38,710 nt of DNA from the IMG/VR virus record IMGVR_UViG_3300009129_000039, positions 1 to 38,710 of that record, one strand, 5' to 3'. The position numbers were made by a program, and so were the translations under genes. Numbering within the stretch: the stretch's first letter is position 1; the number at the start of each line of letters is the position of its first letter. The DNA is from a virus. A model generated the notes under the pieces. The model searched no databases and was not told the origin of the DNA. It was given only the letters and a program-made list of their open reading frames with translations. Shown here piece by piece: positions 1-38,710 of the stretch.

Positions 1-68
1 AATGGCCATAGACATATATTTCGAATGGGATAACAACCTAGAAATAAACACCATACGATTTAAAACTG

Positions 69-662
69 TTAAGAATCATCTTGAAATAAATTCACATTAA
101 GAACCCATCTGTCGTGCTTCTTATCTCCAGCATATCCGTGCCATGAATACTCCCGACTAGAACAAAACAAATAAGCATGGTTAACCTTCCATGGTATAGA
201 CACAACCTTCTCTCTATTATCTAAGCCAAAGAACGAAGTCGGAACAGACTTTACAGGACTCAGCGGTACTAAACAAGTCAGGAATTTACCACCATCTGTA
301 TGAGGCGGATACTCCCTCATGCCTTTAGGACTACCCTGAACCCGCTCATCTAGCATAAACTTACGAGACTCAAGGCCCTCAAGACCTCCAAAGGCATAAG
401 AAGCGTTTATATCATTATTCTCTAAGTGGTAACGGAATATCTCAGTAGCTGCGGCGAGAATGGATAGAGATTTATTAGTGTGGTCTACATAATGAGAGTT
501 ATTCGGATAGATGTCAGAGGATATAGGAGTATGATTCAAAGTAATATTATCAGTGATTTTCCACAATTCTTCGTCACTGAGATAGTTCGGAATCTCCCAT
601 ATGCGCCCATATTTTCCCCGTGGAAAGGGTGCAGAATATATTTCGAAGGGCAAGAAGTCCAT
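69..662 (-). CDS. 2OG-Fe(II) oxygenase-like protein
   Basis: A 197-residue protein with the signature of a small 2-oxoglutarate/Fe(II)-dependent dioxygenase. It has an H-x-D pair (PPHTDGG, His121/Asp123) and a distal His175 (SWHG), followed by Arg185 in DRWVLNVNLF, where the 2-oxoglutarate-binding Arg normally sits. The spacing of about 52 residues from H-x-D to the second His is normal for the fold. The substrate cannot be read; phage members are often presumed to hydroxylate proteins or nucleic acids. It is transcribed away from the promoter-rich block to its right. A late-type box (AATAAATA, minus strand 676-669) ends 6 nt before the ATG. It is the first of three oxygenases in this window; they do not look like recent duplicates. 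Confidence 0.75.
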   Translation of the reverse strand: MDFLPFEIYSAPFPRGKYGRIWEIPNYLSDEELWKITDNITLNHTPISSDIYPNNSHYVDHTNKSLSILAAATEIFRYHLENNDINASYAFGGLEGLESRKFMLDERVQGSPKGMREYPPHTDGGKFLTCLVPLSPVKSVPTSFFGLDNREKVVSIPWKVNHAYLFCSSREYSWHGYAGDKKHDRWVLNVNLFQDDS

Positions 663-668
663 AATGAA

Positions 669-676
669 TATTTATT
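669..676 (-). promoter_or_regulatory. T4-type late promoter box (AATAAATA)
   Basis: Reading on the minus strand, AATAAATA ends 6 nt before the ATG of the oxygenase at 662. It matches the T4 late consensus NATAAATA. The predicted +1 (about 6 nt after the box) falls at the start codon, so little or no leader is expected. Confidence 0.6.
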
Positions 677-807
677 CTCCCCAGTATACAGAGGATAATG
701 GAAAATAATACGCAGAATGGTTAATGGTGATAATGGTGAAATTCTGCTTACAGGGCGTGTTGTTTGGGGAGGCTAAGCACATATTTAGTTAGGAGTCAAG
801 GCATTTC

Positions 808-855
808 GGAGGGATTTTGAGAAGCTCGAGAGCTCTGCGCGCTTCTTCTGCCTCC
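808..855. other. Imperfect long hairpin
   Basis: GGAGG (808-812) pairs with CCTCC (851-855), and GAGAAGC (819-825) pairs with GCTTCTT (841-847, one G-U). The loop carries the palindrome AGAGCTCT (829-836). No T-run follows on either strand, so a simple intrinsic terminator is unlikely. It could be an RNA 3' end, a processing site or a regulatory structure. Confidence 0.35.
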
Positions 856-886
856 CTGTAATACGGCTACGACAGGTAAAAAAGCC

Positions 887-916
887 TTGACTATGACCCC
901 GCTATTCTGATATAAT
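887..916 (+). promoter_or_regulatory. Sigma70-type promoter
   Basis: TTGACT (887-892), 18-bp spacer, TATAAT (911-916). This is near-consensus for host RNA polymerase. It belongs to a set of similar promoters here (1077, 1635, 16066, 16373), all with an 18-bp spacer and most with a GCCT/CCGC-like spacer. No gene starts soon after it; the transcript would first cover the hairpin-rich 922-1066 stretch and then the 1116 gene. Confidence 0.75.
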
Positions 917-921
917 GTCTT

Positions 922-1066
922 AGTAAATGGGAAATTATGAAATGAATTGAATGTAACGGCCAGAGATGGGGAAACGGAAAAGGTCGATACTACTCCCCGT
1001 AGATAAAAAGAGTGCTTTATAAGAGGCGCTCTCTCCTATAGCCCGCCCTATAAGGGTCTCAGAGGT
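922..1066 (+). ncRNA. Candidate small structured RNA
   Basis: This is the non-coding stretch between two strong promoters. Visible helices are GGGGA (968-972) with TCCCC (994-998), GAGTGC (1010-1015) with GCGCTC (1026-1031, one G-U), and CCC/GGG around TATAA (1046-1056). It ends in GGGTCTCAGAGG (1054-1065), which recurs at 1608-1619 as the 3' arm of a hairpin in the next candidate RNA. No known RNA family is recognised. It may be only a leader of the 1116 gene. Confidence 0.35.
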
Positions 1067-1076
1067 TACGAAATAC

Positions 1077-1106
1077 TTGACAATGCCTCCGCATATTTGA
1101 TATACT
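1077..1106 (+). promoter_or_regulatory. Sigma70-type promoter
   Basis: TTGACA (1077-1082), 18-bp spacer, TATACT (1101-1106). The spacer and downstream bases nearly match the promoter at 16373-16402 (TTGACAATGCCT, then TTTGATATACTGTAT), as if one promoter cassette had been copied. It lies 10 bp before the ATG at 1116, so the transcript leader would be only a few nucleotides. Confidence 0.8.
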
Positions 1107-1115
1107 GTATACATA

Positions 1116-1316
1116 ATGAGTAATATAGTAAATGACAACAACATAGATGCGATCACTGATGCTGTATGTGCATTGGCGGATAAGGATATATGGCTGGTAA
1201 TCAAAGACATTGCCGACTATGGTATCGATAAAATCCCTAATAAGCTAGATACGGACACCCTGATCGACACTCTAATAAAGCTTCGATACGACAATCTTCC
1301 TGATTGCCCCTACTAA
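1116..1316 (+). CDS. Small acidic protein of unknown function
   Basis: 66 residues, acidic and Asp-rich, helical in appearance, with no Cys motif, membrane segment or recognised family. It follows directly on a near-consensus host-type promoter (1077-1106), so early expression after infection is likely. No clear Shine-Dalgarno is present in the few bases between the predicted transcript start and the ATG, so initiation may be leaderless or nearly so. Small acidic early phage proteins often bind host proteins, but nothing here shows a target. Confidence 0.55.
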   Translation: MSNIVNDNNIDAITDAVCALADKDIWLVIKDIADYGIDKIPNKLDTDTLIDTLIKLRYDNLPDCPY

Positions 1317-1350
1317 TATAGGAAAGGGCCTAGTATAGAATGGACGATTG

Positions 1351-1359
1351 TGGTATAAT
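1351..1359 (+). promoter_or_regulatory. Extended -10 promoter
   Basis: TGGTATAAT at 1351-1359 is a TGn-extended -10 element; no good -35 lies 17-18 bp upstream (TAGTAT region). It stands at the head of the hairpin-rich non-coding stretch 1366-1620. The same TGGTATAAT occurs at 2595-2603 and 16087-16095. Confidence 0.6.
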
Positions 1360-1365
1360 ATTAGT

Positions 1366-1620
1366 ATATGAAACGGTATTGACCAGTGGATATGACCGTG
1401 GATTGCGCCTGTGAGAGACTCCTATCGTGACAATCTCTCACTATAAATGAAGTCACTGGGGTTATCTACCGAGAAGGTCGCGGGAACATGAGAGAGATTC
1501 CCACATATTATGTTATCTTGAGAGCCATCTAAGGATTGGATAGGGTGGTTCTCAAGACCAATTTATGCACCAAAACAGTGCATACCTCTGAAACCCCTAT
1601 AAACAAAGGGTCTCAGAGGG
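1366..1620 (+). ncRNA. Candidate structured RNA with at least five helices
   Basis: About 255 nt without a usable reading frame, downstream of an extended -10 promoter. Helices visible by eye are: CCAGTG (1383-1388) with CACTGG (1454-1459), enclosing GTGAGAGA (1411-1418)/TCTCTCAC (1434-1441); GGGAA (1482-1486)/TTCCC (1498-1502); a 13-bp stem CTTGAGAGCCATC (1517-1529)/GGTGGTTCTCAAG (1544-1556) with a 14-nt loop; TATGCAC (1564-1570)/GTGCATA (1578-1584) with a 7-nt loop; and CCTCTGA (1585-1591)/TCAGAGG (1613-1619), extended inside by ACCC/GGGT. The last three hairpins are almost back to back. No tRNA, tmRNA, RNase P, riboswitch or intron core is recognised, and no T-run follows the last hairpin. 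Confidence 0.6.
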
Positions 1621-1634
1621 TCACATAATAGGCC

Positions 1635-1664
1635 TTGACAGCGCCTCGCTATATGTGCTACTAT
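1635..1664 (+). promoter_or_regulatory. Sigma70-type promoter
   Basis: TTGACA (1635-1640), 18-bp spacer, TACTAT (1659-1664; 4 of 6 match). The GCGCCTCGCTAT spacer resembles that of the other promoters in this family. It lies just before the small zinc-binding protein at 1672. Confidence 0.6.
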
Positions 1665-1671
1665 ACAGACT

Positions 1672-1848
1672 ATGATATTAGATGAAATGAAACAATGTGT
1701 CATATGTGATGACAACCTCTTGGATATGGGTCACAATCCCTATCCCCTATTCACCAACGGCCGCTGCTGTGAATTCTGCAATGATGTATTAGTATTGCCG
1801 GCCCGTATCAGCGCCCTTTTCAAGGATAATAAATCAAAAGATGAGTGA
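1672..1848 (+). CDS. Small zinc-ribbon protein
   Basis: A 58-residue protein with two cysteine pairs: CVIC near residue 9-12 and RCCEFC at 31-36. This is the arrangement of a small treble-clef/zinc-ribbon protein, with a short NPYPLF segment between, as in the small zinc-finger proteins common in phages. It is likely an early protein, since its promoter lies 8 bp upstream. It overlaps the next gene by 8 bp (ATGAGTGA), so the two are probably translated together. The partner (nucleic acid or host protein) cannot be told. Confidence 0.6.
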   Translation: MILDEMKQCVICDDNLLDMGHNPYPLFTNGRCCEFCNDVLVLPARISALFKDNKSKDE

Positions 1849-2014
1849 ATCTTTATTCGAAATTTATACTATAAATCCTAAGATTATAACAATAGATGGC
1901 TCCTACGAGTTAGAACTACGGTCAAAAACACCGCTGAAGCTCGCAGACGCGGCCGCTGTTGCAATTAAATACGGCGCGAAAGGTCATATAGTAGAGTACC
2001 GCAAGGTCTCTTAG
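1841..2014 (+). CDS. Small hypothetical protein
   Basis: 57 residues, starting at an ATG that overlaps the end of the zinc-ribbon gene. The composition is ordinary for a folded protein: a beta-like N-terminus (EIYTINPKIITIDGSYELEL), then an Ala-rich helix and a short strand HIVEYRKV. I recognise no family. The 8-bp overlap and the absence of its own promoter argue for coupled translation. Confidence 0.55.
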   Translation: MSESLFEIYTINPKIITIDGSYELELRSKTPLKLADAAAVAIKYGAKGHIVEYRKVS

Positions 2015-2022
2015 ACTCAGCC

Positions 2023-2076
2023 TGAGGGCCTTTAAACAGTGTTTTGGGACTCCTATAAAATCTGAGAGAGGCCTCA
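2023..2076 (+). repeat. Degenerate copy of the intergenic RNA element
   Basis: TGAGGGCCT (2023-2031) pairs with AGGCCTCA (2069-2076, one bulge). The loop side holds CTCCTATAAAATCTGAGAGAGG, cut here as CTCCTATAAA (2050-2059) and CTGAGAGAGG (2062-2071). It resembles CCCTATAA...GGGTCTCAGAGG at 1046-1065 and 1594-1619. No gene lies between 2014 and 2163. Confidence 0.35.
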
Positions 2077-2162
2077 AGCCCCCTAGTGAATATCTTTGAC
2101 CGGCTTTATAACGACCAACCAAAAAAAATTCTCGGGAAAAAATACCCCGTGAAAGGAAAAAT

Positions 2163-2567
2163 ATGAGTATTAAAATTGATATATCTGGCCCTCGCGGGGG
2201 AGAAGTGAGAGAGCATGATAAGATAGAAGAGTTTATTCTGCACTCTATTCCTATACTAGGACTGGATAAACACGATAACATACGACTGGATATTATTGTG
2301 CATAATCAGTTCTTAGACGAGTTCAGAGACGCCGTGGGGTGTTGTTATCCGTGTAATGACATAGATACCGAAAATAATTGTAAGGATATTGTAGTTGAAC
2401 TAGCCCGCAAGGACATGTATGGTGTACGAGTGCCGCTCTTGGAGACTCTTTCACACGAAATGATACATGTTCGTCAGGCTGCACGAGGTGAATACATGTA
2501 TGAGAATCCAGCACGGAAGCACGAGGACTTTCTTTTTGACCTAGTCATGGAACGGTTTTCTCAATAA
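2163..2567 (+). CDS. Putative zinc metallopeptidase (HExxH)
   Basis: 134 residues with a clear zincin core, LSHEMIHVRQ (HEMIH at about residues 99-103), in a helix followed by a region with acidic and His residues (KHEDF, 119-123) that may supply the third ligand. It resembles the compact SprT-like/peptidase-like domains found in phages. Size fits a single-domain protease with no signal peptide, so it would act in the cytoplasm. AGGA lies about 8 nt before the ATG. The substrate is unknown; a host regulator or a phage protein is equally possible. Confidence 0.65.
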   Translation: MSIKIDISGPRGGEVREHDKIEEFILHSIPILGLDKHDNIRLDIIVHNQFLDEFRDAVGCCYPCNDIDTENNCKDIVVELARKDMYGVRVPLLETLSHEMIHVRQAARGEYMYENPARKHEDFLFDLVMERFSQ

Positions 2568-2594
2568 ACCCTCTAGTCAGTGTGGGTATGTATA

Positions 2595-2603
2595 TGGTAT
2601 AAT
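2595..2603 (+). promoter_or_regulatory. Extended -10 promoter
   Basis: TGGTATAAT at 2595-2603 is a TGn-extended -10. The best -35 (TAGTCA, 2574-2579) is weak. It precedes a run of at least a dozen overlapping small genes starting at 2610, which it may drive; the leader would be only a few bases. Confidence 0.55.
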
Positions 2604-2609
2604 GGTGTC

Positions 2610-2750
2610 ATGACAAAGAAAATTGATAAGTTATTTGACGAAAGAGACTATCGTTTTAGACGGTTGGAACTTCTTATCTACGGCTTGTATGCTATCATGA
2701 TATTCTTTTTAGGTTTGCCTTATCTTTTAATAGCGGGATTGTTTTCCTAA
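2610..2750 (+). CDS. Small membrane protein
   Basis: 46 residues: a charged cytoplasmic N-terminus (MTKKIDKLFDERDYRFRRLE) followed by one long hydrophobic stretch with a Gly-Pro kink (residues 21-46). It ends 1 bp before the next gene, whose product is also a membrane protein. No family is recognised. Confidence 0.5.
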   Translation: MTKKIDKLFDERDYRFRRLELLIYGLYAIMIFFLGLPYLLIAGLFS

Positions 2751-2751
2751 T

Positions 2752-3000
2752 ATGAAAGAGAAGCATAAAAAGTTTACTGCTGATTGGTATCTTAAGTGGG
2801 TAGCAAGTATCTTTATTCTATCTGCTATGTCGGTTAGAGGGGTAGATGGGTTTACTGTCTTTGACCTTGTAGCGTCTACCATAGGGGTGTCCTTGTGGTT
2901 GGTGGTCTCTATACTATGGAAAGACCGTGCGTTGATTATGCTGAATGCTATGGGGTTAATGTTTTTATTGAGAACCCTAGCAGGATATATTGCACAGTGA
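2752..3000 (+). CDS. Small membrane protein (DUF6552-like)
   Basis: 82 residues with about three membrane segments: WVASIFILSAMSV, FDLVASTIGVSLWLVVSI and ALIMLNAMGLMFLL. The pattern DWYLKW...A followed by two segments around LWLVVSILWKDRALI is that of the small DUF6552-type membrane proteins of marine phages. Function is unknown. It overlaps the next gene by 4 bp (GTGA). Confidence 0.6.
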   Translation: MKEKHKKFTADWYLKWVASIFILSAMSVRGVDGFTVFDLVASTIGVSLWLVVSILWKDRALIMLNAMGLMFLLRTLAGYIAQ

Positions 3001-3170
3001 AGCCAAAGTTCCCGAGCGTAGGTGATAAGATAATTCACAGAGAACCTTACTTTGACAGAGAACACACGGGAAAGGTGACACAAATATTATCCAGTCAGTT
3101 TGTCTATGAGACATGTGACGGTCAAGAAAGGTTATGTTTATTCAGTGAGGATTGGTCGCAACGAGTATGA
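2997..3170 (+). CDS. Small hypothetical protein (GTG start)
   Basis: 57 residues, read from GTG at 2997, which overlaps the TGA of the membrane protein. The frame can be extended to an ATG at 2895, but that part lies wholly inside the upstream gene and has shadow-like composition, so the GTG is preferred. The product (VKPKFPSVGDKI...) looks like a small beta-barrel/SH3-like domain: G-D-K-I, then alternating strands with a G-K-V-T turn. It overlaps the next start by 4 bp. Confidence 0.55.
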   Translation: MKPKFPSVGDKIIHREPYFDREHTGKVTQILSSQFVYETCDGQERLCLFSEDWSQRV

Positions 3171-3253
3171 ATACTTTAATAGCACTGTTGGTAATAGTAA
3201 TGATGGTTATAATCTATCTAAATAATAATGATAATGACGGAGGCTCCGTATGA
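3167..3253 (+). CDS. Very small membrane protein
   Basis: 28 residues: one membrane segment (LIALLVIVMMVIIYL), then an Asn/Asp/Gly tail. It is supported mainly by context: ATGA overlaps at both ends (3167 and 3250) place it exactly in the coupled chain. A GGAGG-like stretch near its 3' end (cggaggc, 3238-3244) is the Shine-Dalgarno of the next gene. Confidence 0.45.
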   Translation: MNTLIALLVIVMMVIIYLNNNDNDGGSV

Positions 3254-3459
3254 AATACCCAGCGATAATGATAATCTTCACTCTACTGCTACTACTACAG
3301 AGTTGTGCTGGTCTTACAGTCTATCCACGAGACAACCTAGTTAAACTCAGGTGCGACCAGAGCGGGACACTTGAGGATTGCAAACTAATGACGAATGTTT
3401 TAATTTGTGACGACAAGAATGTTTATTGCGAATATATAAGTTTACCTATCCATGATTAA
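3250..3459 (+). CDS. Putative small lipoprotein
   Basis: 69 residues. The N-terminus is a short positive start, a Leu-rich core and LLQSCAG, which fits a signal-peptidase II lipobox with lipidated Cys19. The mature part is about 50 residues with four further Cys that could form disulfides in the periplasm. GGAGG lies 6 nt before the ATG. It could be an outer-membrane lipoprotein of the Rz1/spanin sort, but it lacks the usual proline content and no partner Rz is seen next to it, so lysis is not claimed. Confidence 0.5.
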   Translation: MKYPAIMIIFTLLLLLQSCAGLTVYPRDNLVKLRCDQSGTLEDCKLMTNVLICDDKNVYCEYISLPIHD

Positions 3460-3613
3460 TAAACCTCAGCCCAATAAAGAAATCATCTGGCATTTCACTT
3501 GCTCAGAGTGCAATGGGTTTTGGAGCATTGCAGTTATGGACGAATGGAAACCGTATAAGTTATATTGTCCACATTGTGGTGAACGAGAAGACCATTCAGG
3601 TCAATGGAGTTAA
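3452..3613 (+). CDS. Small zinc-ribbon protein
   Basis: 53 residues with a two-knuckle zinc ribbon: CSEC (residues 17-20) and CPHC (39-42). Between them is a W-x-x-A-V-M-D-E-W strand, as in phage zinc ribbons that bind nucleic acid or a polymerase. It overlaps the lipoprotein gene by 8 bp and ends 1 bp before the next ATG. The alternative reading in another frame from 3513 overlaps it and has no Shine-Dalgarno. Confidence 0.6.
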   Translation: MINKPQPNKEIIWHFTCSECNGFWSIAVMDEWKPYKLYCPHCGEREDHSGQWS

Positions 3614-3614
3614 A

Positions 3615-3749
3615 ATGGGTGTAAGAGCGTGGAGAAATAAAAACATTAGGTCTAGAAGACAGAGAGCTCTTGACCGATTAAAAACAATTAAAGAACCGAA
3701 CAAGAGAGAGCTAAAGGATATTAAAATTCTAGAAGAGAGGTTAAGATAG
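3615..3749 (+). CDS. Small basic protein
   Basis: 44 residues, with about 40% Lys/Arg and a helical pattern ([20 protein letters not shown]..., then KELKDI-like repeats). The ATG at 3615 sits 1 bp after the previous stop. An in-frame ATG at 3513 would lie inside the zinc-ribbon gene and is not preferred. The charge suggests binding to nucleic acid. Confidence 0.5.
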
Positions 3750-4009
3750 TGAGAGAGTTTTTGAAGGAAACCAATTATTACCACGGCGGGGTTCAGCACA
3801 CCTATAAGTTTCCCAATGGTTATGGTGCAAGTGTAATCAAGCACGAGTATAGTTACGGTGGGACAGACGGCCTATGGGAGTTGGCAGTTCTAGATACAGA
3901 AGACGAGATAACTTATCATACGCCGATTACTCAAGATGTCATTGGGCATTTAACATGGGATAATGTCGAAAAGTATTTACAAGAAATAAAGGAAGCACAA
4001 TGGAATTAG
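3749..4009 (+). CDS. Small hypothetical protein (GTG start)
   Basis: 86 residues beginning at a GTG that shares its G with the previous TAG. The sequence ([18 protein letters not shown]...LWELAVLD) has the alternating pattern of a small beta-sheet domain followed by a C-terminal helix, as in conserved phage proteins of about 80 residues that describe a sheet with a G-Y-G-A-S-V hairpin. No function known. It overlaps the next gene by 10 bp. Confidence 0.6.
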
Positions 4010-4113
4010 ATTTAGTCTATATCTTTGCAGTGCTAGGAGCAGTCTTATTCACGGCTACCGTTTCCGTATTAGTCTATTGGGCGACTACGGGATTTAAGGA
4101 CTGGCCGTTTTAA
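4000..4113 (+). CDS. Small membrane protein
   Basis: 37 residues with one membrane segment ([20 protein letters not shown]) and a short tail ending DWPF. The start overlaps the upstream gene; GGAAG about 6 nt before the ATG can act as Shine-Dalgarno. Supported by context and a tight fit between neighbours. Confidence 0.45.
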
Positions 4114-4114
4114 T

Positions 4115-4294
4115 ATGAGAGTATTCCTCACTGCAATAAATAATTACAGAATATGCAAGGACAGAAGTCCTGCTGGAACACCGAGGTTCGTAGTTGAACC
4201 TCTACTGCCTGATAAGTCTCAGTCGACTTGGATATTTTCAGGTGTATGGTATAAGCAATCACAAGTCGAAGCAATAGTAGAATCATGGAATTAA
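4115..4294 (+). CDS. Small hypothetical protein
   Basis: 59 residues, soluble, with strand-like segments (TPRFVVEPLLP, STWIFSGVWY) and a C-terminal helix. It starts 1 bp after the previous stop and overlaps the next gene by 10 bp. No family recognised. Confidence 0.5.
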   Translation: MRVFLTAINNYRICKDRSPAGTPRFVVEPLLPDKSQSTWIFSGVWYKQSQVEAIVESWN

Positions 4295-4485
4295 TTGAAT
4301 CAATAATCTTATTCCCTTACACCGTTCTTGGGTTTGCCTTTAAGTGGGTAATCTCTTTGGGTGCTTGGTATCTCCTTGGGTATATAATATACAAGGGCAT
4401 ACAGGAATGGGATAGGCTCTTTGACTTTGGGTATAGTATAAGAAGCCCAATTAAAAAGACCCGCACATACAAACACAAACAGTGA
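4285..4485 (+). CDS. Small membrane protein
   Basis: 66 residues. There are two hydrophobic stretches (IILFPYTVLGFAFKWVISLG and YLLGYIIYKGI) and a basic tail (IKKTRTYKHKQ) likely to face the cytoplasm. It overlaps the following oxygenase by 4 bp (GTGA). Confidence 0.55.
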   Translation: MELIESIILFPYTVLGFAFKWVISLGAWYLLGYIIYKGIQEWDRLFDFGYSIRSPIKKTRTYKHKQ

Positions 4486-5123
4486 TACCGATAACGATAG
4501 TAGATAATTTTTTAGATGAGCCACAGCACTTTGTGGAGTTCGCTAATAGATTAGAATATCACCCTTGCCCAAAAGGATTGTGGCCCGGCAGAAGAAGTGA
4601 TAAGCTTCATGAGCTTGCATTTCCACTGTATGATAATCTTACTACAAGAATTATGGCACTCTTTCATTCTATTCATGATGTCCTAGATGGAGAGGTTGAC
4701 TGCTCTATGCAAGTTCAAAGAGTTCCATCGAAGTTGCACCATGGTTGGGTTCACCACGACAACTGCTTCGCCACGGGCATACTCTACTTAAATGATAATG
4801 CGGGCACTTCATTATATAAAAGAACTCATGAATTTAATCGAGACCCCGACCCCTTCGAGATAAAAATGAAAGCTAATCTTAGAGGGTATCTGACTGAGCA
4901 AGACAAGAAAGTCCAAGAAGAATTCAACAGCTCATTTCAAAAAGAATTAGATGTAAAGGGAATATATAATAGATTCCTATTGTTTAATGGAAATATTCAT
5001 CATAGTGCGAACAGCTTTGAAAGAGAAGATGAAGAGGATAGATTAACATTGGTTATGTTCTTTCATAGAATTTCAGGTGAGCCTATGCCCTTGCAAAGAA
5101 TGAGAGCAATTAGAAAAGTATAA
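4482..5123 (+). CDS. DUF6445-like 2OG-Fe(II) oxygenase family protein
   Basis: 213 residues, GTG start overlapping the upstream stop by 4 bp. It has the jelly-roll iron site: H-x-D at 91-93 (WVHHDNCFATGILYLN), a distal His at 173/174 (GNIHHSA) and Arg187 (DRLTLVMFF) in the 2-oxoglutarate position. The N-terminal IVDNFLDEPQHFVEFA and the ATGILYLN after the iron pair match the DUF6445-type members found in marine phages. Substrate unknown. It is the only full-size enzyme in a run of very small genes. Confidence 0.7.
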   Translation: MIPITIVDNFLDEPQHFVEFANRLEYHPCPKGLWPGRRSDKLHELAFPLYDNLTTRIMALFHSIHDVLDGEVDCSMQVQRVPSKLHHGWVHHDNCFATGILYLNDNAGTSLYKRTHEFNRDPDPFEIKMKANLRGYLTEQDKKVQEEFNSSFQKELDVKGIYNRFLLFNGNIHHSANSFEREDEEDRLTLVMFFHRISGEPMPLQRMRAIRKV

Positions 5124-5126
5124 ATA
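5119..5126 (+). promoter_or_regulatory. Possible late promoter box (TATAAATA)
   Basis: A perfect T4 late box that partly overlaps the stop codon of the oxygenase gene. It lies only 1 bp before the ATG at 5128 (3 more to the second ATG at 5131), so the predicted +1 would be inside the gene. It may be fortuitous. Confidence 0.3.
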
Positions 5127-5127
5127 C

Positions 5128-5334
5128 ATGATGGAAGAGAACTTAATATGGATACACATTGCATATGTCATTGGCTTGGTTTACTTCGTATTCCGTAGCG
5201 GTGAGAAGAATGGGAGACGACAAATGGTTGAAGATTTCCTTGACCGTGATTTAATCACGCAAGACAAACTTGAACAGGTGTATAAAATAAAGTCGTCCTT
5301 TGATAAAAGAAATGAGCCAAAAGACAAAAGTTAA
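5128..5334 (+). CDS. Small membrane protein
   Basis: 68 residues with one N-terminal membrane segment (LIWIHIAYVIGLVYFVF), followed by a charged cytoplasmic part with G-x-x-x-G-R-R and a coiled-coil-like helix. Either of two adjacent ATGs (5128, 5131) may be used. No family recognised. Confidence 0.5.
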   Translation: MMEENLIWIHIAYVIGLVYFVFRSGEKNGRRQMVEDFLDRDLITQDKLEQVYKIKSSFDKRNEPKDKS

Positions 5335-5452
5335 AACCATACATAGTCTCTCAAGGAAAGAGAAGAAAGCAAACAAACGATTATCAAATAAAAAGATAAG
5401 ACAATCAGATAAATTATATTATGAAAATCATTGGATACAATTCGAGTCATGA
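5312..5452 (+). CDS. Small Lys-rich protein (tentative)
   Basis: 46 residues, very basic (MSQKTKVKTIHSLSRKEKKA...). It overlaps the end of the upstream gene by 23 bp and the start of the carbamoyltransferase by 32 bp. It fills an 86-bp gap that otherwise holds no gene. The A-rich composition of the DNA makes Lys-rich frames easy to get by chance, so it is tentative. Confidence 0.35.
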   Translation: MSQKTKVKTIHSLSRKEKKANKRLSNKKIRQSDKLYYENHWIQFES

Positions 5453-6629
5453 CACTTCCCTTGCACAGTTTGATACTGACAAGTGGGAAGTAGATTTCTT
5501 ATACTACGAAGATAGATTTCGTAGAGCAAAGCATTACAGTCCTGACGACAGTCACATGCACTCTCATATCATAGAGAGTAAAAACATTGAACAACCCGAC
5601 CATTTCATTGGTGCTTCGTTTGACCGCAGGATATATGATTGGGGATTTGAAAATCTCTCTCAAAAGAATAGAAAGCTACAAAGAGAAATCCTAGAGTTCT
5701 GTAAAGAAGAACAACTCAGCTATGAGCGCATACAAGCAATCAAAGAGAAGTATAAAGAACACTTCGGGGAGTGGGGTGAGAACATTGAGAGCAAACCAGT
5801 CTTTAAGTATAACGGGGTTGAACACTCCTATACCGATTCGCCTCGCGACGATGACATGCACGCAACTGTTGCAAAGCAATTAGGTCTAGAGGAATTCCAC
5901 TATGAGATAGAACACCATATCTATCATGCAGAGTGTGGGTATTACTTTAGTGAATACTTTGAGGAAGAAGAGGAAGCTATCTGTATCGTTCAAGACGGTG
6001 GTGGTGCATGTCGATTCCATAAAGATTATCCGAACTATCAAGAAGTAGAGAGTATCTATTTGTGCAGTCCTTTTAAACACCCCAAGTTGCAATACCAGCG
6101 ACTAAGTAATATGAGGTCACTAGATCAGCTGACTAACAGGTGTTTCCCTAATGAAATGAAGCATGCTTTAACCTATACACCCGAACTTACTTTAGAAGGA
6201 TTAGACGCAGAGATAGTGATTAGTTCTGCACCAAGTAATGGTATGAACTTCTCAGCTGCTTCTATGTATTTTGGATTTGATAAGTTAGGTCGCTCCGCAG
6301 GTAAAGTTATGGGTGCAGCTGCAATACACGAATACCAAAAGGATAGTGACTATCCTGATATCTCAATACATTCCATGTGCAATCTTATAGAACAGAATTC
6401 ATATGATTTAACTTGTAAGTTAATACAGAAAGGAATAGATAATAACCCCGACTGCAAAAACATTTTGTTGAGTGGTGGGTATGCGTTGAACTGCACGAAC
6501 AATGCAAAGTATCTAGACGCTTTCCCTGACTATCAATTCTTTGTTGACCCAGTTGCAAATGACGCTGGAACAGCAATAGGTTCTGCAATTAGATTAGCTC
6601 GTTCATTGAATTTAGGAGAAGAGCTATGA
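5421..6629 (+). CDS. Carbamoyltransferase, N-terminal part (NodU/TobZ-like)
   Basis: 402 residues. The start MKIIGYNSSHDTSLAQF is the ASKHA-type opening of the carbamoyltransferase family. The late part holds the LLSGGYALNC signature (about 347-356) and DPVANDAGTAIGSA (about 376-389). Family members (NodU, TobZ, CmcH) use carbamoyl phosphate and ATP to carbamoylate a sugar or antibiotic hydroxyl. The usual single chain is about 550-600 residues. Here it stops after the Kae1-like domain and the rest is a separate gene that overlaps it by 4 bp, so the active enzyme is presumably a two-chain complex. The likely target is a glycan or nucleotide; cyanophages are known to carry this family. Confidence 0.8.
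   Translation: MKIIGYNSSHDTSLAQFDTDKWEVDFLYYEDRFRRAKHYSPDDSHMHSHIIESKNIEQPDHFIGASFDRRIYDWGFENLSQKNRKLQREILEFCKEEQLSYERIQAIKEKYKEHFGEWGENIESKPVFKYNGVEHSYTDSPRDDDMHATVAKQLGLEEFHYEIEHHIYHAECGYYFSEYFEEEEEAICIVQDGGGACRFHKDYPNYQEVESIYLCSPFKHPKLQYQRLSNMRSLDQLTNRCFPNEMKHALTYTPELTLEGLDAEIVISSAPSNGMNFSAASMYFGFDKLGRSAGKVMGAAAIHEYQKDSDYPDISIHSMCNLIEQNSYDLTCKLIQKGIDNNPDCKNILLSGGYALNCTNNAKYLDAFPDYQFFVDPVANDAGTAIGSAIRLARSLNLGEEL
6614..6618 (+). promoter_or_regulatory. Shine-Dalgarno of the carbamoyltransferase C-terminal gene
   Basis: AGGAG at 6614-6618 lies 7 nt before the ATG at 6626, inside the upstream gene. It shows that the second half has its own initiation site and is not simply a sequencing frameshift. 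Confidence 0.65.
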
Positions 6630-7264
6630 GTGGTCAATACATATCAACAGACATTCACCGAGACTTAGATACAGTTATAGATTTGCTAGTAGACAAGCAA
6701 CAAATCTTTGGAATGTTCCAAGGGGAATCTGAATGGGGCCCTCGTGCATTAGGGAATAGGTCTATACTCTTTGACCCAACTAATTCTGATGCAAAGGATA
6801 TAGTTAATGAAGTTAAGAAGAGAGAATACTACAGACCGTTTGCTTGCACTATCTTAGAAGAACATGCACATGAGTATGTTCACCTAGGACAATTAAAGTC
6901 TAGTCCTTATATGTCATTTGCTTTACAATGCACCGAGAAAGCATTAGAGGAGATACCCTCATTAGTTCATACCGATAACACCTGTAGGATACAGACAGTT
7001 AACAGAGAACAAAACAAAAACTATTATGACCTTATCAAAGCATTAGGAGAAAGGAATGGAACTCCTATTGTCTTTAATACTTCTTTTAATTTGCATGGAG
7101 AACCTATCGTAGAAACAATCTATGACGCAATCCATACATGCAACAATTCAGAAATCAATCAACTTTATATTCCCGAAGACCAAGAGATAGAAATCCCTTG
7201 GGGCCTGATTAACTGCAAGACAGTTAAGGTAGATAATGCCGAGAGTAACAGAGACTTAATATAA
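6626..7264 (+). CDS. Carbamoyltransferase, C-terminal part
   Basis: 212 residues matching the carbamoyltransferase C-terminal domain. It has GESEWGPRALGNRSIL (about 34-49), the most conserved block of the family, and TPIVFNTSFNLHGEPIV (about 148-164). It begins at ATGA overlapping the stop of the N-terminal gene and has its own Shine-Dalgarno, so the split looks fixed. Together the halves total 614 residues, the normal size. The final part is followed by a late-type box at 7260. Confidence 0.8.
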   Translation: MSGQYISTDIHRDLDTVIDLLVDKQQIFGMFQGESEWGPRALGNRSILFDPTNSDAKDIVNEVKKREYYRPFACTILEEHAHEYVHLGQLKSSPYMSFALQCTEKALEEIPSLVHTDNTCRIQTVNREQNKNYYDLIKALGERNGTPIVFNTSFNLHGEPIVETIYDAIHTCNNSEINQLYIPEDQEIEIPWGLINCKTVKVDNAESNRDLI

Positions 7265-7267
7265 ATA
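7260..7267 (+). promoter_or_regulatory. T4-type late promoter box (TATAAATA)
   Basis: Perfect TATAAATA, overlapping the stop codon of the carbamoyltransferase gene. The box ends 5 nt before the ATG of the IscA-like gene at 7273, so a T4-like +1 would fall on that A. Confidence 0.6.
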
Positions 7268-7272
7268 TAGGT

Positions 7273-7641
7273 ATGTTAACAATAGAGATAACCGATGAAG
7301 CAATTAATAAACTCTTGGAGAAGAGAAGTGCAGAGAAGTTTGAATACATTAAGCTCGGAGTCACGGGGGGCGGTTGCGCTGGGCTTGAGTATGTGTTTGA
7401 TTCTGCTACTGACATATCTAGCGACGAGTTAGTAGTAGACTACGGTAAGATTAAATTTGCAGTAGACCCACAGTCCGTTCCTTACATAAGTGGAATGACA
7501 ATCGATTGGGTTAAAGAAGGACTTAACGAGTTTTTTAAATTCATTAACCCCAAAGAAGAAAGTTCTTGTGGTTGTGGAGTGAGTATAAATTTTGATATGA
7601 ATGCAGTGAATAATTATGAAAACCTCATCAGCAAAGGCTAA
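7273..7641 (+). CDS. iscA-like: A-type iron-sulfur carrier (IscA/ErpA/SufA-like)
   Basis: 122 residues with the three invariant cysteines of the A-type carriers: Cys35 in GGGCAGLEY and Cys99/Cys101 in SSCGCG. The protein binds an Fe-S cluster or iron and passes it to apo-enzymes in the cytoplasm. Possible clients in this window are the radical SAM enzyme at 13994 and the Cas4-like nuclease (though no cluster cysteines were noted in the latter). Phages of marine bacteria are known to carry this gene. A late box sits 5 nt upstream. It extends about 15 residues past the CGCG motif, overlapping the next gene by 26 bp. Confidence 0.85.
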   Translation: MLTIEITDEAINKLLEKRSAEKFEYIKLGVTGGGCAGLEYVFDSATDISSDELVVDYGKIKFAVDPQSVPYISGMTIDWVKEGLNEFFKFINPKEESSCGCGVSINFDMNAVNNYENLISKG

Positions 7642-7945
7642 AGGAAGAAAACTACAACAGTGGTTTGCTAAGTTGCTGGTAGAACAACTAGGCTTAGACG
7701 AAGAAGATTTAGAATCCCGACCTATGGGTTCCCAAGGTGAAGACATTATCTTAGGGAAACAGTCTAGACAGATATTCCCGTATAGTGTAGAATGTAAGAA
7801 CCAAGAGAAGGTTAATGTATGGGCAGCCTATGAACAAGCAGAACAGAACTGTAAAGGTTATGAACCAGTGGTAGTGATTAAAAGAAACAGAAGTAAACCA
7901 TTAGTCGTAGTAGACGCAGAAGCATTTGTTAAGTTAGTTAAATGA
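7616..7945 (+). CDS. Putative PD-(D/E)XK endonuclease / resolvase-like
   Basis: 109 residues. An N-terminal basic helix (SAKAKGRKLQQW) is followed by ESRPMGSQGEDIIL and then YSVECKNQE. D-(x)n-E-x-K spacing (Asp43-45 region, Glu/Lys of ECK near 59-61) is that of small PD-(D/E)XK nucleases of the Holliday-junction resolvase/VRR type. It would cut branched or single-ended DNA in phage replication or in host DNA breakdown. It overlaps the IscA-like gene by 26 bp and the next gene by 4 bp (ATGA). Confidence 0.65.
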   Translation: MKTSSAKAKGRKLQQWFAKLLVEQLGLDEEDLESRPMGSQGEDIILGKQSRQIFPYSVECKNQEKVNVWAAYEQAEQNCKGYEPVVVIKRNRSKPLVVVDAEAFVKLVK

Positions 7946-8562
7946 ATCAAGAACTCAGCACCCTATTCCCTTTCGGCCCACCCGTTTATATTAGTCAGAT
8001 AGACCCCAAGTATATTGAAGAAATGGAACAGTCCATTGAGACTGCAACCAATGACGAGTCATTCTCAATGAGAGAAGGTCTTGCTGGAAGGATAGATGAC
8101 CAATATCAAATTCTTCCTTTAACCAGTGATGCATGTAAAGGACATATCCTTCAGCATGTTAATCAACTCTATTATGACACTGGTGCGCGACCGACTGAAA
8201 CAGATAGAGTTGAGATAGATGCATTGTGGGTTAACATACAAAGGTATATGGAATTCAATCCAGCACATGCTCATACTGGTATGTTCTCATTTGTAATTTA
8301 TATTAAAAATGAATTAAGCAGGGCAGAAACCATAAATAATAAGTTCGACAATGCAAGAAACACGGAACTAGCAGGTCACTTACAATTAAGATATGGTGAA
8401 GAACAATACATGAATTGGAGTCAATTTAATCACTGGCCAGAAAGAGGACAAATAATAATGTTCCCTTCATGGCTTCAACACTTTGTCTTTCCACACTATG
8501 AGACAGATAAAGAAAGAATAAGTGTCGCAGGAAATATAATTCCAGTGGGCAACTCCGAATGA
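7942..8562 (+). CDS. 2OG-Fe(II) oxygenase (TIGR02466-like)
   Basis: 206 residues. It belongs to the branch with H-x-H in place of H-x-D: NPAHAHTGMFSFVIYI (His109/His111), with His180 in WLQHFVFPH and Arg192 in ERISVAGNI. The PSWLQH...P and R-I-S-V-A-G-N-I end are characteristic of the TIGR02466 family, common in T4-like cyanophages. Substrate unknown. It overlaps the genes on both sides by 4 bp, so it is part of the same translation unit as the nuclease and the RimK fusion. Confidence 0.75.
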   Translation: MNQELSTLFPFGPPVYISQIDPKYIEEMEQSIETATNDESFSMREGLAGRIDDQYQILPLTSDACKGHILQHVNQLYYDTGARPTETDRVEIDALWVNIQRYMEFNPAHAHTGMFSFVIYIKNELSRAETINNKFDNARNTELAGHLQLRYGEEQYMNWSQFNHWPERGQIIMFPSWLQHFVFPHYETDKERISVAGNIIPVGNSE

Positions 8563-8573
8563 GGAACAATAAA

Positions 8574-9992
8574 ATGAAGTCGTTTAACGAACTCCTAACA
8601 GAGGCGAAAGGTAATGACAAACCGTATAGGTTAGTTGTCATTGCTGAACGACGCATGGTCAAGAAGAAAAAGAAGAACTCAGACAAACCCGTAGTTAAGA
8701 AACCTTTATCCACTTCCAGTAAGTTATATAACATTGCAAAAGAAAATAAGATTGAGGTTTACTCGTGTAAGATTAATGGTGCATACTTGGAGCGAACCGA
8801 TGACGGTGTTATAACAATCCACAACGAGGACGATGAAAAAGGATTTGTTATGGACGCTGATACTTTGGTTATAGTTAGAGGTGCAGTAGTATCTAAAGAT
8901 TCTTATCTTGATTTAATATCCCAATTAGAAAGATATGGATTCCCAGTTGTAAACTCAAGAGAATGTATTGAGGTATGTTCAGATAAGTTTAGAACTTACT
9001 TAAGACTTCAAGAGATAGGAATGAATCAACCGAGAACAGTGTTGATACCTAATGAAGAGAATGAGACAGTTCAGCGTGCAGCTGAAACATTAGATAATGA
9101 ATTCCCTATGGTGTTAAAAACATTACAGGGTGCAAAAGGAGTTGGAGTTCTATTAGTAGAAACCGAAAGGTCATTACAGTCTACCGTTAGTCTTGTCTAT
9201 AAGATTGACCCGACTTGTGATATTCTTTTGCAAGAGTATATTGATATGGAATATGATGTCCGTGTCATGATTAACAATAAGAAAGTCATTGGTGCAATGA
9301 AGAGGAAAAAAATCATTGACGATTTTCGTTCAAACATATCTCAAGGTGCAGACGCCGAAGAGATTGAACTAACCGATATCGAACAAGAAGCATGTCTACG
9401 AGCTGCAAAAGCTGTAGGTGGTCAATGGGTAGGAGTAGATTTTATCCCAGCTGGAAACAGAGAGAAGGAAGACCCGTTCATGCTAGAGGTAAACCATTCG
9501 CCGGGCACCCAAGGAATATCCGAAGTGTTAGGTGATGAAGTTTGTGAAACAATTATAGAAGATTTCTTTGACAGAGAGACATGGAGAAAGAGTGCAACTG
9601 AATGTGGTGTTCTAGAGACCATAGAAGTCGATGGAGAAGCTATGACAGTTAAACTGGACACAGGTAACAACACGAGTGTTTGTGCATTACACGCGGACTC
9701 TCATGAGGTCAAAGGCAAGGTTGTTCACTACAAACGGAATGGTAAAACATATAAGAAACCTTTAGTTAGAATGGTAACTCTATTAAAACCAGCAGAAGAA
9801 AGACCAATAGTCAAGTGTGAATTAAACTTCTTAAATACTATATATGAACAAGAAGTAAGTCTAGACCAAAGAGGGAAGATTCCTTTTTTAGCGAATAGAG
9901 ATTTTATGGGAAGAGCTAATCTAATGATTAATCCTACTAGGAAGTTCTTATTGACTAATAAACATGACGACACAGACGAAGACAAAGCCTAA
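8574..9992 (+). CDS. rimK-like: RimK-like ATP-grasp ligase fused to RimB-like (DUF785) aspartic peptidase
   Basis: 472 residues from the ATG at 8574; an upstream ATG at 8559 overlaps the previous stop, but GAGGA sits 8 nt before 8574. The middle (about 60-340) is a RimK-type ATP-grasp: NSRECIEVCSDK, VLKTLQGAKGVGV, LLQEYIDMEYDVRV and metal-binding EVNHSPGTQGI. RimK adds glutamate to ribosomal protein bS6. The end (about 350-465) carries DTGNNTSVCALHA and FLANRDFMG, the two halves of the retropepsin-like RimB/zinc-protease domain that trims such tails. One chain could thus both add and remove. The first residues, MKSFNELLTEA, look like a T4 capsid-targeting peptide with a gp21-type cleavage site. 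Confidence 0.8.
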   Translation: MKSFNELLTEAKGNDKPYRLVVIAERRMVKKKKKNSDKPVVKKPLSTSSKLYNIAKENKIEVYSCKINGAYLERTDDGVITIHNEDDEKGFVMDADTLVIVRGAVVSKDSYLDLISQLERYGFPVVNSRECIEVCSDKFRTYLRLQEIGMNQPRTVLIPNEENETVQRAAETLDNEFPMVLKTLQGAKGVGVLLVETERSLQSTVSLVYKIDPTCDILLQEYIDMEYDVRVMINNKKVIGAMKRKKIIDDFRSNISQGADAEEIELTDIEQEACLRAAKAVGGQWVGVDFIPAGNREKEDPFMLEVNHSPGTQGISEVLGDEVCETIIEDFFDRETWRKSATECGVLETIEVDGEAMTVKLDTGNNTSVCALHADSHEVKGKVVHYKRNGKTYKKPLVRMVTLLKPAEERPIVKCELNFLNTIYEQEVSLDQRGKIPFLANRDFMGRANLMINPTRKFLLTNKHDDTDEDKA

Positions 9993-10683
9993 AGTATCAA
10001 TCCAAGAAAGAATGAGGTTGAAGGCGTTGGACGCTCTAGACCCAGTTGAGATGGAGATTGATAAAGTAATAGATAACCAAAAGAATTCATTTTCCATGTA
10101 TAAGTATCTCCGTCAATTAGACTATAGCAGTCGTGTCGTTAAATACATGGAAGGGTTTACTAATGGAATGGCAGACGAGATAAGGAATGACGAAAAGTGT
10201 GACCAGTTAGAAGAAGCATATAGTTTTATGAGTAAGGCACACAAGAAGAAAGTTCTTAAGTTCCTAGCTGGATTAGAGTCAGACATAGAGAAGTATTGTG
10301 AAGAATACAAACCAGTTCGTAAACCTAGAATTAAAACTCCAGCTCAGATAGTAAAGAAACTTCCTTACCTAGAAACATGGGAAGACAAATATAAATCAAT
10401 AGACCCAGTAGAGATACCTAGGGCAAGACACCTATTCACCTACAACACTTCAAGTAAGAAGCTAACAGAGTTTATTGGTCATTTATCTGTAAATAGAAGT
10501 CGTATAACAGGATACCATAAAATTACAGAAAAGACCTTGACAGATTTGACTTTACTTGATAGACTAATAGAAGGTGGTAATATTATTGCTCAAAGGTTTA
10601 TGGACGAGATACCTAGGTCTAAAGCAAAAGAAGGAAACGACTTAATTACCAAGAATACATTATTAATAAAAGTGATTAAATGA
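9964..10683 (+). CDS. Conserved hypothetical, helical
   Basis: 239 residues, basic (many Lys), almost wholly helical in pattern, with no Cys motif or membrane segment. A central stretch is rich in Lys and Glu (HKKKVLKFLAGLESDIEKYCEE), and a Pro-rich basic linker (KPVRKPRIKTPAQ) divides it into two parts. It overlaps the RimK fusion by 29 bp and rnh by 4 bp. Sitting directly before rnh suggests a role in DNA metabolism, but no family is recognised. Confidence 0.65.
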   Translation: MTTQTKTKPKVSIQERMRLKALDALDPVEMEIDKVIDNQKNSFSMYKYLRQLDYSSRVVKYMEGFTNGMADEIRNDEKCDQLEEAYSFMSKAHKKKVLKFLAGLESDIEKYCEEYKPVRKPRIKTPAQIVKKLPYLETWEDKYKSIDPVEIPRARHLFTYNTSSKKLTEFIGHLSVNRSRITGYHKITEKTLTDLTLLDRLIEGGNIIAQRFMDEIPRSKAKEGNDLITKNTLLIKVIK

Positions 10684-11531
10684 TACTAATAGATTTTACG
10701 CAGACCATCATTGCTGGTCTCATGGCACAATTAAAACTAACAGAAGGCGAAATATCAGAAGACTTGTTAAGACACATGATTCTGAATTCCGTTAGGAACT
10801 ATCAAAAACGATATTCAGCAGACTATGGTCAAATAGTTCTATGCACAGACGCTCCGAATCCATGGAGAAGAGATTTCTTTCCATTATATAAAGCAAACAG
10901 AAAGAAAGCTAGAGACAAAGACGATAGGGATTGGAAGTTAATCTTTGATACATTGCATACAGTTAAAATGGAAATCAAGGAAAATTTCCCCTATAAATAT
11001 ATGTATGTGGAAGGGTGTGAAGCAGACGATATAATAGCAGTCTTAACACAACACCATTACATAATAGATAATGGTAACCCTTTACTAATTGTTAGTGGAG
11101 ATAAAGACTTCCAACAATTACAAAGGTATGAGAGTGTGAAACAATGGTCACCTAACCTTAATAAGTTTGTTGAACCATTAGACGCAGGAGAGTTTTTAAA
11201 AGAACATATACTTAAGGGAGATAAAGCTGACGGTATACCAAACATATTATCTAATGATAATTGTTTAGACGAAGGTATAAGGCAGACCCCTATGAGGAAA
11301 CCTATACTAGAAAAGTATATGAGAATCACTATTAAAAATGACGATAAATACTATAGGAACTATTTAAGAAATCAAACTTTAATAGATTTTGATTTCATTC
11401 CACAAGAGGTGGCAGATAGAATATTAAATGAGTATTCAAATGTTGAACCAGTTAAAGGTAAAGTATTTGATTACTTAAGAACACATAGATTAGATGTGTT
11501 ATTAAATCATGTAGAGGATTTTACATTATGA
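10680..11531 (+). CDS. rnh: RNase H (5'-3' exonuclease, FEN family)
   Basis: 283 residues, close in size to T4 RNase H (305). It carries the acidic metal-site residues of the FEN/5'-nuclease fold: Asp5 (LIDF), Asp57 (CTDAPNPWRRDFFPLYKANR), EADD (114-117) and SGDKDFQQL (Asp141, Asp143), followed by a helix-turn part (LKGDKADGIPNIL). In T4 the enzyme removes RNA primers and adjacent DNA from lagging-strand fragments and works with gp32. Here it lies in the same order relative to 33, 59 and 32 as in T4, but with added genes between. It overlaps both neighbours by 4 bp. Confidence 0.9.
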   Translation: MILIDFTQTIIAGLMAQLKLTEGEISEDLLRHMILNSVRNYQKRYSADYGQIVLCTDAPNPWRRDFFPLYKANRKKARDKDDRDWKLIFDTLHTVKMEIKENFPYKYMYVEGCEADDIIAVLTQHHYIIDNGNPLLIVSGDKDFQQLQRYESVKQWSPNLNKFVEPLDAGEFLKEHILKGDKADGIPNILSNDNCLDEGIRQTPMRKPILEKYMRITIKNDDKYYRNYLRNQTLIDFDFIPQEVADRILNEYSNVEPVKGKVFDYLRTHRLDVLLNHVEDFTL

Positions 11532-12037
11532 ATGAAAAAAGAGGAAGAGGTAGACCAAAGGGTTCACCCAATAAGCCGTTAATGGAGTTAGTCACAGAAC
11601 GAACTAGACTTCCTAATGACGCAGATGTGTATGAGATACTATGTCAAGCAAACTTAGTTGAAGACCCTGATAAGGCTGCACATGGTATTAGAGTGTATAA
11701 TGATAGGAACGGTGCAGTGCAAAGAGTATTGCAATGGTACTTTGATTCTAATATCAATAGCACATTACCCGAAGGTGAGACCCCTTATAGAAAGAACGAA
11801 GCACCTGCTTCAGATTTAACTGAAACAAGTCTACGGTTCGAGCATAAAATGTTTAAATATTTTGTGACAGAACAAGTCCCACAAGCTCGTAGAGAGTCTA
11901 TGTGGATAGAATTATTAGAAGGTATCCCCACCAAGGAAGCCGAACTAATGGAGTTGGTAAAAGACGGTAAATGGCCATTCAAAAATATCACAAAAGATGT
12001 TGTAGAAAAAGCCTTTCCAGACCTTACTATTAACTAA
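11528..12037 (+). CDS. AT-hook protein, DUF6433-like
   Basis: 169 residues. An N-terminal AT-hook-like basic motif (KRGRGRPKGSPNKP, 4-17) suggests minor-groove DNA binding. The rest matches the DUF6433 type of marine T4-like phages: VLQWYFDSN...LPEGETPY, then SLRFEHKMFKYF and LLEGIPTKEAELMELV. Function unknown. It overlaps rnh by 4 bp. The AT-hook is an extension not expected in the short family members, so it may have been gained. Confidence 0.65.
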   Translation: MNEKRGRGRPKGSPNKPLMELVTERTRLPNDADVYEILCQANLVEDPDKAAHGIRVYNDRNGAVQRVLQWYFDSNINSTLPEGETPYRKNEAPASDLTETSLRFEHKMFKYFVTEQVPQARRESMWIELLEGIPTKEAELMELVKDGKWPFKNITKDVVEKAFPDLTIN

Positions 12038-12040
12038 ATA
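12034..12040 (+). promoter_or_regulatory. Possible late promoter box (CTAAATA)
   Basis: CTAAATA, one base off the T4 late consensus, overlaps the stop codon at 12035-12037 and ends 3 nt before the ATG at 12044. It falls in one of the few gaps between genes. Confidence 0.4.
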
Positions 12041-12043
12041 CTT

Positions 12044-12148
12044 ATGTCCTCCGAGACTATACATAGAATGCACAGCTTTCTTGTAAAGAAGCTTATCAAC
12101 GATAATAGTCGTGTAGGACTCCATGGAGATTATTATGGCAACAGATGA
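12044..12148 (+). CDS. Very small hypothetical protein (tentative)
   Basis: 34 residues (MSSETIHRMHSFLVKKLIND...) opening 3 nt after a late-like box and overlapping the next gene by 14 bp if that starts at 12135. The fit to the gap and ordinary composition support it; length alone does not. Otherwise the stretch is a leader for the 12135 gene. Confidence 0.4.
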   Translation: MSSETIHRMHSFLVKKLINDNSRVGLHGDYYGNR

Positions 12149-13571
12149 ATTGAATAGTGAAGTAGGAACCTCTACTTTCGCTGCCCCCGAACCCACAGAA
12201 CTTGAACGGTTGCAAGAACGCATTAAAAACTTTAGAGTTAATGTGACCCCTGCTGTCGCTCAGTTTTCACAGATATTAATGCAACAAGCCTTAGAGAAAC
12301 CCACTAAGATTGAAGACCTAGACGCATTCATTACAATAAGGAATGAACTTAAGGAAGGGTTAGATGAGTATCAAGTACAGTTAACTAATGCACAGAACAG
12401 AATGGTGCAGTTAACCGAAGAGCATAATCAACAAAAGCAAATGGAAATTGCAAGGGTTCAACAAGACCTTCAAGACGCTCGTAATGTAGAAAGGAAACGA
12501 AGGAAAGATGCAGAAGAGAGAGCAAGACAATTAGAAGCTGTCCTTGCATCACATGGTATTAATATCGACCTAGACGGTGACGGACAGATTGGTTTACAAG
12601 AAGGTGAGACTGCAGAACCATTAGATGCAGAACAACAGAAGAGTCTTAAAGAATTACTAGACGAGTCTAAGGCAGCTGCAGCTGTAACTACTGTATCTAC
12701 ACCAAGTAAAGCTTGGGAGAGAGCAAGAGCAGTAAATCCTGAACCTTCTGTTTCAGAACAAATGCAAGATGAGTTGGAACCAATAACAACTTCTGTATCT
12801 ACCGAGACAGTTCCAGTAGTAGATACCTATGCTGATACCTACAGTAATCCTGAAACTATAACAACTACAACATTAGGTGAATCAGGGAAAGAAACCATAA
12901 CCTTAGATGTTCCCGAAGACGCAAAAGGAACAGACGAGTTCTTAAAGGAAGTTGAGGATTTATCCGAAGAAGATGTAACAGAAGAACCACCTAAAGATTT
13001 AGAGGGTCAACCTATCACAGTTGGATACGATGCAAATGGAAGTCCAACAACGGAAACAAACTTTGCTGTTCCACAGTCAGAAACAACCGAAACATTTACT
13101 GTTGGAAGTAAACCTATTATTAGTGACAGCAACAATCCTGCTGTAATTCAGGCAGAGGTAGCTAAAGCCAAACCACTTAATGTTAGAATAGTTCCCGAGA
13201 AAGAGATTGCAGATTTCGAAGCAAGAGCTGCTGCGTCTCAAATTGAACATGACGAATCAGATGATTTAGAAGCTGCTAAGAAAGTAGAAGACGAAGAGTT
13301 CGAAGAAGTTGTAGTTCCTACAGCGTCAGAACTTAAAGGTATGACTAAGTCTAAGATTAGAGCAGAAGCTTTAAAGTTAGGATTTGATACTGTATCTACA
13401 AAAGATTCTAAAGCAGAAATGATTACACAGTTTACATTGGCAACAGACAATTTCATTAGTGACCTACAGGACAGTGGTGAGTTTGTTAGTGCAAGTGAAA
13501 CAGATAGTGAAGGGGAAGCAAATGAAACCGAGAGTGGAGATGATGTCCGAGACGGTGGATACTTCAACTAA
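12135..13571 (+). CDS. Large acidic protein with coiled coil, EF-hand loop and SAP-like end
   Basis: 478 residues from the ATG at 12135 (GGAG 6 nt upstream; a frame-matched ATG at 12123 has no such site). Order, counted from 12123: coiled coil (about 65-140, Gln/Glu/Arg-rich); a textbook EF-hand loop DLDGDGQIGLQE (149-160, Asp at 1, 3 and 5, Glu at 12); a long Glu/Thr/Ser-rich, probably disordered part (170-400); and a C-terminal SAP/LEM/Rho-N-like helix pair (ASELKGMTKSKIRAEALKLG). This build suits a virion or scaffold protein that binds calcium and DNA, but no named family is recognised. It overlaps the next gene by about 30 bp. Confidence 0.7.
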   Translation: MATDELNSEVGTSTFAAPEPTELERLQERIKNFRVNVTPAVAQFSQILMQQALEKPTKIEDLDAFITIRNELKEGLDEYQVQLTNAQNRMVQLTEEHNQQKQMEIARVQQDLQDARNVERKRRKDAEERARQLEAVLASHGINIDLDGDGQIGLQEGETAEPLDAEQQKSLKELLDESKAAAAVTTVSTPSKAWERARAVNPEPSVSEQMQDELEPITTSVSTETVPVVDTYADTYSNPETITTTTLGESGKETITLDVPEDAKGTDEFLKEVEDLSEEDVTEEPPKDLEGQPITVGYDANGSPTTETNFAVPQSETTETFTVGSKPIISDSNNPAVIQAEVAKAKPLNVRIVPEKEIADFEARAAASQIEHDESDDLEAAKKVEDEEFEEVVVPTASELKGMTKSKIRAEALKLGFDTVSTKDSKAEMITQFTLATDNFISDLQDSGEFVSASETDSEGEANETESGDDVRDGGYFN

Positions 13572-14001
13572 AGATATTGTCCGTCAACACCGAGTAGAAC
13601 AACAATCTAAAATTTATAACGAAGAGCTTCCCTACGATAGAGAAGACTTACTTCGTTTTGATATACCTTGGGACATGGCAAACAAGGTAGGATTCCGTTG
13701 GGTAGAAAGTTTCAAAGTAATTCGTGACGATAACTTACTTCGTTTTTCTGTTCTTCCATTATCCGATAAACTTGTATTCTCATCAGACAATGAGCAGTTA
13801 TGGGAATACCATTGCAAAACAATGTTTTCTAAAAAGGGTGGTGACCCTACTTCCTCACACATATTTAATGGTTCAGATAATGTCTATACTTTATTGTCTA
13901 TAGATTTTATCCCACAATGGAGCCATGGTGACACAGTAACATATACCTATGTTCCTGACGATGGTAAAGAAGAACGATATCTAGAGGTAAGGCGTGGGTG
14001 A
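13540..14001 (+). CDS. Hypothetical protein
   Basis: 153 residues from ATG 13540 (or 152 from 13543). Upstream in-frame ATGs lie inside the preceding gene and are not favoured; GGAG at 13536-13539 is close to both candidate starts. The protein is soluble with Trp-rich strands (FDIPWDMANKVGFRWVESFKVI) and several short beta segments. No family recognised. It overlaps the radical SAM gene by 8 bp, so the three genes 12135-14911 are translated as a unit. Confidence 0.6.
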   Translation: MMSETVDTSTKDIVRQHRVEQQSKIYNEELPYDREDLLRFDIPWDMANKVGFRWVESFKVIRDDNLLRFSVLPLSDKLVFSSDNEQLWEYHCKTMFSKKGGDPTSSHIFNGSDNVYTLLSIDFIPQWSHGDTVTYTYVPDDGKEERYLEVRRG

Positions 14002-14911
14002 GAACATTCCAATACAAGCTGTTGACCAACACGATTTCTTAGAACACAGAAGAGAACAAGAAAAGAAACACTGGTCTAAACAAGATAAAGCAAATGAACT
14101 TAATTCCATACTTACGGTTGAGGTTAATACAACTGAACTATGTAATAGGGCATGCGTGTTTTGTCCAAGGTATTACTCTCATGTCTTTCCAAATAGAAAC
14201 TTACACATGACACCGAAAGGTGCAGAGACTATTGCAAAGGAATTAGGAAAACATAATTATAATGGGAAGATATCTTTTAGCGGATTTGGAGAGAACCTTC
14301 TTAACCCTAAGTTCCCACAGATAGTATTTCGATTTAGAATGTGGTTGCCAGACGCAACCCTAGAGTGTAATACTAATGGAGATAAGCTCACATTAAAATA
14401 TGCAAAGAAGTTATTTGACAGTGGATTAGATTTGCTCTATATAAATTTGTATGACGGTGTAGAACAGATAGAACACTTTGATAGGATTCTAGTAGACTAT
14501 AAAGACAAGTATAAGTATAGAATGCACTGGGGTGATTTTGAGAATCACGGATTAATATTAAACAATAGAAGTGGAACCATTGACTGGATTGGAATTGAGG
14601 AGAGTGATGTGGAATCCCTACAAGGGAAACCATGTCACTATCCGTTCTATAAAATGTTTGTAGATTGGAATGGTGATGTTCTATTCTGCTCAAACGATTG
14701 GGGACGAGAACATGTTGTCGGGAATCTATTACAACAGAGTCTACACGATGTATGGTTTAGTAAACCCATGAATAAGATTAGAAGGAAATTAATGAAGGGT
14801 GATAGGAGTATGTCCCCTTGTAATAAATGTAGCGTTGACGGTAGTCTATTTGGAAAGCCGTCCTTTGATTTGATTAAGGAGTATTATGAAAGTCCTAATA
14901 ACAGGAAGTAG
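13994..14911 (+). CDS. Radical SAM enzyme with SPASM-type C-terminus
   Basis: 305 residues, GTG start. The 4Fe-4S site is CNRACVFC (Cys50, Cys54, Cys57). FSGFGENLLNP gives the glycine-rich SAM-binding part. The C-terminal half has CHYPFYKMFVDWNGDVLFC...SPCNKC, the cysteine pattern of a SPASM/twitch domain that holds auxiliary clusters. SPASM enzymes modify peptides, proteins or sugars, or act as dehydrogenases. The substrate cannot be named; the SDR that overlaps it by 26 bp is the natural partner, for example in sugar or amino-compound synthesis. Confidence 0.8.
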   Translation: MGENIPIQAVDQHDFLEHRREQEKKHWSKQDKANELNSILTVEVNTTELCNRACVFCPRYYSHVFPNRNLHMTPKGAETIAKELGKHNYNGKISFSGFGENLLNPKFPQIVFRFRMWLPDATLECNTNGDKLTLKYAKKLFDSGLDLLYINLYDGVEQIEHFDRILVDYKDKYKYRMHWGDFENHGLILNNRSGTIDWIGIEESDVESLQGKPCHYPFYKMFVDWNGDVLFCSNDWGREHVVGNLLQQSLHDVWFSKPMNKIRRKLMKGDRSMSPCNKCSVDGSLFGKPSFDLIKEYYESPNNRK

Positions 14912-15488
14912 TAAACTAGCAGGTGCAGTTATAAAGAACTTGAATGGGGAGATAGTTTATTCAAAATTAGATGTTGAAACATGTAGAGTTGAGTCAGACA
15001 TACCATGGAACCATTTTGATATCTTTATTAACAATGCACATGTAGGATTCAAACAAGCGGAACTATTACATGAGGCATATTGTCAATGGAAAGACGACAC
15101 CCATAAGCTTATCATTAACATATCCAGTCGAGCTGGGAAACCAAATATCTCTAAAGGCTATTTGTATGCCGCTCAGAAAGCTGGACTTAACCATTTAGCT
15201 GACAACCTCAATTATAACAGTGACAGAAAATGTGGTATAATAACATTGAACCTTGGGTTAATAGAACATGACGAATTGCCTTCATTATATTATGATGAGA
15301 TAACTGATGCTATTAGAGAGCTCATTTTTAATTGGTATACCAATAGAATTGTTCCAACAGAAATGACATTAGAACACCGAGCAAACTATCGAGAAGTACA
15401 ACATGAGAAACAAGAGTTAAAGGAACTAGAAGAATATTATAACCATATGTTAGAGGTTGAAGAGGAATTCGGCGATAAGGATACATAA
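14886..15488 (+). CDS. Short-chain dehydrogenase/reductase
   Basis: 200 residues. The Rossmann start LITGSSKLAG (4-13) is a TGxxxxxG variant of the SDR cofactor motif. INNA (48-51), INISS (78-81) and the catalytic Y-x-x-x-K (Tyr94-Lys98, YAAQK) follow in normal order. It is about 50 residues shorter than classic SDRs; the substrate-binding part after the catalytic helix is reduced and ends in a Glu-rich helix. It probably uses NAD(P)H on a sugar, lipid or pterin-like compound. It overlaps the radical SAM gene by 26 bp. Confidence 0.75.
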   Translation: MKVLITGSSKLAGAVIKNLNGEIVYSKLDVETCRVESDIPWNHFDIFINNAHVGFKQAELLHEAYCQWKDDTHKLIINISSRAGKPNISKGYLYAAQKAGLNHLADNLNYNSDRKCGIITLNLGLIEHDELPSLYYDEITDAIRELIFNWYTNRIVPTEMTLEHRANYREVQHEKQELKELEEYYNHMLEVEEEFGDKDT

Positions 15489-15491
15489 ATA
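15484..15491 (+). promoter_or_regulatory. T4-type late promoter box (CATAAATA)
   Basis: CATAAATA overlapping the stop codon of the SDR gene. It ends 5 nt before the ATG at 15497, so the predicted +1 is the A of the start codon. Confidence 0.6.
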
Positions 15492-15496
15492 CTAAT

Positions 15497-15748
15497 ATGT
15501 CAGAAATAGAATACAACGATTTTGGATTTGCAGCCTTAGACGCAGACGAGCTTAAGGTAGTAGATAAATCCATCTCCAGTAGCACAAACGAAGCAAACGC
15601 TGTCATTGATAAACTTGATAACTTTATTCGACCATTGTTAGAGAACCTAGCAAAGGATTCAGATAAGGACTATATCTATTGGCCTAACCGTGTAGATGTT
15701 ATAAACAAGAAAATCCTTGAACTCGATAAAATCCAAGCCGGATTATAA
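15497..15748 (+). CDS. Conserved hypothetical of marine T4-like phages
   Basis: 83 residues, acidic. The end, IRPLLENLAKDSDKDYIYWPNRV followed by a helix, has the L-x-x-L-x-K-x-P/S-D-K-x-Y-I-Y-W-P pattern I associate with a small protein widespread in marine T4-like phages. Function unknown. It has its own late-type box immediately upstream and a promoter/terminator region downstream, so it is transcribed alone or ends a unit. Confidence 0.65.
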   Translation: MSEIEYNDFGFAALDADELKVVDKSISSSTNEANAVIDKLDNFIRPLLENLAKDSDKDYIYWPNRVDVINKKILELDKIQAGL

Positions 15749-15762
15749 TTACAAAAACCCAC

Positions 15763-15792
15763 TTTACACTGCCCTAGGCTTTTTTATATAAT
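15763..15792 (+). promoter_or_regulatory. Sigma70-type promoter with terminator-like spacer
   Basis: TTTACA (15763-15768), 18-bp spacer, TATAAT (15787-15792). The spacer holds GCCctaGGC followed by six T (15771-15785), a small hairpin plus T-run that could end the upstream transcript. It drives the gene at 15825. Confidence 0.7.
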
Positions 15793-15824
15793 ATACTCTA
15801 TATTTAAATAATGGAGTAATGCAA

Positions 15825-16094
15825 ATGAGCTTATACGAAAACTTTAAAGGAGAAGAAGAGAAGTTTGTTCGAATGGGTAGGAACCTTATCACACTATGTG
15901 AGAAGAATCAGTTATACCCGAAAAATGATTTAATGTGGAATGCAGCTGTGACTGCTGGTAATAAATTAGTTACTGTAGGTTTAACCTATTCTAGGTTTAC
16001 AAGTATAGACGATTTGACCTCGAATGAGAAGAAAGCAGTAATATATTATTTAACCAAATACGGCCTTGACCATAGGGCTGTGTCCATGGTATAA
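15825..16094 (+). CDS. Small hypothetical protein
   Basis: 89 residues from the ATG at 15825. GGAG (15813-15816) lies 8 nt before it but only 2 nt before the alternative ATG at 15819. The protein is helical, with NAAVTAGNKLVTVGLTY in the middle and a C-terminal YLTKYGLDHRAVSM. No family is recognised. Its own sigma70-type promoter suggests early expression. The stop codon region contains the next promoter's -10 element. Confidence 0.6.
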   Translation: MSLYENFKGEEEKFVRMGRNLITLCEKNQLYPKNDLMWNAAVTAGNKLVTVGLTYSRFTSIDDLTSNEKKAVIYYLTKYGLDHRAVSMV

Positions 16095-16095
16095 T
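16066..16095 (+). promoter_or_regulatory. Sigma70-type promoter
   Basis: TTGACC (16066-16071), 18-bp spacer, TATAAT (16090-16095) with TGG before it. It overlaps the end of the upstream gene. It precedes a hairpin-rich non-coding stretch, not a gene. Confidence 0.7.
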
Positions 16096-16104
16096 AGAGG
16101 TATA

Positions 16105-16215
16105 GTTTTAATAGGGGTCGAAAGACTCGGGTAAGGGACAAGGGTTCTAAATCATCACCAAGTCCACAATTATTATCACGACATGCGTGAAAACTTGAAC
16201 CCACCCCTCCAATTA
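16105..16215 (+). ncRNA. Candidate structured RNA
   Basis: Non-coding, about 110 nt, directly after a promoter. The ends pair: AGGGGT (16113-16118) with ACCCCT (16203-16208). Stacked inside, GGGTTC (16142-16147) pairs with GAACCC (16197-16202). There is a hairpin TCACG/CGTGA (16176-16190). A GAAA tetraloop hairpin GGGTC-GAAA-GACTC (16115-16128) and GGAC (16136-16139)/GTCC (16162-16165) are alternatives that would compete with the outer stem or form a pseudoknot. It ends near a Shine-Dalgarno (GGGAG, 16219-16223) of the next gene, so it could be a switch for that gene. It is not a tRNA: there is no T-arm or anticodon arm. Confidence 0.5.
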
Positions 16216-16229
16216 ACTGGGAGAATTAA

Positions 16230-16376
16230 ATGACTGGACTACAATTTTTTATAGGATTAATCCTTGTTTTAATAGGGGCAATCTTTGTCTATGTGCAGAC
16301 AGTAATGCTAGAAGAGAGGAAACAAAACAAGAGAATTCCATTGATTTGGGAGAAAGACTTTTGGAATCAGCCTTGA
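16230..16376 (+). CDS. Small membrane protein
   Basis: 48 residues with an N-terminal membrane segment (LQFFIGLILVLIGAIFVYVQ) and a charged tail ending in a Trp-rich part (IWEKDFWNQP). GGGAG lies 6 nt before the ATG. It is directly downstream of the structured RNA at 16105-16215. No family recognised. Confidence 0.5.
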   Translation: MTGLQFFIGLILVLIGAIFVYVQTVMLEERKQNKRIPLIWEKDFWNQP

Positions 16377-16402
16377 CAATGCCTTCCGCTTTTTGATATA
16401 CT
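16373..16402 (+). promoter_or_regulatory. Sigma70-type promoter
   Basis: TTGACA (16373-16378), 18-bp spacer, TATACT (16397-16402). It is nearly identical to the promoter at 1077-1106 over its spacer and to the base after the -10 (TTGATATACTGTATA). It overlaps the stop codon of the small membrane protein and lies 10 bp before the ATG at 16413. Confidence 0.8.
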
Positions 16403-16412
16403 GTATATAGAA

Positions 16413-16616
16413 ATGAGAAAAGTAACAAAAAATATCATGAAGTTAATCAACAAAGTCGGAGATTCACTATCTTTCCTGAAAAATGGAACCAAAAACTCAT
16501 TAGTGATGGGTGCGGTAGATAAAGTTGGTTTGATAACAGGACTGGTTACGACGCCTTTGATGTGGCCAATCTACTCAGTCCTGAACTTCACCAGTTTTTT
16601 AGGAGTAAAATTATGA
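16413..16616 (+). CDS. Small protein with membrane-active C-terminus
   Basis: 67 residues. A basic amphipathic N-terminus (MRKVTKNIMKLINKVGDSL) is followed by a long hydrophobic stretch (MGAVDKVGLITGLVTTPLMW to FTSFLGVKL). It overlaps the next gene by 4 bp. Family unknown; it may be an early membrane-targeting protein since its promoter is 10 bp upstream. Confidence 0.55.
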   Translation: MRKVTKNIMKLINKVGDSLSFLKNGTKNSLVMGAVDKVGLITGLVTTPLMWPIYSVLNFTSFLGVKL

Positions 16617-16780
16617 TAAATCCATTTAATGATGTAGATTACAAAGACCTTACTGATTCACAGAAGGCAGCAGTTGATGCATACTATGACAATGCAGATA
16701 CTAATGACAACAATGACGGTTGTGTCTGCGGGGTAAAAGATTGTCCCGATGCATATGCCCATACAACAAGCGGGTATTAA
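16613..16780 (+). CDS. Small acidic protein with Cys motif
   Basis: 55 residues from ATG 16613 (AGGAG at 16601-16605, 7 nt upstream). The frame also opens at 16562, but inside the upstream gene and without such a site. The protein is acidic, with CVCGVKDC near the C-terminus, which may bind a metal. No family recognised. Confidence 0.55.
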   Translation: MINPFNDVDYKDLTDSQKAAVDAYYDNADTNDNNDGCVCGVKDCPDAYAHTTSGY

Positions 16781-16787
16781 GAGAATT

Positions 16788-16862
16788 ATGAATGTAGCAG
16801 GACTAGCCGGAACCTTGAAAGAGACTATTCCAGCCCCTGCTATTATTAGGGGAAAATTATGA
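16788..16862 (+). CDS. Very small ORF (tentative)
   Basis: 24 residues (MNVAGLAGTLKETIPAPAII...) in the 78-bp gap before the next gene, ending in an ATGA overlap. AGAG precedes it. It may be a leader peptide or chance; listed because the overlap pattern matches its neighbours. Confidence 0.3.
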   Translation: MNVAGLAGTLKETIPAPAIIRGKL

Positions 16863-17281
16863 CAGCAAAATATACAGATTATATCGGAATGGAGATCAAA
16901 CAAGGTCTCGAAAAATGTATTGAGGAACCTCAATTCGAAAGCAACTACTGGAACAAACCATTAGAACCGATAATAAAAAAAGTAGGTAAAGTTAATTACA
17001 GTGAGTCCAACTATGCAACTGGCCCAATGACTAAAACAATCTTTGTTGAAGATGCGTTTGGTTCTAGGTACAAAGTTACAGTCGAAGACTTAAAACATAT
17101 TAAAGGACACGGCTGGGTTACTAGCGATGTGTGGAGTAAAATTGACCACCACTGGGATAAGGAAGAAAACGATTATGTCGTTGACACTCCCGAATACAAA
17201 GAGTGGCTTAAGAATGCTCGTGCAAAATTTAATAGTAGGCTACCCACTGGTTTCTACGGTAAGAAAGAAAAGGTAGCATAA
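16859..17281 (+). CDS. Hypothetical protein
   Basis: 140 residues, mixed alpha/beta, with a central FVEDAFGSRYKVTVEDLKHIKGHGW strand-helix (cut here at a fold boundary) and a Trp/Asp/His-rich WSKIDHHWDKEE. GGGGA 5-9 nt before the ATG serves as ribosome site. It shares one base with the next gene. No family recognised. Confidence 0.6.
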   Translation: MTAKYTDYIGMEIKQGLEKCIEEPQFESNYWNKPLEPIIKKVGKVNYSESNYATGPMTKTIFVEDAFGSRYKVTVEDLKHIKGHGWVTSDVWSKIDHHWDKEENDYVVDTPEYKEWLKNARAKFNSRLPTGFYGKKEKVA

Positions 17282-17652
17282 TGGAATTAAAAGAAGCAGT
17301 AGATACACTCTGCAAAGATTTGACTAAAGAATACGAAAAGAAATGGCCGAGGTTAGCACTAGACGGTTCTTTCCATGATTATACGGAAGGTAAGAAATAC
17401 ATTCGTATATGTTATAACGAAGGTTCACCAAATGTTTACCCTAAACGAAGTGTTTGGGGATTCATTGCAAAACACGATTTCAAAGTTAAGAACAAAAAGA
17501 AAAGTGGTGGAGAGTTTATAGAATTTAAAGAAGGTGATGTTCTAATGGCAGCTGGGTGGAGAACTCCTACATTGAATGCACCAAGAGGAAATCTTTTAAA
17601 AGGATATCCAGTTAAACCACAAACAATTTATGGGCCGAGTTATTTAATATGA
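17281..17652 (+). CDS. Hypothetical protein
   Basis: 123 residues. An N-terminal helix, then beta-like segments (KYIRICYNEGSPNVYP, SVWGFIAKHDFKV) and a Lys-rich loop, ending in GWRTPTLNAPRGNLLKGYP. The pattern suggests a single compact domain conserved in phages. It overlaps the next gene by 4 bp (ATGA). No function assigned. Confidence 0.6.
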   Translation: MELKEAVDTLCKDLTKEYEKKWPRLALDGSFHDYTEGKKYIRICYNEGSPNVYPKRSVWGFIAKHDFKVKNKKKSGGEFIEFKEGDVLMAAGWRTPTLNAPRGNLLKGYPVKPQTIYGPSYLI

Positions 17653-17849
17653 TAGTAGCAGATTTCCTAGGTGGGCCTGAAAGAGCCGACTTATATAAAA
17701 AAGAATTTCAAGTTCAAGTGTCTTTCGTAGACTACTTGGTATTTAAAGTGTTTGGTGTTCGTGCTTGTTTAGCAAGAGTAAGCAAGAAGTACAACCAAGA
17801 CTTCAACAAGGATTACTTCAAGGGAGTTAGACTATGTGGAAAAAAATAA
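17649..17849 (+). CDS. Hypothetical protein
   Basis: 66 residues, basic, with an aromatic-rich central helix (VSFVDYLVFKVFGVRACLARV). It sits between two coupled genes and overlaps the lysin gene by 16 bp; its 3' end carries that gene's Shine-Dalgarno (GGGAG, 17822-17826). Confidence 0.5.
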   Translation: MIVADFLGGPERADLYKKEFQVQVSFVDYLVFKVFGVRACLARVSKKYNQDFNKDYFKGVRLCGKK

Positions 17850-18370
17850 AATCTCAAATGCCAGTTTACTTATACATGGCTATGGCATTATTAGTGATAA
17901 GTATTTTTATGTGGGCTACACCCGCGCACGCGGTGAAACAAGATGTAAATAATGATGAAGCATTTTGTCTTGCACAAAACATTTATTTTGAAGCAGGAAA
18001 CCAACCACTCGCTGGAAAAATTGGAGTCGCTCTCGTAACCTTGAACCGAGTTAAATCAGAACAATTCCCCAATACATTTTGTGAAGTAGTCTATCAAACA
18101 AAAGAATATAGAGCCTCATGGAAAACTGGTGAGCTAATTCCTAAGAGAGGAATGTGTCAGTTCAGTTGGTATTGTGACGGTAAGTCAGACGAACCAAAAG
18201 ACAGTAAGACTTGGGTTGCAAGTCAACAACTTGCCAATCAATTTTTACTAACACAACCTTTCGATTTAACAGAAGGTGCTATGTGGTATCATGGAGATTA
18301 CATTTATCCTTATTGGGCTCAACACTTGAATGAGACAGTGCATATTAACGAACATATATTTTATAAGTAA
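17834..18370 (+). CDS. Cell-wall hydrolase, SleB type, with signal peptide
   Basis: 178 residues. The N-terminus has KK, a hydrophobic core (17-28) and ATPAHA, a good signal-peptidase I site after residue 33. The mature part is a hydrolase_2/SleB domain: catalytic Glu53 in NIYFEAGNQP, then VALVTLNRV, the QFSWYCDGK motif and GAMWYHGDY. It would be exported by the host Sec system and cut peptidoglycan from the periplasmic side. As an endolysin with its own signal peptide it need not rely on a holin to cross the membrane. gp5 in this phage lacks a lysozyme domain, so this may be the only muralytic enzyme in the window. Confidence 0.85.
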   Translation: MWKKIKSQMPVYLYMAMALLVISIFMWATPAHAVKQDVNNDEAFCLAQNIYFEAGNQPLAGKIGVALVTLNRVKSEQFPNTFCEVVYQTKEYRASWKTGELIPKRGMCQFSWYCDGKSDEPKDSKTWVASQQLANQFLLTQPFDLTEGAMWYHGDYIYPYWAQHLNETVHINEHIFYK

Positions 18371-18672
18371 TGAAACAACAAGAATTAAATTTAGTACAAG
18401 ATTTACCAAGGACTGGTCATATATCCGATATGGAATTCGCTAAGGTTCTTGATAAAACTGGGAATCATGTAATGTATGCAATGGGAACCTACGAAGAAAT
18501 AGAAGACTATTGCAAGGGAAAAGGATACTGGGTAGATAAGTATTTGGATTATGTTGCACCGTCAACTGCAAGAGCGGGTGTCGAATATGTTGGCCGTAGT
18601 CAAGACCCATACAAATTACAAATAGGATTTGACTATGGAAGTGGAACCCGTAAAGTCGACAATTCTTTCTAG
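18370..18672 (+). CDS. Hypothetical protein
   Basis: 100 residues, following the lysin with a 1-bp overlap (TAATG). Soluble alpha/beta pattern: GHISDMEFAKVLDKTGNHVMY strand region (shortened), then an acidic helix TYEEIEDYCKGKGYWV. No family recognised. Its 3' end overlaps the next gene by 38 bp. Confidence 0.55.
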   Translation: MKQQELNLVQDLPRTGHISDMEFAKVLDKTGNHVMYAMGTYEEIEDYCKGKGYWVDKYLDYVAPSTARAGVEYVGRSQDPYKLQIGFDYGSGTRKVDNSF

Positions 18673-18850
18673 TCTAACAACTCAACCAAAAATGTTTATA
18701 TTCGATATGTTTTTCGGATTTCTTTTTTTATTGGTTGGGTTTTACTTATGGAGAAACAAAGAGTTTAGATATCCTTTACTTGTAGGTGGAACCCTATATC
18801 TATTCTTTGCATTCTTATGGCATGTGCCTTTAGAATGGGATATTTACTAA
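18635..18850 (+). CDS. Small membrane protein
   Basis: 71 residues from the ATG at 18635 (AGGA at 18624-18627, 7 nt upstream; a TTG two codons earlier is less likely, and an ATG at 18692 would give a shorter form). It has two membrane segments (MFFGFLFLLVGFYLW and LLVGGTLYLFFAFLW). Placement after the lysin would suit a holin-like protein, but small membrane proteins abound here, so this is only a possibility. Confidence 0.5.
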   Translation: MEVEPVKSTILSSLTTQPKMFIFDMFFGFLFLLVGFYLWRNKEFRYPLLVGGTLYLFFAFLWHVPLEWDIY

Positions 18851-18852
18851 AC

Positions 18853-18860
18853 CATAAATA
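18853..18860 (+). promoter_or_regulatory. T4-type late promoter box (CATAAATA)
   Basis: CATAAATA in the short gap before the ATG at 18868 (7 nt between). Confidence 0.6.
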
Positions 18861-18867
18861 TTATATT

Positions 18868-19173
18868 ATGCCAACTTATGTATTTTTTAATCCCGACACT
18901 GGTGTAGAGTGGGAAGAACTTATGTCTATTTCTAAGAAAGAAAAATTTTTAGAATCACACCCACATATTGAACAAAGAATCACAGCACCTAATATTATAG
19001 GTGGTCACGGTGACCGTGTTAAGATAGACGGTGGATTTAAAGATGTCCTTAACAAAATAGGTGACGCGCATCCCGGCTCGAATGTCCATGAGAGACATGG
19101 GAGTAAAGATATTAAAAGAGAGAAGTCTATTCAGACTATTAAAAAGCATATGGACAAACAGCAGACGAAGTGA
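18868..19173 (+). CDS. FmdB-like small protein without zinc cysteines
   Basis: 101 residues from ATG 18868 (an upstream in-frame ATG at 18817 lies inside the previous gene). MPTYVFFNPDTGVEWEELMS followed by an I-E-Q segment matches the FmdB-like proteins of marine T4-like phages (MPTYxFxxxxTGxxxE...). The cysteines that make the FmdB ribbon are absent. A Gly/His-rich middle (GGHGDRVKIDGGFKD) and a Lys-rich helix end it. Function unknown. It has its own late-type box. Confidence 0.6.
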   Translation: MPTYVFFNPDTGVEWEELMSISKKEKFLESHPHIEQRITAPNIIGGHGDRVKIDGGFKDVLNKIGDAHPGSNVHERHGSKDIKREKSIQTIKKHMDKQQTK

Positions 19174-19179
19174 TATAAT
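19151..19179 (+). promoter_or_regulatory. Sigma70-type promoter
   Basis: TGGACA (19151-19156), 17-bp spacer, TATAAT (19174-19179) with an upstream TGA giving a partial extended -10. It lies at the end of the upstream gene and 6 bp before the exonuclease ATG at 19186. It probably starts the replication-gene unit. Confidence 0.65.
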
Positions 19180-19185
19180 ATTATT

Positions 19186-19863
19186 ATGCAAGTGCGAACA
19201 ACCTTATTAGAAATAACCGATTTAGAAAACCTAGACCTTAAGACTGAAACAAGGGAAGGTAAGAGATATTACATAGACGAAAACGGAGAAGCATTCCCGA
19301 GTGTAACAACCGTTGTCGGCTTAGAATCAAGAAAGCAAATACAGTTGTGGAGAGAAAGAGTTGGAGAAGAAGAAGCCAACAAGGTTTCTACCATGGCTGC
19401 AAAGAGAGGAACTCTATTTCACCAACATGTGGAAGACTACCTTAAGAAGGAAAAGCCGTTTATAGAGTTTGAGAACATTCTACAAGAAGGAATGTTCCGT
19501 GCTGTCAGACCAGTTTTAGATGAAATAATCCCACTTGCTATAGAAGCTCCAATGTATTCGAACACCCTTAAAATGGCTGGACGAGTAGATTGTATTGGAA
19601 TGTTCGAAGGTCGGTTGAGTATTATAGATTTTAAAAGCAGTGCAAAACCAAAAGAAGAATACATGGCTAAACCTTGGTATCTTCAAATGGCTGCATATGC
19701 ATTAATGGTAGAAGAACTAACAGGTCATGAGATAGAAGAATGTCTGGCTCTGGTAGCGGTGGAAGGATCAAACTCATTTCAAATGTTTCGTTCTGACTAC
19801 CGAGACTATATCGAACCCCTAGCTCTTTTGAGAAAACAATATAAAAACTTATATGGAATCTGA
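19186..19863 (+). CDS. PD-(D/E)XK exonuclease (RecB/Cas4-like)
   Basis: 225 residues with the RecB-family nuclease motifs in order: GTLFHQHVED (His79), a Glu in IEAP (Glu120), GRVDCIG (Asp135), IIDFKSS (Asp148, Lys150) and the RecB motif III QMAAY (Gln167, Tyr171). There are no Fe-S cysteines as in Cas4, so it is the cluster-free type. Such exonucleases next to phage replication genes act in recombination or DNA repair. It overlaps the gp33-like gene by 11 bp. Confidence 0.8.
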   Translation: MQVRTTLLEITDLENLDLKTETREGKRYYIDENGEAFPSVTTVVGLESRKQIQLWRERVGEEEANKVSTMAAKRGTLFHQHVEDYLKKEKPFIEFENILQEGMFRAVRPVLDEIIPLAIEAPMYSNTLKMAGRVDCIGMFEGRLSIIDFKSSAKPKEEYMAKPWYLQMAAYALMVEELTGHEIEECLALVAVEGSNSFQMFRSDYRDYIEPLALLRKQYKNLYGI

Positions 19864-20116
19864 TAAGATGATATCAAAAAAGGAATTCAGCGAGCAAGTT
19901 GAAAGGATACTTGCAAAGGGAAAGGGAAATGCAGATGTAATGTCAGCAATAATTAAAATATGTGAAGTGAATAAAGTAGAACCCGAGAGTGCAAAGAGAT
20001 TAATCTCTACACCTCTTAAGGAAAAACTACAAGCAGAAGCTGAACAGTTAAACATGATTAACAGACACACACGAAGTCAGTCTACCTTGAGTGGCTTCTT
20101 TACGGAGAAGAAGTAA
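19853..20116 (+). CDS. 33: Late-transcription co-activator gp33-like
   Basis: 87 residues. KKEFSEQVERILAKGK, VMSAIIKICEVNKVEPESAKRLIS and LKEKLQAEAEQLNMI follow the pattern of gp33 in marine T4-like phages. The position exon-33-(Sm-like)-59-32 also matches T4 order (rnh, dsbA, 33, 59, 32). In T4, gp33 binds the RNA polymerase beta flap and links the gp55 late sigma to the sliding clamp. Its presence agrees with the NATAAATA boxes in the window. An ATG at 19868 is an alternative start. Confidence 0.65.
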   Translation: MESDKMISKKEFSEQVERILAKGKGNADVMSAIIKICEVNKVEPESAKRLISTPLKEKLQAEAEQLNMINRHTRSQSTLSGFFTEKK

Positions 20117-20211
20117 TGGAATATTATACGATAATGAATTTTATAATAGTAAGTATAGTTTCATACTATATTGGTCGTTACATGGCCGTGAGAAATAAGG
20201 AGAAAAAATAA
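20116..20211 (+). CDS. Very small membrane protein
   Basis: 31 residues with one hydrophobic segment (MNFIIVSIVSYYIGRYM) and a Lys/Arg tail. It fits exactly between its neighbours with 1-bp overlaps at both ends (TAATG), and ends with the AAGGAG that serves the next gene. Confidence 0.5.
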   Translation: MEYYTIMNFIIVSIVSYYIGRYMAVRNKEKK

Positions 20212-20486
20212 TGGATAAAGGTGATATTGTTACAGTAGTAACAGTGAGTGGAGAGTATGTTGGTATACTTGAATCCTTAGAAGATGGTAATGTGGAACTT
20301 AAAGACCCACGCATGATAGTCCAAACACCCGAGGGTGGTATGGGATTTGCACATGGTATTGCTGTCACTGGAGTAGAGAATCCTGAAGCCACCACATTTT
20401 ATAATGCAGTATTTGTTACCCCGACAAATGACGGAGTAATTAAAGCACATAGAGAAGCAACCACCAGTCTTACGCTGGTGAAGTAA
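20211..20486 (+). CDS. Sm-like (LSm/Hfq-fold) small protein
   Basis: 91 residues. The opening, KGDIVTVVTVSGEYVGILESLEDG, followed by VELKDPRMIV, has the bent five-strand pattern and G-E-Y-V-G turn of an Sm fold, and the later part GMGFAHGIAVTG and FYNAVFVTP is conserved in marine T4-like phages. It may bind RNA, or be a ring-forming structural protein. AAGGAG lies about 8 nt upstream. It shares one base with gene 59. Confidence 0.55.
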   Translation: MDKGDIVTVVTVSGEYVGILESLEDGNVELKDPRMIVQTPEGGMGFAHGIAVTGVENPEATTFYNAVFVTPTNDGVIKAHREATTSLTLVK

Positions 20487-21082
20487 TGACGAGTCGTGAA
20501 GGATACGATGCATACACTTTATACCTTGGTATAAAACTGCATTTCTATTCTAACGATTACGACTTTATTAAATACAATGGTAAAGTCAAAGCAGATATTA
20601 ATTCGTTCATAAAGAGAAAGGACAAATACCATTTCGGCAAACTCTATAAAACCTACAAACAAGAACTACAAGATTTTTATATTGCCAACCTACTGGTTAA
20701 AGACCAATGGGTCGGCGACTTATTAGATAATGAATCAGACAAAGTATATAAGGAATGGAAGAAAAGAAATCAGAAGTTAACTTATATGTTCGAGACAGAA
20801 GTAAACGACTCGCTGTCCGCGGCAAGAAATATCGAAAAGCTGATAGAGGTTAAAGCAGGGCAACACCCAAAACTTTTAAAACGATATCTTGCAAAAGAAG
20901 TATCACCCGAAACAATGTGTATTATGGACGAGATAATTGGATTCAGTAAAGACTGGAATAGACTAATACAAGAGAAGGTCGTATATCCCGAAGTCCATAC
21001 CAAGTTAAACAAGTATAAAGCATTCGTTACATATGACCATGCAGTATACAAGAAGAGATTAATAGAGTTATGCTCCACATAG
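20486..21082 (+). CDS. 59: Helicase loader gp59
   Basis: 198 residues (T4 gp59 is 217). The N-terminal GYDAYTLYLGIKLHFYSNDYD...YNGKV and RRKDKYHFGKL-type segment (KRKDKYHFGKLYKTYK) align with T4 gp59, as does the IANLLVKDQWVGDLLD that follows. It loads the gp41 helicase on forked DNA and binds gp32. Position between 33 and 32 is the same as in T4 apart from the glycosyltransferase-like gene inserted after it. It overlaps that gene by 13 bp. Confidence 0.85.
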   Translation: MTSREGYDAYTLYLGIKLHFYSNDYDFIKYNGKVKADINSFIKRKDKYHFGKLYKTYKQELQDFYIANLLVKDQWVGDLLDNESDKVYKEWKKRNQKLTYMFETEVNDSLSAARNIEKLIEVKAGQHPKLLKRYLAKEVSPETMCIMDEIIGFSKDWNRLIQEKVVYPEVHTKLNKYKAFVTYDHAVYKKRLIELCST

Positions 21083-21819
21083 TAGGAAATGGCCCAAGCA
21101 GAAAGCAGTATGACTTAAACTCTTTCGAAGAGTGGTGGGGTTGTAATGCAATCTATAGAGAAGGGATTTATCCTAATATACTTTTCTGTTTAGATATTCC
21201 CGTCCAACATGATGCAATAGAAAAAGGCATACTAGAACACTGCCCGATTGCCATGGGTGACTGGTATGGTGCGATGGATATATCTCACTATGAAGAGATA
21301 GAAGAAGTGTATACGATTATGGGAGCGAAGATAATAACGAACCGTTCCGAGTCCGATACTCATTTTATTGCACAAGGTGAAGGGGAAGACGAAGTGTATC
21401 TTACTTGCTATAATATAGTCCCCCCAAATGAGAACATTATTATGTATAATAATGAGAAGCTCAAGAACACTTTTTGTGGTATCAGTGCATTAGGATATGC
21501 AGCTTATAACGGATACAAAGAAATTACTTTAGTAGGGTTTGATGCATTAGACCCTGATATACAAGATTACGATAATGCGTTAAAAGGCTTAGATATAAGT
21601 TCTTATGCGCATAAATATACAGAGGAACATGCAGTATTTACTATACAGAAATACCAGTTTGTTTCTTTATTGAAAGACGACTTGTTTAAAGATATAGCGG
21701 TTTACTTTAAAAACCCTATTGACGAAGACAAGAAAGTCGTGTATAATGAACTTACTTATTATGAAAATAGTAAGGAAAGGTGGGTATTAGGAGAGAGTTC
21801 TCTTTTTACCTTTAGATAA
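21070..21819 (+). CDS. DUF115/sialyltransferase-like glycosyltransferase
   Basis: 249 residues beginning HIVGNGPSRKQYDL, with WWGCNAIYRE and PNILFCLD following. This is the nucleotide-binding start of the DUF115/MptE-like and GT-A-like family, which includes flagellin- and LPS-modifying glycosyltransferases. GISALGYAAYNGYKEITLVGFD in the middle is the second conserved block. It probably moves a sugar from a nucleotide-sugar to a surface glycan or to DNA bases. It is inserted between genes 59 and 32, which are neighbours in T4, and overlaps gene 59 by 13 bp. Confidence 0.7.
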   Translation: MLHIVGNGPSRKQYDLNSFEEWWGCNAIYREGIYPNILFCLDIPVQHDAIEKGILEHCPIAMGDWYGAMDISHYEEIEEVYTIMGAKIITNRSESDTHFIAQGEGEDEVYLTCYNIVPPNENIIMYNNEKLKNTFCGISALGYAAYNGYKEITLVGFDALDPDIQDYDNALKGLDISSYAHKYTEEHAVFTIQKYQFVSLLKDDLFKDIAVYFKNPIDEDKKVVYNELTYYENSKERWVLGESSLFTFR

Positions 21820-21837
21820 AATGTTAATAAAATGCGA

Positions 21838-21843
21838 TATAAT
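21838..21843 (+). promoter_or_regulatory. -10 element before gene 32
   Basis: TATAAT at 21838-21843, 20 bp before the gene 32 ATG; no TTGACA-like -35 is present. It may be a T4-middle-type promoter that needs an activator; no MotA box can be named with confidence. AGGA lies about 9 nt before the ATG. Confidence 0.4.
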
Positions 21844-21863
21844 GCATATACGAGGAAAATACT

Positions 21864-22763
21864 ATGTCTACATCATTAGATAAGTTACGGGCAGCAATGG
21901 AAACTGCCTCTCCTACTCAAGGAGAAAAAAAGTCCTATTCCGATGACAGATTTTGGAAACCCGAACTCGACAAGAGTGGTAATGGGTTTGCAATAATCCG
22001 TTTCCTACCTACCCCCGAAGGTGAAGAAATGCCATGGGTCTCTTATTGGGATCACGGCTTTCAAGGGCCAGGCGGTTGGTATATTGAGAAGTCTTTAACG
22101 ACTCTTAATAAACAAGACCCTGTGTCCGAATACAATACTACATTGTGGAATACTGGGATAGAAGCAAACAAAGAGATTGCACGAAGACAGAAGCGAAGAC
22201 TTCACTATGTGTCAAACATCTATGTTGTTTCAGACCCTAAGAATCCCGACAATGAAGGTAAAGTATTCCTTTACAGATACGGTAAGAAAATCTTTGAACA
22301 GTTGAAGGAAGCAATTTCCCCAGCATTCGAAGATGAGAAAGCAGTTAATCCTTTCGATTTGAGAGGAGAAGGTGCTAACTTCAAAATCAAAATCAGAAAA
22401 GTCGATGGTTATTGGAACTACGATAAATCAGAATTTGATTCTGCAAGTCCATTGTTTGATGACGAAAATCAGTTGAATGATATATATACTTCTGTTCATT
22501 CGTTGTCAGATATTATCTCACCCGAAGAATTTAAATCTTATGACGAGTTGAAAACTAAACTCGAAAGGATTTTAGGACTGACGGGTGGTGTTAGTAATTC
22601 TACAGCTGAATCTATTGCAGAAGACCAAGACGAAGTGCCTTGGGCAGATGTCAATAAAGAGACAGTTGCAGAAGAACCAGTAATTTCAACTGCAGAAGCT
22701 ACAGTCGGTAAAGACGGTGGTGAAGCAATGGATTACTTTAAGAAATTAGCTTCCGACAGCTAA
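21864..22763 (+). CDS. 32: Single-stranded DNA-binding protein gp32
   Basis: 299 residues (T4 gp32: 301). N-terminal LDKLRAAM is the cooperativity domain; WYIEKSLTTLNKQDPVSEYN, HYVSNIYVVSDPKNPDNEGKVF and VNPFDLRGEGANFKIKI are the OB-fold core; the acidic tail ends MDYFKKL. The protein has no cysteine, so the zinc site of T4 gp32 (His and three Cys) is missing, as in cyanophage homologues. It coats ssDNA and organises replication, repair and recombination. A non-coding structured stretch of about 200 bp follows. Confidence 0.95.
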   Translation: MSTSLDKLRAAMETASPTQGEKKSYSDDRFWKPELDKSGNGFAIIRFLPTPEGEEMPWVSYWDHGFQGPGGWYIEKSLTTLNKQDPVSEYNTTLWNTGIEANKEIARRQKRRLHYVSNIYVVSDPKNPDNEGKVFLYRYGKKIFEQLKEAISPAFEDEKAVNPFDLRGEGANFKIKIRKVDGYWNYDKSEFDSASPLFDDENQLNDIYTSVHSLSDIISPEEFKSYDELKTKLERILGLTGGVSNSTAESIAEDQDEVPWADVNKETVAEEPVISTAEATVGKDGGEAMDYFKKLASDS

Positions 22764-22962
22764 TTTCGAATAGGGGTTATCGTGTTACATAATGACCGTC
22801 AGGTGATACAGACGATAACTCACTTGGGCCGTGGAATGAAATGGGGGCACCAAGTAAGGGCAAGGTTAACAGCAAAATCATGCGGGTTAATCGGTTAAGA
22901 ACGGGACTGCTGTAAGGCGTGGGGTGACTTAACACTTTTTTTAAACTATATAACACACAGAT
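22764..22962 (+). ncRNA. Structured non-coding stretch between gene 32 and bS21
   Basis: 199 bp without a gene. Helices seen are: GTTATCGT (22776-22783)/ACGATAAC (22812-22819); ACTTGG-GCC (22822-22830)/GGC-a-CCAAGT (22846-22855); ACAGCA (22869-22874)/TGCTGT (22908-22913); and a possible closing helix GTGTTA (22782-22787)/TAACAC (22930-22935), which overlaps the first one, followed at once by seven T (22936-22942). The last pairing plus T-run could act as a terminator in an alternative fold. It may be the 3' end of gene 32 mRNA, a leader that regulates bS21, or an independent RNA. Confidence 0.5.
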
Positions 22963-23205
22963 ATGCCACAAGTTACGCCTAGAATAAATCCGAAGAATAA
23001 AAATGTCGAACCATTCGACAGGATGCTTCGTAGGTTTAAGAAACAGGTAGAACGAGCAGGCATCATTCAAGAGTGTAGAGATAGAGAGTATTATGTCAAA
23101 CCTAATCAGAAGAGACATAAGAAGAATCAAGATATTACACGGAAGAAAAAGATTGACGCAAAGAAAGCTGCACTAGCAGAATCTCGAAGAAGTTGGATGT
23201 GGTGA
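22963..23205 (+). CDS. rpsU: Ribosomal protein bS21
   Basis: 80 residues. [20 protein letters not shown] followed by [19 protein letters not shown] is a plain bS21 match (E-x-x-x-x-x-L-R-R-F-K-R, then R-x-x-Y-x-K-P-x-x-x-R-x-x-K). It has an extra 10 N-terminal residues and a Trp-rich tail (RRSWMW). bS21 sits on the 30S platform by the anti-Shine-Dalgarno, helps initiation and is rapidly exchanged, so a phage copy can enter host ribosomes. Marine phages are known to carry it. It follows the structured stretch after gene 32 and overlaps the next gene by 3 bp. Confidence 0.9.
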
Positions 23206-23366
23206 TGTCAAAAGGAAGTAAAAGAACAATTCAGAAACCGAAATCTCGGTATGCTAAAATACTATTTGATAAAGATAGTCCCTTTAAACATAAAGTCGTA
23301 AAAGACAAAACCAAATATAATAGGAAAGGTTCTAAGCTGGAACTACAGAAAGACGAGTGCCAGTAG
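23205..23366 (+). CDS. Small basic protein
   Basis: 53 residues, about a third Lys/Arg ([20 protein letters not shown]...). It overlaps the bS21 stop (TGATG), so it is probably co-translated. Its 3' end runs 35 bp into the tape measure gene on the other strand. Similar small basic proteins (MPKGSKR...KPKSRYAKI) occur in marine T4-like phages, with no known role. It may bind RNA or the ribosome, as its neighbour does. Confidence 0.55.
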   Translation: MSKGSKRTIQKPKSRYAKILFDKDSPFKHKVVKDKTKYNRKGSKLELQKDECQ

Positions 23367-25671
23367 GCTCTGGATTTGTTGTTGACGGGTCTTGCATTCT
23401 AACCATATTAGAAGCACTATTATTTTGAACTGCAACTGCATTCATTGGTGGTATGTAGCTTCCACCAGCACCATAGGTGTTTAAGTCACTTAGGTATTTT
23501 TGTTGTTCTGCTTCGTCCCGAGCATCTTTAAGTCTATCCCCGTCTGCCCTATCAGCTGCTGCTGCTCTTTCATCTCGGAAGGAAGATTGATAGTCGTCAC
23601 CCGTGACTTCACCAACGCCTTCATCATAATTCGCTTCCATATGCGCAAGTTCCCTATCGGCGTCTGTAGTTTGCATTGCATTATATTCTTCCATGCTTAC
23701 ACCTAGTTCTTTTGCATGGGCAGCGTCTTTTTCTTCTTCGGTTAATTCTTTAGATGCAATATAATCGTCTCTTGTTTTAAGTTCGTCTGTTGCTCTATCT
23801 GCCTTGAATTGTTGGATAGATTTTTCAATGAGAATATCATCTTCGGAGCCATGATCTGCGTCGCGTTGGTCTTCTCGAAATTGCATGAATTTTGCTTTTC
23901 CACCGTCTTCTATAAGGTCTTCTGTATCAACACCCGCTTCATGTAAATCATCGATTGTCGCCTGTTTGAACAGTCTTTCATCTTGTTTTTTATCGAATTC
24001 CCTGTCTGCTAATTTTTCATCTAGCTTTTTAATTTCATCATCAGCCTCATGTTTCTGGGCCAAGAGTTCTTCATCTGATTTTGCTTGGAACTCCGCTTCC
24101 TCTTGCACACGCTCGAGGGCTTCTGCTGCTTTCTCTTTAGTAAGGTTCCTGATTTCTCTACGACTCATACCTTCGAGTTCACCGTTAGCTCTCATTTCAT
24201 CAATTTCTGCTTCGGCTTGTTTGTTTGCCTCATCGGTCAATGCTTGTTTCTTGGCCTTTCTTTCTTCAATACCTTTTAACTCTTCTTCTTCAGCATCAGA
24301 AGTAAGACCTAAGATTGATTTAATCTTTAATACCTTTTCTCGAATGAAGTCAGATATATCTTGCCAGATATTAGAAAAGAAGTCTGCGATATTACCCACA
24401 ACCGCTTTGACTTTATCTATCATTGCAGTAATCTTTTCTGATATAGTTGTTTTAATAGATTCGAAGTTTTGGACTAAGAACATAATACCCATTACAAGAG
24501 CTGCTACTGCTAACCCTATTAATAATGCAATACCAATTATTGGTGCAGCTGCAATCATCATACTAACTGCAGAGGCAATTAATCCTGCGACAAATGCAAT
24601 ACTAGATATTATAAGTGCTGGGAGAGCCATTAAGAATGCTGCTGCAGATTTCCCCATTTGTTTTATGGTTCCCCACAATCCTTTCATCATTGCTGGGAAG
24701 TTTTTTATCCATGCAATAGTCGCTGCTCCCATTGCCTTTGCACTCTCTTTCATTCTTCCACCTAAGTCGGATAACTTCTCCATGGAAGAATTAAAACCAT
24801 CAGCTAATTTAGAACCAGCTTTAGATAGTCTAGAACCAGCTTTAGGAACTTCAGCTGAACCATCTTCTATATCACCTCCAGCTGCAGATAGTATACCACC
24901 AGCTTGAGAAACTTTTGAACCACCTTCTTCTGATTTATCTTTTGCGTCTTCAGCTCCCTGACTAAATGGCCTAAATATCCTACCCATTTTTTCACTGAAT
25001 TTTAAATCTCTAAATCCTTTCGTAGCTTTTTTATCACCGTCCTCTATAAGAGTTTCAGTTCCACCCCACCAGTCTGCCATCTTCTGGCCGGGATTGAATT
25101 CCTTACCAAAGAATTTTGTTGCACCTGCGATAGCATTGTTTGCAACTTTGAACGGAGTTGCAATGAGTGTTCCAACTGCTTTCACTTTATCCATTGCATC
25201 ACCAGTCATTTCACCAAGGTCTAATAGACCACCAGTTAATTCTTTAATGGCACCACTTGCAGAACCAAGGGATTTACCCATAGTTCCGTCAACTTGGATT
25301 TTACCCATAGACTTTCCGAGTTCGTCTAAGGGTTCGAAGACTCCTTCTGTTGCACTCCAACCTTCTTTCATGGTTGCGTCCATGGTCTTTTCGAATTGGG
25401 CTAGAGAGACACCTCTTGAAGCTGCCATTCTTTCTCTATTTGCAACTTCTAATGCGTCTGCCTTTTCCTTTGCCTGCATGGCCTTGATGCCAGATTCAGC
25501 TGCAGCATTTAGTTTCTCAGCAGATTTTTTATAAGTATTAGCGTTAGCCTTCGTCCACCTTTCAAGGGCGTCTGTCCTATCTTGTTGCAATTTCTCGGAT
25601 CGTTGTTGATCCTTTTTTAGAAATGCATCGGCTTGCTTACTCGAGCGACCGTCTTCGTCTTTTTTTGCCAT
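23332..25671 (-). CDS. Tail tape measure protein
   Basis: 779 residues. Highly charged coiled-coil N- and C-terminal parts flank a continuous hydrophobic stretch (about 342-401, AAAFLMALPALIISSIAFVA and onward), as in tape measure proteins that insert into the host membrane. Ala/Lys/Glu repeats after 450 are almost wholly helical. At 1.5 A per residue it would span about 115 nm, near a T4-sized tail. It is the last gene of the minus-strand late operon and follows gp26 and its frameshift extension with two small genes between. It corresponds in role to T4 gp29, though sequence likeness to gp29 cannot be seen by eye. Confidence 0.75.
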   Translation of the reverse strand: MAKKDEDGRSSKQADAFLKKDQQRSEKLQQDRTDALERWTKANANTYKKSAEKLNAAAESGIKAMQAKEKADALEVANRERMAASRGVSLAQFEKTMDATMKEGWSATEGVFEPLDELGKSMGKIQVDGTMGKSLGSASGAIKELTGGLLDLGEMTGDAMDKVKAVGTLIATPFKVANNAIAGATKFFGKEFNPGQKMADWWGGTETLIEDGDKKATKGFRDLKFSEKMGRIFRPFSQGAEDAKDKSEEGGSKVSQAGGILSAAGGDIEDGSAEVPKAGSRLSKAGSKLADGFNSSMEKLSDLGGRMKESAKAMGAATIAWIKNFPAMMKGLWGTIKQMGKSAAAFLMALPALIISSIAFVAGLIASAVSMMIAAAPIIGIALLIGLAVAALVMGIMFLVQNFESIKTTISEKITAMIDKVKAVVGNIADFFSNIWQDISDFIREKVLKIKSILGLTSDAEEEELKGIEERKAKKQALTDEANKQAEAEIDEMRANGELEGMSRREIRNLTKEKAAEALERVQEEAEFQAKSDEELLAQKHEADDEIKKLDEKLADREFDKKQDERLFKQATIDDLHEAGVDTEDLIEDGGKAKFMQFREDQRDADHGSEDDILIEKSIQQFKADRATDELKTRDDYIASKELTEEEKDAAHAKELGVSMEEYNAMQTTDADRELAHMEANYDEGVGEVTGDDYQSSFRDERAAAADRADGDRLKDARDEAEQQKYLSDLNTYGAGGSYIPPMNAVAVQNNSASNMVRMQDPSTTNPEPTGTRLSVVPA

Positions 25672-25682
25672 TGGTTAAAGCC

Positions 25683-25904
25683 TTATTCTTCTTCTTTTAA
25701 TTCTTCTTCTACTAAAAGTGAAGCTTCAGTTTTATCAACTTGTTCTTGCCATAGTTCTAAAGCTCTATCATATGAAGCCTTTGCAGACTCATATTGTAGT
25801 TCGTCCAGTTCGTCCTTGTTAGGTTCTACTGGTGCGTTATCCTTTAGACTTTCAAGATGATTTGAATCATCATGTGATTCATTTATTGTTTCTTCTTCTG
25901 CCAT
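25683..25904 (-). CDS. Small acidic protein
   Basis: 73 residues, strongly acidic, with two helical parts (YESAKASYDRALELWQEQVD and a Glu-rich tail). AGAGGA lies 8 nt upstream. It is located between the membrane protein and the tape measure and may be a tape-measure partner or chaperone. No family recognised. Confidence 0.6.
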   Translation of the reverse strand: MAEEETINESHDDSNHLESLKDNAPVEPNKDELDELQYESAKASYDRALELWQEQVDKTEASLLVEEELKEEE

Positions 25905-25929
25905 TTTGTTTTCCTCTACTAATTAAAAA

Positions 25930-26313
25930 TTAATCACTCTTATTGGTAGCATGTTCTTTTGCAGCGGAATTGACATATAGTCCAAACCAAGCTGCTCCAG
26001 CACCAACCAATATTGAAAGTAGTCCACTTTGTTCCATTGTTGGTTCAGCTAAATCCAAAAACCACATTACAACATAGTAAATTAAGAATATGTAAACACT
26101 TAAAAATGCTCTTGGCCATATTCTCCAACTATCAATCATTGCTGATAAATGAATCCACTTCTGATAGGGGTTGACCTTACCGTCATGTTCTAATTCAAAA
26201 ATCTGCTGTTTTAATGCAGCGTTCTCTTGAATCATCTCCATAAATTTAGATAAATCTATTTCAACTTCATTTCTCGACATGTCTCCACTAAACTGTTCTC
26301 GTGAATCTGCCAT
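25930..26313 (-). CDS. Membrane protein, possibly holin-like
   Basis: 127 residues. An N-terminal soluble coiled coil (VEIDLSKFMEMIQENAALKQ) is followed by two membrane segments (AFLSVYIFLIYYVVMWFLDL and LLSILVGAGAAWFGLYV). The GAGAAWFGLYVNS end resembles small membrane proteins often annotated as holins in marine phages. It has GGAG 6-10 nt upstream. Its position between the gp26 frameshift ORF and the tape measure also allows a role with the tape measure's membrane segment. Two readings: holin, or tail-associated membrane protein. Confidence 0.6.
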   Translation of the reverse strand: MADSREQFSGDMSRNEVEIDLSKFMEMIQENAALKQQIFELEHDGKVNPYQKWIHLSAMIDSWRIWPRAFLSVYIFLIYYVVMWFLDLAEPTMEQSGLLSILVGAGAAWFGLYVNSAAKEHATNKSD

Positions 26314-26344
26314 AACTTATTTCTCCTCATTTAAAATGCAAGAG

Positions 26345-27246
26345 CTATCTGCTTCTTGCTTTTTGGGCACGAGCTTTTTCTCGTTCCCGTTCTTCTTCTA
26401 AATGTTGAAGTAATAATTTAATGTAAATTTCCCTTTCCCATGGCATCATGTCATCTAACTCTCTAAGAGAGTAGCCATGATGTTGCATCATTTGAAAGTT
26501 TGTGTTTAAATAGTTTATTAGACTATCATGAGAAAGGGCTACTAGAAAAAACTTTGTAAACCTACTAATTCAGTTCTAATTTCCTTTCCACACACTTTAC
26601 ATTCTGTTTCGACTTCCTTCTTCAATACTGGTATGCCTTGAAAAAATGCAGTTAACAATTCTAATTGAGTCATTGTTAGTGTCTCAACAAATTCGTTTAG
26701 TTCATTTGTAGAACTATCTCGAACTGTGTAGACCTCTTCCTCATCAAATATTGTCACCATACACTGCTTCAGCATTTCAATAGTTTGAGCTCCTCCCTCA
26801 AGGTGTTGTGTTGCTTCTACATCACTTATCCTTGGGTATCTTAACTCAATTCCTAATTCATCACTAATCATAATTTTGTGTTCAGGTTCGTCTCCTACTA
26901 CTTCCACATCATCTAAATTAACAACTGCCTCTCCATTCCCTCCTTCACATTTGGGGTCGTGGCAAGACAAGGTTACTGTTGCTGTTTCTCCTACCGATAC
27001 TGATCGAACTTTAAGGAACAAATATTCCATGTCGATAACAGGTAACTGTTTGGATTTAACCTTTCCGAAAGTTACTGCTTCGATAAGGTCTTGCACTGCA
27101 ACAAACATTGCTTCATCCTTTTCTTGTTCCTGAGCAAGCATTAATACTTTTTGCTCTTTAACTAGAAATGGTCGAAACTCCACTTCTGAACCGTCACTTG
27201 GAAGTATGCATTTATACTTCGGTGCGGTCTGCTTTGGTAAAGCCAT
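26345..27246 (-). CDS. 26: gp26 -1 frameshift product (gp26 plus C-terminal extension)
   Basis: If the ribosome slips by -1 at T TTT TTC (minus strand, 26551-26545), translation passes the TAG at 26544-26542 and continues 66 codons to the TAG at 26347-26345, giving 300 residues. The extension holds MQHHGYSLRELDDMMPWEREIY and a Glu/Arg-rich coiled coil. This H-x-x-S/P-x-x-E-L-D-x-M pattern resembles the C-terminal domain made by frameshifting in tail assembly chaperones (lambda GT, P2 E'). The extension has no ATG with a Shine-Dalgarno, so separate initiation is unlikely. It may correspond to T4 gp51. Confidence 0.7.
26472..26551 (-). promoter_or_regulatory. Programmed -1 frameshift site
   Basis: The slippery heptamer T TTT TTC (26551-26545) is in the right phase (codons TTT TTC, then TAG). 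One base after it, AGTAGCC begins a 7-bp stem that pairs with GGCTACT about 70 nt downstream (26477-26471). Inside it are ATAGT/ACTAT and ATGATG-CAA-CATCAT hairpins. Heptamer, stop next to it, open downstream frame and stem make this a strong candidate. Confidence 0.7.
26542..27246 (-). CDS. 26: Baseplate hub / tail assembly protein gp26
   Basis: 234 residues (T4 gp26: 208). FRPFLVKEQKVLMLAQEQEK, a VTFGKV segment, IDMEYLFLKVRSVSVGE and a late CKVCGKE zinc-like motif are the pattern of the T4 gp26-type hub proteins in marine phages. It starts the tail-assembly part of the operon. The Shine-Dalgarno AGAGG lies 7 nt upstream. It ends ...LQSFF-stop, on a slippery run, and is the main (unshifted) product. 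Confidence 0.8.
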   Translation of the reverse strand: MALPKQTAPKYKCILPSDGSEVEFRPFLVKEQKVLMLAQEQEKDEAMFVAVQDLIEAVTFGKVKSKQLPVIDMEYLFLKVRSVSVGETATVTLSCHDPKCEGGNGEAVVNLDDVEVVGDEPEHKIMISDELGIELRYPRISDVEATQHLEGGAQTIEMLKQCMVTIFDEEEVYTVRDSSTNELNEFVETLTMTQLELLTAFFQGIPVLKKEVETECKVCGKEIRTELVGLQSFF

Positions 27247-27273
27247 AATATACCTCTTTATGTGGTGTTAGAA

Positions 27274-28164
27274 TTAACCTCCACCACGCCTTTTATTAGT
27301 CACATAATTAGAGTTAAAGCTTCCACCTATATCTCTGCTTATGTTACTACCACGGGTTATTGCAGTGTCAAGTTGACCTAGTCTCCTTCCCATTGCACCC
27401 GCTTTCTTATTAAACCTTCCAGCAACCTTGAGTCCTTCAAGAACTGCATCAAAGATTTTCCTCCCTTTATTTAGTCCACTTATCTCAAAGTTTCCGTCCA
27501 TAGGTTGGTTCATTTTTACTTCTGTTTCTATTGGTAAGTATTCAACTGTCCACCACTTGTATCCTAAATCAAATGAAAACTGCATAACTTCATCATTTGA
27601 ACTCATTTCTAATGAAATATCATCTATACCTTGTGGATATACATCATGAAATGTATATGTCATAGCTGCACTACCATCTCTTCTTAATACATGACATTGT
27701 GCTTTACATGGAGCTGCATACTCATCATAGAATCTGAAAATTTGTTTCTCGCCGTCAGAACTTTTACCATAACTTATATCAGTCCATGTATCAACATCTG
27801 CTGAATGGACATATCTTAACCACTCTTCTATAATATATCTATCCATAAATGAGGTGTCACAAATATAAGTAAGGGATATGCTTTGACCGTAATCAACATC
27901 ACCTGTAGGCATGTATCTATGTCTAATATGTTCTGCTGTTTCTATTGACTTGCCCGGCAATGTTGCTGATTGACAGAGTATACTTAAAGTATCTCCGTCA
28001 GGTAATTCAAAATCTTTTGGTAGTGTTAAGAATTGAAAAATAAATCTATTTGGTTGTAGAGGTTGGCCGACATATCCCTTAAGAGCATCTATGCCTCTCT
28101 TATCGTTAAACTTTCCACTAGATTTTGGTGCTGCTCCACCTGTGGCCTTACTTCCTTTTGGCAT
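27274..28164 (-). CDS. 54: Tail-tube-like protein (gp54/gp19 type)
   Basis: 296 residues. NRFIFQFLTLPKDFELPDGD, SILCQSATLPGKSIETAE and ISLTYICDTSFMDRYIIEEW follow the tail-tube fold seen in gp19, gp48 and gp54: a strand pair, the S-A-T-L-P-G linker, and the domain-closing T-F-x-D-V-Y-P-x-x-I. The tail end is basic and Gly-rich. With gp48 encoded across the divergent promoter region, gp54 (the tube initiator) is the best guess; a second tube protein cannot be excluded. It overlaps the ACP gene by 1 bp. Confidence 0.65.
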   Translation of the reverse strand: MPKGSKATGGAAPKSSGKFNDKRGIDALKGYVGQPLQPNRFIFQFLTLPKDFELPDGDTLSILCQSATLPGKSIETAEHIRHRYMPTGDVDYGQSISLTYICDTSFMDRYIIEEWLRYVHSADVDTWTDISYGKSSDGEKQIFRFYDEYAAPCKAQCHVLRRDGSAAMTYTFHDVYPQGIDDISLEMSSNDEVMQFSFDLGYKWWTVEYLPIETEVKMNQPMDGNFEISGLNKGRKIFDAVLEGLKVAGRFNKKAGAMGRRLGQLDTAITRGSNISRDIGGSFNSNYVTNKRRGGG

Positions 28165-28379
28165 TAGGAGTTGTCCTCAATATATTGTTTTACTGCGCCG
28201 ACTGTATGAAGTGTCTCAGCATCTTCATCAGGAATCGAAACATCGAACTCTTCCTCTATTGCCATAACTATCTCAACTATGTTAAGAGAGTCGGCACCTA
28301 AGTCATTTACAAAGTTTGATTCGTCTTTTATTGAATCTTGGCTGCAACCAAGTGTTTGTGCTACTATTTTTTCTATCAT
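28164..28379 (-). CDS. acpP-like: Acyl carrier protein
   Basis: 71 residues, complete and acidic. LGADSLNIVEIVMAIEEEF holds the phosphopantetheine-accepting Ser31 in the invariant DSL. The N-terminal helix (MIEKIVAQTLG) and the C-terminal VGAVKQYIED complete the four-helix ACP fold at standard length. Host holo-ACP synthase would attach the arm, and host fatty-acid or lipid A enzymes could use it. No ketosynthase or acyltransferase is seen in the window. It overlaps its neighbours by 1-4 bp and so is firmly inside the tail operon, which is unusual for such an enzyme. Confidence 0.9.
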   Translation of the reverse strand: MIEKIVAQTLGCSQDSIKDESNFVNDLGADSLNIVEIVMAIEEEFDVSIPDEDAETLHTVGAVKQYIEDNS

Positions 28380-28963
28380 GTCTTTCCTAAACTTTCTCGG
28401 TGAACTATATTTGCATTAAAGTTAGTTCCCTTTGATTTAAATTTATGACTTGGTAGCATAACTACCATGTCCATTGCTTCAGGTTGAACTTCAACAATCC
28501 TACTGTTTATATAACCATATTGGTATTGTTTTAAACAGGGTTTTGCCCACCTCAACCTACTAATGCTTTTAATCATAGGGTATCTAACCCTAAAATAAGC
28601 TTCCTCGGTTGTCTCGTCTTTCTCGATATACTGATACATTGCGTCCATTAGTAATGCTCTGTATTTCGGTGCAATGTAATGTAAATTTGCACCTAGAAAA
28701 CCAGTTGGATATCTTCTCAAACAAATTGAGAGAGGAAAGTAATCGTAATACTTCAATGTATCTTGCCGTTTAGCATCATACATAAACATATACATTTTAC
28801 CTAACTCAAATCGAGTGACAAAGTTTTGATTTTCTTTTAACAGCTTATCGGGACTCCTACGGATATCCCTTACATTCTTTTGGAACCATTCTAACGAGTT
28901 GAAGGTTTGAGCTTCAATCTCTTCTGGCCTTTGACCAATTATATCTGAAAATAGACTTGCCAT
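28376..28963 (-). CDS. Conserved protein of marine T4-like phages, probably virion-linked
   Basis: 195 residues. MYMFMYDAKRQDTLKYYDYF with PLSICLRRYPTGFLGANLHY and the later PKYRALLMDAM is a pattern I know from marine T4-like phages, where the protein is annotated inconsistently. The Y-Y-D-x-F-P-L and G-F-x-G-x-N-x-H-Y signature suggests a fixed fold. It precedes the ACP and the tail-tube-like gene, so a structural or assembly role is likely. It has its own late-type box 6 nt upstream, so it can be transcribed apart from the genes before it. Confidence 0.65.
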   Translation of the reverse strand: MASLFSDIIGQRPEEIEAQTFNSLEWFQKNVRDIRRSPDKLLKENQNFVTRFELGKMYMFMYDAKRQDTLKYYDYFPLSICLRRYPTGFLGANLHYIAPKYRALLMDAMYQYIEKDETTEEAYFRVRYPMIKSISRLRWAKPCLKQYQYGYINSRIVEVQPEAMDMVVMLPSHKFKSKGTNFNANIVHRESLGKT

Positions 28964-28968
28964 ATCTA

Positions 28969-29853
28969 TTATTTATGATAATTGTTATACAAAGTAAAGT
29001 TTTCTTTGCCAATATATTGCTTTGTTGGGTGGAAGTCACATACATGTTGTAAATCTTCAAAGGTAAAGTGTCCTACAATCCCTATCCCGTGGCCCTCGTA
29101 TGTTCCATGGGTGAATAAATGTGCTATGCTCTCGTCACATGTTCCTTCGAGTATTGGTTTAACACCTTGGAAGCAATCTATCCCACCAGCAACCTTATCA
29201 TATAGGTCTTGGCGATATTCTCCGACATGCATTTCTACAATATCTTCAAAGACTGCTGCAAATAAACCTTTATCTGTATGGTGACTGTATCTAGACCACC
29301 ATTCTTCATAATCTATTTCGGGTTGAGGTAAAATATTCTTAGTATCCCAAACAATGAACTCTTCATTACAGTCAGTATAGGTAATAGCATGAACTCTGAA
29401 CTGGCCGGGATGGACAAACCATTGAGATTTTCTTAATACCGCTTGAGGACAAGAATAAAGGCCCTCTGTTTGTATGATATTGACTAACCATTGTATCTTA
29501 ATGCAATGAAACACTTGATTTTCGATTGGTTTCATTAAAAAGTCACTCCACTCTTGGCCTTTAGCTGTTTTTGGGTCAGGATATTCTGTTTTATAGGCAT
29601 TATCAAGCCATACATAACCATATGCCTCTAAAGGGGTCATTGGTTTGTCGTTATAATACCCTTTAGTCTGAACTATGCCTTCTTTTTGGGCTTCATGCAG
29701 TGTTATTATCTTAGGATGGCCGACTTTTGACACTTCTTCGAACTTTTGTTTGACTTCTTCTACTGCTACGGGGTCTCGTTGGTGATAACTAGAAGGTTGC
29801 TCACCATTTTCATAGTATTTTACCTTATGTGCGTTTAAATGTATGTGTTCCAT
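28969..29853 (-). CDS. Hypothetical protein
   Basis: 294 residues, soluble. Possible landmarks are IQWLVNIIQTEGL, then KSQWFVHPGQFRVHAI, weakly like the I-x-x-L-x-x-x-I-x-x-x-G-L and H-P-G-x-x-R of ParB/Srx-like domains, and a His-rich end (HLFTHGTYEGHGIGIVGHF). No certain family. It overlaps the KdsB gene by 1 bp, so it is co-translated with the KDO-type enzymes and might act in the same pathway. Confidence 0.6.
   Translation of the reverse strand: MEHIHLNAHKVKYYENGEQPSSYHQRDPVAVEEVKQKFEEVSKVGHPKIITLHEAQKEGIVQTKGYYNDKPMTPLEAYGYVWLDNAYKTEYPDPKTAKGQEWSDFLMKPIENQVFHCIKIQWLVNIIQTEGLYSCPQAVLRKSQWFVHPGQFRVHAITYTDCNEEFIVWDTKNILPQPEIDYEEWWSRYSHHTDKGLFAAVFEDIVEMHVGEYRQDLYDKVAGGIDCFQGVKPILEGTCDESIAHLFTHGTYEGHGIGIVGHFTFEDLQHVCDFHPTKQYIGKENFTLYNNYHK
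28970..28977 (-). promoter_or_regulatory. T4-type late promoter box (CATAAATA)
   Basis: Reading minus, CATAAATA overlaps the last codons of the 294-residue gene and ends 6 nt before the ATG at 28963. It would allow the ACP/tail part of the operon to be transcribed independently. Confidence 0.6.
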
Positions 29854-30581
29854 TAGTGATATCCCTTAATTTTTAGTTCAACCAGCTTTAAATCGTTAGG
29901 AGTATCTACGGAAAGGCCCTCATCTTCGACTTCAACCATTTTAACATCAAATCCGTTCTCAAGATACCTCAACATTTCGATAGATTCGTCAATTTCCAGT
30001 TCTCCTAGGGTAAATTTAGGAAAGGCGTCCAGCATACCGCGGTTAAAGGCATATAATCCCAGCTGTTGGTAGTCTGATATAGGTAATCTACTGTAATAAA
30101 GCGCATTTTTTGCCTTATCAAACACAACTTTTACAACATTTCTGTCATTTAGTTTATAATCTTGGTCAATTTTAGTATATGCATTTGCAACACCTATATT
30201 ATTATCGAAATTTTCTATAAGATTGTCTATTGCAGAAGGATTAATCAAGGGTTCGTCTCCTTGAATGTTTACAAAGAGACTACCCTCCAATAATTTCAGA
30301 GCGTGAGCGCAACGGTCTGTTCCAGTTCGGCAATCTTCTTCTATTACAATACATGTCATTTGATTCAGTTGACAATAGTCATTAATTCTCATGTCGTCTG
30401 TAAGGACAATGACTTGGTCTAAGTGATTAGCAATACTTGCACGGTCATATACCCTTCGTATCATAGGCACACCCGCTATATCTACAAGTGGTTTCCCTTC
30501 GAACCGAGTTGATTTCCACCTCGCGGGAATTAACCCAATAACTAAATCAGATTTGTAATCGACTTCAGCGAGTGCTCGCAT
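29853..30581 (-). CDS. kdsB: CMP-KDO synthetase (KdsB-like cytidylyltransferase)
   Basis: 242 residues from the ATG at 30581 (GGAG 7 nt before; an ATG at 30602 lies inside the HAD gene). LIPARWKSTRFEGKPL is the CTP-binding start of the family, with LVDIAGVPMIRRVYDRA, then the metal-site VNIQGDEPLI and late LGLYAFNR. KdsB joins CMP to KDO for lipopolysaccharide core; related enzymes use other 2-keto sugars, so the exact sugar is inferred. With the HAD phosphatase next to it, it could supply an activated keto-sugar for surface change. It lies in the tail operon. Confidence 0.85.
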   Translation of the reverse strand: MRALAEVDYKSDLVIGLIPARWKSTRFEGKPLVDIAGVPMIRRVYDRASIANHLDQVIVLTDDMRINDYCQLNQMTCIVIEEDCRTGTDRCAHALKLLEGSLFVNIQGDEPLINPSAIDNLIENFDNNIGVANAYTKIDQDYKLNDRNVVKVVFDKAKNALYYSRLPISDYQQLGLYAFNRGMLDAFPKFTLGELEIDESIEMLRYLENGFDVKMVEVEDEGLSVDTPNDLKLVELKIKGYH

Positions 30582-31132
30582 TTTAATTCTCCAAATCCCC
30601 ATTCTGCATATTCGAAATGGACACCAGCTCTAACAGCACATTGTAGGTCAGGCATCATGTCTCCAATATAAATTGTGTCTTTAGGGTCAACATTACACAT
30701 GGCAATAGTGTATAGTAATTGGTCAGGTGCTGGTTTACCACGAAGGCCTTTTTGTGGACAACAGACATAATCAAATTTAGGGAATTTACTTAAGAGTATG
30801 TTAGTGGTTTCTTTTGTTTTAGAAGTGCATAGTGCAATCTTATGACCTTGGTCTTTTAATTCGTTTAGAGTTTCATTAACACCCTCATACATAGGAATAG
30901 TGTGAATGTTCATTTGAGAATATGTTTTATAGGTGTCATATATCTCTAGGTGTTTATCAAACAATCCTAGTTCACTCATAATGTCAGGGAAGGGTTTACC
31001 TATTTGTGCTTTATAATATCGGAATGGGATTTCAATCTCATGTTTCACCCTTACGGCGTCCCATGCATTCTTCATGTTAAGTAGGGAGTTAATAAGAACT
31101 CCGTCCAAATCAAATACAAATAATTTACTCAT
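30542..31132 (-). CDS. HAD-family phosphatase
   Basis: 196 residues with all HAD motifs: DLDGVLIN (Asp8, Asp10), LCTSK, KPAPD (the Lys) and GDMMPDLQCA. The alpha-helical cap between motifs I and II (about 15-80) makes it a subfamily I (phosphoglycolate-phosphatase-like) enzyme rather than KdsC, which lacks such a cap. Its placement before KdsB suggests a sugar-phosphate substrate, by context only. It overlaps gp4 by 4 bp. Confidence 0.75.
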   Translation of the reverse strand: MSKLFVFDLDGVLINSLLNMKNAWDAVRVKHEIEIPFRYYKAQIGKPFPDIMSELGLFDKHLEIYDTYKTYSQMNIHTIPMYEGVNETLNELKDQGHKIALCTSKTKETTNILLSKFPKFDYVCCPQKGLRGKPAPDQLLYTIAMCNVDPKDTIYIGDMMPDLQCAVRAGVHFEYAEWGFGELKCEHSLKSITNLI

Positions 31133-31581
31133 TTTTTTCTTTTACTCTTGGGGACTAGGTGGTCTTCGGTTAGAATTCTGAATCCCATTTTTCTATCTCT
31201 ACAATAGTCACCAGCTGCTTTAAATTTTGCTTGGTTGATTATATAGGTGATGACTTTATTCCTATATTTTCTTGTTTTCCTTTTAGGTTCTTTAGGTGGT
31301 AGACATTGAGCCTTTGGTTTAACCTCAACGATTTCTCTAAGGACTTCACCTTTACTATTTTGATATTTAATATAGAAATCAGGAAAGTATCTATGGACTT
31401 TTTTATCTACAGGAGAACGATAAGGAATTATGATTTCTTCACTTCCCCATTCTATAATATTGGGATTATTATCGCAGTAAACCATGAATCTGCGTTCCCA
31501 TAAAGACCTGTAAAAGATTTTTGTAGGGTCTCCCTTATATTTTTTATAGTTCTTTGGTTTAAACTTACCACTGTATGACAT
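31129..31581 (-). CDS. 4: Head completion protein gp4 (putative nuclease)
   Basis: 150 residues (T4 gp4: 150). YRSLWERRFMVYCDNN followed by IIEWGSEEIIIPYRSP and HRYFPDFYIKY match gp4 of T4-like phages. Glu29, Asp68 (FPDF) and E86-V-K88 form a PD-(D/E)XK-type site. It completes the DNA-filled head before tail joining. It is the first gene of the minus operon. The late box (minus TATAAATA at 31627-31620) lies about 38 nt upstream, giving a leader of about 32 nt. Confidence 0.85.
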   Translation of the reverse strand: MSYSGKFKPKNYKKYKGDPTKIFYRSLWERRFMVYCDNNPNIIEWGSEEIIIPYRSPVDKKVHRYFPDFYIKYQNSKGEVLREIVEVKPKAQCLPPKEPKRKTRKYRNKVITYIINQAKFKAAGDYCRDRKMGFRILTEDHLVPKSKRKK

Positions 31582-31586
31582 AAATA
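31579..31586 (+). promoter_or_regulatory. T4-type late promoter box (CATAAATA) for gene 48
   Basis: CATAAATA on the plus strand, overlapping the start codon of the divergent gp4 gene. It lies 40 nt before the gp48 ATG at 31627, so the leader would be about 35 nt. Confidence 0.65.
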
Positions 31587-31619
31587 GATTATAACACCAA
31601 ATAAAGACTTCTATAGAGA

Positions 31620-31627
31620 TATTTATA
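31620..31627 (-). promoter_or_regulatory. T4-type late promoter box (TATAAATA) for gene 4
   Basis: TATAAATA on the minus strand, touching the first base of the gp48 start codon. It lies 38 nt before the gp4 ATG (31581). It and the box at 31579 face opposite ways with interleaved transcript starts. Confidence 0.65.
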
Positions 31628-32775
31628 TGCCAAACATTAATAAATTATTAAACAAAGTAAACCAAGCCTCCCAAGCACTAAAGTCGGCAAAAGGAATCAA
31701 AGCAAAGATTCAGCAAGCTGGGTACAAGGGTGGAGTTAATACCGAAGAGGTAGATAAACTCCAAGAACAAGCAGAAGAGAATAGAAGAAAATTAGAAGAA
31801 CGAAGAGGTAGTTTAGAAAAACAACTATCCAGTGTAAACAAAGCAAACACAGTTGCTAAAAAACCACCTGAACTATCAATGACTGAATTACAATATCCTA
31901 TGCAAGGTGGGTATGATTATTATGTGGTCTTTGAAACTCGACCAAGAAAGAAAAGGGCTGGTGGAAACTTTCTTTCGAAAGAAACATTCTCTATTGCACT
32001 GTATCTCCCCGAGGACATAGTTCAACAATCGACAACTACTTATAAAGCTGAGGGTGTTGGAGCAATAGCAAGAGGAGTTGATAGTGCTTTGAATAAGAAG
32101 GAAGGTGAGAAAGTAGACGGCATGTTAGACGAAGCTGGTAATGTGATTAAAGGCTTTATTAATAAACTAGGTGATAGTATGACAGGTGGTATTAGAAACC
32201 TTAAAGCAGGTATGGCTTCTAATCCTATGGAAGAACAGTTCCTAGAAGGTATAACTTTTAGAGACCATTCTTTTGAGTGGGAATTTATGCCAAGGAATTC
32301 AAAAGAGGCAATAATGGTTCAAAAGATTGTAAACATATTTAGACTTGCAATGTTACCTGATACCTTTGCAGCGGATAAAGAATCTGCAAACGAAAACTTC
32401 TTTAACTATCCAAATGTTTTTGATGTTCATATTGAAGGCCCAGAAGGAGGAGTCCAAGATCAAATAGAAGGATTCTTACCTATGGTTTTAAAAGATATGA
32501 CTGTAAATACCTTTAATGGAAATTCAGAAGGATTGATTTCAGACGGTGAAAAGGTCTGGCCTTTAGCAACTAAAATAGAATTATCGTTTTCTGAAATCAA
32601 GATTATGTCTCAAGAAGTTTATAACGAGAAGGTTGGGCCGAAATCAATGAAGGCAAAAGCCAATTCAGTAAGAGGGCCGGGCGGAATGGTAGACTCAACT
32701 GGTTCCCCAAGTTTATTAAACGACACCGCGGGAACAGATGACGGTAAACTTTGGGGTCAAGACGGAGGCGGATAA
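31627..32775 (+). CDS. 48: Baseplate tail-tube cap gp48
   Basis: 382 residues (T4 gp48: 364). TFRDHSFEWEFMPRNSKEAI, VQKIVNIFRLAMLPD and FPNVFDVHIEG-type strands (YPNVFDVHIEG) match gp48 in T4-like phages, as do LKDMTVNTFNGN and IELSFSEIKIMSQE near the end. A charged coiled coil (residues 38-70) lies at the N-terminus. The protein caps the baseplate where the tail tube begins. The stop codon overlaps the ATG of gene 53 (TAATG). Confidence 0.8.
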   Translation: MPNINKLLNKVNQASQALKSAKGIKAKIQQAGYKGGVNTEEVDKLQEQAEENRRKLEERRGSLEKQLSSVNKANTVAKKPPELSMTELQYPMQGGYDYYVVFETRPRKKRAGGNFLSKETFSIALYLPEDIVQQSTTTYKAEGVGAIARGVDSALNKKEGEKVDGMLDEAGNVIKGFINKLGDSMTGGIRNLKAGMASNPMEEQFLEGITFRDHSFEWEFMPRNSKEAIMVQKIVNIFRLAMLPDTFAADKESANENFFNYPNVFDVHIEGPEGGVQDQIEGFLPMVLKDMTVNTFNGNSEGLISDGEKVWPLATKIELSFSEIKIMSQEVYNEKVGPKSMKAKANSVRGPGGMVDSTGSPSLLNDTAGTDDGKLWGQDGGG

Positions 32776-33533
32776 TGGCTAAACAATTTTTTAAAAACTT
32801 TCCTGAAATGCAATACAAATTGTCTGACGGCAAGATTATTACTATTAAAGATTTCTTTCGTAAATCTGCAATCTCAACTGGGGCCAAAGAAGCCATTGTC
32901 GATTACACATACTATGAGTTGGAAGAAGGTGATAGACCTGATGTGGTTGCAACTAAACTTTACGGTAATGGTGACTTACACTGGGTATTCTTTTTAGTAA
33001 ATGATTGGGCAAATTATTACGACTGGTGGAAAGACCAAGCTACATTTCAAAAATATATGTCCCATAAATATAGAGGGAAGTATGCTGTTGCCAGTGCAAG
33101 CACAGACTTAATATCACGGACAGGAGAACCTCCTATAGTAAGTAAATTTCTAATAGGAGAAACAGTAACAGCAACAGATGCAACAGGGATAGTCATTAAA
33201 CTAGACCCTACCCATAATAGACTAGCAATAGGTGATGTGGTAGGAGATTTTTCTTCAAAGACAATTACAGGTACATCAAGCTTGACAAGGTATGGCCAAG
33301 CTGAGTTATACCGACATTCCTTTACACCAACTTCTGTTATAGACATGGTAGATGGAATTGACCATTACTATCTTGGTAATCTTAAGAGAAATAATTTTAA
33401 ATCAGGATACTTACCAAAAACTCATTGGGAAGCTGAGTTTGAAGCAAATGAAGAGAAGAGAAAAATTAAAATCATCAGACCAGCTATGATTGACAAAGTT
33501 GTTACCCAGTTTGAGCAAGTAATGAAGTCATGA
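32775..33533 (+). CDS. 53: Baseplate wedge gp53
   Basis: 252 residues from ATG 32775. An in-frame ATG at 32751 would lie inside gene 48. FFKNFPEMQYKL, YYELEEGDRPDVVATKLYG, GDLHWVFFLVNDWANYYDWW and the final RKIKIIRPAMIDKV are the conserved gp53 elements. About 75 residues in the middle (SRTGEPPIVSKFLIGETVTA onward) form an inserted beta-type domain, as in cyanophage gp53. It overlaps the hub gene by 4 bp. Confidence 0.85.
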   Translation: MAKQFFKNFPEMQYKLSDGKIITIKDFFRKSAISTGAKEAIVDYTYYELEEGDRPDVVATKLYGNGDLHWVFFLVNDWANYYDWWKDQATFQKYMSHKYRGKYAVASASTDLISRTGEPPIVSKFLIGETVTATDATGIVIKLDPTHNRLAIGDVVGDFSSKTITGTSSLTRYGQAELYRHSFTPTSVIDMVDGIDHYYLGNLKRNNFKSGYLPKTHWEAEFEANEEKRKIKIIRPAMIDKVVTQFEQVMKS

Positions 33534-34990
33534 GTGGGAATTATGTAGCAGGTGAGTTCTTTATAGATTCCTTCACCTTAATAAATCAATATCAAGAATC
33601 GTTAGACATAAGTCAATTATGTTCTAACTTTACTATCTATGAATCTATATACAATAAATTTCTTACTGGGGAAGTGCATATAATAGACGGTCTTAATCTA
33701 CCAAAAAACTTTAGATTAACAGGACAAGAGTATATCCGAATTGCAATTAGGCAGAAAGAAGGATTAGACGAAAAGTCAGAAGACCAATTCTCAATAGACA
33801 AAACTTTTAGAGTATACAAAATAGATAATCTTAACAGAGTCGATGAGTTAACACAAACTTATGTAATGAGAATATGTGACCCTAGAATGTTTTATGCAAG
33901 AAGAAAGAGACTAAGCCAAACCCTTCGTGGAAGGTATGATCAAATACTTCAAAATGTTTTAGTAGATGTTGGAAAGTTTAGAGTTGACGAATTTGACGCA
34001 TGGGAACAAACCATTCCTGAAAACAAACAATTTATTTCCCCTAACTGGTCTGTTGCACAAATAACAGATTACATTGTTAACAATTCACAAACAAGCGAAT
34101 CACATGCATATAAAAATGGTATGTTCTTTTTTCAAACCATGAACGGTGGGTTTAGATTTCAAAGTATGGACACTATGTGTTCCATGGAATTCCCAATTCC
34201 ATTTTCCCAGTTTCCTAGAAATACAACGGAAACAGAAACAGAAAATATAAATGCGCCTGATGGTCTTAATACAATGATTGATGTGTATAAGAAACCACAG
34301 TTGTTTGATACACTTCAAGCAACGGTTGGTGGTGCATATGCATCTACTTTAAAGGTATATGACCCCATACGAAAATTAGAAGAAGAAAATATCTTTAGTC
34401 TAGAGACTGCAATGAAAAAGGGAAATCATGTATCGGGACACATTATGTTAATGACCGATGATATGGAAAGAGTATTAACAGCTGGAGAGATAGTTGATAG
34501 AGAAATGTCTCCTTCAATAGATGAAATTGATATAGACCTTCAACCAACTCAAGAATATGATTCATTAATTATTAATGATTATCACAATCAACATTCATTT
34601 GATAATGTAGACAAACTATCAGACCCCGAAGTATTTGAAGCAAGGAAATTAAACGATAGTGGAATACTAGAAAGAAGAGCTCTGTTAGAAATATTACAAC
34701 AACATAGAATGATACTCACCATACCATTAAGAACAGATTTATCTGTTGGTATGATAATCAAATTACTAATACCTACACCTGAAATTATGGGTGAGGGTGA
34801 TAAGTATGATAAAGTAAATGACGATAGATATCTAATTACTGATATTAAACTGTCAGCTTCACCAGTAGAAAAGGCGGGTATGCTTCATATAGAATGTGTT
34901 AAAGAGAGTTATGCAAAGAAAGTAGAAGATGCTAAACCACTTGACGAAGGAACAGGGCCAGAAATAGAACCCGAAGAGGCAGTGTGGTAA
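33530..34990 (+). CDS. 27: Baseplate hub protein (gp27-like)
   Basis: 486 residues (T4 gp27: 391). The position just before the spike gp5, the FFIDSFTLINQYQESLDISQ start with YESIYNKFLTGEVHIID, and TLRGRYDQILQNVL fit the hub of T4-like marine phages, where the gp27 equivalent is larger. A later strand-rich part (IPLRTDLSVGMIIKLLIPTP) resembles the tube-like barrel. Sequence likeness to T4 gp27 cannot be proved by eye. It overlaps gp5 by 1 bp. Confidence 0.65.
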   Translation: MSGNYVAGEFFIDSFTLINQYQESLDISQLCSNFTIYESIYNKFLTGEVHIIDGLNLPKNFRLTGQEYIRIAIRQKEGLDEKSEDQFSIDKTFRVYKIDNLNRVDELTQTYVMRICDPRMFYARRKRLSQTLRGRYDQILQNVLVDVGKFRVDEFDAWEQTIPENKQFISPNWSVAQITDYIVNNSQTSESHAYKNGMFFFQTMNGGFRFQSMDTMCSMEFPIPFSQFPRNTTETETENINAPDGLNTMIDVYKKPQLFDTLQATVGGAYASTLKVYDPIRKLEEENIFSLETAMKKGNHVSGHIMLMTDDMERVLTAGEIVDREMSPSIDEIDIDLQPTQEYDSLIINDYHNQHSFDNVDKLSDPEVFEARKLNDSGILERRALLEILQQHRMILTIPLRTDLSVGMIIKLLIPTPEIMGEGDKYDKVNDDRYLITDIKLSASPVEKAGMLHIECVKESYAKKVEDAKPLDEGTGPEIEPEEAVW

Positions 34991-36411
34991 TGGATTACTT
35001 TTACGGAATAGTTGAAGACAGACAAGACCCATTACAAGTGGGTCGCGTGCGCGTGCGCATACACGGGATACATACAGACGAAAAGACTTTAATTGCAACT
35101 GCAGACTTACCATGGTGTCAGGTTATCCTTCCAACAACTTCTGCTGGTCTATCAGGAATAGGAACAGGCCATGGACTTGTAGAGGGGTCTACGGTATTTG
35201 GATACTTTAGAGACGCTGCAAAACAAGACCCAATAATTCTTGGAACTGCAGCTGGTATACCACAAGTTGGGTATAAAGAATCTATCACAGACGAATTAAT
35301 AACAAGAGATGTAGAGAAAGGATTTAATGACCCTAGACAATTAACCGTTGACGATTATAAAGATACTTCTGAAATGCCAAACCCAGTTCAGGATTCAAGA
35401 AGAGGTTGGGGTCTTACAACTGCAATGGATACCGCACCAGTTAATCCAGCAAAAATTGAAGTCAACTATGACGGAACTGGGTCAACAATAGAGGAAAGAG
35501 AATTAACAAAGGAAGACTTACCTTGGTATCCATTATATACAGACAGCTCAGATTACTCACCTTATACAAGAGGAGTCTTTACAGAAGGAGAACTAAAGAA
35601 GAAGTCTTCTTTAAACGAATTAATATTATCAACTAAACTTTTATCTGCAACTTCGAAGGACGAAGACGCTGCGACAGCATGGAATGATATTGATACCAGT
35701 GCAGTAAAACCAAAGGGTGGACAATACCCTCGTAGTGATGAGAAGTTATGGATAGACACTGTAGCAAAACCAGTATACCCATATAATAAAGTTACAGAAA
35801 CAGAGAGTGGACATGTATTCGAGGTAGACGATACAAAAGGTGCAGAGAGGATTAACTTATACCATAGGTCAGGAACATTCCATGAGATTCACCCTGATGG
35901 AACAGAGTCAACACGAATAGTAAATGATAAATGGGAAGTAATTGCAAAGGACGACAAACTATTTATTGCTGGGAACGCTGACATAACTGTAGAGAAAGGT
36001 CATGTCACTATTAATGTCAATACAGGTGATGTTGATATGAAGGTATTGCAAGGTGATGTTAATACAGAGGTTACAAAAGGTGATATGAAAACAACAGTAT
36101 CAGAAGGAAATGTATGGTTAGATGTGACACTAGGTAATGTTGACGCACAGATAGGCGGAACATTAAATGCAGATGTAGTGGGTAACACTACCTTCACTTC
36201 ACCTGAAACATTAATGACTACAAACTTAACAGTTGATGGAACAGTTCATATAACTGGTAAACAAACTAACGATTCAACAATTACTGCCCAAGGTGATATT
36301 GATACTAAGGCAGGAAATGCTCCAACACTTGCAACTCATACACACAATTACTTTAGTGGAGCGGGTGGTGCTGGTTCAGGAGCTCCAGCAGAAACTAAGA
36401 AACCTTCATAG
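34990..36411 (+). CDS. 5: Baseplate spike gp5, without a lysozyme domain
   Basis: 473 residues from ATG 34990 (GTG 34984 lies inside gene 27). The N-terminal OB fold is MDYFYGIVEDRQDPLQVGRV with RVRIHGIH and LPWCQVILP. A linker of about 180 residues follows, then a beta-prism of repeated strands (TVEKGHVTINVNTGDVDMKV and TKGDMKTTVSEGNV). The end HTHNYF has the H-x-H of iron-binding spike tips. The T4 lysozyme domain between OB fold and prism is missing, as in cyanophage gp5. It pierces the outer membrane. Confidence 0.85.
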   Translation: MDYFYGIVEDRQDPLQVGRVRVRIHGIHTDEKTLIATADLPWCQVILPTTSAGLSGIGTGHGLVEGSTVFGYFRDAAKQDPIILGTAAGIPQVGYKESITDELITRDVEKGFNDPRQLTVDDYKDTSEMPNPVQDSRRGWGLTTAMDTAPVNPAKIEVNYDGTGSTIEERELTKEDLPWYPLYTDSSDYSPYTRGVFTEGELKKKSSLNELILSTKLLSATSKDEDAATAWNDIDTSAVKPKGGQYPRSDEKLWIDTVAKPVYPYNKVTETESGHVFEVDDTKGAERINLYHRSGTFHEIHPDGTESTRIVNDKWEVIAKDDKLFIAGNADITVEKGHVTINVNTGDVDMKVLQGDVNTEVTKGDMKTTVSEGNVWLDVTLGNVDAQIGGTLNADVVGNTTFTSPETLMTTNLTVDGTVHITGKQTNDSTITAQGDIDTKAGNAPTLATHTHNYFSGAGGAGSGAPAETKKPS

Positions 36412-36428
36412 AAAAGATGTTAACGGAG

Positions 36429-36436
36429 TATAAATA
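36429..36436 (+). promoter_or_regulatory. T4-type late promoter box (TATAAATA)
   Basis: TATAAATA 5 nt before the ATG of gene 25 at 36442. A GGAG just 5' of it (36425-36428) would not be in a transcript begun here, but could serve (at a long 13-nt spacing) a read-through mRNA. Confidence 0.6.
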
Positions 36437-36441
36437 GTATT

Positions 36442-36858
36442 ATGGTCGACTATGTAGTAAACAAAGGTAAAAATGTTGCAGTCAAGGAAGCATATAAAGA
36501 CCTTGATTTGTTTTTTACCGCACACCCAATAACTGGAGATGTTGCAACTAAGTCTGATTCAGACGCAGTTCGTAGAGCAGTTAGGAATATTGTATTAACA
36601 AACTACTATGAGAGACCATTTAAACCAAGTTTAGGTGGAAATGTCAGGGGTCTATTATTTGAATTGGACACCGATAGACAAGTTAGACGGGCTAGAAAAC
36701 AAATGGCAAAAGCAATTATGATATTTGAGCCTAGAGTTGAAGATGTGAGATGCACATTTCGAGTTGAAGACAATTCTTTAGATGTTACCGTCTACTATAG
36801 TATTAAAAATGGTCTAAACAATCAAGAGATTCAATTCACAGTAAATAGGGTACGATAA
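36442..36858 (+). CDS. 25: Baseplate wedge gp25
   Basis: 138 residues (T4 gp25: 132). DLDLFFTAHPITGDVATKSD, VRRAVRNIVLTNYYERPFKP and FEPRVEDV are the conserved parts; the E-P-R motif is invariant in the gp25/TssE family of contractile tails. It nucleates the sheath at the baseplate. It overlaps gene 6 by 1 bp. Confidence 0.9.
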   Translation: MVDYVVNKGKNVAVKEAYKDLDLFFTAHPITGDVATKSDSDAVRRAVRNIVLTNYYERPFKPSLGGNVRGLLFELDTDRQVRRARKQMAKAIMIFEPRVEDVRCTFRVEDNSLDVTVYYSIKNGLNNQEIQFTVNRVR

Positions 36859-38710
36859 TGGCAGTAAATAGTTCACAAATAAATGTCACTGATTTAGATT
36901 TTGATAACATTACAGATAATCTTAAAAACTATCTGAAAGGTCAAGAGGTATTCAGGGACTATAACTTCGAGGGGTCATCACTAGCAGTTTTAGTAGACCT
37001 TCTTGCATATGCATCACACATAGGTGCAATTAACACAAACATAGCAGCTTCAGAACTGTTTTTAGATTCAGCACAGATAAGAAAGAATGTAGTATCTCGT
37101 GCAAAGGATTTAGGATTTACTCCTTCATCAGAAAAAGCTTCAACAGCAATAGCAACAATGACTTTAAAGAATTGTAGAAGTGCAGACGGAACTATACCGA
37201 CTCTAACTGAAATGATAATGCCAAGAGGAACAACATTTAGAACAACTTATGAAGGTTCCAACTATGAGTTTGCAACTGCAGCTACTTATACACCAACAGT
37301 AGACGGAACAACCTTTACATATGCTGGTATAGATTTAGTTCAAGGAACTTTTGCACAAGACCAATTCGTATTTGATAAACAAATTCCAAATTCTAAGTTT
37401 GTATTATCAAATGCAAGAGTGGACAAAACAAGAATGACAGTTAATGTTAATTCAGGTGGGATAACTTCTACCTACTCATTGTCAACTGATATATCAACAA
37501 TCGACACAACTTCTAAAGTTTATTACACTCAAGAAAACGAAGTAGGGTTTACAGAACTTTATTTTGGTGACGGAACATTAGGTGTTGGGTTACTAGACGG
37601 AGATATAATTACAGTAGAATATATTATTGTTGATGATCTTCATGCAGACGGAGCTAATAAGTTTACTCAAATATCTGCAGTTAATGGATTTACAGATTCT
37701 TCTATTGCCACCACAACTGCAGCAACAGGTGGTGCAGAGAAAGAATCAATCGAGTCAATTAAATTTAAAGCAACCAAATTCTATACTTCACAAAATAGAT
37801 TAGTCACACTTAATGACTACAAAGCAAAAGTTCAAGAATATTATCCGAATGCAGACGCAGTTGCTGTTTGGGGTGGAGAAGATAATGACCCACCACAATA
37901 TGGTAAAGTATTCATTGCATTAAAACCAAACAATGCTGACTATCTTTCTGATACAGAAAAGACAATGGTGAAGAACAACTTAAAGAAGTTAAACATGTTG
38001 ACAGTTAGGCCCGAGATTATAGATGCTGATATTGTTAAGATTCTTATATCTACAACAATTAAATACAATCCAACTCTAACAACCTTAACTGCGGGAGAAC
38101 TTGCAACATTGACTAAGAACACAATTAATCAATTCGATACAGATTTTCTAAATGGATTTGATGCAATCTTTAGACATTCGAATTTAACAAAGGTAATCGA
38201 TGCAGCCGATTCTTCAATCTTATCTAATACAACAAACATAAGGTTGAGGAAGAAATTAAAACCAACGCTTTCTGCAAATCCATTAGGATACACATTATCG
38301 TTGGGTAATGCATTATACAACCCACATTCAGGTCACAATGCAATGGCCGGTGGGATTACAGTAACAAGTGGTTTTAAAGTCGGAGGGGATTCTGTAAATA
38401 CTCATTACTTTGACGATGACGGAAAAGGTAATTTAAGAAGGTATTACTTATCAGGGTCAACTCGGATTTATAAAGACAACGCAGCTGGAGTAGTTGACTA
38501 TTCCACTGGGTTAGTAACTATCAATGCTATTATTTTAACCTCAACGGTTAATACTGATACATCGATAGATTTCACAGTCATACCTTCGGGTAATGATATC
38601 GTTGCAGAGCGAGGTAACTTAATTGATATCTCTAGTGACGATATTAAAGTGACTGCTGAAGTGGACACCATCGCAAGTGGTGAATCGAGTGCTGGTGTAG
38701 GTTTTAATAC
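36858..38710 (+). CDS. 6: Baseplate wedge gp6 (partial, runs off the end)
   Basis: 617 codons in the window, open at 38710. The start MAVNSSQINVTDLDFDNITD, then LKNYLKGQEVFRDYNFEGSS, VLVDLLAYASHIGAINTN and ASELFLDSAQIRKNVV, aligns with T4 gp6 (660 residues). The later GAEKESIESIKFKATKFYTSQNRLVT is the common gpJ/gp6 core. The last visible residues (SSDDIKVTAEVDTIASGESS) look close to the natural C-terminus, so little is likely missing. gp6 forms the ring of the baseplate with gp7 and gp53. Confidence 0.9.
   Translation, partial: MAVNSSQINVTDLDFDNITDNLKNYLKGQEVFRDYNFEGSSLAVLVDLLAYASHIGAINTNIAASELFLDSAQIRKNVVSRAKDLGFTPSSEKASTAIATMTLKNCRSADGTIPTLTEMIMPRGTTFRTTYEGSNYEFATAATYTPTVDGTTFTYAGIDLVQGTFAQDQFVFDKQIPNSKFVLSNARVDKTRMTVNVNSGGITSTYSLSTDISTIDTTSKVYYTQENEVGFTELYFGDGTLGVGLLDGDIITVEYIIVDDLHADGANKFTQISAVNGFTDSSIATTTAATGGAEKESIESIKFKATKFYTSQNRLVTLNDYKAKVQEYYPNADAVAVWGGEDNDPPQYGKVFIALKPNNADYLSDTEKTMVKNNLKKLNMLTVRPEIIDADIVKILISTTIKYNPTLTTLTAGELATLTKNTINQFDTDFLNGFDAIFRHSNLTKVIDAADSSILSNTTNIRLRKKLKPTLSANPLGYTLSLGNALYNPHSGHNAMAGGITVTSGFKVGGDSVNTHYFDDDGKGNLRRYYLSGSTRIYKDNAAGVVDYSTGLVTINAIILTSTVNTDTSIDFTVIPSGNDIVAERGNLIDISSDDIKVTAEVDTIASGESSAGVGFN

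Follow-up and report, generated by a model that had tools for sequence, protein, structure and literature searches.

Bases 1366-1503 of the window, by which we mean the whole 38,710-nt stretch of viral DNA analysed, almost certainly specify a conserved structured RNA, to judge from comparison with its homologues. This RNA, termed RNA B, is present in about 25 viral contigs representing 15 distinct variants of 90-140 nt (about 138 nt in the window), and it heads a block of phage replication and metabolism genes at the predicted transcript start of a host-type promoter. It is best classed as a phage leader RNA of a new family. Our leading explanation, which we hold at roughly one chance in three, is a cis-acting leader RNA whose action on the transcript would resemble that of the put RNAs of phage HK022. 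The window is a fragment of an uncultured T4-like phage (it carries tail tube, baseplate, DNA end protector and gp32-like families), and the closest isolates share about 22% amino-acid identity with it in one tail protein. RNA B and its parts lie in the window as follows.

1351-1359, + strand: extended -10 promoter TGGTATAAT, recognized from sequence, putting the inferred start of RNA B near 1366
1366-1503, + strand: RNA B, conserved pseudoknot leader RNA (model R2, detection across subgroups, covariation)
1373-1399, + strand: P1 hairpin, ACGGT (1373-1377) with ACCGT (1395-1399) (pairing, permutation test)
1383-1388, + strand: pseudoknot strand a, CCAGTG, within the P1 loop; its partner is 1454-1459
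1411-1441, + strand: 8-bp hairpin GTGAGAGA/TCTCTCAC (1411-1418 with 1434-1441), an insertion in the P1-pseudoknot linker in the window's subtype
1454-1459, + strand: pseudoknot strand b, CACTGG, preceded by an invariant AAG (in GAAG, 1449-1452) (covariation)
1464-1478, + strand: P3 hairpin, ATCT with AGGT, conserved loop ACCGAGA (pairing, covariation)
1482-1502, + strand: P4 hairpin, GGGAA with TTCCC, loop CATGAGAGAGA (AUGAGA in RNA), containing the conserved UGARA

Homologues, fold and covariation

Relatives were gathered by way of contig L021, which was located through a search for hairpin and promoter words and in which the sequence after TATAAT (AACGGC-TTGACTAGAG-TATATG-CCGTGAATTGCG) is alike in outline to that of the window (AACGGTATTGACCAGTGGATATGACCGTGGATTGCG). 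Gene X, found upstream in both, was aligned and used as a query; it returned 29 loci, among which six contigs besides L021 have the RNA at the equivalent position. Element C and its variant, used as search patterns, then enlarged the set to its full size. One contig is 99% identical to the window and uninformative for covariation. The landmarks concerned, with a further small gene, are these.

1116-1316, + strand: gene X, 66 aa, located before RNA B in most relatives
1841-2014, + strand: gene Y, 57 aa, with homologues directly 3' of RNA B in several relatives
2034-2055, + strand: element C, AAACAGTnnnnnGGGACTCCTA, a second untranslated leader element conserved in relatives

Element C is kept in about 20 contigs (the window, L018, L021, L036, L057-L070, L075, L077 and L078), often with an A5-T8 tract some 70 nt 3' of it, and eight contigs have a variant form with TGTTAAGGCATCGGGATG. 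A scan of bacterial genomes gave two matches to element C, both judged to be chance.

The fold of RNA B runs in the order P1, pseudoknot from the P1 loop, P3, P4. P1, the pseudoknot and P3 occur in every variant, P4 in all except one, and the P1 stem is merely 3-6 bp long; the 8-bp linker hairpin is missing from L036 and from group 2. The initial annotation had drawn an outer helix at 1383-1459 around that 8-bp hairpin. The pairing does exist, and is actually a pseudoknot with P1, which had gone unseen. Its two strands change together from relative to relative: CTAGAGT/ACTCTAG, CTATACT/AGTATAG, CTGAGA/TCTCAG, CGTAGA/TCTACG, CTGATA/TATCAG, CAGAGA/TCTCTG, CGATA/TATCG, CTAGA/TCTAG and TCACG/CGTGA. 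When partners were swapped among variants, none of 100000 permutations was as well paired, for each of P1, the pseudoknot, P3 and P4. In the 15-sequence MAFFT alignment, after manual trimming of the variable linker, 99% of the pseudoknot helix is paired, with two-sided changes at 7/7 pairs, and the covariation score for pseudoknot plus P3 is 0.767, against 0.199 +- 0.037 for shuffled and <=0.168 for slid partners. Compensatory change in metagenomic homologues, the check that the initial annotation had proposed, thus bears out its multi-helix non-coding RNA behind an extended -10 promoter.

Hand segmentation of the helices underlies the permutation test and the trimmed alignment; this trimming has no bearing on the untrimmed alignment or on two covariance models, and the two tool alignments and two models agree. 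The untrimmed group-2 MAFFT alignment, with linkers kept, has the pseudoknot 98.6% paired, 5/7 pairs changed on both sides and a covariation score of 0.517 against <=0.091 for slid partners. Model R2 was built from four group-1 sequences only (the window, L028, L061 and L036), and it detects group-2 members exactly at the RNA B site: L075 (5e-6), L064 (2.8e-5), L030 (4e-4) and others, these E-values being rough since calibration was short. Its match in the window, at 1367-1509, scores 138.5 bits, the window being one of its own training sequences. With models R1 and R2 there is one convincing match per record, the virus records searched being fragments, and R2 finds a single copy in the window.

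Some unpaired bases are as constant as the fold. AAG before pseudoknot strand b is found in 15/15 variants, UGARA in the P4 loop in 14/15, and a P3 loop of CCGA type (ACCGANA/CCGA) in most. In most variants the conserved P4 loop contains AUG (1488-1490 in the window), which would open very short frames (M-R/K-...). A leader peptide begun there was rejected as the main function: in L060 the triplet is CUG, in L055 it is missing, and the short frames are unconserved.

The initial annotation had found no known family to fit, and this holds. No Rfam 15 family matched anywhere in the window at the gathering score, and RNA B matched no family at permissive thresholds either; a permuted-tmRNA match at 986-1175 (14.5 bits, E = 2.6) was set aside as chance. 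A nucleotide search of annotated phages with the window and two homologous loci gave zero matches.

Folding energy and the neighbouring hairpins

A single RNA over 1366-1620, of a stability unlikely to arise by chance, had been proposed. The stability claim is right for the stretch as a whole: on the + strand z = -3.9, with 0/200 shuffles equally stable, and on the - strand z = -5.95. The excess, however, is confined to 1504-1620 (z = -6.4), and the RNA B part alone, 1366-1503, has z = 0.0. The stretch is two different things, and the single RNA has to be given up, since three strong hairpins lie outside the conserved one.

1516-1557, + strand: strong 15-bp hairpin, seen in the window and its 99% identical relative and nowhere else
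1564-1584, + strand: 7-bp hairpin, likewise seen in these two alone
1585-1619, no strand assigned: H element, a 35-bp palindrome CCTCTGA-N21-TCAGAGG (11 bp with one mismatch), upstream of the next promoter (1635-1664)

All the helices first described are where they had been placed; the 13-bp hairpin of 1517-1556 extends to 15 bp. An ordinary folding energy is what one would expect if RNA B merely reflected chance pairing in AT-rich sequence, or if the conserved element worked as DNA and had no function as RNA. Against this stand cross-detection by R2 and the compensatory changes that 15 variants show in a pairing between distant strands, which make such a reading extremely improbable; covariation already contradicts chance unless the alignments are wrong. 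Screens based on folding energy would overlook RNAs of this sort, in which the conserved part is energetically unremarkable and the conspicuous neighbouring hairpins are unrelated.

The H element is probably a DNA operator, and looks like that of an early regulator. Its spacing is 21 in four of four distinct copies, with none at any other spacing from 0 to 59 in the loci examined, and it sits 2-15 bp ahead of the TTGAC of host-type promoters. Among the other copies the right arm is kept and the left arm varies; variation of that kind destroys an RNA stem but need not destroy a DNA site, which favours the operator reading. Besides 1585-1619, sites were seen at 1054-1065 of the window and in L018, L021, L036 and L111. 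Just upstream of the palindrome, L018 (1650-1850) and L019 (1720-1920) (- strand) have AAGTGTTAATCTCTCTACAGTAGTAGACCTGATCACT repeats followed by a strong intrinsic terminator, a region resembling a further phage small RNA.

Promoter, gene block and possible roles

The promoter before RNA B in the window has a real-looking extended -10 about 7 nt upstream of it and lacks a good -35. In 15/15 variants a -10 precedes P1, by 7-28 nt (median 12), and in 13/15 P1 begins at about +1 to +10 of the predicted transcript. What lies between RNA B and element C differs by relative: nothing, gene Y, a second promoter, or hairpins. Beyond this, all contigs with enough sequence share a co-directional block of 15-20 kb encoding a DUF6552 membrane protein, a carbamoyltransferase, an IscA-like protein, a PDDEXK nuclease, an exonuclease, a radical SAM protein and gp32, the last within 15-19 kb of RNA B in relatives and about 20 kb away in the window (homologue at 21864). 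The block has additional promoter-like sites of its own, and on the + strand of the window the 20 kb downstream hold only one weak site like an intrinsic terminator. No terminator or ribosome-site platform after RNA B is conserved among relatives, and identity falls from 41% in the core to 27% over the following 100 nt.

Other untranslated stretches of the window lie behind promoters too. One, element A (917-1053), follows a TTGACT-18-TATAAT promoter and has 5' sequence in common with L021 785-930 (- strand); the L021 counterpart ends in a strong terminator (GC stem, T7), and the element is possibly a separate small RNA. Another, of about 120 nt (16096-16229), follows TTGACC-18-TATAAT before a small gene and has a possible pseudoknot (GGAC/GTCC plus GGGTTC/GAACCC). 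Neither was accepted as an extra copy of RNA B, the descriptor scan for P1-pseudoknots behind promoters being too unspecific. A swapped promoter spacer was seen in a near-identical locus: TTGACT-ATGACCCCGCTATTCTGA-TATAAT at 887-916 of the window versus TTGACA-ATGCACCCAAGCTTCTGC-TATAAT at L002 4216-4245.

Since the downstream content varies and there is neither a conserved terminator nor a ribosome-site switch, we infer that RNA B acts in cis on the whole transcript, and a cis-acting 5' leader is the probable description of it. The initial annotation had suggested an early regulatory or decoy RNA. Early expression is plausible given the host sigma-70-type promoter, and a regulatory role fits the leader position; a decoy lacks support because no conserved terminator would free RNA B and because its place is invariably at the start of one and the same gene block. 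The same two facts tell against any trans-acting small RNA cut from the leader, as does the want of a conserved unpaired stretch usable as a seed. The fold is compact, and in the window and L036 a new promoter follows, so that the genes could dispense with the RNA B transcript; even so, a trans-acting product is unlikely.

A riboswitch or autogenous protein operator, in which the loops would bind a metabolite or phage protein and tune the first genes, has somewhat better prospects, though it too is doubtful. A pseudoknot that holds conserved unpaired bases is a typical aptamer feature, and the T4 gene 32 leader carries a pseudoknot operator (PMC3014915). However, the sequence after P4 is unconserved, no terminator or ribosome-site pairing is common to the relatives, the downstream neighbour varies, and the gp32 gene of the window lies at a distance of 20 kb.

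The place of P1 so near the 5' end raises another possibility, that the P1-pseudoknot fold at the terminus protects the leader against decay dependent on the 5' end, so that the long message survives. A fold maintained despite sequence drift and an unconserved downstream platform suit this, but the conserved unpaired bases (AAG, ACCGANA/CCGA, UGARA) exceed what simple blocking needs and P1 is short. We regard such protection as nearly as likely as put-like action.

The put-like reading, which we place first, is a conjecture: nascent RNA B would fold on leaving RNA polymerase and, like HK022 put RNA, would render the transcription complex processive across the 15-20 kb block. Antitermination of this kind is a tentative proposal. 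The few + strand terminators downstream count against it, so that a need for antitermination is not evident unless Rho matters, and so do the internal promoter-like sites and the single copy of RNA B, unlike putL and putR. Somewhat more speculatively, RNA B may form a class of its own among nascent-RNA elements, modifying the host RNA polymerase with no phage protein involved; uncultured marine T4-like phages would then have a pseudoknotted equivalent of put.

Beyond a handful of models, tailed phages have yielded few structured RNAs. The marine T4-like phage Melnitz, like cyanophages, is without identifiable middle promoters (PMC9004378), which makes the timing of long gene blocks in such phages a question. 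As a covarying leader with a defined pseudoknot and conserved loops, RNA B offers a concrete object on which to test RNA-based control of transcription or of message stability.

Comparison with known systems

Riboswitches in general have a conserved expression platform after the aptamer; RNA B is followed by poorly conserved sequence and differing neighbours. Melnitz has a glutamine riboswitch and a two-piece tmRNA (PMC9004378), and the window gave no Rfam glnA match and no accepted tmRNA match. Conversely, a search of Melnitz for RNA B yielded no believable match, the one R2 match (E = 0.04) being discarded because it overlaps a coding start.

The T4 gene 32 leader resembles RNA B in that a message of a T4-like phage has a pseudoknot within its 5' leader. 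In T4 the pseudoknot is 67 nt ahead of gene 32 and is bound by gp32 (PMC3014915), whereas RNA B has two more hairpins and is far from the gp32 homologue (1366 against 21864), a distance on which identity with the gene 32 autogenous operator was rejected.

In the pistol ribozyme, as in RNA B, the P1 loop pairs with a downstream strand adjoining P3, giving the same order of P1, loop-to-junction pseudoknot and P3 (PMC4604425), and a self-cleaving ribozyme of this topology has to be considered. In pistol, however, a P2 helix encloses the pseudoknot strand and P3. This helix is absent from RNA B (summed best runs 44 versus 38.8 expected, the level of shuffles), the conserved loops are unlike, and there was no Rfam covariance-model match, to pistol or any other ribozyme, at E <= 10. 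Identity with pistol was rejected on the missing P2, and self-cleavage is very improbable.

In setting RNA B resembles HK022 put, also a phage RNA that forms the structured leader of an early transcript. putL lies directly behind an early promoter and counters both pausing and termination (PMC9378689). RNA B, too, lies behind a host-type promoter, with its -10 before P1 in all variants, the -35 in the window being poor. put is about 70 nt with two stem-loops, whereas RNA B is longer, at 90-140 nt, and combines a pseudoknot with two hairpins; put has two copies per genome (putL and putR), whereas RNA B has one per record, the records being fragments. put acts on terminators via the zinc-binding domain of the RNA polymerase beta' subunit. 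By anatomy RNA B is not a put RNA, but it may work like one.
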